From positions 13,638,944 through 13,702,943 of the forward strand of contig NC_087083.1 in NCBI RefSeq assembly GCF_026151205.1: a stretch of 64,000 bases of DNA, written 5' to 3'. This document shows positions 1 through 64,000 of the stretch, in pieces. The translations under genes and the position numbers were made by a program. Numbering within the stretch: position 1 is the stretch's first letter; the number at the start of each line of letters is the position of its first letter. Under the pieces are notes generated by a model that had not been told where the DNA came from, did no database searches, and worked only from the letters and a program-made list of their open reading frames with translations. The DNA is from Bolinopsis microptera (lineage: Eukaryota > Ctenophora > Tentaculata > Lobata > Bolinopsidae).

Positions 1-553
1 GATTTACCTCGTGTAATTGTGGAATTAATTTAACTTTTAAATCAAATAATCCTGTAATGGTATTACACAAAGTTGAATTAACATACATTACTGTATCATA
101 ACTGTAACATGTACAAAGAGACAAACTTCCCCTGCATGTGATCAAATAAACAGACATGTAATGAGCTAACATGCAATACAGGCTGCTATGTGATTCATAC
201 AGTGTGTGCGTGTGTTAAAGATTAAATCTGTTTTTGCGTGTATTCGTCAGCATGAAGAGGTCTCCTCGGCATGGACCTGTAAATAGAGTAGTATGATAGC
301 TGTCGAGATATGGCTCTATCAAATGAATCATGTATAGACGATATACATTTTATTTCGTGGTTTTTCACTGCTGAGTGCAGTACAGTAGAATCCCAAAGAG
401 AGGCTTTGTAGATGTAATGATAAAAGAAGTTCACGAAGATTGTATCTTGCGGTATGATGCTATAACCTTATGGAATTTAATGGGTAACTACGTACATATA
501 TTATATTAAGCTTTCATATACTTTGAAAGAAAATTTAGCGAAATTTAAAATCA
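1..553. other. Region upstream of SCAI, no gene seen
   Basis: No reading frame with a recognisable domain and no RNA gene is visible. The stretch lies directly before the first recognisable SCAI exon, so it may hold the promoter and 5' UTR. No core-promoter element stands out clearly enough to call. Confidence 0.4.
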
Positions 554-3500
554 TTGTGGTCAACTCTTCAGAACGGTAACTTGACTTACGAACAAGTAGC
601 AACACAAACAATCTCTGTCGAAGAAAAGAAGATTATCAATGATTTTGTCTACTTGTTGGAGAAAAGCAAACAACTTTTTCAACAGCTAAGGTTAGAAAGC
701 ATGATTGTATTTATTTATATTATTAAAGAAGCTTTAAAAATTGTAGGACTTCATTGATTTAGGCCCATTCGGTCATTTTTGCCTGTTTGAAACTGATAGA
801 TGTTGTCATTTATGTTTTTGAGGTAGAACTAGAAGTTCTCTTGCCGCCCTTTCTTGTACGTCAATTTCTATAATCAACCCAAAATTACGTCACCTTTTTG
901 TGCTTTCTAAATAGTCTATCAGAATTGGTAGTTTCAATTCCACTTCAGTCTACATAAATAAAATATTGATTTTAGATTGACATTATTCAAATTAAAGTGT
1001 ATAAGATTTTGAGACTTCAGTGTTGGTTAAGTCGAACACTTACAGTATTGAACAATATTCTACTTCCAACTGTATTAACACGCCTAAATACATTTATCCC
1101 AGAATATTTCAATTCCTAAATATCGTTCCTCAGTGTTTATTGTTCAGAGGTTTCCTCAGTGTTTATTGTTCAGAGGTTTCCTCAGTGTTTATTGTTCAGA
1201 GGTTTCCTCAGTGTTTATTGTTCAGAGGTTTCCTCAGTGTTTATTGTTCAGAGGTTTCCTCAGTGTTTATTGTTCAGAGGTTTCCTCGGTGTTTATTGTT
1301 CAGAAGTTTCCTCAGTGGAATATTGTTCAGAAGTTTCCTCAGTGGAGTAATGTGGAACGCCCAGTTTCATGCTCTCAAGCCTCAAGTATTAGTAACAATC
1401 ACGGAATCCAGTCGAACTAGAAGTGCCTGTCCTTTATTTGATCGTCAGTTTCTAAAAATAGCCCAAATCACGTCGAACTAGAAGTGCCTGTCCTTTATTT
1501 GATCGTCAGTTTCTAAAAATAGCCCAAATCACGTCACATTTGTTGTGGTTTTGGTTATTATCGCAACTGGATACCCGAAGAGGTAGTTCCACTACCACTC
1601 CAGGGACAACATGCTCAAGTGTCGCCGGCCCACCCTACAAACACCTGAAACTGGGACTTCTTATCTCATTCACATCTAATTCTAGGGAAAGTAACAAGTA
1701 ATCAAGTTAGTGGTGATATGTGGTCACTGGTCAGTAACAGGTAATTCAAGTGTCGTCTGCTCCACACAAGGATAATTCCCACCTAATTCCCACGCCACCT
1801 AGTTGCATGTTGCTTGAAAATCGTGGCCGCGCGACTTTTAAAAACAAGAAAATATGGCATGTTTTCTATTAGAAGTGGAGAAGTAGATTAAGTCATCTGT
1901 CGCGAACTCACTTGTCATTTTGATATTGAAGTCACTGAGTAAACTTATAATGTTGAGGACTTAGTAGCTAACCCGATCAAGTTAGAAATATGATAGTGCA
2001 CCATCATGTTCATCTTAATCGTCATGGTTCATTAATAAAACATTAGTTTAAAACATTTCGGTAGGTTCAGGTCTGTTCAAGGACAAACAAAATGCTCTTG
2101 AATGTTTTGCAATAAGACACTAGTTCTTTCTACCATAATCTCAACACTTATTTTACTTCGGACATTCCAACAGCCACATTGTTACACAAGTGTGTAACCA
2201 GCCAATTACAGGAAGCCGAAGGATTCAATTATACATTAGGCCAGTGACGGTTAAGGTAGTGTATCATACAGAATAAGATAATAAAATACTGTTTTATAAT
2301 ATATATACATGATAATTATTTTACATTCAGTTCCAGATTTAATCGTATTGGAAGATGTAAGAAGCCTTTTCTATTGTTAAGAAAAAAGTCAAAAACAAGT
2401 TCTCTCGGTCATTTTTCCGGCTGGTTGTACAAAATTATCTGATCAATGATTTTAGCCAAAATATGTCTACGTCTGATAAAGTATGATTAGTTATTATTGA
2501 TTACCAAGGTAACGATCTGTGTTGTTGAATTCATCTGCACTGGAATCTGCACTAAACTCTGATCTGCATTTCTTCTTGGATTCTCTCCTGGACTACTCGG
2601 TGGGTTTTTGCCCTGGTTAGAGCTTTTTCCTTGATTCTTTCCTCCGGGGAGCGGATTCTTCACAGGATTCTTTCCTCGATTATGTCTTGAATTTTGCGAG
2701 AGATTCTTCCCTCTATTATGTGATGAATCATTTCTCCATGGCTTCGGATTCTTCCCTGATTTCTTTCCTGAATTATTCCCTGGATTTTTCCTTGAACAAT
2801 TTCCTTGTCCTTTTAAGAGAACTTTAACATTAACTTTCGAATCCGACATTTCTGAGGGTGTAAAAAAGAGAAAATCATAGAAAAATAGAATTTAGAGCAT
2901 ATAAATTATAATATATTACTTGAAATATGACTTAAATTTGGTGTCAAAATCGAGCTTATGAGTTATGCTTGATCAAACGAAGTGTAATTTTGATCGAAAG
3001 GCATAGAAAGGCGTATGGTGATTTACATTCGTGTGGTGTAACGTTAAAAGTAAAGGGTCACTAAAGTATTGTGACATTCTAAACCAAGATTAAAAACATC
3101 AATACAGCAATACAACAAAAGGAAAACACAATTTGATAAGCGGTTATCATTTTAGAGCATAAGTACTTAGTACCCCCCTACCAAGAATGCTCAAACGTTG
3201 GTCTCATGTAAAGGTATACTATAAGATTACAAAATGGAATAGCTTTGCCAAACATCTCATACATAATAATGACAACTATGTGACAGGGAGCAGTATTAAC
3301 GAGCCTTTACAACGTGATATGCTTACATAAACACCCTGCACCTGTCTATGAAGTATACTTTGGGTCACGTGACATCATCACACTGTCACATGACGTTACT
3401 CCTCGTTATTGGCTTGTTAACGCTTCACTGGAGCAGCATTTATGTTAAATTGCTCTGATATAATTAATAACTGGCTTGTTGATATAAATAAAACAATAAG

Positions 3501-6500
3501 ATAATACAATGACATAATACTAATAATAATAAGAGAAATGCGGTATTATTTTACACATTTAACATGTGACGTCACGTGTTGACGTCACGTGAGCACAGAT
3601 CAAGTTCTTGGAATAATCTTATAATTTTGTGATCAAGTCAGTAGTGCAATAAAACATACCCACTGTCCAGTGAATTGAATATGGAAATAGTTTTTACTTT
3701 TTCCATATTCAAGGATCTAAGGTCAGGTCATCCAAACTGACGGCAGCAAAAGTAAAAATATCTTCAATATTTGGATAAACTCTAAGCTAAGAAGCTACTA
3801 TGATTCCTAGCAATAAAGCTCATGTTCTCATGCGACAACGCGACCCATTTCTTTAATATTTCCCCACTATTACCTGGCTTCTCATTGATTATAAGTATCA
3901 TATCTTCTCCTGAAACCCCCATCTCCAACAAATCTAAAAACTGAGTTCCAAATATCTCTCTGTCTGCCCTTATAAACAGTACCACCACAGCTTTGAGACT
4001 GTCACAATCACAGGGTAACAAACTGTTAGATAGCTGTAACAGCCGCACTGCCTCCTTAACTGATTTAGTCGCACTCAGATATTCCTTTAACCATTCCAAA
4101 CTGTACTTCACCAAATCCTTAACTTCGTAAATACTACCAAACTTCAAAACAACCCCAATAGTTTTAACGTTGAACTCCAAATCTCCACCGTGTAAATACC
4201 GGATACATTCCAAAACACCCTCCTCAATACCCCCCACATCCACCAACTCCTCAAACATAAGCACTCCGTCATCTTGACGGAACTTTCTCTCCAGTACAGA
4301 GCTATGTTGAGCTAACAGAGCCCCGGAACAGTAGACTTGTTTAGACCCCACACTTATTGTTACTGTGTGGGGGAAAGTTGGGTCTTTTATTAACCGTGTG
4401 AAATCTCTATCAAGATCCAGCTTCTGTGACATAACTGAAGTATGTTTGAAAAGTTGGAGCAAATTATACTGATGAATCACGTGACGTAGATAGATGTAAA
4501 AACTAATGTGTTACTCATGATACGGTTCTGAACATTTTTTTTCATATCATCAAATTTCAAGACATAAATAACGTTATTGTAATGTTCCTAATTATATTTC
4601 AAATGTTCAAACAAATAAAAAATAAGACGGTTTTACAACGTAACACGATTATATGTACTGAATAAAACTGTATAGTAATAAGGAGATTGAATGGATAAGG
4701 GCACTGAAACAATGTAAGGAACAGGAAAAATAAACTTTATTACTGTATATAGTTATATTACTGTCTTACTTTACTCTATAGGACATTACACAAGTGCATT
4801 ATTATAATATTATAGACTATGTATAATATTATGATTACATCTCTAAAGCCGTATAATGAAATTTAACACAGTTAGTTGATGATAATACTAATCTGTAGTT
4901 ATGATTATAAGTTATGCGTAATTTGAACTGGTGGTCAGAGATAGTAACAATCAAGATTTAGATGAAATAAACAATAGGATAATTTATTAATAATATAAAT
5001 TCTACATCGTCGGTTTTATGACCATGTCGTTGTAGTTATAGTGGAAGTAAATTATGATACAGTAAAAGTTTAACTTTCTATCAGACACACGATTGGCCGA
5101 TGCCACAAGCTCATTGGTCAATCCCAGTCACGTGTGTAAGCTTGTCCTCTTTTAAAAAGTATTTTATTCCCGTACTACAAGATTTACTTGTTATTCAGAT
5201 TAAGGGGACGGGGAGGGGGGGGGGGTCTTCATAGCGTCTGATAGATATCAATCCCCAGTCCCCTATATCAGAAAAAACTATAAAGTCAATTTCGAGAGAA
5301 TTTTGACCTTAACGTCTATGTAAGCTCTATTTTCAGGCATTTACCTCAACATGGGCACTACAACTGGCAGGTTCACTTCTCCAGAACATTCGACTGTTTC
5401 TCAAAACTGTGGAAGTTTCAGCAGGTTTCTTATCTTTTTTATTTCCTTAGTTAAATTATTGAGTGACATCTTTGGGTTATATAAGCTTATAAATAAAGTT
5501 TAGAATTTAGAAGACAGTGGAATATTGATTTGCGAATTATCTAGACGGAAGGCGAACAATACTCAGCTTCATTTATTTTTTGTTAATATTGACAGCACAC
5601 TTAAGTTACAAACTTTAAGAATAAACTTACAAAACATTCCTTACATTCCTTACATTCCTTACCCCCCAAATATTTGAAAACCCTGATTTCCACAGGACCA
5701 CCGGAGCGTGCTGGACACAAAGTATGGACTACAACGCTGGCAGATAGGCGAGATAGCCTCACGGATAGGACAACTTTACTATCATTATTAGTGAGTTACT
5801 TTATTGTTTAATGCTATGATAGTGTGGTGACGTCACGTGACAGTGTGGTGACGTCACGTGACAGTAAAATGATGTCACGTGACAGTAAAATAGTCACGTG
5901 ACAGCAGATAGTCGCGATGCCCACGGATAGGACAACTTACATCTACTAGTGAGTACTTATATCACGTGACAGTAAAATAAGTCACGTGACAGTAAAATGA
6001 CGTCACGTGACAGTAACATGATGTCACGTGACAGTAAAATAAGTCACGTGACAGTAACATGATGTCACGTGACAGTAAAATAAGTCACGTGACAGTAAAA
6101 TGATGTCACGTGACAGTAAAATAAGTCACGTGACAGTGTGACGACATAATGTGACAGTTAATGATTACTTCATATTTTCAGTTTGCGTACCAGTGATACT
6201 AACTACCTGCACGAAGCACTGATATTCTACCTGGCTATTCGACAAAGAGACTATTACAGCAAATTCGACAGTGAACAGTAAGAGTCTACCATTTATTTTA
6301 ATAGCTAAATTATTTAATTATTTAATTGCTTAGTTATCTAATAAATTTTAATTGATTGTTTGTTTCTTCTTTGAAAGTTATATACCTACAGACAAATCCG
6401 TCTGAAAATCAATTTACCGACACAACCAGCTTACAAAGGATTTTTGAGTTCCACTAGAGCACTAGGTGTCTTTTATGGCTGACCAAATTTTCCGAACTTG

Positions 6501-9500
6501 TCCAAACTTGTCCACGTCTCTGAAAGGCCACTTTTTGCCATTACTTTACTAGTACCACCTTTCTCGTTTATTTAATATTGTTAGTTATGAAAATGGTAGT
6601 TATCTTATCAACGAGAAAACCTTTTGTTCCTAACATTTGTACGTCAGATTATCAGTTGATTGGATAATGGATAATTATCTAATTAGCTAATTAGCTAATT
6701 ACCAAAAATTGGTATAGAGCTTTGATTGCGAAAGCTTGCAGTTGAGGCATCCAAAATTAGACCATCATGAGATTGGATCATCAGTATTTACATAAAACCC
6801 AAACTGCTAACGCCAATGCTGTTAAATACGTAGCGTTTCAAGCAAACGTATGCATACGCAAACGTATTTGTCGCCGAAAATTCGCGTATTTCGATTTCCA
6901 CTGTGGAGTAAGAACGATTTTTAACAATAAATATTTTACAATATTTGATCTGCGCGTATTTCGGACAAATTTTAGACGTATTCCGGACAAAATTTAACAG
7001 GGTCTAAATTCAATTTTTTTCGGGCTTATTGATTGGAAACTTCACGTATTCTTACGTATTTCTCTCGAACATTGAATACGCCGTATTTTGAGCCGATTTT
7101 TTGACGTATTTAACAACAATGGCTAACGTTACATTGCCTGTTTCCCTCCCCCTCAGTGATTACGTTATATGTGAACGACCCCTATTCGGGGTGAACACAG
7201 CACACAGCAGAATACATGGGTAAGTGCAGTTCATCCCAGTGGTCACTAACCATTTGACAGTATCATTCATTTGATTCCTATTTCTATAGGTAAAATCAGC
7301 AACATGAATTGTAAACATGTAATATTTGTGATACAATAATTCAACAATCTCGCTCGAGTACTGTTTTGTGCCAATTTCTGGTACTTTTATTTCTGTCTTA
7401 TTAGAATAACGTCAAATAAGTCAAGATTTCTTAGAAAATCTTTAAAAATATGAGTTTGGAAAAGTTGGTTATACATAGAGGACAACTAATGGGACCCAAA
7501 AATGTCAAAAATACTTTGTAAGCTGGTTGTGTCGGTAAATCGATTTTTTAAGACGAATTAGTCTGCACTAACTACTTATTAATCTAAATTTAAAAAATTT
7601 AATCTGATTGCTCCAAAGATTATTCTACTGTGGTTTAAAACCAATGTACCGTGAACACTCTGTAGTTACTAATGCGGACTAATGTAGAATGTAGATACAA
7701 ATGTGGTTACCAATGTAGTTACCAATGTAATTACTAATACCCTCTTCAGAATCATGGTAAAGAAGCTGCGTTACTATGCTAGGTTCCTCGTTGTTTCTAT
7801 CATGGTAAACAAGATGGATCTTGTTCTGGAACTAAAAACGGTCAGTTTACAAAAAAATTATCCTATTATTTAATTAGGTAATTAGTTAATTAGGTAATTA
7901 CCACATAGCTAACGAGACCAACTTGGTTCCAACTCTCAAGACGGCCACTGAGCCAAATAGCAGTGAAGAGAATCAAGTCAAATTATAGAAAAAGTTATAA
8001 AAACCTAAAATTAACATAATCTAAACCTAACTTTAGAATTCTTCATTCAGCGTTAATTAATTTCTTGGCACACCTAATTATGCTATTAGTTAATTAGTTA
8101 ATTGACACACATCTTCAGGAGCTAGCTGTACTGATTGACGAGCTGTCAGGAGCTCACATACCAACTGAGGTGGACGAATGGAAGGGTATCCTGAACGAAG
8201 TGACAGCTTTCAGAAGCGCTCTCTGTCATCTTACTGTATCACGGGTTTGTACTTCGTCTCTTTTCTTATCTTTTCTTCTTTTTTCTTCTTTTTTCCTACA
8301 TTTTGTGATTATTTTGAAGCAATTTTTCTATATTATATATTATATTTATATGTCATATAATTTTTGGAGTAAACATTGGCTAGTAAGCAAAGCTGATCCC
8401 CAATCAATCGCCACATTTTGTGTCAAACATGGTGCGGTTCAAGCTCAGGACCAGTTTCACAACATTGTGTAATTTAGAAATTGTAATTTGTAGTACAGCA
8501 ATAGTAATTTGAATTAATAAAAATATTAAAGAATAATCATGGAATAAGCTTAACGATGCTGGTCATATTTCTGCTGCTCGAAAAGATTTTAAAAATGTAA
8601 TAAAATTTATATTGATTTATGAATATGATATATTTCAATAATTGGGTAATTCTCATCAATTGTTTACACTGACTCTAGCATATTTGGAACGTATTCTACA
8701 TATGCTATTGTCGGATCCGTCCTCAGGATAATGAAAAAAGGATTATGAATAATTCAAGAAAGGTTTGAAATCGTCAATGTCTTCAATAACTCGAATCAAA
8801 TTATTTTTTATCTAGCGCCTTAATTTAATTAATAATAATTGGCCATACCAATTTAATACAGTAAACAATAAACATCTGATGTCATAACAGATTACAATAC
8901 GCAACACTAAACATCACTAGGTTAATCAAGAATAAAGAGGCTTTTTGCAGAAACATAAAATGGATAATTTTAAAATATTATACCTGATCAGTGATCAAAC
9001 AGTAAAAAAGATTAATCGCGAATAATCACCTAAACTGTTTGATTCTGTACCAAATCAATTAACCCAATTAACAGACCATTTAATCTTGTAAAGCGATCAA
9101 GTAATCAATCACTTACCCTAATGAGTAATTACCCGCACAATTACATACCAATTAATTAAACTAATTAAACTAATTAAACTATTAATTTAACAGGCGGATA
9201 CCTCCGGAGTGATACTATCTCACCGGTTGATCTCAGAGAACATGGTATTACCTGAGATAACACTCTCACCCAACCCTCTTAAACTGCAGCACGCTCTTAT
9301 CGTCGGGACTAAGATAGGTAAGAGAGCTTTAGTATCTGTCGTGTGCCGTCATCACACTGTCACGTGGCGTCATCACACTGTCACGTGACGTCATCACACT
9401 GTCACGTGACGTCATCACACTGTCACGTGGTGTCATAACAATTTTTAATAACAATATTTTAACTTTTGTAGTGTAATTTAGTGTAATTTTCTAAATTTTT

Positions 9501-12500
9501 CCTCCAATGACGGGCCCATGTGGTTTTAAAGTGTTAAATCTATCCAGGACAACCAAAGGTAACAGAACTATCCCTTGATATGTACAGAATGGGATCAATA
9601 CTAGAGAAGAACCCTAAATGTCTGTCTCCCCTCAAAAACCCCATAAAGCAGGTAAATTTAATCTTTTTATGTGTTCATGTAGTAACCGTTATGTATATTA
9701 TATATTCATAGTTAGTAGTTATATATAAATAAGAAATTAATGCTATTAATACAGACAGTTGTTTACCAAGACGGTGCATAAATGAAATGTTCTCTTTACG
9801 AAAGTACCCACTGGAATGTACCAAGTTAATGGAATATAAGGTAAGAATGTTTGCCCTGAGTATTAAATTTCACTCCTAATCAGTATTTGTACAAGCCGTC
9901 TGCAAGTGAACTGATGTGCAGTTTATCAGAAATGGGGAGTATTCTTCAGAAGCAGAGTGTACAGCTCATCTACTTATCAGGTAACTTACAATTAAAACAA
10001 CGAGTTAACAAACTAAAACTTTCATGCTATTATTTATTATTACTAATGCAATTGTCGGTGCTTCAGAACTGCTAAGAAAAGCTTATTTGTTTTGTCAAAC
10101 TCTCTTTCCAGAACATTATTTTCCGTGTATAAAAGTGAAAACGTACTTTATTTGCAAAGAAAATATGGTATTCTATTTACCATATAATTTCGAAAAAGTC
10201 ATAAAACGACTGCCCCCACACTCTCTCACGTGACGTCACACTTTCCCTTACGTGACGTCATCACACTGTTGCCAGGTAACAATTTAGCGTACACGGACAG
10301 AGGAGGTGGTCAGGACGCGTACACTAGTGACGGCGGAATGCACTTCTCTCACAAGAACACTGTCGACCTCAAGACCTCCAGGTAAAACACGTGAACACGT
10401 GGTTAACACGTGGTAAAATAGTGAACACGTGGTTAACACGTGATCAAATAGTGAACACGTGGTTAACACGTGATCAAATAGTGAACACGTGGTTAACACG
10501 TGGTAAAATAGTGAACACGTGGTTAACACGTGATAAAATAGTGAACACGTGGTTAACACGTGGTAAAATAGTGAACACGTGGTTAACACGTGGTAAAATA
10601 GTAAACACGTGGTTAACACGTGATAAAATAGTGAACACGTGGTTAACACGTGGTAAAATAGTGAACACGTGGTATAATAGTGATCACGTGGTTAACACGT
10701 GGTAAAATAGTGAACACGTGGTTAACACGTGATAAAATAGTGAACACGTGGTTAACACGTGGTAAAATAGTGAACACGTGGTTAACACGTGGTATAATAG
10801 TGAACACGTGGCTAACACATGGTAAAATAGTGAACACGTGGTTAACACGTGGTAAAATAGTGAACACGTGGTTAACACGTGGTAAAATAGTGAACACGTG
10901 GTTAACACGTGGTAAAATAGTGCAGTTAATGAAGTTTGATCATGATATAATTTCTGCGATGAAAAGCATTTCTGCCTGTGAAAAGTTGTCTTGCATCTCC
11001 TGTTATATCACCTCGAGCTTGCTAACTTAATGTGAAATAATGATTATAAATTTCTGAATTATTTATTTTTACAGTCGGTATTCGCCGGATTTGCTACACG
11101 CTGAAGATATCAACCCATTCCTAAGATACCCAACTCTTCTGATCGTGGAGGGAGAAGATAAGTGAGTTTATCAATTAGTTTCCTATTTACTATCAATAAT
11201 TATCATAGTTTAAAGAGAGTTTAGATTATGTAGTATTTATAATATGTATGATACTACATAGTATGCAATAAAGAAGATTAAATAAAATAAACAGTCTGCG
11301 TATTCTGCATAGTTTGAATTGTTTCAACTAGTCTGTTGTCTAGTTTCAATAAACTGATAACTTGCAATTTAATACGTAATTAGTTAGTCAACTCAAAATC
11401 TGGTTTTGAGAAAAATTCGGGAATAACTTGAACTTTTACCTTAAATACATAACATTCCAAACTAAATATCTAACATTCCAAACTAAATATCTAACATTCC
11501 AAACTAAGTATTTGTGTTCAGGTCGTTCTTCAACAGTACTTCAGCAGTGTTCAGGCAGCCTGTAGTGGTGCTGCTCAGTCCTAAACTAATACCCCATACT
11601 TTAAAAGGTAATTAGCTTTTTTTGGCGTAGATTATCAAAACATAAAATATCCTTACCTCAGCATACTGACTTCATTTATAACTGATTAATTAATGAACTG
11701 ATGAATTACTAATGAACTAATTAATTACTCCGATCAGGTGATAAGATAGGCTCTCTGATGACCCTGTTTCTGCACTGTCCTATGATGGCAATGACACTAC
11801 TCTGTAATATAGACCAAATATCAGATACGCAGTGGAGAAAGGGTTTGGCTATAATCAAGGGATTGCTTGCGGAGATACTTACTATTATAAGTAGCAGCAA
11901 GAATATACGTGAGTATTTAAAAAACTTACTGTTTATAAAAGTAACATAAATAAAAGTTAGTAAGCTTTATTGTTCACTTTAAGTGTCACTTTATCGTTCA
12001 AATTAATTAAGCGGCGGTCTAAAATCGGCAGTTGTTACCCATGGCGATGCATGGTTTTGCTTACGTTGTTGCTTTTAAATTGGAACCCATTTGTTCCTTT
12101 TAGATAACCTGATGAAAATGATAACCTTTTAAATTTAAGGTAGTGAGTTTCATGTATTATTGATCAGAGTCCAGTTATAAGTTGCAGAAATAGAAATCAC
12201 CTTGTAATGTTAGTTCTGATTTCTGAATCGTTTGGTCTGTCCTTCAACTTTAGATTAGCCATTATCAGCTCAAATAAGTTTAATTTAATATGGAAATGAA
12301 GCTCTCGAAGCATGATACGCAATGTAACACGATGTCATGAAACTTGATGGTGGTAGACAAGGTGGTATCTACAAAACTCGTGGTCTAACGTATCAGCGTA
12401 TCATGTTCCACTTAAGACTATCATCACAGAGTAAAAATAATAATAACGCATGCTTGTCAATGTGGACCGGACGGATACGTTGAGCGCATGGACATTTACT

Positions 12501-13548
12501 ATATTAAAGCAAATGCAGGTGGAATATAATCATTTAACTCCGCATGTGTGCGCGGCGTCCCCGCCATTATCTGGCATATGACAGTATACCTTACCATTTT
12601 TATCTGATTTTATTGCTGAATTAGGTGCACGTATACGTTTATCAGATGCATATATCTGCAAAATTATCGCATGCAACAGGATGTTCACCAATATGGTTTA
12701 TAAAAATATAAAAATGCCCCCAAAATTGCATATGAATGTCCGTGAGGATTGGCTAGAGGCTTCCACCTATGTAACGACCCTCGGGTCTGACAACCGCCCA
12801 ACGTCTGAGACACTAATTAATTAATTTTTTGCACACACATTCTATTTTTTCAGGACCGTTTACACTGAATATAGATTTCGTTTTCTTATTGAAGAATTTC
12901 GAGTTTTTGGCGATATTATTATTCAACCGGAAGTGGAAGATTGGTGGTTCGATTCCAGGTGTAACCCACATTAATTTAAACACTGAACTATAAATTGGAT
13001 GATATCAAATTGGAAATCAGCCGATGATTTAATGGGCAATACTTATCGTATTGTAATTACGAGAACTAGTTCTCAGTTAACTGATCCACAATCCAGTAAA
13101 GTCAGTAAATCTATATCTTTTTTTTTCAGATTCCCACATTATTCAACTATTAGACGACCCATTTATTCGACTGATCCTGCTCAGATTCTGTCTATTCACT
13201 GCTGTCCTTCAGATGCACACAGCTTTCAAGGTACAACTATTTTACACTAAAATAAATATTAACTTTTTTTAAAAAAGAAGATAAATATTAATAACGAGTG
13301 AGTCATAACACATAAGAGCATCTAATTCTAAATAAATTATCACGTAAATAGCCTATATAAATAGGACAGATAACCTATTATAACCCATTCTAATTATAAA
13401 CCCCTTCTTTCCGTAGACAGAGGAATACTACCCGACCTCGCTACCGAGCCTCAAATTCGCGGAGATCTGCTCAAAACCCGTCGTGAAGCGAGGAATTAAC
13501 GACATAGCTAACATTTTGGAAAGTGTAGTGCTTTTCTCTGCACCATGA
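554..13548 (+). CDS. SCAI: SCAI (suppressor of cancer cell invasion) orthologue, about 15 exons
   Basis: In vertebrates SCAI is a nuclear cofactor that represses MRTF/SRF transcription and acts in DNA double-strand break repair. Coding exons read from splice sites with consistent phases: 554-690, 5337-5424, 5696-5790, 6182-6277, 7750-7840, 8119-8244, 9194-9317, 9548-9651, 9884-9980, 10276-10381, 11075-11161, 11522-11607, 11738-11908, 13130-13230, 13417-13548 (TGA 13546-13548). Conserved blocks include LLEKSKQLF, TFDCFSKLWKFQQ, YGLQRWQIGEIASRIGQLYY, YLAIRQRDYYSKF, VKKLRYYARF and QLIYLSG. The ATG at 554 gives a short N-terminus, but an AG at 567-568 could instead be an acceptor with earlier exons missed. 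Intron 1 (4.6 kb) holds an opposite-strand BTB gene. The C-terminal half is more diverged than the N-terminal half. Family identity is very likely; the first exon is the weakest part of the model. Confidence 0.93.
1131..1350. repeat. 26-bp minisatellite in SCAI intron 1
   Basis: About eight tandem copies of a 26-bp unit with core CAGTGTTTATTGTTCAGAGG. The last two units are diverged. The open frames across it are repeat artefacts. Confidence 0.93.
1411..1532. repeat. 61-bp tandem duplication, with a diverged relative nearby
   Basis: Two near-identical 61-bp copies (1411-1471 and 1472-1532) share GAACTAGAAGTGCCTG and AAATAGCCCAAATCACGTC. A diverged third relative lies at about 825-895, with GAACTAGAAGT, a CGTCAATTTCT block and CCCAAAATTACGTCACC. 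Confidence 0.85.
2146..2268 (-). mobile_element. 5'-truncated SINE copy
   Basis: The reverse complement matches the 3' part of the SINE at 22058-22402, including CACTACCTTAACCGTCACTGG, the TCCTTCGGCTTCCTGTAATTGG block and the end GAAGTAAAATAAGTGT. The tRNA-like head is missing, as in 5'-truncated retroposed copies. Confidence 0.8.
2487..2849 (-). CDS. Low-complexity basic ORF, unknown
   Basis: A 120-codon ATG-initiated frame inside SCAI intron 1, opposite strand. It is rich in Asn, Gly, Lys and Ser with irregular repeats around GKNP and NRGKN, and has a more hydrophobic C-terminus (VTLVINNN). A pyrimidine tract ending in AG lies just upstream of the ATG, so it could be the last exon of a gene, but no partner exon was found. 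No domain is recognised. It could be a chance frame over a degenerate repeat. Confidence 0.25.
   Translation of the reverse strand: MSDSKVNVKVLLKGQGNCSRKNPGNNSGKKSGKNPKPWRNDSSHNRGKNLSQNSRHNRGKNPVKNPLPGGKNQGKSSNQGKNPPSSPGENPRRNADQSLVQIPVQMNSTTQIVTLVINNN
3782..4432 (-). CDS. BTB/POZ domain protein, single exon, nested in SCAI
   Basis: The frame starts at the first ATG (4432); the open frame extends upstream without another ATG. The product is about 216 residues. An N-terminal BTB/POZ fold is recognisable from the HTVTISVGSKQVYCSGALLA strand-helix block, a following helix with SSVLERKF, and the later GVLECIRYLHGGDLEF block. The second half is helical and BACK-like (VKDLVKYSLEWLKEYL, SVKEAVRLLQLSNSL). 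BTB domains dimerise, and BTB-BACK proteins often serve as Cullin-3 adaptors; that role is inferred. No Kelch repeats or zinc fingers follow, so the protein is short for the family. It is intronless and lies antisense in SCAI intron 1. The frame is intact. Confidence 0.75.
   Translation of the reverse strand: MSQKLDLDRDFTRLIKDPTFPHTVTISVGSKQVYCSGALLAQHSSVLERKFRQDDGVLMFEELVDVGGIEEGVLECIRYLHGGDLEFNVKTIGVVLKFGSIYEVKDLVKYSLEWLKEYLSATKSVKEAVRLLQLSNSLLPCDCDSLKAVVVLFIRADREIFGTQFLDLLEMGVSGEDMILIINEKPGNSGEILKKWVALSHENMSFIARNHSSFLA
4500..5336. other. SCAI intron 1, 3' part
   Basis: AT-rich intron with a run of G around 5210-5225. It ends in a clear pyrimidine tract and AG at 5335-5336 before SCAI exon 2. 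Nothing else is recognised. Confidence 0.4.
5815..6145. repeat. TCACGTGACAGTAAAAT array in SCAI intron 3
   Basis: About fifteen irregular tandem units of roughly 17-23 bp, each with TCACGTGACAGT followed by AAAATGATG or AAAATAAG. Every unit holds the palindrome CACGTG. The array is interrupted at about 5910-5957 by a copy of the end of the upstream exon. Confidence 0.9.
5910..5957 (+). pseudogene. Partial copy of the SCAI exon 3 end plus donor
   Basis: CACGGATAGGACAACTT is identical to bases near the end of the exon at 5696-5790. It is followed by a diverged CTACTAGTGAGTACT that matches the exon end and its GTGAGT donor. It lies inside the CACGTG array. Confidence 0.75.
6808..7128. mobile_element. 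MITE with about 20-bp terminal inverted repeats
   Basis: The left end GCCAATGCTGTTAAATACGT is matched in inverted orientation by the right end (GCCATTGTTGTTAAATACGT on the minus strand). TAAC flanks both ends and may be the target duplication. The interior is rich in CGTATT motifs and has no coding capacity. It lies in a SCAI intron. Confidence 0.7.
7139..7182. mobile_element. Terminal fragment of the GGGGTCGTTCACAT MITE family
   Basis: GTGATTACGTTATATGTGAACGACCCC matches the right end of the elements at 18964, 27027 and 31421. No left end is seen here, so it is a fragment or solo terminus. Confidence 0.6.
9348..9432. repeat. 21-bp CACGTG array in SCAI intron
   Basis: About four copies of GTCATCACACTGTCACGTGAC. 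A related diverged piece lies at 10215-10270, and a single copy at 3370-3400. Confidence 0.85.
10383..10922. repeat. 30-bp minisatellite with two CACGTG sites per unit
   Basis: About eighteen units of 30 bp. Each has two half-units, GTGAACACGTGGTTA and ACACGTGGTAAAATA. It starts at the donor of the SCAI exon ending at 10381. Because 30 is divisible by three, long repetitive frames are open on both strands; these are not genes. Confidence 0.96.
12854..12958 (+). other. Candidate 105-nt cassette exon of SCAI
   Basis: A strong acceptor (CATTCTATTTTTTCAG) precedes an open 105-nt segment that ends at a GTGTAA donor. Both ends are phase 1, matching the flanking exons (11738-11908 and 13130-13230), so it can be included or skipped without a frameshift. 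It would add 35 residues rich in Phe, Leu and Ile. Known SCAI proteins join directly across this point, so inclusion would be alternative or cryptic. Confidence 0.4.
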
Positions 13549-14954
13549 AGTGACGTCATCTTGCAGCATTGTGACGTCATCAGAAGTAACTTGTGACGTC
13601 ATTTTGTATTTACTGGCTTCAGAGCACGACGACCCACAGACAAACAGTTCAGAATGAGAACGATTATAGACTAAATTAAAATAGGTTTTTGACTACTTCT
13701 TGTAGTTGTATTATAATGAGCTGAAATTTCCCCAGTGTGCTTATTTCTTTTTGGTCCCCTGCCTTAGCTGGCATGTAAACAGGGATTGCCATGAAGACAG
13801 GGTCCTGTTGGGGGCTTCTAATTATCAAATTGTACTAATATTAATAATTATAATTATAATTAGATTTAGTGATCAATTTTTCTGCCAGAGACTAAAGATT
13901 TGACTGTTGAAAATTGTGTATTGAATCTAAATTAACTAGTTTACGCCTATCATGCGGAGATGAAATGATAAAAGTTGGCCATAAGAAATGGTAAATTGAT
14001 GATAGGCTTAATTATATCATGAAACAATAATTCTAACCAGCGTTTTCAATTTGCAGGCAGCTTTTCAGGGAATATTAAACCTAATTAGGATTAAGATTTG
14101 ATGTTAATGTATTTTGCGAATATTTGTTACTTGATTATTTTCTATCTGTATAAAAACGAAATAGGCAGTATTGGATTGTTAAAATGTATTAGGTAGTCAC
14201 CAATACATTTTTAGTGTACAGCGTTGAACCCATGAAATAAACAATACTGCGTTGTTTTAATCGGTGATTTGAGACCATTGAATGTGTCCTATATAGTTTA
14301 TATTATGTATCTAATCTTTGTATTTTATGTGATATGTAAATAATGTAAATGTGAAATGTATAATTTGGTGATTTATCCATTAGAAAGAGTAATGTGCTCT
14401 ACATTCAGTGATTCAATACTTTTTCTTCTATTCATTTGCAATTTGATGTTTTATTTTTACAAAAACTATATGCTCCAGGATAATTTGTACCAGGATAATG
14501 AAAAACATTTACCTGAAGGAAGCGTTTTGAGAAAAGTAAAATAGCATTTAAATTGATTGAAAATGAAATAAGGTCCACCATAAATCAGTACATAACCAGA
14601 GTTGTCACCATAGATTAAAATGACAGAAAGAAACAAACTGTACTTATTTGATATAATTTCACCATCTTAAACACTACTCAAAAACAATACTATATTCCAA
14701 GATAAAAATATAAAGAGTATAAAAATCGATCCACATGTATTTACAAGTCGATTAGTCAGTTACAGTTACATCTCAAAGGTCGACAGTCAAATTGACGAAA
14801 TACATACAATAATATATCAAACATAAAAACAATGAGATCTGTTAAATCGTAAATTCTAACCCAATCTCATCTACACATCTTATTATAACACAGTTACACA
14901 GATTAGTAATAATCAAGCTGCACCATCAATAGAGCATTTGTTCATTATTATGTC
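13549..14954. other. Intergenic region between convergent SCAI and coiled-coil genes
   Basis: AT-rich, with no coding similarity. It should hold the 3' UTRs of both genes (SCAI on plus, coiled-coil gene on minus). A small TGACGTCATC cluster lies at 13550-13605. Confidence 0.4.
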
Positions 14955-17900
14955 TCAAAGTCCACTGTCGTTCATGTCCAAGTTTGATAAAGCTCTAATG
15001 TCTCGTGTTTCACTGTTTCCAGGTAAGTGGGTATCGTTGCTATGGAAACCGCTGCTAGTGCTGCTGGTTGACGTTGAAACGTGGTTGGTACTCAAGGACC
15101 TGTTTCGTAGCAAACTCCTGAAAAAATTAGTTAAATAATTGTAACAAATGTAAGTAAGAATGTTAAGCACGTGAAGAAACACGCGAGATTTTGTAAGCAG
15201 ACACCGGACAAGAGCCTGGAAGAGGATGCCGTAGGCATTATCGGTCAGGAAGGAGGTAACACGGAGACGGAACCCAGCCAGGATACAAACCACAGTGCAA
15301 AATGGAGGACGTCTACGTCTGCAAACTTTAGATCTCACGCAGATCCACCAGAACCGGTAGTTATTAAAACTCGATTAAAACTACCTAAGGCCAATGATAT
15401 TAGGTGGGACAAGATTGATCAAGACCTCGGTCTAATTGGTCTCCAGTTCACTACACACAGCGACCCTAGTAAGGGTTTGGAGTTACTTGAGAACACCACC
15501 TATGATTACCTCGAGTTGATATGCGAAGTTGGTTCAACAAATATTATACCATCGAAGAAAAAACCGAGACTTGATGCTGAGTGCAGACATGGTTGAGGGA
15601 AATGAAGAAAGAGAGTAGAAAGGAATGGAAGAGAGTATGCGACTCGAATGATGATGAACAGGTTAAAAGACAGAAGATTTCTTACCTGAAACTAGTACGA
15701 CTTCATAACAAAGCAAGAAAGACCGCCCAGAAGAAAGAAAGGAAAAAGATGAAAGAGAATAGCTCCAAACTCTTTAGAAAAAACCCTTCTGAGTATGGTA
15801 AGAAACTGCTCACGAAGGAAGAGACTAAAGATAAAGAGCCTGAGTTCGACAGTGAAGAAGCATCTAAGTTCTTTGAAAAGGAGTACAAAGATGATGACCG
15901 AGAGCGTGAATATGTAAACCCCACAGGACTGAAAGACCTTGACAAACCTGATTGGATCTGCAGTACAGCGCCACCCACATGGGATGAATTCCACCTAAAG
16001 CTTAAGTCAAGGAGAAATAAGTCAGCACCTGGGTCAAATGGTGTCAACTACCTGATCTACAAGAAGTGTCGAACTTTCAGTCACCATCTACACCATCTGA
16101 TATGCAGGATTTGGAAAACAGGAGTTGTCCCCCCACAGTGGAAGGTGGGAGTGAGTACATTAATTCCTAAAACGGATGATCTAAAAGATCCTGGCAAGTT
16201 CCGTAACATCACACTCCAAAACTGTAGTGGGAAGCTGTTCTTTGCCATCTGGGGAGACCGTGTACTTGAGCACATGACACGAAATCTGTTCATTGACACC
16301 TCAGTGCAGAAAGGTTTCATGAAGAAAACCCCTGGTTGCCTAGAACACACTCAAGCCCTCCTTGAAGAGATTAAAGATGCTAAAAGCCACAGAAGACAAG
16401 TCCACGTGATCTGGATTGACCTTATGAATGCGTATGGGAGAGTCCCGCACAGCCTTATTATTTATGCCCTACGCCGGTACCACCTACCTGAAAGCTTCAT
16501 TAAGCTTATAATTGAGTATTATGGAAGCCTCAGTGTCCTAGTTAAGTGCAGGAAATGGACATCCAGAACATTCTGGTATGAGCTAGGCCTGTTCCAGGGA
16601 GACCCACTGTCCGTGATCCTGTTCCTTATAGTATTCAACATCCTACTGGAACTTCTAGCTGTACTGTGCAGTCAAGTTGGGTACGAGCCAAGCTTCAGTG
16701 ATAGCAAGACCTCAAAGAAAGCATTTGCTGATGACCTAACCCTGCTGTCGAAGAGCGAGAAGGAGATGAAGAAGATGTTGAAGGTAGTAGAAGAGTTCCT
16801 GGACTGGTCGAAGAAAATGAAGGCTAAACCATCGAAGTGCCTGTCTATGTCTATGAAGTGTACTGGAGGAAAGTACAATACCTATGATGCAGAGTTTGTA
16901 CTAAGCGAACAACAGGTGCCGTCCATTATCCAAGCACCAATGAAGTTCCTAGGAATGTACATGTATGTAGATCTTGAGGTGAAGGAAATTCGGTCCATGA
17001 TTAAGAAGAAGTTAGAGGACCTTTTGGAAACAACATCTAATGATGAAATCACTGGTCCAATGAAGGCGTGGGTGTATAACCACCTCATCATTAGTAAGAT
17101 GTCATGGGGGTTTACTGTTTATAACCTACCCATCACATTTGTGAGAGAGCTTGAGGCACTGTGTAACAGATACCTTAAGAAGTGGCTAGGGATTGCGCAT
17201 CCTTGTACCACCACCGTCCTCTACAGGAGTAGAGACCAGAAAGGATTGCAGCTGAAAAACATCTGCACTGAGTACAAAGTCATCCAACTTATTAAGGGAC
17301 ACCAACTTTGTAACTCAAGTGACCCCTACATCAAAAAAGTGTACTCTAACCATAAGGCTATTGCAGACACACAGAAGATGTGGTCTTATCCCAAAGAGCT
17401 GAAAGACCGTCAGCGCCAACTTTACTTCCAAGAGTTAGTTGGAAAACCTGCAGTTGGTACAACTGGCCTCGGGTATGGGACAAGATATGAGGACACATCA
17501 GAGAGGAAACTGCTAACCAACATGGTGAGGACCTTTGATGAAGAGACACTTATTTGTTCACTTTTTGACAAAAAGCGGCAAAACCTCTTTCTCACATGGG
17601 AAAATACAATGACATTTGACACCACGTGGAATAACCTGATCTATCAACTTAGTCCGGAACTGTTAAAGTTTCATGTCAATGCCATCCATGACACTGCGTC
17701 AACACCTAGCAACCTAAAGCTTTGGAATAAAGCCGTTTCAGGAAACTGTAAACTCTGCAGCAAACAAGGGACACTCAATCATATCCTCACGTTCTGCAAG
17801 GTTGCACTGAGACAGGGACGTTTCAACTGGCGCCATGATCAGGTCCTACGTGAAATCATGAAGACTGTTTCATCACAGATTGAAGAGTTTAATTCCGACA

Positions 17901-20900
17901 TCGCCAAGGAATCGAAGAGGGCACCGTCGGTCTTTCACAAGGCAGGCAATAAGCGCGAGAAGGTTACCTTAGCTGACCCAACTCATCATAAGACCAAAAG
18001 ATATTTCTTTTCAGATGCCAACGACTGGAAGATAATATTTGATGAGGATGAGAGACAGAGGAACTTCCCGCAGCACATTGCAGCTACACCACTAAGACCT
18101 GATGTAGTGATCTATTCAGATAAAGCAAAGAAGGTTTATCTAATGGAGCTGACTTGTGGAAATGAGCAGAACTTTGCTGATCAAGAGAAGCGAAAGATGA
18201 AGAGATATCAGCAGCTGACAGAAGAGATAGAAGCCAACGGATGGGCTTGCAAGCTCCAGACAGTAGAAGTGGGAGCTCGAGGCATTTACAACTATAGCCT
18301 CCCAACCTTTATGAACCACCTGAACGTAAACAACAAAGAGAAGAAGAAGGCCTGCATGAAGATCGCTGAGATCAGCCTGAGGGCATCGTATACCATCTAT
18401 TTGTCCAGAAACAATACCATATGGACAGATGATTGGGAGTTAGTCAAGAGACCAGTAATAGCATAGTAGGAGCGTAGAATGTTTGGGCCCAGAAAAACAT
18501 GTTTAATACCGCTATGAACCCGTCATAAGCCGGGGACTACTATGAAAATGATGATGCTGTGTTGTTGAAAGACCTTCGACCAATCAAAGATGTACCTCAT
18601 CACGCCAAGCAGTTATGCTTGTAGGTGAATATACACTTATAGAGTACAACAACTTTATAACACTCCTCAAATAAGTTGACTGAGACCTGTCAAGGATTTT
18701 AGATAACATTCTACCAACAGCTGGAAACCCTCATTTTCTATTGATATTACTAAAATTAAAAAAATATTCTAAGTGCTAAATATTCTAAATATTCTAAATA
18801 TTCTAAGTACTTAGTCTTACCCTCGTTTTTTCTTGTGAGCAGCGTTTTCACTGAGTGACCGGTATATTCGCTCCTTCACTGTCTCTTCTACTGTTGCAAA
18901 ATCACATGGTACCTGTCATATGAATATTGGTTAGCAAAAAGTTTCCAATTTAAATCTATATAAGGGGTCGTTCACATATTACGTAATCACTTTTTGGACA
19001 ATTTTTAACCCCCTCAGCTGATTACGTAATATGTGAACTCGACCCCTAATTATTAAACAAAAGTGGAACAGGCTAATTCTTGCGGCTGTATTTGCAGAGT
19101 TGTATAGGGTTAACTTCTGCCTGCTCTGCAATTAGGTACTACAAACCTGTCAAACTAATTAAGTTATTAGGTACTATAACAAACCTGTTCAACTAGACTT
19201 TTAACAGAGTCTACAGCATCACAAGCTATCTTCACCACGTCCTGTCCATATCCATACTTGTTTGTCTCCCTAGAGGGGGAGTCACGTGTTATGGAAATAA
19301 CCAAACTAGCCAATCACTAGTCGTCTGTTGGACATTATGGACAATCGATCACTGGTTAACTGTTGGACATTATGGACAATCGATCACTGGTTAACTGTTG
19401 GACATTATGGACAATCGATCACTGGTTAACTGTTGGACATTATGGACAATCGATCACTAATCGTCTGTTGGACATTATGGACAATCGATCACTGGTTAAC
19501 TGTTGGACATTATGGACAATCGATCACTAATCGTCTGTTGGACATTATGGACAATCGATCACTGGTTAACTGTTGGACATTATGGACAATCGATCACTAA
19601 TCGTCTGTTGGACATTATGGACAATCGATCACTGGTCAACTGTTGGACATTATGGACAATCGATCAATGGTCAACTGTTGGACATTATGGACAATCGATC
19701 AATGGTCAACTGTTGGACATTATGGACAATCGATCAATGGTCAACTGTTGGACCAATCATGAACCAGATAATTCAATTAAGTACAAATTTGAAGCGGTGT
19801 TATTACCAGAAACGAGCGTTTAAATTCCATAAAACAAAACATTTAAACCCGTAAAACACAAACCTCTTGAATTTGAGGGACTCCATGGTCCGTTTGAGTT
19901 GCTGTAGCGAGGCTGCTGACTCAGGGCAGTTTATTATCAGTTCAGTAAGTCTCGCTTGTAGCTGGGCTATCACCTTGCTCCGTTCTAACACTTGTATTTG
20001 TAGCTCACACAACTGAGATGAAGGAACTGTTATTTGTTATTTAAGAAATAATGAAACGACCAAATATTTGTTATTTTATCACATTGACCCAATACAACTG
20101 TTAATCTACGCAGAGTTTGTGAATCTTTAATCTTCGTTTATCTTAAGAATGTGCGCCGCGCGTTGACAGTTGAGGAAATTAAATATCGGAGGGGGTCAGT
20201 GATTACCACCACCCCCTCACTTTATTTTGTAAAAAAGTGATACAAAACAATCTGGTAATCACCCATGATGTTGCAGCTGGCAGCAAAGATCACTAATATT
20301 CACTATTAACTACATATTTGGCATTACATATAATTATATTTAAATCGGGAAATGACCCAGAAAACCTCATATCACGAATATCAGCTCAGCAATTAATTGT
20401 GCTTTTTTTTCCTTACGTGGTAGTCACCCTGTGATCGTCTCAAATATTTCTTTATGTCAAACCCCATCTCTCAGTTTCACTTTCACTCAATCACTTTCAC
20501 TTTCGATTTGCCTACAGTATTGTGTGTCGTTGTGATTTGTGTCAAACGTGCTACAATTAAGTAGTCCCATTACCCTAGTATTGCTGTACAATTTCTACAT
20601 AATTAAGGAAATAGTTAACATTAATAATGTTGATGGAGATGATACAAGAGTATTTATCCTCTTATATATTCTCTAAAATACCTCACATGATAATTATAAT
20701 AAAAACTGCTCAAAAATAGTTTGCGAAATCTACAAGATATTAAAGTATCAAGACAATTAAAATGTCACAGTAAATAGAAATAACTGGCAAGTATAGTTAT
20801 GCGAAATAGCTTTTATGTTTGAAGCCAGTTTTATAGCAAGTTAATCAAAATTCATGCATGTCTTAATTATATCAATATTTTATATTTTCATAATTTTATA

Positions 20901-23900
20901 TAATGGGAATTTTTGATCTACCCAGAAATTGCACGAAGTTTCTAACAGATTGATTTTGTTGGATTTTTTGGGATCCATATGTTGCAAGTATACTACATAG
21001 TATCTAATTTTAAACAGAATATAAACAGAATATAAACAGAATACAGAATACAAAATATCGGTATAATTCCACTTGGTAGACAAAACGAAAATGTAATAGT
21101 ACTGACGCAACACTTGTAGCCGTAATAGCTTCTGCTGATTAGATACTCAAAATAAACTTTCAAAAATTTCTTCCACTCCACAATAACACACATGTCTGTT
21201 AAGAAATAAAGCTATTTTCTATCGCGGTAAGATTAAAACAGTTCCAAAGTATAAAAGAGAGCAGAGTTGAGTCTGTACGAGTAGTACCAGTTACAGGGAA
21301 AATACTCCCGCCAATCAGAACGCAGGAAACGTAGCACGTGATTCCAACTAGCCAATCGAAAACGTCGACAAATGAAAGTTGTGGGTTGTAATTGATTGAG
21401 TTGCTTATACTGGTGCTAGAATATCTGCATAGTAAAACACCCAACTATAATGTATAGAAACTCTTCAAATTTACGATTCGATTCCAGCTGTCTCATCAGT
21501 TTTTGAAAAGAAAAGAAGAAACTTATTCATCCAACATGAGGTTCAGAATCCAGATAACAGTTGATAGTTTAAACAACGAACTAACCAAACCTAAATGAAC
21601 GCTTCAAGTGTCATACAGTGTAAGTAAACTGTAATTATATTACCATGTAACTTGTAACTGTAAGCTTGCCGAACAATACAGGAAATGAACTTGAGAGCTT
21701 AACGTGTCGGAACGCTAATTACGAGCATATTACGCTAATTACGCTAATTATGAGCACATAATTATCGTCTCAATATCATAGTTTAGCGAACATCGTGTTA
21801 TGTTGTGTTTAGATCTGATTGAAATTCACGATTTTGGAAAGTAGTTTTATTTTTAAGATCGATGTGCTAAGATCGAGGTGCTACAGTTGAGGTGCATAAA
21901 TTATGTGATGAAACACTTTGTGGCTTGATTAGATAATTTTCCCAGCAAATTTCAGAGGAAACAGTGAAGCATAACACTGCTATGCTTTGCGCTTTTACTG
22001 GAAACGTGAGTTGGTTTTAATGAATATCTAAAAAGTGAATCGGTTATTTTTTTCAGCGGCCAGGTAGCGCAGTTGGTTAGAACGCCTGTCTTACAATCGT
22101 TAGGTTGCGAGTTCGAAACCCACTGACTGCCTGGTCGCGGGGTGAGCGTCGTCGACACTCGACGTTCAGCTAAGGATCATGAGTGGTCTATGCAGCCCCC
22201 CGGTCTACTCAGCCGAATACTCGAGAAATCGGGTGTGAGGGTTAAATGAGGAGCTGCAATTTGCAGCAAAGTCTCGGACGAAGAAAGTATGGTACACACT
22301 ACCTTAACCGTCACTGGCCAAAAAGATCCTTCGGCTTCCTGTAATTGGCTGGTTGCACTTGTGTAACATTGTGGCTGTTGGAATACACCGAAGTAAAATA
22401 AGTGTCTAGATAAAAAAATTTACAAAAAGGTTAGCGATGGGGATTAACAACTAAAAAGAACAATAATATCACATATTTTCAGAGTTATAGTTATACGTAC
22501 ACCGAACACTGAACAGTACATCACTTCAACAGAGAGAGTATAGAATTAGGTGAGGGCAATTAAAGTGGGGTAGTAACTGAAGTGTACCTTAGAGCGAGCT
22601 GTATAAAGGGGACCAGGAAATAAGGGACCCAGCTAATTGTAGTGGGCTACCACGTGACACAAACCAACCAATCAGTGCAGAGTATCAGGAGCACGTGACA
22701 CAAACCAACCAATCAGTGCAGAGTATCAGAAGCACGTGCCACAAACCAACCAATCAGTGCAGAGTATCAGAAGCACGTGCCACAAACCAACCAATCAGTG
22801 CAGAGTATCAGAAGCACGTGACACAAACCAACCAAGCAGTGCAGAGTATCAGGAGCACGTGCCACAAACCAACCAATCAGTGCGGAGTATCAGGAGCAAT
22901 GAGCATGCACCATATATCTTAATCTCAAGCTATTATTCCAATTCTTCCCAATTTAATTGAAAATAAATACTGAAGAAAATAAACTGGCCAAGTGAGAGTA
23001 GGTCCCGAACTATAAAAGAGAACAATTTAACTGCTTAAAGATAATAAATTCTATAATCTACGTTGATAAAGTGCTGATTCTCTTTATATGCTATGCTGTA
23101 ATTGAACAGTAGCCTACAGATAAGATGCAAACCTTTCTCGGTGACACAAAATACGAAACAAATAATGGTGCCAGGAAAAGTGGAAATGTTTAGGATTAAA
23201 TATTGCAGAGGGGTCGGGCCACACATTCAATGATGAACAGTCAGTGGCGTAATACGTTGCCGAAAAAAGCGCCCCCTGTTGGCGCCCCCTCCCCTTTTGG
23301 CGCCCCTCCCTAAAATTGGACAAATTAGGTGATTTTAGAGGATACGCCGGTAAAATCTTTAAAAAAGTGTGTTTCTAGAGCACGGCGGGGTCAGCGGGGC
23401 CCTTCGTTACGCCACTGGATCAGGATGAACTCCAAAGTTAAACCTTAATTAATGAAGAAGAAGAAGCTTAACAAGGACTATACAGTTTGGCCCAACGTTA
23501 AAATAAACGACTTCAAATTAACGAAACGATCACAACGGATCACGATGGTATTAAGTTTCAAAATTACATCGTCTACATGGTTTACAATATGATACGGTGC
23601 TCAAACGACGTGGGGTAGCCTCCAACTCCCTCAATCATTGTTTTGTAATTCAAGAGAGGAATCTAGGACAATACATGTAATAAAGAGCGGTAAACGTACG
23701 ATCAACAACAATTATACTGGTTTAGGGTATCAACTAACAGGTAAGCGACTAAAAAATGTACGTTGCGAACTAATAATCTTTAATTAATGATACTAATAAT
23801 CTTTAATTTAAGGATGCGAAAAATTACAGAAAACACTTAAAAAACGCGCACAGTATTACTGCTTTCTACTGTTTCCTAGTTTATTAACATAGTCCAGTGT

Positions 23901-26900
23901 CCACATGATGTTATTGTCAGTAAGAATACTGGGATTCAAACATCTCCGACTAGCTGTTTAAACCACGTGACCAAAATACAGGTGTCTGATTGGCTGTTCA
24001 AACAAAAGTGTTGTCCTGGACAAGAGAAAACGAGAAAGGAGAAACAAAAGAAAAGACTAATAAAATTAATTTAGATACAAAGCAACACTCTATCACATGT
24101 ATCACCGAGTGACGATTGTTACACTACGCTAGACTTAGTCAGGGAGATGATATCTGGATATCACAAATATTCTGGTATTTCTGGGGTATTAGCCAGGGAA
24201 GTGTCGTCATGTAATAAAACCCATCCAATTAGAGTCATGTACTAGTATTGACAAACTAACCAACCAGAGAGCTGTATTCAATCCAAACTAACCAACCAGA
24301 GAGCTGTATTCAATCAAAACTAACCAATCAGAGAGCTGTATTCAATCCAAACTAAACAATCAGACAATAGTAATTTTCAAACTAACCACGATTTACGAAC
24401 CCAACAGGACGCATCACAAAGGTAAAGTACGTCAAAGTGCTGACATATGTCACAAGGATACGGCACAGTGTTTAACCCATGTGTTTCAGATGTACACAAG
24501 TAGATACGTCGCAAATGGAAATTTTTAACTTTAATTTTGGAATTAAACACTGTAATTACAAAGAGTTCAACGTTTTACCTGAGATTCTACATCTATACAT
24601 TCTACATTTGAAATTCTACACCTTAACTTAACATGATACTTAAAACAGTTAATTAGAGTATTATTTAAAAATAATGACTTTAATTTTTGAAATCGGGAGC
24701 TCAGGAAACGAAAACAGACAAATAAAAAATGGTAAACCACACAGATATATATATATATAAGAGAGGGCTAACAACAACTCAACAATTTCAACAAATCAAC
24801 ACCCCCCGCGGTGAAAGGTCAGTCACTCCGTTAAATGTGTGTTAAATTGATAGGCGTGAGGGACGTGTGAAGTTCAGGGCAAAGTTCTGGGTTATCAGAG
24901 CACGTGACTAGCTTAAAGATCACGTGACTAATATCACGTGACTTAAAGCTTAAAAAGTATTCATCACACAACCAATCATAACACAGTGTCGGTAACATAC
25001 CAGACAATTAAACTTTAGAAGTGCGAGGAGCGTGTGTTCACAGAACAAAGAAAATTTCTCACCTGAATAAGTCACACACTTAAACATAGCCCAATAAAAC
25101 TGCATGCCCAGGTCAGATGTGAAGCAACCGTCTTATCAGAATACTGCAATAACATCACGTGACACAAATCAAAGAATCATAATATAGTTTTTGACTCAGG
25201 GAAAGGTTGTCAATGACACGCACTTTTTCATGCTATCCTGAAAAGGCCGATTATTGACGTTCCATACCCGTTTACGTAGATAACTTTATCCGTAGTACTA
25301 ATAATGAAAAAGTAAACAGCAAACAGCAAACAGCAAACAATGACACAGATGTCACCACATGCACCCAGTGAAGATGGAATTTGTTATCTAGAAAAAGAAA
25401 CTAGATCGAGACTACTCCCGGTCATGAATACCAACTTTATGGGGACTTGAGCATCACACACAAATGAAGTCACACACAATATTGGCGAAGAACTGTTAGG
25501 AATTTCAACAATGGTCAATGAAGAATCAAATGATTTCGTATCTTAAACTGTTTTTTGAGACACGAACGTCGAATTGTAATTAAAAAAGTGACTGATAGAC
25601 AAATACGGGAATCCAATAAAAAGGAATCAGATCAATTAACTTAAATTAATAAATAAAATCAATGAACAGAAAAATTGGAAATTTTATTGGGAGGAGATCC
25701 CCATTATTCTGATAAAAGACATCGTTTAGCCGATTAACTTCTAGCAGTAACCAACAAAATTCTTGAATCGCTGTCGAAATAAATGTGGACAACTTGCACC
25801 ACCACAACTTGCACCACCACTAAATAATGTTGACATCAATAATATACATTTTTTAAAACAACAAAAATAAATACCTTACAAGACATATTTATGTGGATCA
25901 TAATTCTGGGGATCGGAATTATGGGGGAACGAAAATATGGGGATTTTTTTCAGAAATCCCCAAATTTCGTACCCCAAATTAAATTGTCGCATTTTCACGC
26001 TAAATTATTTCAGAGAAATCAAAATCAGTTTTTGATGGAATTTTTAAAAATCGTGAAAAACTAAATGTCAGTGTCGATTTAAGGTTGTCCGTTTTGAAGG
26101 ATAAACATGCAAGATGGATTGTAGAAATATTTGATAAGTTTCATACAGATCGTGGTAAAACTATCATTAAAAACGGATTTAGGAAATCAGCTATAACTGA
26201 GGCAATTGAAATGTTAGAATTTTCGGAGCAGGATCCATTTGTTTAACAACAATGTTTAGCTGTTCAAGTTATTCCATAAGGGTGAAAATTGCATGTCTTC
26301 CTTATTCTATTTTGTACTTAATGTTTTTCTAGTGTGAAACTAGTCGTTGTTATAGAAGTCTATATAAAATTATATGTGAGATAATTTTGAATCTGACGCA
26401 CATTTTTCACGTAACACTGAAAAACCAGTATTTTCTATTCAGTAATTTTTATACTAAGTAACTTTCTTTTTACCTGAGATATGCGTATCCTTGTCTCACA
26501 AAACACGTAAAACAAATTATTTGACAAATTCACCTCAAATTAGCCCTATTTAAGCCAATTACATAAAAATTAATGTGTGGGATTTTGAAATGGCGGCCAC
26601 AATTTTGGTAGTACGAAAATATGGGGATTTTTTCCAAAAATCCCCAAATTTCGTACCATATAAATATGTCTCGTAAGGTACATCGAATAAATAACAAAAT
26701 TTTAAAAACCACAAACCTTGTCCTTGAAATACTTGTTGGCATCGGGGGGCGCGAACAAATTCGTCTCATTTGATCGTTTGATCTGATTCGAACACCACTT
26801 TACGACCTGCAATAGTGATTAACCGTAATATTAGTATTTGTAGTTAACTATTAAGTATACGGATATGATTTGTTTAACGAAGTTAACGCTAAGTTCTCTA

Positions 26901-29900
26901 TTAATTCTATATAGTTCTCTATTATAATTTAAACACATATAACGACCTAACCTGTATAACTATAAACAGGTTCATCAACTTCTTCCTACCGTGCTGGTAC
27001 GATTTTATCTTATCTTTATTTTGTCATAGGGGTCGTTCACATATTACATAATCAATATCTTAGCAATTTAGACCCCCTCCCCCCTCCGTAATCAACCGTA
27101 ATCAAGACCCAGCCCGTAATTATGGCCTTACCCCCGCCCCCCCGCCCCCCCCCCCCCCCCCCTTTTTTTACGTTTTTCCCTGGAAACACTTTTCTTTACG
27201 TTTGATGCTACCTTGATCATAATGAGCCGAAATCATTGTTATTATATCCGGCCAATCACCCTCTAAACTACTTACTATAGTCGCGTCGGATATCCGATCA
27301 ATTTCTAATTTTTTCACTATCAGAGTGAAATTGAGTGGAATTTGGATTAAAATGTTGCCAAATTGTTACTATTCTAAAGGGTAAAAATAAAATTTTGATT
27401 ATGTAATTAACAACCAACCACCCCCCCCCCCCCCCCCCGTAATCAACCGTAAGCATTTGGAAACCCTCCCCCCCCTGGCCCCCTCGGCTGATGATGTAAT
27501 ATGTGAACGACCCCATATTAAACACAGCTCATGTTACACACAGCTCATATTACACACAGCTTTAAAGAATATAATCGACATTATGCAGTGTGTGTTACAT
27601 TTATATTGTGAGAGCTAGCGCGTAAGGTTGTAAATAACGTGGTTGCCTTTTTTATTTGTATTGTCACTTTGTCTAATTCACAACGATGATGAAAATTCAG
27701 TTTGCGTTTTTGTTATACATTGTCTCGATTTTTTGGTATAGAAATATTTAATATTATGTTATATAGTTATATGGAACAAATGAAACAGAGTTCAAATTGC
27801 AAGTTCAACTTCAAGTTTCGTACTATTACTATTGTAATTAAACTAAAGCAATATTATGTTATATACCGCCGTTATTCAATAGCTAGACAGTTATTGAATT
27901 CGATGTTTGATTTTCTTTGGCTTTTCGCTATTGTTGACAATAATATTGAAGGAAAAATAAAACTAAAAGCACTATTATTAAATTGTCGCCAATGTGCGTG
28001 CAACTGCACGGGACTTATCAGTTGTGAGTTGTAACAGGTCTTCTTAAATTCAAAACTTAAATTCAACCTGCCTGTTTCGGTCTAGTAATCTATTTTATCA
28101 CGACGTGTTTTCATCCATCTTTACACTCGCATTGATACTTCTATTATACAAAACTCACGATCAATTCCCCATCAGATAATTTATGGCTTCACATTCTTGG
28201 CTCCTCCGTAAAGAGATTGAGGGAACTGGTAAACAGATTGTGGAAAGATTTTGTCAAAGCATTAATAGAAGGTATGGGGCTACAGGTCCTATCATGATAC
28301 CTCCAATTCCAGTTTCAAAATTTATAGAAAAGCCCCCCGAAGATCAAGTTTTACAAGGACAGGATGGTTATGAAGCGGAGGTTGAGGTTTTCAGAAGTTT
28401 TGAGGAGTTAAATCTAAGAAACGGTATAGTTGTTCATAATCTGGACTATACACATGAGCAGTACTCAGCATTCCGTTCTGAACATGACTGTAACATGAAG
28501 AAGTGTAAAAAGAAACCGAAGAAACACGATTGTCACCAAAAACAAAAATACAACGTAGATGGTGAGACTGACTTCGTTGTTATGTGTGATAACTTTGTAG
28601 CAGTGTTCGAAGTGAAAGGCACGACATCTGAAGATCACAGTAGACTGAAAGGTTATCAGGAGGACGCTCAAAGGCAAAGGACGATGATTGTGGACCTCAT
28701 CAGGGCAGTAGGATTCTCATTGGACGTGTACGAGTTTACAGTGTTCAGCAACATATCCAGACTAGAAGTAGGCGAGCCATATATATCAGATCATAAAGAT
28801 CTGTTGTTTAGTGAGGATTTAGAGGACTTTACTCACTGGTTTGACACTAAGATAACCCCACCGGTCATTAATGAAGATGTTACGATCAGTCATATGGAAA
28901 CTGTTAGAAGGTGTCTTCTTGGGTTGTGGTGTATGAATCAAAAGAACGAATATGAGTTGTCTGATTGCAGTCTGTCTAAATGCATCATAGATACTGATAG
29001 GAAACTGAAAAAAGCGCTAGTTACACAACAGTCATTAGATTTAGACAAAGCGAAACAAGAAGGCTACTCTAAAGAAGGAAGAGTAAGAAATATCTGGAAA
29101 ATACAGAAATTGTAGAAGCACCAGAACTCTTCAAAAAATACCTTGATATAAGCTGCCTTACAAAAGCTCAGCGACAAGTGTTTGAAAGCAATGAGAGATT
29201 CCTGTGGGTAGAGGGCCCCGCTGGTGCAGGAAAAACAATCGTTATGATAGGTAAGATTATTCAGCTTGCTCTGACTACACCACCAGAGAAAAGGATACTT
29301 TTAATACTTCCAGGTAGAAGTGGGATCAACAGGTATCCAGCACTAAGTCGTCACCTTGTATTGCTGAAGAAGATTACAACATGTAGCGTGATATTGTACA
29401 GGTACAGTGTCAGTAAAGGGGATGGTAATATTGATGATAAATTGGATGAAGCACACACATCGTTATCACAACAACTGTCCGACTGTGACAGTAAAATCAT
29501 TATACTGCATTTAAGGAAGGGTTTAGGAAAATGTATGTACACCTTCTTGGAGACATTCGAATACGTTTTTATAGACGATTATCAAATGCTACACGATCTA
29601 ACTATCGCTGACGTTAACATTAACAGAGATCATAATATTATATCTGAGGGACTATTTCCTTTAGTGAAGAACAGTGCAACAAACAACATTAGACTGTGGA
29701 TATTATGCGATAAAGGACAATCACATGGCCACGTTCTTAATTTTAAGACTCCGTGTGAAACTGAATTAAGAAGTCATTTTGTCGACTCAGAATTAATCCT
29801 TGTCAATCTGAGAAATACTTTCGAGATTTCTATCGTGTTATTAATAATCAGAAAACACATCGAGAAGAAAGCTTTAATGGCTGGAACAATTTCTGAAATT

Positions 29901-31163
29901 TCGCCACAACAAGAGAGAGGTCATTTTCTTCGTGGCACAAAACCAGCCATCTACCTTCTGAAAGCTGACGATGCACCTACATTGGGCAATATTCTGACTA
30001 AAGAACTGGATATATTAACATTAAGTGCATTAAGTGGACCTGACAGTAGGCTTGAGAACAAGGATATCGCAGTACTATTTGATCATGCACATGATGTATC
30101 TGATAAAACTGAGACATACAAGTACATCGATACTGTTAACAGTGTTTTGGAGACATTCAATACCAAAGACGATAAGATAGCATTTCACTATCCGACAACT
30201 TGTATGTCAGCAGAGTGGCCAGCTGTTATCTGTATCCACAACTATACTATTTATAGATCATCATACATTAATCCGTTCTTCTTATATTTAGCACTCTCCC
30301 GAGCGAGAGTGCATTTAACAGTGATTATGTACAATTCCAACCCGAACGCTTGGAAATCTGGTGATTCACTTTTAAAGGAACTGAAAGAACGACGCGATGT
30401 GTGTAGAGTAATTGAAGTGGGAGAGGATGTCATGTCCACCCAACAAGCAGGAACAAGTGGTGAAGTTGAAGATCAAGCTATGAAGGAGAGGAGAAAAATG
30501 TGATACCGTATATTACGAAAAACGAGAACATTAATCTTACGACATGATCTGTATTAATATGTTCAATCAAACTCCGTGGGAATTACACATCAAGAAGAAG
30601 ATTGAGGAATCTGCTGATACAATTATTATCACTGAATCTGTTAATTTTCTATCAATTTACCCAGCTAACCAATCAGATGCAGAAGTCCACTACTCAAACA
30701 TGATAACGAAGCAGAATGCAGGAAATCCACATTAAGTATTATAAGTATATATAATTATACTGCTATTTTTGGTGATATTATATTAATTACTGAATAGTGT
30801 CAACTGAGCACCACGTTTAATTCTTACTAATTTTGATTTAAAATATTTTGTGTCAGAAAGTTTAATACTAAATTGCTTATGTATAATTGTTTTTTAATTC
30901 TTTTTTGTTATATCGAATTAAGAGTGATCAGTATAGAACTCCGTAGTAAGAATAAGGGAATATACGAATAAGTAATAAGCCACGTAACAGAATAAACAAA
31001 CTAATCATGAAACAAATAATCATGAGGAGTACTGTGCGAATAACACGTGACCAACCTCAGCTTGAAGAGCTGTTCTCTCGTGGATCAGTGACATATCAAC
31101 TGATCTGATAAAGTCAGTCTCTTTAACTGAAGAGGAAATGTCCTCGCCTTCATCCCCCACCAT
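14955..31163 (-). CDS. Coiled-coil protein of unknown family, seven exons
   Basis: Exons, from the 5' end on the minus strand: 31163-31056 (ATG at 31163, just inside an acceptor), 26993-26952, 26806-26717, 20012-19864, 19269-19185, 18912-18821, 15117-14955 (TGA). Phases agree at every junction, giving about 242 residues. The centre is a predicted coiled coil (LCELQIQVLERSKVIAQLQ, then LQQLKRTMESLKFK). It is preceded by a helix (GRKKLMNLFIVIQ, VVKWCSNQIKR) and followed by a basic KKKRG and a Ser/Thr-rich tail. There is no signal peptide or membrane segment. I do not recognise the family. Introns hold the RLE LINE, a SINE, MITEs and the NERD-helicase gene. An exon between 20.0 and 26.7 kb could be missed, although the phase-0 junction works directly. 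Confidence 0.6.
15138..15596 (+). CDS. N-terminal part of the RLE-LINE protein, out of frame with the RT
   Basis: This frame carries HVKKHARFC, which looks like the second half of a C2H2 zinc finger as in R2 N-termini. It continues with RLKLPKANDIRWDKIDQDL and LELLENTTYDYLELI, and ends after KKKPRL at TGA 15594-15596. The next domain (WLREMKKESRKEWKR) continues in another frame from 15581, so a single-base shift near 15575-15595 separates two parts of one protein. An in-frame TAA at about 15133-15135 marks the upstream limit, so this is a 5'-truncated copy. The annotated start is the open-frame start, not a proven Met. Confidence 0.6.
   Translation: MVTNVSKNVKHVKKHARFCKQTPDKSLEEDAVGIIGQEGGNTETEPSQDTNHSAKWRTSTSANFRSHADPPEPVVIKTRLKLPKANDIRWDKIDQDLGLIGLQFTTHSDPSKGLELLENTTYDYLELICEVGSTNIIPSKKKPRLDAECRHG
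15581..18466 (+). CDS. Reverse transcriptase / restriction-like endonuclease of an R2-superclade LINE
   Basis: 961 codons without a stop; the frame opens at a GTG, not a true start. Order: basic linker; RT fingers with SAPGSNGV (about residue 148) and STLIPK; TSVQKG and LMNAYGRVPH; catalytic AFADDLTLL (about 380); thumb; zinc knuckle C-x2-C-x7-H-x4-C at about 721; endonuclease with RPDVVIYSD then YLMELT (PD-x14-E) at about 838-855. That combination defines RLE-type LINEs (R2/NeSL/Hero group), which nick target DNA and prime reverse transcription on it. All catalytic residues seen are intact, so the copy may be young apart from the frameshift upstream. Confidence 0.92.
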   Translation: MQTWLREMKKESRKEWKRVCDSNDDEQVKRQKISYLKLVRLHNKARKTAQKKERKKMKENSSKLFRKNPSEYGKKLLTKEETKDKEPEFDSEEASKFFEKEYKDDDREREYVNPTGLKDLDKPDWICSTAPPTWDEFHLKLKSRRNKSAPGSNGVNYLIYKKCRTFSHHLHHLICRIWKTGVVPPQWKVGVSTLIPKTDDLKDPGKFRNITLQNCSGKLFFAIWGDRVLEHMTRNLFIDTSVQKGFMKKTPGCLEHTQALLEEIKDAKSHRRQVHVIWIDLMNAYGRVPHSLIIYALRRYHLPESFIKLIIEYYGSLSVLVKCRKWTSRTFWYELGLFQGDPLSVILFLIVFNILLELLAVLCSQVGYEPSFSDSKTSKKAFADDLTLLSKSEKEMKKMLKVVEEFLDWSKKMKAKPSKCLSMSMKCTGGKYNTYDAEFVLSEQQVPSIIQAPMKFLGMYMYVDLEVKEIRSMIKKKLEDLLETTSNDEITGPMKAWVYNHLIISKMSWGFTVYNLPITFVRELEALCNRYLKKWLGIAHPCTTTVLYRSRDQKGLQLKNICTEYKVIQLIKGHQLCNSSDPYIKKVYSNHKAIADTQKMWSYPKELKDRQRQLYFQELVGKPAVGTTGLGYGTRYEDTSERKLLTNMVRTFDEETLICSLFDKKRQNLFLTWENTMTFDTTWNNLIYQLSPELLKFHVNAIHDTASTPSNLKLWNKAVSGNCKLCSKQGTLNHILTFCKVALRQGRFNWRHDQVLREIMKTVSSQIEEFNSDIAKESKRAPSVFHKAGNKREKVTLADPTHHKTKRYFFSDANDWKIIFDEDERQRNFPQHIAATPLRPDVVIYSDKAKKVYLMELTCGNEQNFADQEKRKMKRYQQLTEEIEANGWACKLQTVEVGARGIYNYSLPTFMNHLNVNNKEKKKACMKIAEISLRASYTIYLSRNNTIWTDDWELVKRPVIA
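18964..19048. mobile_element. Short MITE, GGGGTCGTTCACAT family
   Basis: An almost perfectly palindromic 85-bp element. The left end GGGGTCGTTCACATATTACG is matched in inverted orientation by TGATTACGTAATATGTGAAC plus TCGACCCC at the right. The interior is only about 30 bp. It lies in an intron of the coiled-coil gene, close to its exon at 18821-18912. Confidence 0.85.
19138..19190 (-). repeat. Tandem copy of an exon end and splice donor
   Basis: TTAGGTACT-ACAAACCTGT and TTAGGTACTATAACAAACCTGT repeat with a period of about 40 bp. The second contains the donor of the exon at 19185-19269; the first retains a GTTTGT donor-like sequence after an ACAG. Confidence 0.65.
19321..19755. repeat. 35-bp minisatellite
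   Basis: About twelve units of 35 bp with core TGTTGGACATTATGGACAAT followed by CGATCACTGGTTAAC. Variants carry AATCGTC or AATGGTCAAC. It lies in an intron of the coiled-coil gene. Confidence 0.95.
20013..22057. other. Intronic AT-rich sequence
   Basis: Part of the large intron between exons 20012-19864 and 26806-26717 of the coiled-coil gene. No gene, RNA or tandem array is recognised. Short frames here show no domain. Confidence 0.4.
22058..22402 (+). mobile_element. tRNA-headed SINE, near full length
   Basis: The head resembles a tRNA: GCGCAGTTGGTTAGAACGC as the D arm and A box, CTTAC in the anticodon-loop position (TAC, Val-like), and GAGTTCGAAACCC as the B box. GGCCAGG can pair with CCTGGTC as an acceptor stem, but the T stem does not pair properly. 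A unique body of about 260 bp follows, ending GAAGTAAAATAAGTGT. A second, 5'-truncated copy lies at 2146-2268. It is unlikely to be a working tRNA gene. Confidence 0.82.
22652..22895. repeat. 41-bp array with CACGTG and CCAAT boxes
   Basis: Six units of 41 bp; each has CACGTGACACAAACC followed by AACCAATCAGTGCAGAG and TATCAG. The E-box-like CACGTG and the CCAAT motif occur once per unit. It shares period and half of its unit with the array at 33279-33480. Confidence 0.93.
23241..23420. mobile_element. hAT-like MITE
   Basis: The ends are CAGTGGCGTAA and TTACGCCACTG, a perfect 11-bp inverted repeat of the hAT type. The interior has repeated GGCGCCCC motifs. An internal piece (AATTGGACAAATTAGGTGAT) recurs inverted at about 58200-58250, beside AGTGGCGTA at 58143. 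Confidence 0.75.
24253..24372. repeat. 32-bp tandem repeat
   Basis: About four copies with core AACCAGAGAGCTGTATTCAA, decaying at both edges. It lies in the large intron of the coiled-coil gene. Confidence 0.8.
24373..25871. other. Intronic sequence with scattered CACGTGAC sites
   Basis: No exon or RNA gene seen. Three CACGTGAC sites cluster at 24899-24943 without forming a tandem array. A short TA microsatellite lies at about 24745-24760. Confidence 0.4.
25872..26680 (+). mobile_element. Pogo-like DNA transposon remnant with TACCTTAC ends
   Basis: The left end TACCTTACAAGACATATTTA matches the inverted right end TACCTTACGAGACATATTTA. Next to both ends sits a palindromic subterminal block (CGAAAATATGGGGATTTTT with its complement AAATCCCCAAATTTCGTACC). 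TA at both edges may be the target duplication. The interior keeps only the C-terminal transposase part. It is related in layout to the element at 41751-42618. Confidence 0.8.
26002..26246 (+). pseudogene. C-terminal fragment of a pogo/Tigger-type transposase
   Basis: The frame carries KDKHARWIVEIFDKFHT, then GKTIIKNGFRKSAITEAIE and a final DPF. The pattern LKxxHARW, a helix, IIxxGFxxxGIxxA and DPF is typical of the C-terminus of pogo/Tigger/Jerky DDE transposases. The catalytic DDE core and the DNA-binding domain are absent. The frame begins after a TAA and an AG that resembles an acceptor. Confidence 0.65.
27027..27516. mobile_element. Larger MITE, GGGGTCGTTCACAT family
   Basis: GGGGTCGTTCACATATTACA at the left is inverted as GATGTAATATGTGAACGACC at the right. 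The interior (about 440 bp) contains two long runs of C (near 27140-27165 and 27420-27438) and repeats of CCGTAATCAACCGTAA. Confidence 0.8.
27517..28182. other. Upstream region of the NERD-helicase gene
   Basis: AT-rich. Frames around 27702-28066 show no domain and overlap on both strands. It could hold the promoter of the gene starting at 28183, but no core element is clear. Confidence 0.35.
28183..29115 (+). CDS. NERD-type nuclease domain, N-terminal part of a NERD-helicase
   Basis: 310 codons from ATG 28183. NERD-like nuclease motifs: Glu in GYEAEVEVF (about 64-66), ETDFVVM (Asp130) and FEVKG (Glu143, Lys145), the E/D-ExK pattern of PD-(D/E)xK enzymes. A Cys/His-rich insert lies between them (about 102-118). 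The frame reads into unrelated residues after SKEG and stops at 29113-29115, while the helicase half continues one frame over from about 29072. One base gained or lost between 29072 and 29115 therefore splits one gene. It is intronless, unlike the neighbouring host genes. NERD domains are frequent in bacteria and often fused to helicases; a role in nucleic-acid defence or repair here would be inference. Confidence 0.75.
   Translation: MASHSWLLRKEIEGTGKQIVERFCQSINRRYGATGPIMIPPIPVSKFIEKPPEDQVLQGQDGYEAEVEVFRSFEELNLRNGIVVHNLDYTHEQYSAFRSEHDCNMKKCKKKPKKHDCHQKQKYNVDGETDFVVMCDNFVAVFEVKGTTSEDHSRLKGYQEDAQRQRTMIVDLIRAVGFSLDVYEFTVFSNISRLEVGEPYISDHKDLLFSEDLEDFTHWFDTKITPPVINEDVTISHMETVRRCLLGLWCMNQKNEYELSDCSLSKCIIDTDRKLKKALVTQQSLDLDKAKQEGYSKEGRVRNIWKIQKL
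29072..30503 (+). CDS. SF1 (UvrD/Pif1-like) helicase domain, C-terminal part of a NERD-helicase
   Basis: The frame opens after a TAA near 29070 and runs on from the NERD half through KKYLENTEIVEAPELF. Motifs: Q-like LTKAQRQVF, Walker A GPAGAGKT (about 29212-29236), Walker B-like VFIDDYQML, motif V-like MSAEWPAVICIH and motif VI-like YLALSRARVHLTV. These are SF1 helicase features. The stop is at 30501-30503. It lies antisense in the first intron of the coiled-coil gene. No transposon ends were found around it. The motifs look undamaged, which argues for a recent frameshift, a sequencing error or programmed shifting. Confidence 0.75.
30504..31055. other. Downstream of the NERD-helicase gene
   Basis: A 63-codon frame at 30544-30735 has no recognised domain; it may be an extension of the gene lost through the stop at 30503, or chance. 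The rest is AT-rich intron of the coiled-coil gene. Confidence 0.3.
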
Positions 31164-31187
31164 TCCTATAAGATATGATTAGAAAAT

Positions 31188-31280
31188 ACTTAGGGTTTGG
31201 GTTTGGGTTTGGGTTTGGGTTAGGGTTAGGGTTAGGATAAGGGTTAGGGTTAGGGTTAGGGTGATGGTTAGGGTTAGGGC
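31188..31280. repeat. Interstitial telomere-like repeat
   Basis: About five GGGTTT units followed by about ten GGGTTA units with few interruptions. A short GC-rich patch follows, with three variants of CGCCCTAGAGTCT. TTAGGG is the usual animal telomere repeat; there is no sign of a chromosome end here. Confidence 0.85.
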
Positions 31281-31420
31281 GCCGCCCTAAAGTCTCACGC
31301 CCTAGAGTCTTACGCCCTAGAGTCCCGGACCCAGAAAATACCATTCCTACGTTGTTTGTTATTTTACATCCTTGTCGCGGGATATTCTTGCCACTTTATT
31401 TTCGTGAGTAATTAACATCG

Positions 31421-31610
31421 GTAGGAGATCGTTTACATATTACGCAATCAGCCGCCGAGGGGGAGGGGGTTTCCAAATGATTACGCTAGTGTAATTTTGA
31501 CACAATAACTATGTGTAAAACTGATCAAACGGAGCTGGGGGGTCGGGTTAAAAATTGTCCGAACACGAAACAGTGATTACGTAATACTAATATGTGAACG
31601 ACCCCTATAA
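31421..31610. mobile_element. MITE, GGGGTCGTTCACAT family, diverged left end
   Basis: The right end TATGTGAACGACCCC is well preserved; the left end reads GGAGATCGTTTACATATTACG. The interior carries GATTACGTAAT and a GAGGGGGAGGGGG patch. Confidence 0.75.
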
Positions 31611-33278
31611 TGGCTATGTATGTTGTACTACAACATACAACTTGTACTTGTAGGTCAAAGTGGATTGGATTTGGCCAAATCGTAGTATCATTTTCTTGTC
31701 TGTTTGACTGCTAATGCTATGCCAAATGCAACCTACAATCGGGTTGAACAATATTAGTAAAAACCAAATTTATGAAATAAAAGTGGCAAATCTAGGACAA
31801 GTGTAATCATCATTGTTCGAATTTTGAAAATCTTAGAAGTTCATGTCTTTACAGGCCCACGGGTTTATATTAAGCTTGCTTGCTTGAAAAATGAAATGGC
31901 GACTGACTCATTGCTCAAAATTTTGTCCTTATTTTGACACAGCTTTTAGTTTTTATAAATATTTTAGTATTTGATCTCATATCAGCATTTTCACAAAATG
32001 TAATTAAAAAATAGAAGACAATATTATTTTCGAAGGTCCCACAATAATTGAGCTAATTAAGGCACCATGAAGGGTTACAAAGTTCATGAAATCAAAACAA
32101 CATTAGGAGCCTAGAATGAAATTGTCGTATCAGGCTATATCATAAGACAATAGACATGTGATACTTGATCCTGACTTTCAACTTTCAACTTTTGTCTTTA
32201 TGACTTTATCTCAAAGATCACTCAATTTTAATCAAAGGTCTAATTCAACAAATTATGGTAGAAGTGAGGAAGTAAAACGAAGAAAATATTCAGCGAATAA
32301 AAACATTTTATCAGTTACAGGTTCACACGCCAATCAAACGAACAAACACAATATCATCACATACCTCAAGAAAATAAGGTGTATTAGACTTATCATTGTG
32401 ATAACACCGATCGGATATATAAATCAAATTATTGTTAAATCTATGACAAGAATCACATACAACGGTAACTCCACACTGTGTCGGAAGACAAATCGAGCTG
32501 TTTTAGGAAGTTAAAAGTTTGACTTAATGACCGATGGTACGGAACAGAAATGAGTTCTTAGAAAAATGTAGGTTGAAGATTGAAAGGATGGAATGAGCAA
32601 TGACCATGATTTTTGCTTGAATGACGAAATAAGTGGTCAATTTTACGATGAAAAAATACTTCCTATATAGAGTTGTATTGGGTGTTTCTGAAAGTTATGA
32701 ATTTCTTAAACGAATTGCTTAAATAAGATAGTAACTAGTAAGAAAAACAAGATACAAATGTTTACAAATGCTAACTGTATTTAATATAAAAACTTAATTT
32801 CTGGTTTATGACTAATGAAACCTTCAGTTTAGAGTATAAAAGTGAATATATTGACCTCTAAATCATAAACAACACTAACGATCTAATTATATGCAAAGTT
32901 AACAATGAATGATATTTTATGTGTAATAAGATTGTCATTATGCTATACAATAGGAATGTCGCTACATCCTCTTAACACAAACTTGGACAAATAGAACACA
33001 CACCCAGTACACTGTGCAACATTATATGCAACAAAAGAAATGTTGTTGTTTACAGAATCTTAACCCCACTTCAATCTCTAATCATAATTTCATATAACAG
33101 AACTTAACAGAACGTAACAGAACGTAACAGATCTCTCCCGATACCCTAGCTGGCAGTTTTGATAGCTTAAACATCTTAATCCCTATTTATTAAACAAACT
33201 TTTTAAAGCTTTATAATAAATAAAATATATGAATCAGCCTAGTCCTGCCAGATATTATAACTTCAATTTGGATGAGCA
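31611..33278. other. Region between the coiled-coil gene and ADCK1, no gene seen
   Basis: AT-rich. A 118-codon plus-strand frame at 32158-32514 has no recognised domain. The 5' non-coding exon and promoter of the coiled-coil gene should lie in this stretch, but no element can be fixed. Confidence 0.35.
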
Positions 33279-33480
33279 GATTTAACACGTGACCAAACCA
33301 ACCAATCAGAACGCAGTACTGTCACCACGTGACCCAAACCAACCAATCAGAACACAGTACTGTCACCACGTGACCCAACCCAACCAATCAGAACACAGTA
33401 CTGTCACCACGTGACCCAACCAACCAATCAGAACACAATACTGTCTCCACGTGACGTAAACCAACCAATCAGAAAGCCAC
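33279..33480. repeat. 41-bp CACGTG/CCAAT array overlapping the ADCK1 stop codon
   Basis: Five units of 41 bp with CACGTGACCCAAACC, AACCAATCAG and AACACAGTACTGTCAC. The last unit is diverged and contains the ADCK1 stop (complement of TCA at 33469-33471), inside its CCAATCAG motif. Confidence 0.92.
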
Positions 33481-36400
33481 ATGTGACGGCAGAAACTTTT
33501 CACAATAACCACCCACCCTAGTCAAACTGACCCAGTAGAGAAACCTGAGGAGTCTCAACTTAACCATACACACAGTGTAGGTGTAGTAGATAACAGCCGT
33601 TCTGCGGAGGGAGGTAGATTTGTGAAGTTTGTGAGTGGTGAGCGCGGAGAGACAGTACCGGGCCATGTTGAGGAATGTGCCGACTCCTTGTGTGTTACGG
33701 TTTAGCAGCGAGCCTGGGAATAATCATAATTAATTAAATAATTGTAATTGAATATTTTTCCAAAAACAGCAACTCATATATATAACTTATAATAAGATAA
33801 TATTACATTTTCGTGATGGTAGATAATCAGACAAATCGACTTGTTGTATTCAAGAGTAAAAATCATTGAATGTGATGTTATCATCATAAAGTTAAATATA
33901 GAATGTAAGATTGTAAGAAAATAAGAACGTGAGAAAACTATATAATATTAGCGACAAGAGAAACGCCATTTTTGGACGTGAGGAGAGTTAGGACTCTTCA
34001 AACTACATTAAATTAATTCCTTCTGTAACGTCGTGAATAAATATAGTTACGAAAACAAAATTGACTTAACATTTTGAAATGATATATCTAGTTTTCTTAC
34101 ATTCTATCCCCCTGAGAAGGTCGTTTGTCTTGAGGATTAGTATGAGCTGTCGTGGTATGTAATTTAATACTTGGGATATTTCCGGTATTTGTCTCACTGC
34201 TTCTTCCTACAAGAGGCGGGGGGAAAATTAGATAAAGAATTTTTATTATTGTGGGCACCTATGTAGATAAAATCTTATTTCAGGAGAGCTTTCATACTGA
34301 AACTAAAATCATCTGGGCCTCACAACAGAATAAAATTGGGTAAAAATGGAAGCTAATGATTAAAAGTTGTAACTTGTAAGATAACAAGTTGTACCTGAAG
34401 CCTGTTCACATCAAGATTAGAGTTCTTATCAGTTATACCACTACCAGTAATATCATCCCAGGTTCTGCTGGCCACCATGCACGCGAATAATCCGTAGTAT
34501 TTACCCACTCCTAGCCGCTGTGCCTGCTTTTTAATTCGTTCCGTGTCTCCTTTCAGTAGTGCCTGAGTAATTACAGGTGAGCGAACAAATCAAATGCCAG
34601 GATTTGATCCGGTAAGAATGGGAATCTGTAGGAATACTGAAATTCGGCCTTAGATTCTGTGTGCAAACTGACTTTTTAACATATTAAAAAACTTTTAAAC
34701 AGACTTATAAACATTACAAAGCTCGGTGTTACCTGCCAAAGTTTACAGTAGTTAATCCTGAAATCGTCGGTCAGTGTCTGATACAGGCCGTGGTCTAGCA
34801 GCACTAAACAAGTTTTACCCTCCACCTTTTGTACCATCACGTTTCCAGGGTGGGGGTCACAGTGGATGTAGCTGTAATATGCGATAAATAGTTGTGTAAA
34901 ATGTAAAATATGCGATAAATAGTTGTGTAAAATGTAAAATATGCGGTAAATAGTTGTGAGTAAAAACTAAAACTGTTGTTAAGTTGCAGATATGACCCAT
35001 TAAACAGAGTTTCTGCTGTATAGTTTTGTCTCAGGATCAACAATTATCGACATTACTCCATGCCAAATTGAATAAATCTATTTTTTTAATCACAAGTGGT
35101 CGTTTTAAATAAACTCCCATTTCTTAGCACCTGACGTAAGATAATTAAAACTCAAATTGGTATAAAAACACGGGAAGAATATGATAATCTCTTAATCTAC
35201 AGAGTGGCACTTACCCACGTTCGAAAATCATCTGACTGAATATCTTAGAGAGGTACCCGAGAACTTCGCTTTTGTTGATACCGTTTGCTTTCATGTATTC
35301 AGCATCATCCACCATACCCCCTGTAAATTGAGATCATTATCTTAGGTTAACGGGTATTAAACTGACCGAAGATAAAGTCCAGATATTAAGACCGGACAAT
35401 CTGCACTTAACACCTTAATATGAGCGATTGCCTAACGATAGGAAAATTCCTTAGGAAATATTTCTACCAGGTCAGAAAACCCAGGCCATGCAGACAATGA
35501 ACCGGTCAAAAGATTATTGCGGCACAAAGCCGGCTCTTAATTTAGGTCCTACATTAAGCTTGTGGCTTAATTCAATGTATTACAACACAGCCATATAGCT
35601 GATAGCAGTGCCCCAGTCGGGCTGGCCCCCGCTCTCACATTTTGCAATCCAAAGAGAAGTACAATGTACTCTGTATGTGAAAATAACCATGACAATGCAC
35701 AAGGTATTGCATTATTTCACGTCAGTCCATCCCCCAAATTGCGAAATCTCCTTCTGTGAGTGATATACAGTTCAACTTGAGTGAAATAGGCCGAATGTTG
35801 AGGGATTAAGATTTACGGAGTCAGAAATTTGAGTACGCGCGTGAACTTAATGCTAACACATTGGAAATATGTCATCGCGCGCTACAAAGTTGAGGTCTTC
35901 ATTTTCGCGGAACGAACGGGACAGAAAGGCCAAGACTCGACAAGAATTTTTCCATTCCATTGAGACTGAGTGTAACATTCTTTAATAGAAACCCACTATT
36001 GTTTATAGTAAGACTGAGTTTGTCAAAGAGAGAGAGAGAGAGAGAGAGAGAATTTGAAGTGATCAGTTAAATCTATTAACATGCTAGCATTAGAGCTACA
36101 AAAGTCAAAACTACATACATACCAAATAGTTAACAGCAAAGTAATTAAAAGAGAATGAGCATTAATTAAATGGATAAATGTAATGAAAAGATAATTAGTT
36201 AATAAACTTCTTACTCTTACCTACAATGTACTCCATACAGAGTACACGTCTACTCGTAAACTCCCAGTATATCTTTGGGACCTGAGATGAAGATATCATT
36301 ACAACAGATCTTCAATCGATCTTACTAAATTTTGTAGATATTTTACTGTACTATTTTATATCGTATACAATTTTACAGACGAAATGATCCCAGGGGGACT

Positions 36401-39400
36401 CCCAACCCACTGCTTCAGCGGGTAGTTGCACCGTTCACAAGCAAGAGCCATTTTGGTCTACTTGCTGTGAGGTGTCTCAGCTACATGGGTTGGGGGTCCC
36501 CCCTTTAAAAAAAAGAAAGGTGATCTTACTTTACAGTTAGATTCCCAGAAATACAAATTATTTAATTTTCTAAGCTACTCAAACCATACTATTGAACCAC
36601 TATGGAAACTTATTGTTAGAACATTTTTCCATAAAACGGGAAATACCAACATCGAGATAGTAAATAATAATTAAATAAATAAAGTAAAATTATATACAGC
36701 ACTTTATCGGTAAATATTTGAGTCAGTAATAATGAATAGATAAACAAATAGTTAAAACCTTCATGAAGGGAGTATCATTAAATAGCATGGAAACGTGTTC
36801 ACAGTTCTGTCCTTCTTGCACGAAGTCTAGTTCTTTAGGTAGATTTCTCTTTATCGTGTCGATCAACCAATCAAACTCAAATTCCGGAAATACTTTGTCC
36901 ATCAGTTTTGCCAGGAACTGTGTAGAGAAGTATATATAAAACATGAAAACAAAAATAAATTGTTACGCATATTTGAATTTTAAAACTTTATCATGCAAAA
37001 TTATTGAATAATGACACAACATTTATGGATCCATAACTTTAAACTTTTTCCTAAACAGCATTGAAACTATAAGCGCTAAAACATAAAAGGGGCTACACCC
37101 CTAAACTGTATTATAATTTATAAACAGCTTCACGAGTAAAGGGTCGCCTCAATAACAACAGTGTCAATCTTTGTAGATTTGTAGTGTTGTAATTAGTTGT
37201 AATTAGTAGTAATTAGTGTTGTAATTAGTTGTAATTAGAGTAAACGGTAACCTCGATAACAACAGTGTCAATCTTTGAGTGCTCATGGACGGTACTGTGC
37301 TGCACCTTCACTGCTACCTCCTTGTTGGAGCTCCGCAGCACTGCGCGGTGCACTTGCGCTAAACTAGCTGACCCTGTGATAGGTTTATTTAGGTTTTTAT
37401 ACCCACAGTTGCAGTAGACTGTACTTATAAAACGGACTTATACTGGAATAAATTCGATTACATAACATAAATTCACAAATTTTTTATGAGGTCGTCTAAT
37501 GCCTAATTTGCAATTGAAATGGTGCCCAAGATGGTCACTGAACTTCCTGTGAAGTCATTTGGGCTGGACGACACTAAACCCTGTTTTGGTGTACCTGGGT
37601 CCTTAATTGAACACAACTGAACTAAACAAAGGCCAGAATAAACACTAAACCTATAGGAGAAGGGTCGAACTCTGAGAAGACATCTTCAAGCTTGGCACCC
37701 AGCTCCGCAGCTACAACTTTCTTTACTGAGTCTAGTGAGGATTCAGGGGCTCCTGCATGCAAGATCTGTAGGTGTTCGGGTATTGAGCTACAGTTTTGGT
37801 TTAAAAGTTAATAAGTTACAATTTAACTATATATCCTGTTGGAATATCTGGAATGTTGATTTTCAAGAGGGGACAGAATATCTGACAAAAGACATGTGAA
37901 TAAATAGTAATAGTTCAATATTTCTAGAAGATTATGGAATGAGAATAAAATAAAATCGGACAGATTTGCTGAAAAATATTCTATAAAAGTATGTAAAAAA
38001 AAACATGAAATTGAGAAACACAGTTATATCAAAATTTCCAACCTTAAACGCCTGGACGTATTCTTTAGGGAGGAGATAATCAAGAGTACCAATGTGTTGC
38101 CCCACCTTGATGAACAATCCGCCATTCACTGAGCATAGGTCACAAATTGCTTCTGCTGTTTTCTTATGAATCTGCGGTACATCACCAATAAGTCACATGT
38201 ATGAGGTAGTAAAAACGATGGAATGACGGTAAAAATTATAAATTTGGACTGGACAACCAATTTGAATACATATCTGGTCAGCATTCTGACTTCATGTTAG
38301 GAGGGTTGTTACCAACAATTAACATAAGATAGTAAAGTAATAATATAGTATAGTACTTTGTCTACAATACGTGACTATGTAGATTGTAGAATGTACTACA
38401 CTACAGTATGTACACTACACTACTGTATAATGTATAATGTAGATGTATACGTGATGTGGTCACGTGATGTATACCTCGGACATTGTCTCCTTATCATCCT
38501 CAGCTACTCCCCAAGTTCTGTATTTGTACAGTGACGCTGCTTTCAGTACATAACCTGATAAACATTAAATCAGACCTCCTAAGTATATTAGCGACAAGAG
38601 AAACGCAATTGTTGGACGTGTGGAGAATGAGGACTCCTCATACTGGTGGAATATCTCATCTTCAAACACGTGACAGCGATTAACCAATCAGCTGTCAGCC
38701 TTAACAATTCCAACCCCAGTAACACTGTTAACTTATACAATATTAGCTAATTAGCTAATAGGTTAAAGTGGAAGTTAAATCATGTATGGTGACGGGGAGG
38801 GGGTCTCTGATATGTATGCTCTTCTATACAGTAAAAATACCTGTAGTCAATAAATTCACCACGGTTATTATAATGAAAGTTAAGATTGAGCCTTTACATA
38901 GTAGACGGTCGGTGGGGATTAGGACCCATTCAAATCACGTTATCTGATGTAACCTATAAAAAGTAACCATTAAGAATGTTAAGAATGTTAAGAATGTTAA
39001 GCACATACCACCGGCTCGTCCAGTGCGTACAAGAGCAGTTGCTACCTTTACTGGGCTGACTTTAGCGTTGTAGCCGTAGATTATTATACATGCTGTCCCG
39101 CCTATGAAACCAGTTCGTACCTGTATTTATAAAAAGGTGGAAATTAGTTCTACTGAGTATTTATATTGATAGGTTATTAAAAAGTTACGATTTAAAAAAT
39201 AGATTTACTATTCCAATTGTTTTAACAATTTGTAACGTAAGAAACAAAATACAAATTGTTATAATATATTTAAATAATTTAAATGACGAATTGACGATTC
39301 ATGCGTTTGGATTATTATTCTCAGGGTAGTACATCTTGAATGTCAGTAATACATTCTTCTTGTATAATTGCCTTCTAATCCTTACAATTCAATCACAGGT

Positions 39401-40766
39401 ACTGTATGACGAAATCAAGTATTCTAATCTAATGACAGACATTTGGTAATAAAAGCTCAATTATTAAGTGATCCCCACATTAAAGCCACCTCATCATCTG
39501 ATTGGCGGATCTATGGTCACGTGACCAACATAAGACCACCTCATTGGCTCACACACAGTGCAATATGATCACGTGGCCGACACGTGGGTGACACTACAGT
39601 GTTGTTTGTACAATACAAGAAGAGTATTATATGTAACACAACTCTTTATAAGGCATGATGTTATAAAACCTATGAAACCTGGGACCAACAATGAGAATCA
39701 TATTGTCCACATGTTTAATATGTCTCATTGGAGTAGCCCGTGGTTTTATAACATTTGCACTTCATAGTTTCTACCAAGACGTATTCTTATATCCGTGATT
39801 TCTGTGTCCGAGAAAAATCATAATTATGATTAAGGTTCTAGAAAATATCCAGTATTTTATACATACTTTAGTGTATGCGTACGCGTAAGCCGTATTGCAT
39901 TCTATCATGGTCAAATGAGGATTACGTGTTCAGATGATAATCACGTGTTCAGATGATAATCACGTGTCCAGATGATAATCACGTGTTCAGATGATAATCA
40001 CGTGTCCAGATGATGATCACGTGTTCAGATGATAATCACGTGTCCAGATGATAATCACGTGTTCAGATGATAATCACGTGTCCAGATGATAATCACGTGT
40101 GCAGATGATAATTACGTGTTCAGATGATAATCACGTGTTCAGATGATAATCACGTGTCCAGATGATGATCACGTGTTCAGATGATAATCACGTGTTCAGA
40201 TGATAATCACGTGTTCAGATGATAATCACGTGTCCAGATGATAATCACGTGTTCAGATGATAATCACGTGTCCAGATGATGATCACGTGTTCAGATGATA
40301 ATCACGTGTTCAGATGATAATCACGTGTCCAGATGATAATCACGTGTGCAGATGATAATTACGTGTTCAGATGATAATCACGTGTTCAGATGATAATCAC
40401 GTGTCCAGATGATGATCGCGTGTTCAGATGATAATCACGTGTTCAGATGATAATCACGTGTTCAGATGATAATCACGTGTCCAGATGATAATCACGTGTC
40501 CAGATGATAATCACGTGTCCAGATGATAATCACGTGTCCAGATGATAATCACGTGTCCAGATGATAATCACGTGTCCAGATGATAATCACGTGTTCAGAT
40601 GATAATCACGTGTTCAGATGATAATCACGTGTCCAGATGATAATCACGTGTTCAGATGATAATCACGTGTTCAGATGATAATCACGTGTCCAGATGATGA
40701 GATGATCACGTAACTAACCTTGTTTTTTCTGATGTGATGCAGAGTCTTGAGCAAAAGTTGTCGCAT
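33469..40766 (-). CDS. ADCK1: ADCK1, mitochondrial UbiB/ABC1-family atypical kinase, complete, 13 exons
   Basis: UbiB-family proteins are kinase-like ATPases; ADCK1 acts in mitochondria and is linked to cristae and lipid homeostasis. Exons, 5' to 3' on the minus strand: 40766-40719, 39120-39009, 38554-38475, 38171-38043, 37765-37651, 37373-37252, 36917-36759, 36281-36221, 35320-35215, 34871-34733, 34562-34395, 34206-34101, 33713-33469. Phases all agree; 1590 nt give 529 residues, close to the usual ADCK1 length. Features: basic N-terminus MRQLLLKTLHHIRKNK (targeting-like); a hydrophobic segment GFIGGTACIIIYG; the KxGQ motif in FIKVGQHIG; GSASLAQVH (Ala-rich loop); AVKVQH (catalytic Lys); HCDPHPGN catalytic loop; LDHG in place of DFG. 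All family-defining residues are present. Confidence 0.95.
33944..34002. repeat. Dispersed repeat copy in ADCK1
   Basis: ATTAGCGACAAGAGAAACGC followed by a diverged TTGGACGTG and AGGACTC block. It recurs in the same orientation at 38586-38643, also in an ADCK1 intron. Confidence 0.8.
35321..36220. other. ADCK1 intron with GA microsatellite
   Basis: A (GA)n run of about 26 bp lies at 36026-36051. Otherwise nothing is recognised. Confidence 0.5.
36368..36510 (-). mobile_element. MITE in ADCK1 intron
   Basis: Inverted copy of the element at 61113-61265. The ends carry GGGGGACTCCCAACCCA and its near complement TGGGTTGGGGGTCCCCC. Shared interior blocks include AGCTGAGACACCTCACAGCA. No coding capacity. 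Confidence 0.82.
36696..36726. repeat. 31-bp exact repeat shared with a QPCT-like gene intron
   Basis: The segment beginning ACAGCACTTTATCGGTAAAT is identical over 31 bp to 48445-48475, in the same orientation. Both copies lie in introns of minus-strand genes. Confidence 0.9.
37134..37174 (-). pseudogene. Partial copy of the ADCK1 exon 6 end
   Basis: ATAACAACAGTGTCAATCTT is identical to bases at the end of the exon at 37252-37373, about 105 bp away. The copy sits in the intron just downstream of that exon on the minus strand. Its donor position reads GC instead of GT, so it should not splice. Confidence 0.75.
38586..38643. repeat. Dispersed repeat, second copy in ADCK1
   Basis: Matches 33944-34002 over ATTAGCGACAAGAGAAACGC and TTGGACGTG with about 85 percent identity by eye. 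Confidence 0.75.
39915..40700. repeat. 19-bp CACGTG minisatellite in ADCK1 intron 1
   Basis: About forty units of 19 bp, ATAATCACGTGTCCAGATG or the TTCAG variant, ending about 20 bp from the donor of ADCK1 exon 1. The C and T variants alternate irregularly, and a block of about ten units is repeated. Confidence 0.96.
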
Positions 40767-40834
40767 CCCTCATCAGAGGAATCCTTGTTCTCCCCTTCCT
40801 ACTTCTTCTTCACAGACAGATGTCACGTGATTAC

Positions 40835-41600
40835 TGGAGTTATAAGGTGTGATTACTGGAGTTATAAGGTGTGATTACTGGAGTTACAAGTGTGATTACT
40901 GGAGTTACAAGTGTGATTACTGGAGTTACAAGTGTGATTACTGGAGTAACAAGTGTGATTACTGGAGTTACAAGTGTGATTACTGGAGTTACAAGTGTGA
41001 TTACTGGAGTTACAAGTGTGATTACTGGAGTTACAAGTGTGTTTACTGGAGTTACAAGTGTGATTAATGGAGTTACAGGTGTGATAACTGGAGTTACAAG
41101 TGTGATTACTGGAGTTACAAGTGTGATTACTGGAGTTACAAGTGTGTTTACTGGAGTTACAAGTGTGATTACTGGAGTTACAAGTGTGATTACTGGAGTT
41201 ACAAGTGTGATTACTGGAGTTACAAGTGTGTTTACTGGAGTTACAAGTGTGATTAATGGAGTTACAGGTGTGATAACTGGAGTTACAAGTGTGATTACTG
41301 GAGTTACAAGTGTGATTACTGGAGTTACAAGTGTGTTTACTGGAGTTACAAGTGTGATTAATGGAGTTACAAGTGTGATTACTGGAGTTACAAGTGTGAT
41401 TACTGGAGTTACAAGTGTGATTACTGGAGTTACAGGTGTGATTACTGGAGTAACAAGTGTGATTACTGGAGTTACAAGTGTGATTACTGGAGTTACAAGT
41501 GAGATTACTGGAGTTACAATTATGATTACTGGAATTACAAGTGTGATTACTGAAGTTACAACTTTACAAGTGCGATTACTGGAGTTATAAGTGTGATTAC
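40835..41600. repeat. 19-bp minisatellite upstream of ADCK1
   Basis: About forty units of 19 bp, GTGATTACTGGAGTTACAA. Marker variants (TTTACTGG, then TTAATGG, then GATAACTGG) recur about 190 bp apart, showing higher-order duplication of roughly ten units. The long open frames across it are artefacts. It lies just upstream of the ADCK1 start codon, in the probable promoter or 5' UTR. Confidence 0.96.
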
Positions 41601-41750
41601 TGATACAGAATATTGTGTAAAGGTTTAAGTAGGTACGGAACTGTTCTTTACAGATCTACTAAAAGTACTTAGTGTCATGATGATATTTTCTTAATCTTAG
41701 CAGCGTTATACTGTAACCATGATCAACAGAGATCACCTGAAAAAAATAAC

Positions 41751-42618
41751 TACCTTACTCGGGAATATTATAGCGGGTTAATTTATGACTGGGAAAATTA
41801 ATAACCGGGAAAAATATGGCGGAATTTCCCAAAACCCGCCAAATTATCCCGGTCATGTATTTACCGGTGGCCGACCTTTCAAGTTTTTTTTCAGAGGTCA
41901 ACAAATTTTCAACCGAAATTTCTGTTTTTGTTACTTGTTAAAGAAGTTATTTCAATTTACAGTTACTGATATTACTCAGAAATAGAAAAAAAAGATAAAG
42001 GAAAATAAATCTATAGCAATAATAAGTCAAATCTTCATTAAAGCGTATTCTCATTCTCATTATCGCTAATGTCCCCTCCATTATCATTATTGATATCCCC
42101 CTGCTGCTGACCGTCAAATTCGAAGTTGTATTGTTGTCTTAACAAGACTTTCATTTTGTCCGCTAATGGGGCTACTGCTCTGAAGGTCAGCTGGAGCTTA
42201 ATTTCCTGCCCACCGCTTGGTATTGGGGAACGTCTTGGCTTTGCATCTTCAACTGCTCCAGTAATCAATCCACCGTGGACCATGAAATAGTGGCACAGTT
42301 TACTCACTTCATGGGCAAGAAAAGTGAAAATCACGGTCCACCCTGAAATCTGATTTCTATAACCAAATTGTGATTTTTATAACGAAATTATGGTAGCAAC
42401 CGCCAATAAAGTTACAGCCCTCCATCCACTGCTTCAAAAGTCTTCTCTAGAACATATGAGACTTCAGGTAAAATATGATGATCACCACCCCCTTGGAACC
42501 CCATAATCTGAGTCGGCGGGTTTTTTTATGACTGGTAAAATTTTTGACCGGGAAAAATATGGCGGAATCTTCCAAAACCCACCACTTTATCCCGGTTATA
42601 ATAATCCCGAGTAAGGTA
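41751..42618. mobile_element. DNA transposon with TACCTTACTCGGG ends
   Basis: TACCTTACTCGGGAATATTA at the left is matched in inverted orientation by TACCTTACTCGGGATTATTA at the right. A palindromic subterminal block (CCGGGAAAAATATGGCGGAA with AAACCCGCC) is present near both ends in the same orientation. TA may be the target duplication. Its first eight bases and layout match the element at 25872-26680. It encloses one minus-strand frame. Confidence 0.78.
42038..42334 (-). CDS. Unknown 98-residue ORF inside a transposon
   Basis: The frame has ATG 42334 and stop 42038. The middle reads HYFMVHGGLITG and PIPSGGQEIKLQLTF; the tail is acidic and Asn-rich (DNNDNGGDISDNENE-like). I do not recognise it. 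As it lies between the inverted ends of the element it may be a transposon-encoded protein or a C-terminal remnant. Confidence 0.4.
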   Translation of the reverse strand: MIFTFLAHEVSKLCHYFMVHGGLITGAVEDAKPRRSPIPSGGQEIKLQLTFRAVAPLADKMKVLLRQQYNFEFDGQQQGDINNDNGGDISDNENENTL

Positions 42619-44195
42619 AACTCACAATAATATTAAAACTCAAGAACTTACTAATGACTCAGATGTAGGGTAAAGTCTTTACTCTGAACCTCCTTGAAAG
42701 TTAAATTCGGATGTGAGTTGAAAGCACTGTGTCGGGCGGCAGTTAGCGATCAATGCTCATTGATTTGCCCTTTAGCTGTATATAGTTTTACATTATAGAC
42801 ATTATTTACTGGATAATACAAATAGAGATACGAAAAATATAATCATCTAGAATTAGGATCAATCAGAAATATGATTTATCAAATTTCGACTTTTATAACA
42901 TTTTCTCCGATAAAGTAAACAATCAAACAAACGTTAGAATGTCTGAATAATTTTAAAGTCAAAACTCAATGTACTGAATTAACTAAATAGAATGAACTAA
43001 ATGAACTCAATGAACTGAATAGATGCCATAATCTAAAGAATGTTTAGGTAAGAATAATAATAATAACCAGCAAATTATCAAGATGATGTCCTTCATAAAA
43101 TATTGTTGTGTGAATCTTATTGCTATACCATGTAGCAAATTCGCGAGGCAAACGTTTGATTTATTTCTAATTTCTATCATGTGTTTTGTTGGTATAGTAG
43201 CTTTGTGACCTTAAAAGATCAAAATTAAAGTTTACATTTTTATAATCAGCACACTCAATGCTAATAGGCTTTGAAGAATGAAATGGCATGAACAGAATCT
43301 ACAGAATTTACAGAATGGATATTACGAGTATAATATACTATGAAGCTATGATGAGTTAGAATATTGCATATTAAAACTTTTAAAACTTCAAAATAAACAG
43401 CCTCGTATTTCACAGTGTTTTAAAATGTCATAGTATTATATAGTTACAGTAGAGGGATTGGGTGAGTGTCATTTCATTGTCTGTGAAAATTGGGGTTATT
43501 TATCTAAATAATTTGCTAATTACATCATTAAACCTGTACTGATTAATTATCACACACAACCTGTTCAATCTTATACACTCAAAAGTCTGAAATAATTTAC
43601 CAAATTTACATCTGAAATTTACGACGTACTAAAAGTAGGTAGTCTTGCACAAACACAACACAAAATACCAAAAGTGTCACATGGTGAGGAGGGGGGGGGG
43701 GTATTACCAAGATAAACATCAAGTAAAATAACATAAGTTTATTGTAAATACTTTCATTATTTGATCATAATAGCATGTTATGACTATCATTGATCCCAAG
43801 AAGGGTAAAATATTTCGAAAACATTAAACTCATCAGAAAACACGTGAGGAATGTGAAACATGCGAGGAATGGCAAATAGTAATCACGGTTTAAACTTTAC
43901 TTAATGAACTTATAGACGATTAATACTCGCTAACTTCCAACTTTAGTGCATGCTCCTCTGTACATGGCATCCATTAAGTGGGTTTGTTTCTTCTTTATTT
44001 AAATTTATTTTACCTCACGTTGCCATGTAAACCCAAAGGGCAACAAGTGAGTCAAGGAATAAGTAAAACAGTGTCTCCGGTCACGTGACGAATACGAAGC
44101 ATTGCTCACATTCCCGTTGTTCTCGACACTGAAAGAGAAGTTCTAGGTCCTTCAACCGACGATATTATTTATATCCCAGCAAGTGGTTTAAATCC
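42619..44195. other. Intergenic region, ADCK1 upstream / QPCT-like downstream
   Basis: AT-rich; no gene seen. A run of G lies at 43690-43702. Confidence 0.4.
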
Positions 44196-44303
44196 TGGCA
44201 GTATCCAAGAAGCCCGACCCAGTCACCATACTACTACTTTTGGCTTTATATGGTAAGCAGATCATTATATATCCTCATACCAGTCTTGGATACTGCCAAA
44301 ATC
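44196..44303. mobile_element. Small inverted-repeat element
   Basis: TGGCAGTATCCAAGA at 44198 and TCTTGGATACTGCCA at 44286 are perfect 15-bp inverted repeats about 75 bp apart. This suggests a very small MITE or a strong hairpin. Confidence 0.55.
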
Positions 44304-44609
44304 TTAATTTTATCTCTAAAATTTTTGCAAAATGGATTTATATTTTATAATTTAGTCGATGAATTTTTTAATGCTGACCCATTTTTTATAAATATTTATC
44401 CTCCTATTCTATTTACATAATATTATGTTTAGTTATCTATCACCAACTTAAAATAAATCAACAAAATAATACATAATTTCACCCGTCAATTTTATTTTCA
44501 TATCTTTTCACTTTATCCAAACTAAACCTAGATGTCTAAGAACCAATGACCTTATCTAACCAACAATTAGCTGTTAAATAGTTAATTAGTCTATTAGCCA
44601 ATAAGTCAA

Positions 44610-49374
<4,765 letters not shown>

Positions 49375-50119
49375 CTGTTTTATATTGAGATTTACTATTC
49401 TGAAGATCAGTCAAATGCTTAGTTGGTAAAGATTGTTTGTATTGTGCCCCAAACTGTGTCCAAGAGTGCCCCAGGAATTTCAATTTCGTGCCCCAAGTGT
49501 GCCTAACTAGATTACCAAATTCTCATACATTCAAGTAGAAAGAGTTTTATTTTCATCTTGATAGTACCAATCTTGAGAATTTTGGAAGATGTATTAAATA
49601 AGGTAAGTTAACTTGACAAATAATTCTTAGTTTATAGAATAGGTTCAATAACATTTCAAAGTATGCGACCAAATGAAATGCAATTCTAAAGTAAAGTATT
49701 TAAATAGCAACTAACACGTTTCTGTTGGGGTGTAAGTCTTTTCTTTTTCTGCACTACTTCAGACGAACCACTAGTTGTGATAAACAGAACTGTGGTTATG
49801 ATACCTGTGGATATAGGTCTCGTTGTCACATCAACAGTTACAGAAACGTTATTTGTTATAGGTTGGTTTTAACTAGTTTGTTGCAATTGTAAGCTCGACA
49901 ATTTTGAAATTTCTTTGTTATGACAGCACATAGCTGATGTAATGTTGTATGGGTGGGTCAACACTCAACTTGCTGAATAGAAGGTATGTCATAAACAACA
50001 GTCATCAATATAATTATAGAATAAAGATCTGCAATCATTGACATCAATACAATTATCATATTTAATGCTGTATTTGTACATCGCACCAGTATTTAAGTTT
50101 CAAGCAAATCTTATAATAT
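49375..50119. other. Upstream of the QPCT-like gene
   Basis: On the minus strand a frame at about 49860-49733 (ends VQKKKRLTPQQKR, then GTTAGT) could be the preceding exon, phase 0 to the exon at 49374. It lacks an ATG and a clear signal peptide. Promoter elements are not evident. Confidence 0.3.
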
Positions 50120-50360
50120 ATTAGGTCACACATCCGGATCCCGATGGCACTGTCTCAACACTATGGCAGCACTATGGTCTCGAGAGTGCCGCGAGAGTGG
50201 TACGAGAGTGGTACGAGAGTGGTACGAGAGTGGTACGAGAGTGCCGCAAGAGTGGTACGAGAGTGGTACGAGAGTGGTACGAGAGTGGTACGAGAGTGCC
50301 GCAAGAGTGGTACGAGAGTGCCGCGACAGTGCCATCGGGATCTGGATGTATGACCTATAT
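50120..50360. mobile_element. MITE with 36-bp inverted ends and an internal 11-bp array
   Basis: The left end TTAGGTCACACATCCGGATC continues into CCCGATGGCACTGTC; the right end is its near-complete inverse. Between them lie about fourteen copies of GTACGAGAGTG, some with CCGC in place of GTAC. Confidence 0.8.
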
Positions 50361-50833
50361 CTGGTTCATTTTACATTGAAATTGTACCAACCAAAAATAG
50401 TGATCATCATGATAAAATCGAATGAACTGAATCCTCTACTTCTCATAACCCATCACACCATTTCGCTGAACCTGCTCAGAATTAAATTAGGTTTACATTA
50501 TTATTATTCAACAAATACCTTATAGAATGTAGTGGCTGCTTTTTTAACTAAATAAATTATTCATTTTTCAGTGGCAAATTGCTTTGAAAACTTTTGATTC
50601 GGTTGATAGTAAAGTTTTTAAGATTTTGATGGATAAGTTTAAAATTGTAATATAAATTGTGACTTATGATTTCAATAAAAGACTGCATAAAACATTACAG
50701 TACAGTTGCAACGTCTAAAAGTCAACATGTTACATTGTAAGTTGTGCCAGAGATACAGGAAACACTAGTGACATAAAAATATGATAAAATAAAATAAATA
50801 ACATTAAAAAATAAGCCAGTCTCCGGTAACAAA
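50361..50833. other. 3' flank of POLR2E
   Basis: AT-rich; no gene seen. The 3' UTR of the minus-strand RPB5 gene should end here. Confidence 0.4.
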
Positions 50834-51469
50834 TTAAATGACAAGTCTATAAGTAACATATCTCCCAGCAGTTTCGCTGTTCCTTACAATTCTCACAACC
50901 TGACCACGCCTCAATCCAAAATATCTCGCAACAGGATCTGATGTTTGAATACGTGGCAACTGTGCTTCCTTCAGCCTATATCTCTGCATTAGCTCTTTCT
51001 TCTCGTCGTCAGTCATCACACTATGTTCTGGCACAAGAGAATGCTCTGTAATGTTGATAAGAAGCTCTGTTTCAAGAAACATCTCCATGATGTACTTAGG
51101 GGCCATGTCTACAATCCCACCTTTGGCAGATGGTGTCATACCACCTCGCACAACTATTATCGATCTCATTATATTTTCTTGCTGCATCTTCGTAAAATAA
51201 GCTTTGACAGTTTTAACCCCTACTTTTTCATCATCAGGAAAAAAGACAAACATCTGATCAGTGGGATCATCATTGTGAGCAACCAATATAGATAAACTAC
51301 TCCTTGATGGTTTTCCCTCACTGGGTCTGTCACCGAATTGTTCTTTAAACTGGTCTAAAGTAAAGTCCAGTTCATCTTGAGTGACAAGATAGCCTCTGTC
51401 GTGACAAAGGTGCATCAATGTCTTTCTTACCCTCCACAGTTTGTACGTTTCTGCGTCATCATCTGCCAT
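50834..51469 (-). CDS. POLR2E: RNA polymerase I, II and III subunit RPABC1 (RPB5)
   Basis: A complete intronless frame of 211 residues from ATG 51469 ([18 protein letters not shown]). The open frame extends 26 codons further upstream but without conserved residues. The N-terminal jaw domain ([27 protein letters not shown]) is followed by the conserved assembly domain ([50 protein letters not shown]). RPB5 is shared by all three nuclear RNA polymerases. The length matches the human protein (210). Lack of introns contrasts with the intron-rich SCAI, ADCK1 and QPCT-like genes and may point to a retrocopy, though the sequence looks fully functional. Confidence 0.96.
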
Positions 51470-51547
51470 GATCTGATAAGATTTGATTTTTAACTTCTTC
51501 TGTATATAGAACTCGTATATAATATATTTGTCTTGTATCAGATACAA

Positions 51548-53000
51548 GTTGTATATTTTATAATACCTATAATATTGTATCTACATATTATATTAACAAA
51601 AAATGAACAGTCCAAGATAAAATTGATTGACACCAACTAAAACTGGAATTTTCACAGCATGATACAAATATAATTCCTCTGTTAAAAATTTGGTAAACAA
51701 TTAGTATGCACTTCAGATAAATGACATCGAGGAAATTGAACACAACCCACAGATTGAGCAGATCAGATGCAGATATCATAATATCTAAAAGATGGCAGAA
51801 ATTTAAAGATGTGCCTTGACATACAATGAAAACTTGAACATTGAGGAAAAAAGGAAGCTAGCCTTGCAATCCATTCAATCAGAATTCCAGAGTCACAATT
51901 TGGTTTTGCATCAAGACAGTAGCATAAACCACAGTCGGGACACAACCCAACATTTAATCCTGTAATCGGAGCCTCAACCACCCACACCATACCATTTAAC
52001 CATGGTGGTCAGGGGTGTAGAATCATTCCTACACCCCTGATGGTGGTTGATGAAGGACCTTCGAGATTAAGTCTAATTTAGTCTATCGAATTTAACCTTA
52101 TTTTATTAAAAATTCATTTATTTGAAAACGAGTCAATTACCTCGACACATCAGACAAAATCTATTTAAAATTTAAAAGATGTTTTAGAATAAGAGAACAG
52201 TAGTATTATTTTCACAGATAATAATATATATATAATGATATGAAGAACATGATAACAGTAGTATTATTTTCTCAAATCTTGATATAATTTAAAATCATTA
52301 ATAAAAGAATTTCAAATGTTGGAGTAGTTTGCTGTTTATTAGTCTCATGATTGAAATACTGATAGCTGGATAATATCTGGTTGGAATTTCACAATAGCAC
52401 CATTAAACGAAAAGTGACAGAAGCCTACTACTAATTTATTTAAACCTAATATCAATAACAAGGAAGAGTGCGAGCAGCTTAAGGGATTTCTTTCACAATA
52501 TATTCAGAGACAAATTTAAACATTAAACAAATAGCACACGACCCTCATGTTCGGTAGATATATGTCCATTGTCCTTGGACAGAGTGTAAAACGTGTGTAC
52601 ATTACCATCTTGTGTAATATTTAAGACCACTTGATGTAATTACATCAAATGGTTAAAAAATATTAATGTGTATTCAGTGTTTAGAATTTTAGCATTTTAC
52701 CTAATATTGTAGAACCATTTATAATTATATTAGAATTTTATACTAACATTTGTACCAATTATAGCCTGAAGACGGCGTTGATGCCGAAAATTTGCCTACA
52801 TTCCTAACTTCCTGTTTCATTTGTTCTTGTCTCTTCAAACCGGATATTATTCAGCTATCAATAAAATAATTGATTAAAATAGATAAAAATAAATAAAAAT
52901 AGATAAAATCTGATAAAAACAGAACGGTCACATATTGACCTTTTCAGCTTAATTTAAAACATCGAGCTATTTCTGACATGGCAATAATGATAAATTGTCT
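51548..53000. other. Non-coding region with hairpin and short local repeats
   Basis: No gene seen. A hairpin lies at 52003-52044 (CAGGGGTGTAGAAT and its inverse ATTCCTACACCCCTG). At 52763-52790 CCTGAAGACGGC is followed by GATGCCGAAA, a stem-loop like those in tails of some retroelements. Confidence 0.45.
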
Positions 53001-53029
53001 AAAAGATATATCGTATAATTTATAATATA

Positions 53030-53260
53030 TAAAGCTGCAATAAATTATGAAACATTACATAATGATATTAGAAGAATAAGATAACAGTAGTAATATTATT
53101 CCAAATGTACATTAAATATATAATCATTTAGAATAATTGATTTAAAAATTGATGATATATCGTATAATTTATAATAAACAAAGCTGGATTAAATTATGAA
53201 ACATTACATAATGATATTATGAAGAATAAGATAACAGTAGTTATATTATTCCAAATGTAC
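53030..53260. repeat. 149-bp tandem repeat, interrupted by the purine element
   Basis: TATGAAACATTACATAATGA recurs 149 bp apart (about 53046 and 53195). The second unit is broken by the element at 53267-56953; its remainder, and the start of a third unit, continue after 56954 (ATAAAGCTGCAATAA at 57046). Confidence 0.8.
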
Positions 53261-53266
53261 ATTAAA

Positions 53267-56200
53267 GGGGGGGGGGTGACATGTCTCCAATGTCTCCAAT
53301 GTCTTTTGTCTTTTTTGAAAAGATAGGGTGCAGAGACATGTCCTGGAGACATTGGAGACATTGGAGACACAGCTTCTGGAGACATTGGAGACATTGGAGA
53401 CATTGGGGACATTGGAGACATTGGAGACAAAGCTTTTGGAGACATTGGAGACATTGGAGACACTGGAGACGTAGATGTATGATTGGAGAAGGAGGAGGAT
53501 CTAGGAGGAGGATGACCCAGGAGGAGGACTCAGGAGGAGAAGGAGGAGGATGAGGACTCAGGAAGAGGACTGAGGAGGACTGAGAAGGAGGAGGACTGAG
53601 GAGTACTGAGGAGGATGGCTGAGGAGGATGGCTGAGGAGGATGGCTGTGGAGGATGGCTGAGGAGGATGGCTGAGGAGGATGACTGAGGAGGAGGACCTA
53701 GGAGGAGGAGGACCCAGGAGGAGGACTCAGGAGGAGGAGGACTCAGGAGGAGGACTCAGGAAGAGGACTGAGGAGGACAGAGAAGGAGGAGGACTGAGGA
53801 GTACTGAGGAGAATGGCTGAGGAGGATGACTGAGGAGGATGACTGAGAGGGAGGAGGAGGAGAAGAAGGACTGAGGAGAAGGAGAAGGAGGAGGATCTAG
53901 GAGGAGGATGACCCAGGAGGAGGACTCAGGAGGAGAAGGAGGAGGATGAGGACTCAGGAAGAGGACTGAGGAGGACTGAGAAGGAGGAGGACTGAGGAGT
54001 ACTGAGGAGGATGGCTGAGGAGGATGGCTGAGGAGGATGGCTGTGGAGGATGGCTGAGGAGGATGGCTGAGGAGGATGACTGAGGAGGAGGACCTAGGAG
54101 GAGGAGGACCCAGGAGGAGGACTCAGGAGGAGGAGGACTCAGGAGGAGGACTCAGGAAGAGGACTGAGGAGGACAGAGAAGGAGGAGGACTGAGGAGTAC
54201 TGAGGAGAATGGCTGAGGAGGATGACTGAGGAGGATGACTGAGAGGGAGGAGGAGGAGAAGAAGGACTGAGGAGAAGGAGAAGGAGGAGGACCTAGGAGG
54301 ATGAGGACCCAGGTGGAGGACTCAGGAGGAAGAGGAGGACTCAGGAGGACTGAATAGGAAGAGGACTGAGGAGAAATGAGGAGGAGGAGGACTGAATAGG
54401 AGGAGGAGGAGGGGGACTGGGGGAGGACTGAGGATGAACAAGACTGACGAGAAGGATGAGGAGGAGGACTGAGGAGGATGAAAAGGAGGAAGACCCAGGA
54501 GGAGGAGGGATGAGGACTGAGGAGGATGGCTGAGGAGAATGGCTGAGGAGGATGACTGAGAGGGAGGAGGAGGAGGAGGAGGAAGAAGACTGAGGAGGAG
54601 GAGTAGGACTGAGGAGGAGAAGGAGGAGGACCTAAGAGGAGGAGGACCCAGAAGGAGGAATCAGGAGGAGGAGGAGGAGGAGGACTCAGGAAGAGGACTG
54701 AGGAGGACTGAGAAGGAGGAGGACTCAGGAGTACTGAAGAGGATGACTGAGGAGGAGGAGGAGGAGGAGAAGGACTGAGGAGGAGAAGGAGAAGGTGGAG
54801 GAACTAGGAGGAGGATGAACCAGGAGGACTCAGGAGGAAGAGGAGGAGGACTGAGGAGGAGGACTTAGGAGGAAGAGGGGGAGGACTGAAGAGAACTGAG
54901 GAGGAGGAGGACTGAATAGGAGGAGGAGGAGGGGGACTGGGGAGGACTGAGGAGGAGGAGGACTGACGAGAAGGATGAGGAGGAGGACTGAGGACTGAGG
55001 AGGAAGAGGAGGAGGATGAAGAGGAGGACGAGGACCCAGGAGGAGGAGGACTGAAGAGGAGGATGAGGATGAGGACTGAGGAGGAGGAGGACTGAGAAGG
55101 ACTGAGGAGGATGGCTGAGGAGGATGACTGAGAGGGAGGAGGAGGAGGACATATGAGGAGGAGGAGAAGGACTGAGGAGGAGAAGGAGGAGGACCTAGGA
55201 GGAGGACCCAGGAGGACTCAGGAGGAGGACTCAGGAGGAGGAGGAGGACTCAGGAGAAGGACTCAGGAAAACTGAGGAGGAGTGAATAGGAGGAGGAGGG
55301 GGAGGACCTATAAGGAGGAGGACCCAGAAGGAGGACTGAGGAGGAGGAGGAGGAGGAGAACTCAGGAAGAGGACTCAGGAGGACTGAGAAGGAGGAGGAC
55401 TGAGGAGTACTGAAGAGGATGACTGAGGAGGAGGAGGAGGAGGAGAAGGACTGAGGAGGAGAAAGAGAAGGTGGAGGAACTAGGAGGAGGATGAACCAGG
55501 AGGAGGACTCAGGAGGAAGAGGGGGAGGACTCAGGAGGAGGACTTAGGAGGAATGAGAAGGAGGAGGACTGAGGAGAACTGAGGAGGAGGAGGAGGACTG
55601 AATAGGAGGAGGAGGAGGGGGACTGGGGAGGACTGAGGAGGAGGAGGACTGACGAGAAGGATGAGGAGGAGGACTGAGGACTGAGGAGGAAGAGGAGGAG
55701 GATGAAGAGGAGGAAGAGGATCCAGGAGGAGGAGGACTGAAGAGGAGGATGAGGATGAGGACTGAGGAGGAGGAGTAGAACTGAGGAGGACTGAGGAGGA
55801 TGGCTGAGGAGGATGACTGAGAGGGAGGAGGAGGACTGAGGAGGAGGAGGATAAGGACTGAGGAGGAGAAGGAGGAGGACCTAGGAGGAGGAGGACCCAG
55901 GAGGAGGACTCAGGAGGAGGACTCAGGAGGAGGAGGAGGACTCAGGAGGAGGAGGACTCAGGAGGAAGACTCAGGAAAACTGAGGATGAGGAGGAGGAGT
56001 GAATGGGAGGAGGAGGGAGACTGGGGAGGACTGAGGAGGAGGAGGAGTAAGGAGAAGGATGAGGAGGAGGACTGAGGAGGAGGATGAGGACTGAGGAGGA
56101 GGAGAGTAAGGAGAAGGATGAGGAGGAGGACTGATGAGGATGGCTGAGGAGGATGGCTGAGGAGGATGGCTGAGGAGGACGGCTGAGGAGGATGGCTGAG

Positions 56201-56920
56201 GAGGATGACTGAGGAGGATGACTGAGAGGGAGGAGGAGGAGGAGAAGGACTGAGGAGGAGGAGGAGGAGGAGGAGAAGGAGGAGGACCTAGGAGGAGGAG
56301 GACTCAGGAAGAGGAGGAGGACTCAGGAAGAGGACTCAGGAGGAGGACTGAGAAGGAGGAGGACTGAGGAGAACTGAGGAGGAGGAGGATGAGGACTGAA
56401 TAGGAGGAGGAGGGGGACTGGGGATGACTGAGGAGGAGGGGGACTTGGGGAGGACTGAGGAGGAGGAGGAGGAAGACTGACGAGAAGGATGAGGAGGAGG
56501 ACTGAGGAGGAGGACTGATGATTGAGGAGGAAGAGGAGGAGGATGAAGAGGAGTAGGAGGACCCAGGAGGAGGAGGGCCCAGGAGGAGGTGGACCCAGGA
56601 GGTCCGGAGGACGACCCAGGAGGAGGACCCAGGTCCCAGGAGGAGAACTCAGGAGGAGGAGGAGAACGACTGGGGAGGACTGAGGAGGAGGAGGAGGAGG
56701 AGGAGGAGGAGGAGGAGCCTCCAAAAGCTGTGTCTCCAATGTCTCCAATGTCTCCAATGTCTCCAAAAGCTGTGTCTCTAATGTCCCCAATGTCCCAAAT
56801 GTCCCCAATGTCTCCAATGTCTCCAAAAGCTGTGTCTCCAATGTCTCCAATGTCTCCAATGTCTCCAATGTCTTTGTCTTTTTCGAAAAGATAAGGTGCG
56901 GGAGACATTGGAGACATGTC

Positions 56921-56953
<33 letters not shown>
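53267..56953. mobile_element. Purine-rich array bounded by inverted repeats and a 6-bp target duplication
   Basis: The left end is ten G then TGACATGTCTCCAATGTCTC; the right end is the inverse, GAGACATGTCA then about 32 C. Behind each end, in opposite orientation, lies a TTTTTGAAAAGATA-type block and an array of the 9-mer GACATTGGA with AGCTTTTGGA spacers. ATTAAA flanks both sides (53261-53266 and 56954-56959). The neighbouring tandem unit at about 53110-53120 shows the uninterrupted site ACATTAAATATA. The interior (53490-56705) is GGAGGA-type sequence. No transposase frame is present. Confidence 0.7.
53490..56705. repeat. 3.2-kb GGAGGA-type polypurine array with higher-order repeats
   Basis: The plus strand is almost free of long pyrimidine runs, built from GGAGGACT, GGAGGATGGCTGA and similar words. 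A 396-bp unit occurs in direct tandem (marker CTAGGAGGAGGATGACCCAG at 53501 and 53897). A marker GACTGACGAGAAGGATGAGG recurs at about 54961, 55647 and 56475. Long open frames on both strands are compositional artefacts. Confidence 0.95.
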
Positions 56954-57449
56954 ATTAAATATATCATTTAAAATAATTGATTTAAAAATTGATGAAAATA
57001 GAGCGGTCACACAGTGACTTTTAGATATCATAAAATCTGTAAAAATAAAGCTGCAATAACTTATGAAACATTACCACTACACATAAAATCTTCAATCTTG
57101 CAAAATGCATTAAAAAAGCTTAAATCAAGCTGTGATCTGAAAATTAAAAGTTCCTGCAAATTTTAATGAATCCGTTCAAATTGGTGTTCATATTGCTCAA
57201 CCACATTGTGAGTTTCCTAATAGCCTAATAAATCAAACTGAACAATACCATGGTCAGATAAAGTAAAAAAGAGTTAACATGTCCTGATCCCGCAGCACTA
57301 CATGCACCAGCATCTCCAAAACATCCTAGACACGCATCAAAACTCAGAGTAACAATTTTGAGCTTTAAGTTGACGCAACCGTGAAGAGTTTCATTTACCT
57401 GATAATGAATATATTTTACCCGCTCCATGGCAAAGATTTCGATCACTTG

Positions 57450-57726
57450 TGAATCTAATTTACAAGTACATACTTAAATATTGTTGGGCAGGAAAAATAA
57501 AGTATGAGAGTGGTTACTTATAGTTATAGCAAAGATATTGAAATTATGATTTCATGTTGTTGAACTTGTTGCCTATCATAATATACAGACAGCAAACAGG
57601 GTAGCAGCAAGTTTACAGCATTCTTAATATGAGCACTATAACTTTAAGTACCTAGAACTTATAGTATGTCTTGTATCATTAACTATTATACCAGTTACAC
57701 TAGTAAATTTTAAGCATGCTTACCCG
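57450..57726. other. Intron 2 of the GPI-like gene
   Basis: No other feature seen. Confidence 0.4.
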
Positions 57727-58675
57727 TGAATACTTTGTGAAGTACAGACAAATCTCAAACAGTTCTAGAACTGATGCACAAATATCGTCTTTGAAATCGA
57801 TTAATTCTCCGCTCATTTTTACATCTCCATTCCATGTGAGGTGAAACTTTATTTCTGTCCCATTACCTTTGTAAGTCATGTTTATGCAAACATAACCATT
57901 ATCCTCTCTTATTAAAAAGGATGGTATCTTGCCTATTTTTCCACAGCATTGTGAACCGTGCGCATAATCATTACATCCAGGCTCCTCCACTGAAATATAT
58001 TAAAATTAAATAGTTACCTTTAATATTTCTGGTTCACATCAATGACCAGGTAAACATCACCAGGAATCAAAATTAAAATAAATAACGAAACACAGATTTC
58101 CATCTGCATTGAGTAATCTAGCTAATTTCCAGGGAGACCATGAGTGGCGTAGGGGGCGCAGGCCAAATCGTCGTTTGAATGTGGGACAATTTTGAAAAAC
58201 TTCAAGTGAAAGTAAGTAGTAAATCCTCTAAAATCACCTAATTTGTCCAATTTTACGTTTCTTCTTAATTTAAGCACTAGATATAGGAATGGTGAGAGTA
58301 TTCATTTGCACATTGAGTCAAATGCGATCCAGGCAAGCACTGAAATTTAGCAACATTACTTATAAAACCACTTCATTAAAATAGTATCATTAAAATTGAA
58401 TATTTGAACTTGCTATGACGTATTGATTCTGATAATCACAACACTGATATTCAAGAAAAACTGAAAACATACGTTTAACATCAGTAGAATCTTCATCCAA
58501 AGTCTCATTGTGGCTGAATGTGCTGTTGTCAAGCATGGCAGTGCTGTTGTCAAGTAAGCTAATAAGTCCTTTCACAGCATCTATCTCCAAGTCCGATAAA
58601 GTTTCGTTACTTGTCCTTCCAGACGAGTCTATCCCTGCCCTTGAGACATTGACCATCGCCAGGATGCATAGTAGC

Positions 58676-60672
58676 AATAGCAGTTGGCAGTTGTATGGGT
58701 AAGCTGTTCTCTAGCATCTTACTTGAACGTCTGTTACACTTCAAAAAGCTCTACTGTCCTGACCCAAAAGAACAGCTTGGATTTTCGAAAGGTGCCCAAA
58801 CTAACGATCACGTTTTCACCCTCAAGACAGTAATTGACAAATACACAAAAGCTAAAAAGGCTCGTCTTTATGCATGCTTTGTTGATCTAAGAAAGGCCTT
58901 TGACACTGTATGTAGGGACCTCCTTCTGCACAAAATTACATGCCTTGGAATAACCGGTAACTTCTTCAACTGCCTAAGTGATATGTACAAAAACTCTATT
59001 GCCCATATAAAAATTTCCAAACTCTTGTCGCCTAAAATTGATATTGGCAAAGGAACGGAGCAAGGACACCCCCTATCGCCAGACCTCTTTAAAATCTACA
59101 TTAATGACTTTTCATCTCTCCTGAAATCTGTTGGTGACTATCCAGTTCTTGCTGACGTTCTGATATCACATCTGCTGTGGGCTGACGATCTTGTCCTTCT
59201 TGCTCTAAGTCCCGAGGCCTTGCAAGTCAATATCAACATTCTATTTGATTTCTGTAACTCCATGGGCCTTGAAGTAAATATTAAGAAAACTAAGATTGTA
59301 ATATTCAGCCCTCCCAAACGAAAGCAGTCCTATGAAACATTCACATTGGGAGGTCAGCCCATCCAGCACACCGATAAATACTGCTATCTTGGCATAATAT
59401 TCCACAGAAATGGATCGTTTACAGCAGCAAATACTGAGCTGAGGGCCAAGGCTCTCCGTGCTCTCTATGGCCTCAAAGGCAAAATAGTTAAGGATGCCCT
59501 CTCACACCGTGCCCTTAATATTCTATTTGACTCCTTAATAAAACCAATCCTGCTTTATGGCTGTCAAGTCTTATGCCCCCACTCAAAAACCATGAGATAC
59601 CTTTCAAAAATAGATGACAAAGCCAACCCCCAGCATACCTTGAAGTACATTGCACAGGACCACTATGAAAAATTCCACCTAAAGTTTATCAAGTGGTCTT
59701 TGTCTGTACATTCAAAAGCATCAAATATAGGTTGCTGGGGCGAAAGCGGGCGCCACCCTCTATTCTTTGAAGCCTGCAAACTTGCAATAGATTACTATAG
59801 TTGCCTTGAAAACACTGAAAACGAACTACTCTGTGCTGCATTTCACGAACAAATCATGTTGGGACTTCCTTGGTATACCAACATCTCAAAGCTTCTCACC
59901 AAATACAACTTCACCCCCTCATCTTCCTCAAAATCTAAGCTCTCCACCCAAATCAGTCATAACATGAGGGAAGAATTCGTGAATACCTGGAAAGCTGCCA
60001 AGGCCTCCTCGCCAAAACTAGAATTCTATAACTTAATTAAACATGATTTCGAACCAGAGGCATACCTACGAATTATCAAAATACCGGATGTTCGAAAAAG
60101 TCTGACAAGGTTTCGTATCAGCTGCCACAACCTCTACATCGAAAGGGGCAGATACGAAACCCCCCTTGTACCAAGAGAAGAACGTTGGTGCACCTACTGC
60201 TTTTTCAGCAAAGGGCTCAAGCCTATTGAGGACGAAAGTCACGTATTGATTGACTGTTTGCTCTACTCCTCAGTTAGGGAAAAATTCAATTTCCATCCCC
60301 TAAACATTACTGACCTAGTCGGTTTGCTCTCCAACAAAACTCTAGATCCTACCACACTCACTGCCACAGCAAGAGCAATCCATTCAATTCTCTCTGTGAA
60401 CGAAAATTATACAGCCTACTATAAGAGCCCAGATTTCCACTCAAATACTGGCAAGTGCATAATGCTATAGGACCTTAAAATAAGATTGAACCATACAAAC
60501 TCGATTTATCTATTTTTCTAAAACTAGCATTATATAACATTTCTAAATTATCCCTACACACTTGTAAATAATTAGAATTGTGTAACTTAAATTATTTCAG
60601 AATTACAACTATTGTGTACTCAATAAAGTAATTATCACTTTTGTATCCTTGTATCCTTGTATCCTTGTATCC
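58676..60672 (+). mobile_element. 5'-truncated LINE with 7-bp target duplication
   Basis: TAGTAGC flanks both sides (58669-58675 and 60673-60679). The 3' end is a short tail of four GTATCCTT units. The coding part begins in the RT domain (VGSCMGKLF). The reading frame is open to its stop, so the insertion looks recent. Confidence 0.85.
58695..60472 (+). CDS. Truncated LINE reverse transcriptase with C-terminal zinc knuckle
   Basis: About 591 codons with no stop. RT motifs: GKLFSSIL; QLGFSKG; YACFVDLRKAFDTV (catalytic Asp); GTEQGHPLSPDLF; LLWADDLVLL (catalytic DD; W in place of the usual F/Y); NIKKTKIV. The C-terminus has SLTRFRISCHNLYIERGRY and a Cys/His motif C-x2-C-x16-H-x4-C, found in many endonuclease-encoding LINEs. 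The endonuclease and ORF1 are missing through 5' truncation. The clade is not assigned. Confidence 0.88.
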
Positions 60673-60702
60673 TAGTAGCTCAAGCAAATGAGGTAGTTTC
60701 AT

Positions 60703-61112
60703 CTTAATATTTCATTCTGAAACTAAGTAGTATCATCAATAATTCATCTTGAACTTGCAAAATGTTTTGAAGGAAGCAATTATAATATGATAGTTTCCCA
60801 GATGATAGGTCCCAAATTTCAAGTAAACTTATTTCTGCTTAAAAGTAGGGCAAAACCTGTCTCAAAAATGTAGGCTCCTGGCATAGCAACTTTTTCTGTT
60901 TAAGACTTGTCACTTAGTAAAAAGACACACTGTAATTACTCATTCAAAATTTAAAAAATGCTTTTTCTCTAACTTCCAAGACAATCAAAATTAAAACAAA
61001 TGGGTAACTTGAAAGGTTAAACATACTATACACAATGCATCACAACTTCCCCAATCCAATTTTCAAATCATACAAAGTGTATTTTCAGTCAAAAATATTA
61101 AAATAGTTCATT
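60703..61112. other. Probable 5' flank of the GPI-like gene
   Basis: No coding signal. The promoter or 5' UTR of the minus-strand gene with ATG 60702 should lie here. Confidence 0.35.
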
Positions 61113-61265
61113 AAAAAAGGGGGGACCCCCAACCCATGTAGCTGAGACACCTCACAGCAAATAGACTAAAGTGGCTATTGCTTGACGCTTGTGAAAGGTG
61201 TATCAACTACCCGCCGAGGCGTTGGGTTGGGAGTTTCCCCTGGGATCATTTCGTCCGTAAAATTT
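61113..61265 (+). mobile_element. MITE, second copy of the element at 36368
   Basis: The left end GGGGGGACCCCCAACCCA is matched in inverted orientation by TGGGTTGGGAGTTTCCCC. It is about 85 percent identical by eye to the inverted copy at 36368-36510 over its full length. Confidence 0.82.
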
Positions 61266-61597
61266 TATACAATATAAAAGCTACAATAAATTATTTATAA
61301 AATTTAAATAAACAAACTTAATAAGAGACCTCAAAGCTCGTCTTCTGAGGAATAAAATTGAAGGATACGTCATCCAGTCCAAGGTGCTGGGCTTTTTGTT
61401 TTCCTCTGATTCCCCTAATTCCCCCTAGTTCATATCCACTGTGATGTAGTTCTTAAGCAAATATTTGCTAGAAAACAATGCAATGTTATATAATATACAA
61501 TAAATTTTGTATTCCTTAACTACAAACTATGTAATATCGCCATTCGCGAATTATACGATGTTAAAATTATAAATACAAAATATAGTCATATTAATTG
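61266..61597. other. Non-coding stretch, no feature seen
   Basis: A short frame DLKARLLRNKIEGYVIQSK at about 61327 could be a retroelement scrap, but it is too short to call. Confidence 0.3.
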
Positions 61598-61990
61598 TTG
61601 ACCATTGTTAATGATCTGGCCCGGCGCGCGCTACTTTGTAGCACTTGCCATCAAGCTAACATTTCGAGAAGAAAGCGGCGCGCGCTACTTCAAAGAAATT
61701 TAGACGAGTACAGTAACATCCGTCAAATCAATTGTTGTTGGAGGACTTTGCCGCTTCGACGCGAACTAGCATTTTTGTTTCGCATCGTCGATCGTTGCTC
61801 TGCTTTGCAGGGCAACGATCTCGATGGGTTGATATTGTCAACCAATAATTGTTGACGCAGGTTATAATTTTATATTTCCACTTGACGGATGTTACTCTTC
61901 TAAATTTCTTCGAAGTAGAGCGCACCGCTTTCTTTTCGAAATATTATGGCCCGATGGCAAGTGCCGGGCCAGATCATTAACAATGGTCAA
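61598..61990. mobile_element. Foldback element with about 130-bp inverted repeats
   Basis: The left arm (61600-61735) reads GACCATTGTTAATGATCTGG, a CACTTGCCATC block, an AAGAAAGCGG block and TAACATCCGTCAA. The right arm (61865-61990) repeats these in inverted order. The left arm has two extra GGCGCGCGCTACTT copies. The loop (about 120 bp) has its own CAACGATC inverted pair. No coding capacity. Confidence 0.82.
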
Positions 61991-62304
61991 ATTTCCACCG
62001 AAAGCACACTCCCCAAATTAAACTGCATACATTGCTGTAACTTCGTTCAACCATCATATGAATTGAAATAAAATCTTTTTTAATGTATTCAGAATTAATT
62101 TATGCACTTATTATTCAAATCACTTGGAATACTGATGCATTTCTCCGTAAAAAGCACAATTGCGTGAGTACTGAGTAGCTATTGTCGGGGTGCATCAAAA
62201 TAATTTTAAACGATTCCCCGTTATAGCCGTTCAAGTTTAATCGCAGATCGTCAGCTTAGTGTAAAATTAAACAAATACAGTTATAAACATATTTCATATA
62301 CTAC
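61991..62304. other. Non-coding stretch between foldback element and LINE
   Basis: No gene or repeat recognised. Confidence 0.35.
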
Positions 62305-63946
62305 TACTACTACTACTACTACTATGTCGGAGCTAAGTCCGATCTACGCCAGAAAACCCCCTCCATATATCCCTGTCCCGCATCAGGGTTCGCAGTTCCT
62401 CTTTAGAGTTTGTCCCAACTTCCTTCAGTAAATAGACAAGTAGCTTTGTCTTGGTCGGCCTTGCTGTGCTCTACCGTGCGTAGGTTCCATAATACGACTA
62501 AATCACTGGCAAGTAGCTCAGGATGTCGGATGCAGTGTCCCGCCATTTTTAATTTCCTGCTTCGTAACTTGTTTGACAGCCTTGGGAGGCTACCATACAA
62601 AGTTATATTGCTGACCTTGTCCTTCCATGAGATACCCAGCACCATACGCAACATCTTTGTGTATGTCCCGTCCAAACTTTTCTCTTGAGCCTTTGTCAGT
62701 GTCCAGGTTTCTGATCCGTAGATCAGTACTGATTCACAAGCCGCTATGAACAATCTAATCTTGAGGCTCTTTGAGAGTTTGGATTTCCAGATATCCTTCA
62801 GTCTATGTAGGGCACCCCATGCTTTTCCCTTTCTAACCCTTATCTCCCTATCTGTGCTCTCAATCCAGGAGCCTAAGTAGATGAAATCATCTACATTTTC
62901 TATGGCTTCCCCGGATCGACTTAGTAGGTCGCTAGATTGATCCTCCATATTCAGTGTCATGACCTTGGTCTTGCCTTCATTTATGTGTAGTCCCACGCTT
63001 GCTGCCGCCGATTCTACTCTGAGCAGGAACTCGTTAGCCTTGTCCATGTCCTCAGATATAAGTGCTATATCATCTGCAAAGTCCACATCGGTGATGATCT
63101 TGGGCCCCACTCTTCTGCTTTTTCTACGTTCGAGGGTGAGTCCAAGTCGCTCCGCATCATCGCCTATGGCTTGCCTCATAAAGTAGTCGATGACTATTGC
63201 AAAGAGGTAAGGTGCTAAGGTATCACCCTGTAACACACCTGCAAGTATTTCGAACAATTCAGTTTCTCCGTCTGGAGTTAGGACTTTGGCCATTGTCTTC
63301 TCGTACATGAGCCGTATAAGCTGCACGATTTTGACTGGAATGCCGTAAGCTTCTAGAATCTTAAGCATTTTCCCACGATGTACACTGTCGAAAGCCTTCT
63401 TAAAGTCTATAAATGTCAGAACGGCTGGCAGTTTCCGACTCTTGACACCCACTATAAGACGTCTCAGTACCAATATCTGTTGAGTTGTTGACCTTCCTGG
63501 TCTGAATCCATTCTGGTTTCTACGCAGAATTGTCTCGATTTCTGGCTTCAACCGGTTTAGAACCATCTTGTTTAGAGACTTGGCAACTAGGGATGACAAG
63601 CTTATTCCCCGATAGTTCATTGGTTCGCTAAGGTCGCCCTTCTTTGGAATTGGTATGATGTTGGCAGTTGACCATTGGTCTGGTTTCTCACCTTTCAATA
63701 GAGCATTGTTACAGAAGTCTAAGACAATTTGATCAAGGTCGCATCGTTTTAAGACTTCTGGGGCTATGTTGTCGTCACCCCATGCTTTCCCTTCCTTTAT
63801 GCTGGACTTTGCTTTCCTGTACTCATCCAACGTAAACGCTTCTGTTCCGATATTCAGAGGTGGGTGGACTGGATCAATATCCTCTTCCGCGTTCTCTACC
63901 GTCGGTGGTGAGCCGAGAAGAGTAGCAAAATAGTCCTTCCATTTTT
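62305..63946 (-). mobile_element. RTE-like LINE, truncated at 5' end
   Basis: The 3' end is a TAC/AGT trinucleotide tail (62302-62323), typical of RTE-type LINEs. The RT frame fills the element. Upstream of about 63946 an in-frame stop appears, so the 5' part is lost or frameshifted. Confidence 0.82.
62403..63944 (-). CDS. Reverse transcriptase of an RTE-like LINE, N-terminal part missing
   Basis: The open frame begins at about 63944 (WKDYFATLLGSPP), passes an internal Met at 63830 and stops at 62403. RT motifs: WGDDNIAPEVLK; IIPIPKKGD; NYRGISLSS; NQNGFRPGRST; LTFIDFKKAFDSV (catalytic Asp); GVLQGDTLAPYLFAI; DFADDIALI (catalytic DD); INEGKTKVM. A thumb follows with YLGSWI and YGSETWTLTKAQ. 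The endonuclease is absent. The product would resemble RT-only ORFs of RTE/BovB-group elements. Confidence 0.88.
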   Translation of the reverse strand, partial: KWKDYFATLLGSPPTVENAEEDIDPVHPPLNIGTEAFTLDEYRKAKSSIKEGKAWGDDNIAPEVLKRCDLDQIVLDFCNNALLKGEKPDQWSTANIIPIPKKGDLSEPMNYRGISLSSLVAKSLNKMVLNRLKPEIETILRRNQNGFRPGRSTTQQILVLRRLIVGVKSRKLPAVLTFIDFKKAFDSVHRGKMLKILEAYGIPVKIVQLIRLMYEKTMAKVLTPDGETELFEILAGVLQGDTLAPYLFAIVIDYFMRQAIGDDAERLGLTLERRKSRRVGPKIITDVDFADDIALISEDMDKANEFLLRVESAAASVGLHINEGKTKVMTLNMEDQSSDLLSRSGEAIENVDDFIYLGSWIESTDREIRVRKGKAWGALHRLKDIWKSKLSKSLKIRLFIAACESVLIYGSETWTLTKAQEKSLDGTYTKMLRMVLGISWKDKVSNITLYGSLPRLSNKLRSRKLKMAGHCIRHPELLASDLVVLWNLRTVEHSKADQDKATCLFTEGSWDKL

Positions 63947-64000
63947 ACAATCAAATTAGATGTGCTTTCAGTTTGTAGGTTTACAACCTACCAGGACGCA

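Follow-up and report, generated by a model that had tools for sequence, protein, structure and literature searches.

The question raised by this locus is how a block of 3,687 bp, most of it a polypurine minisatellite, came to lie between two copies of the hexamer ATTAAA (window 53267-56953; the window is the whole stretch of 64,000 nucleotides that was analyzed). With a probability of roughly 0.85, we regard the block as a non-autonomous DNA transposon with terminal inverted repeats (TIRs), which was moved in trans by a transposase and carries an expandable minisatellite as cargo. Dispersed copies with common ends, target duplications at differing sites, the empty site beside the copy in the window and the occurrence of one target repeat in split and unsplit form suggest that its family, here named F1, is mobile. 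Elements of this general kind are already known; the variant described here looks new.

The two copies of the target duplication (53261-53266 and 56954-56959, neither with a strand) were delimited by sequence reading and flank matching. At its left side the insert opens with a run of 10 Gs (53267-53276, +), which is followed by a 21-bp TIR of the A type, TGACATGTCTCCAATGTCTCC (53277-53297, +; sequence reading and end sorting), by the A-type subterminal core with TTTTTTGAAAAGATAGGGTGC, defined from the A ends and forming the middle of a strong hairpin (53298-53342, +), and by a 9-bp array of GGAGACATT (about 53343-53470, +). The interior (about 53485-56717, +) is a GGA-rich polypurine minisatellite of ~3.2 kb, composed of GGAGGACTGA-like units and higher-order copies; purines make up 83% of it, and GG-rich runs are numerous on its purine strand. 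The right side consists of an inverted 9-bp array of TGTCTCCAA (about 56731-56873, -), the B-type subterminal core with TTTTTCGAAAAGATAAGGTGC, defined from the B ends (56874-56900, -), a 21-bp TIR that is the perfect inverse of the left 21-mer (56901-56921, -; sequence reading and end sorting), and a run of 32 Cs (56922-56953, +). All other boundaries come from sequence reading, supplemented by Tandem Repeats Finder for the C run and by Tandem Repeats Finder with a period analysis for the two arrays; the program reports period 9 in the arrays and periods 3, 10 and 13 in the interior. Hairpin folding of both ends lies far above that of shuffled sequences (DNA fold z -6.5 for the A end and -6.2 for the B end), and is weaker for the end of a second family, F2 (z -3.6). 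The minisatellite interior contains no transposase frame: each of the six reading frames of the element is interrupted by 15 to 65 stops, and two open frames have no Pfam match. The sequence-only reading of this block had described inverted ends with a G run, long inverted 9-bp arrays behind them, ATTAAA on both sides and a lack of any transposase, all of which is borne out. It had also located an uninterrupted site in the neighboring tandem unit, and the joined flanks indeed align across the insertion point to that unit, with ATTAAA intact at 53111-53116 (no strand) and a 3-base gap directly beside the site.

The assembly searched, to which the window belongs, comprises 264.65 Mb. A genome search with the 40-bp end had been proposed at the outset, and ends found nowhere else had been named as a sign against a mobile element; the terminal 20-mer GGGGTGACATGTCTCCAATG has 131 exact matches (69 forward and 62 reverse), as opposed to 0 and 0 for the reversed pattern. 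The idea of a single insertion event is right in so far as the block is a mobile insertion with a repeat-only cargo, but it is no lone oddity: F1 comprises about 65 copies, dispersed over many contigs with differing flanks. Over the main match, identity to the left-end query is 98-100% in the best 40 of 179 candidate loci, and to the right-end query 96-100% in the best 40 of 183. We read 37 of the about 65 elements (36 fetched, plus the window's own). In 34 of these, purines or pyrimidines make up at least 75% of the DNA 300-900 bp inside every recognized end. The three others are an element with a LINE inserted near one end (L003-L004), one with an inserted element of family F4 (L005), and L022, a single end that looks truncated. 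Length ranges from 999 to 13,645 bp among the 27 elements with both ends recognized, and falls between 2.4 and 4.6 kb in 22 of them. The longest copy (L001-L002) is polypyrimidine throughout, and another of 12,740 bp owes its length in part to inserts. Every one of the 27 combines one A-type with one B-type end; the sorting script gave 26 and 28, and the second end of L006 was placed with the A ends by eye. The B end of L024 is without a core. Of 79 sequence records examined, 14 contain an exact copy of a 75-mer from the A end in the window. On the strand read, run lengths vary from 5 to 33 for G and from 6 to 32 for C, to which sequencing error may contribute. Exact matches to the F1 end are absent from genome_contigs and viral_contigs, and those to the F2 end from viral_contigs; as these collections hold prokaryotes and viruses, the result carries little weight.

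Several copies have a history of their own. At L003-L004 an F3 element is nested inside F2, F2 inside the LINE, and the LINE inside F1. The first frame of this LINE-like element (L003:1025-2767) contains a 2OG-Fe(II) oxygenase domain of the AlkB type according to Pfam, with a weak GDSL-lipase match below the family cut-off, and a reverse-transcriptase-like frame, recognized by eye, comes next. L008:68-1480 is duplicated in tandem (period 1,179 bp), and the duplication takes in at least 215 bp of identical flank and one F1 end. In L032 (923-1089) the G run of an F1 copy is interrupted by the insertion of a short element, hAT-like by eye (CAGGGACAAAAG ... CTTTTGTCCCT); L027 represents the same F1 insertion site without it.

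The duplication of 6 bp, which had likewise been singled out for checking, recurs well beyond the window. Altogether 46 distinct paired insertions were compared (F1 27, F7 10, F2 7, F3 1, F4 1). Their flanks match over at least five bases in 38 cases, whereas 2000 shuffles of the right flanks give 2.2 such cases on average and 8 at most. The match is exactly six bases long in 30 pairs; it measures five in seven, eight in one and four in one, and in these nine pairs the limit of the duplication is obscured by a base of the G/C run or by a TA repeat. A strict match fails in seven pairs (L006, L010, L013, L019, L032, L044 and L053). Later changes account for some of them. The C run of L010 is interrupted, L032 carries the insert within its G run, and L013 and L044 show near-matches. 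Among the 30 exact duplications, position 3 is T in 27 and position 4 is A in 26, with a central TA in 24. The insertion target is a palindromic TWTAWA preference, and the window's ATTAAA is one instance of this loose target.

Ends with G-run tips are not confined to F1. The F2 end, GGGGGTGTCACGTCCGTC, has 394 and 397 matches (791) at one mismatch or less, its control 0, and the interior beside each recognized end is 78-86% one-sided in all seven F2 loci. Exact 40-mers common to the interiors of F1 and F2 number 102, and 0 if F2 is reversed; BLAST identity between them is about 75%, which is weak evidence because the reversed control reaches about 70%. The two families have differing ends and, judging by the shared 40-mers, one family of minisatellite. 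A search for copies with different interiors had been proposed; F1 copies differ in length, and in F2 the same kind of minisatellite lies between other ends. One F2 copy (L042:1-3900) contains a ~1.0-1.2-kb unit, subterminal arm included, that is tandemly repeated several times.

For F7, the end GGGGTACCACTGTCC and its variants have 34 and 31 matches at two mismatches or less (control 0). F7 interiors show no bias toward purines or pyrimidines (50-63%); at C3:11618839-11618958 an F7 end pair is only 120 bp apart. F4 elements are short, with 100% identity over 92 bp in 21 of the best 40 of 179 candidate loci, and the pairs deducible from the matches listed measure about 240-515 bp. F6 is represented by a single end (L023) and by what is likely a remnant within F2. 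The strongest subterminal period, determined without a shuffled control, is 9 bp in F1 and F7, 10 bp in F3, F4, F6, F8 and the left arm of F2, and 20, then 10, in the right arm of F2. A search for G7 runs with a WWTAWW flank gave 204 matches, many of which arise by chance, since the control yields 125. It also yielded a repeat with inverted ATTATAGGGGGGGTATAGGAAGCGAG segments about 1.3-1.4 kb apart (L073; pairs on C1, C2, C4 and C6), which was rejected as a candidate: its G7 is internal, and the inverted repeat continues past it.

The smallest forms are nearly all tip. A variant of the F1 end pattern, changed at its 15th base, has 86 matches (control 1), 52 of which lie in two tandem arrays. 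One array, a cluster of 36 matches on C3, includes L080:1-301, where units of ~25 bp each consist of a shortened G-tipped end and TATATT; the other, with 16 matches, is located on C7 near 19.718 Mb. At L081:93-140 there is a 48-bp form composed of G13, 22 bp and C13 with GGACTGA at both sides, although the Gs blur its border. These forms hint that hardly anything besides the tips may be required, and that a tip together with a single target copy may itself turn into a minisatellite. Should the 48-bp element have transposed at this length, it would rank with the smallest units to do so.

We compared the G-tipped elements with known transposon groups, and their ends match none of those tested. 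Helitrons and Helentrons, which move by a rolling-circle mechanism and are not known to have TIRs or target duplications of such a kind, are ruled out by the 21-bp TIRs and the 6-bp duplication. With non-autonomous TIR elements of the MITE type F1 shares the TIRs, the target duplication, the missing transposase gene and the many copies, but usual MITEs are shorter than most F1 copies. In Porphyromonas gingivalis, a minisatellite is said to lie inside a MITE, likewise a gene-less element with inverted ends, but a bacterial one. Galileo, reportedly a member of the P-element superfamily with a known transposase, is said to have long, repeat-rich TIRs that its transposase binds at several sites, and these TIRs offer a model for the 9-10-bp arrays of F1. 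Another comparable element is Tetris, a foldback element of Drosophila virilis that, as described in the cited excerpt, is also non-autonomous, with tandem repeats in its inverted ends, expanding arrays and no known transposase; its duplications of 8-10 bp and its repeats of about 220 bp within long TIRs (PMC4079207) differ from the 6-bp duplication, 9-10-bp subterminal arrays, G-run tips and separate polypurine interior of F1. The Helentron-type Cg_HINE of the oyster is likewise reported to be non-autonomous with satellite-like central repeats, and related repeats may be shared between differing flanks (PMC7492417), but F1 has inverted ends and a 6-bp duplication.

The target duplication bears on further groups. 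Mutator/foldback elements (MULEs) are reported to duplicate 8-11 bp (PMC6446971) and fit poorly with 30 of 46 duplications of exactly 6 bp, although the figure of 4-10 bp given for the IS256/MuDR group (PMC10045372) argues against a firm exclusion. The piggyBac and Kolobok groups, for which a 4-bp TTAA duplication is reported (PMC9587614), are ruled out, as the duplication here is 6 bp of TWTAWA and TTAA is not required. Dada elements reportedly insert in small RNA genes and are without terminal inverted repeats (PMC3706591); they are ruled out by the TIRs, by the AT-rich targets and by the absence of any Rfam match across window 52400-57800. A duplication of 6 bp is reported for hAT6 elements (PMC12730594), and likewise for Polintons and IS3EU/GingerRoot (PMC10045372), and IS3EU and Polinton fit on this length only.

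A full-length relative with a transposase, which the sequence-only reading had suggested looking for, did not turn up in the copies read: no transposase was found between G-tipped ends in 37 of the ~65 F1 copies, seven F2 loci and 11 F7 loci. The two longest F1 copies consist of minisatellite throughout in one case and contain a LINE with nested G-tipped elements in the other. Read inward, unpaired F1 ends (among the 100 of 131 matches listed) lead into polypurine or polypyrimidine sequence or are truncated, and the F2 loci lead into minisatellite. The F7 loci contain no long transposase-like frame, and some reach fragments of other elements. A search for MULEs gave 88 matches; paired G/C-run ends were absent in the four loci read, with an isolated C9 in L057. 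A search with the IS481 model, in which 63 of 394 candidates were scored, returned LTR-size frames as well as integrases of 317-363 aa, none of which lies between G-run ends in the loci read. Pfam assigns an rve domain to the three integrases tested and a chromodomain to two of them. Together with an ATPase-like frame beside them, recognized by eye, these integrase frames (L066-L069, several copies) read as putative Polinton-type elements. Two copies share 99.66% identity across 4.5 kb upstream of the integrase frame, and because of this we consider the elements recently active.

One could ask whether a Polinton or an IS3EU/GingerRoot element elsewhere in this genome supplies the enzyme in trans, in the form of its retroviral-type integrase, with the G-tipped elements as its non-autonomous derivatives. 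This sub-case of the preferred explanation is unlikely, yet it is the strongest of the alternatives. It would account for the 6-bp duplication, and the recently copied integrases are at hand. The termini of IS3EU/GingerRoot are reported as TA..TA or TG..CA (PMC10045372), and similar dinucleotides occur right behind the G run: TG..CA in F1 and F2, TA..TA or TA..CA in F7. However, the very termini of the G-tipped elements are G/C runs, F3, F4 and F6 begin with neither TG nor TA, and the cited part of the literature describes both Polintons and IS3EU/GingerRoot without homopolymer tips. Moreover, seven integrase loci from three families contain no G or C run longer than 5, and 9 kb upstream of one of them contain no G run above this length.

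A spread without any transposase, through extrachromosomal circles of minisatellite DNA that integrate or through gene conversion, is improbable. The differing lengths of the minisatellite interiors and the abundance of GG-rich runs on the purine strand agree with such a process, but fixed inverted ends, a single A/B arrangement and a fixed 6-bp duplication would be unexpected, and F7 moves with the same tips without a minisatellite interior.

Slightly less probable still is a spread of F1 chiefly through the duplication of larger repeats that carry it along. The idea draws on a flank common to five F1 loci, in all of which the element has an identical orientation. A query of 130 bases made from the joined flanks, with the best 40 of 41 candidates scored, reveals 11 unsplit copies of this host repeat and 10 that are split by 2.4-4.5 kb. 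Five of these 10 have exactly bases 65-70, the duplicated 6-mer, in both of their halves; in the other five, the right half begins elsewhere or the left half stops earlier. F1 is present in the three split copies read (L014, L018 and L033), and a fourth has F1 ends in the match list, while among the 100 of 131 matches listed no F1 end falls on the split copies at C5 15.56 Mb, C8 12.12 Mb and C10 7.77 Mb; the remaining split copies fall outside the listed part. The copies with the shared flank may represent one insertion that was duplicated along with its host repeat. The remaining flank pairs, however, vary by locus, and passenger spread holds for one shared-flank group at most. That the block is an assembly join, or arose by inverted duplication on the spot, can practically be dismissed: homopolymers and long simple repeats are difficult to assemble, and the lengths given for runs and arrays may be inaccurate, but for the ends such an origin is refuted by 131 matches spread over many contigs, with flanks that differ and duplications of 6 bp.

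For the preferred reading, a non-autonomous TIR transposon mobilized in trans, the following course can be envisaged. A transposase from elsewhere would bind the short terminal repeat, and the 9-10-bp subterminal arrays, spaced about one helical turn, would perhaps provide extra binding sites. The enzyme would cut the DNA at the edge of the G run and join the ends to an AT-rich target with a 6-bp stagger. The polypurine minisatellite would be a passenger whose length shifts through slippage or unequal exchange, and the length of the G run would vary through slippage as well. Our literature search, with Repbase, Dfam and subscription papers outside its scope, brought up no element recognizable as G-run-tipped, and in the literature searched homopolymer tips were not met together with a 6-bp TWTAWA duplication and a cargo common to families with differing ends. 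As a tentative and rather doubtful extension, F1, F2, F3, F4, F7 and probably F6 might together constitute a DNA transposon superfamily that has not been described before, defined at its ends chiefly by three features: a G run that varies in length, subterminal arrays of 9-10 bp and the 6-bp TWTAWA duplication. Recognition would perhaps rely on structure (hairpin or G-quadruplex) as much as on sequence, and members, down to the 48-bp form, would seed and spread minisatellites genome-wide. The status of a new superfamily depends on the enzyme.

The elements are of special interest in that a minisatellite travels as packaged, transposon-like cargo whose length differs by copy, which offers a route for similar arrays to reach many chromosomes. 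The homopolymer tips pose the question of how a transposase finds one exact cut beside a G run of 5 to 33. In the ctenophore lineage, over 90% of loop promoters have been reported to contain DNA transposon insertions (PMC12221973); if the host is a ctenophore, the G-tipped elements may bear on a lineage with transposon-bearing loop promoters. Elsewhere in the 64-kb window, a single open frame of 248 aa encodes RPB5 with both of its Pfam domains (50834-51580, -), and three reverse-transcriptase frames are present at 15581-18466 (+), 58653-60470 (+) and 62403-63944 (-).
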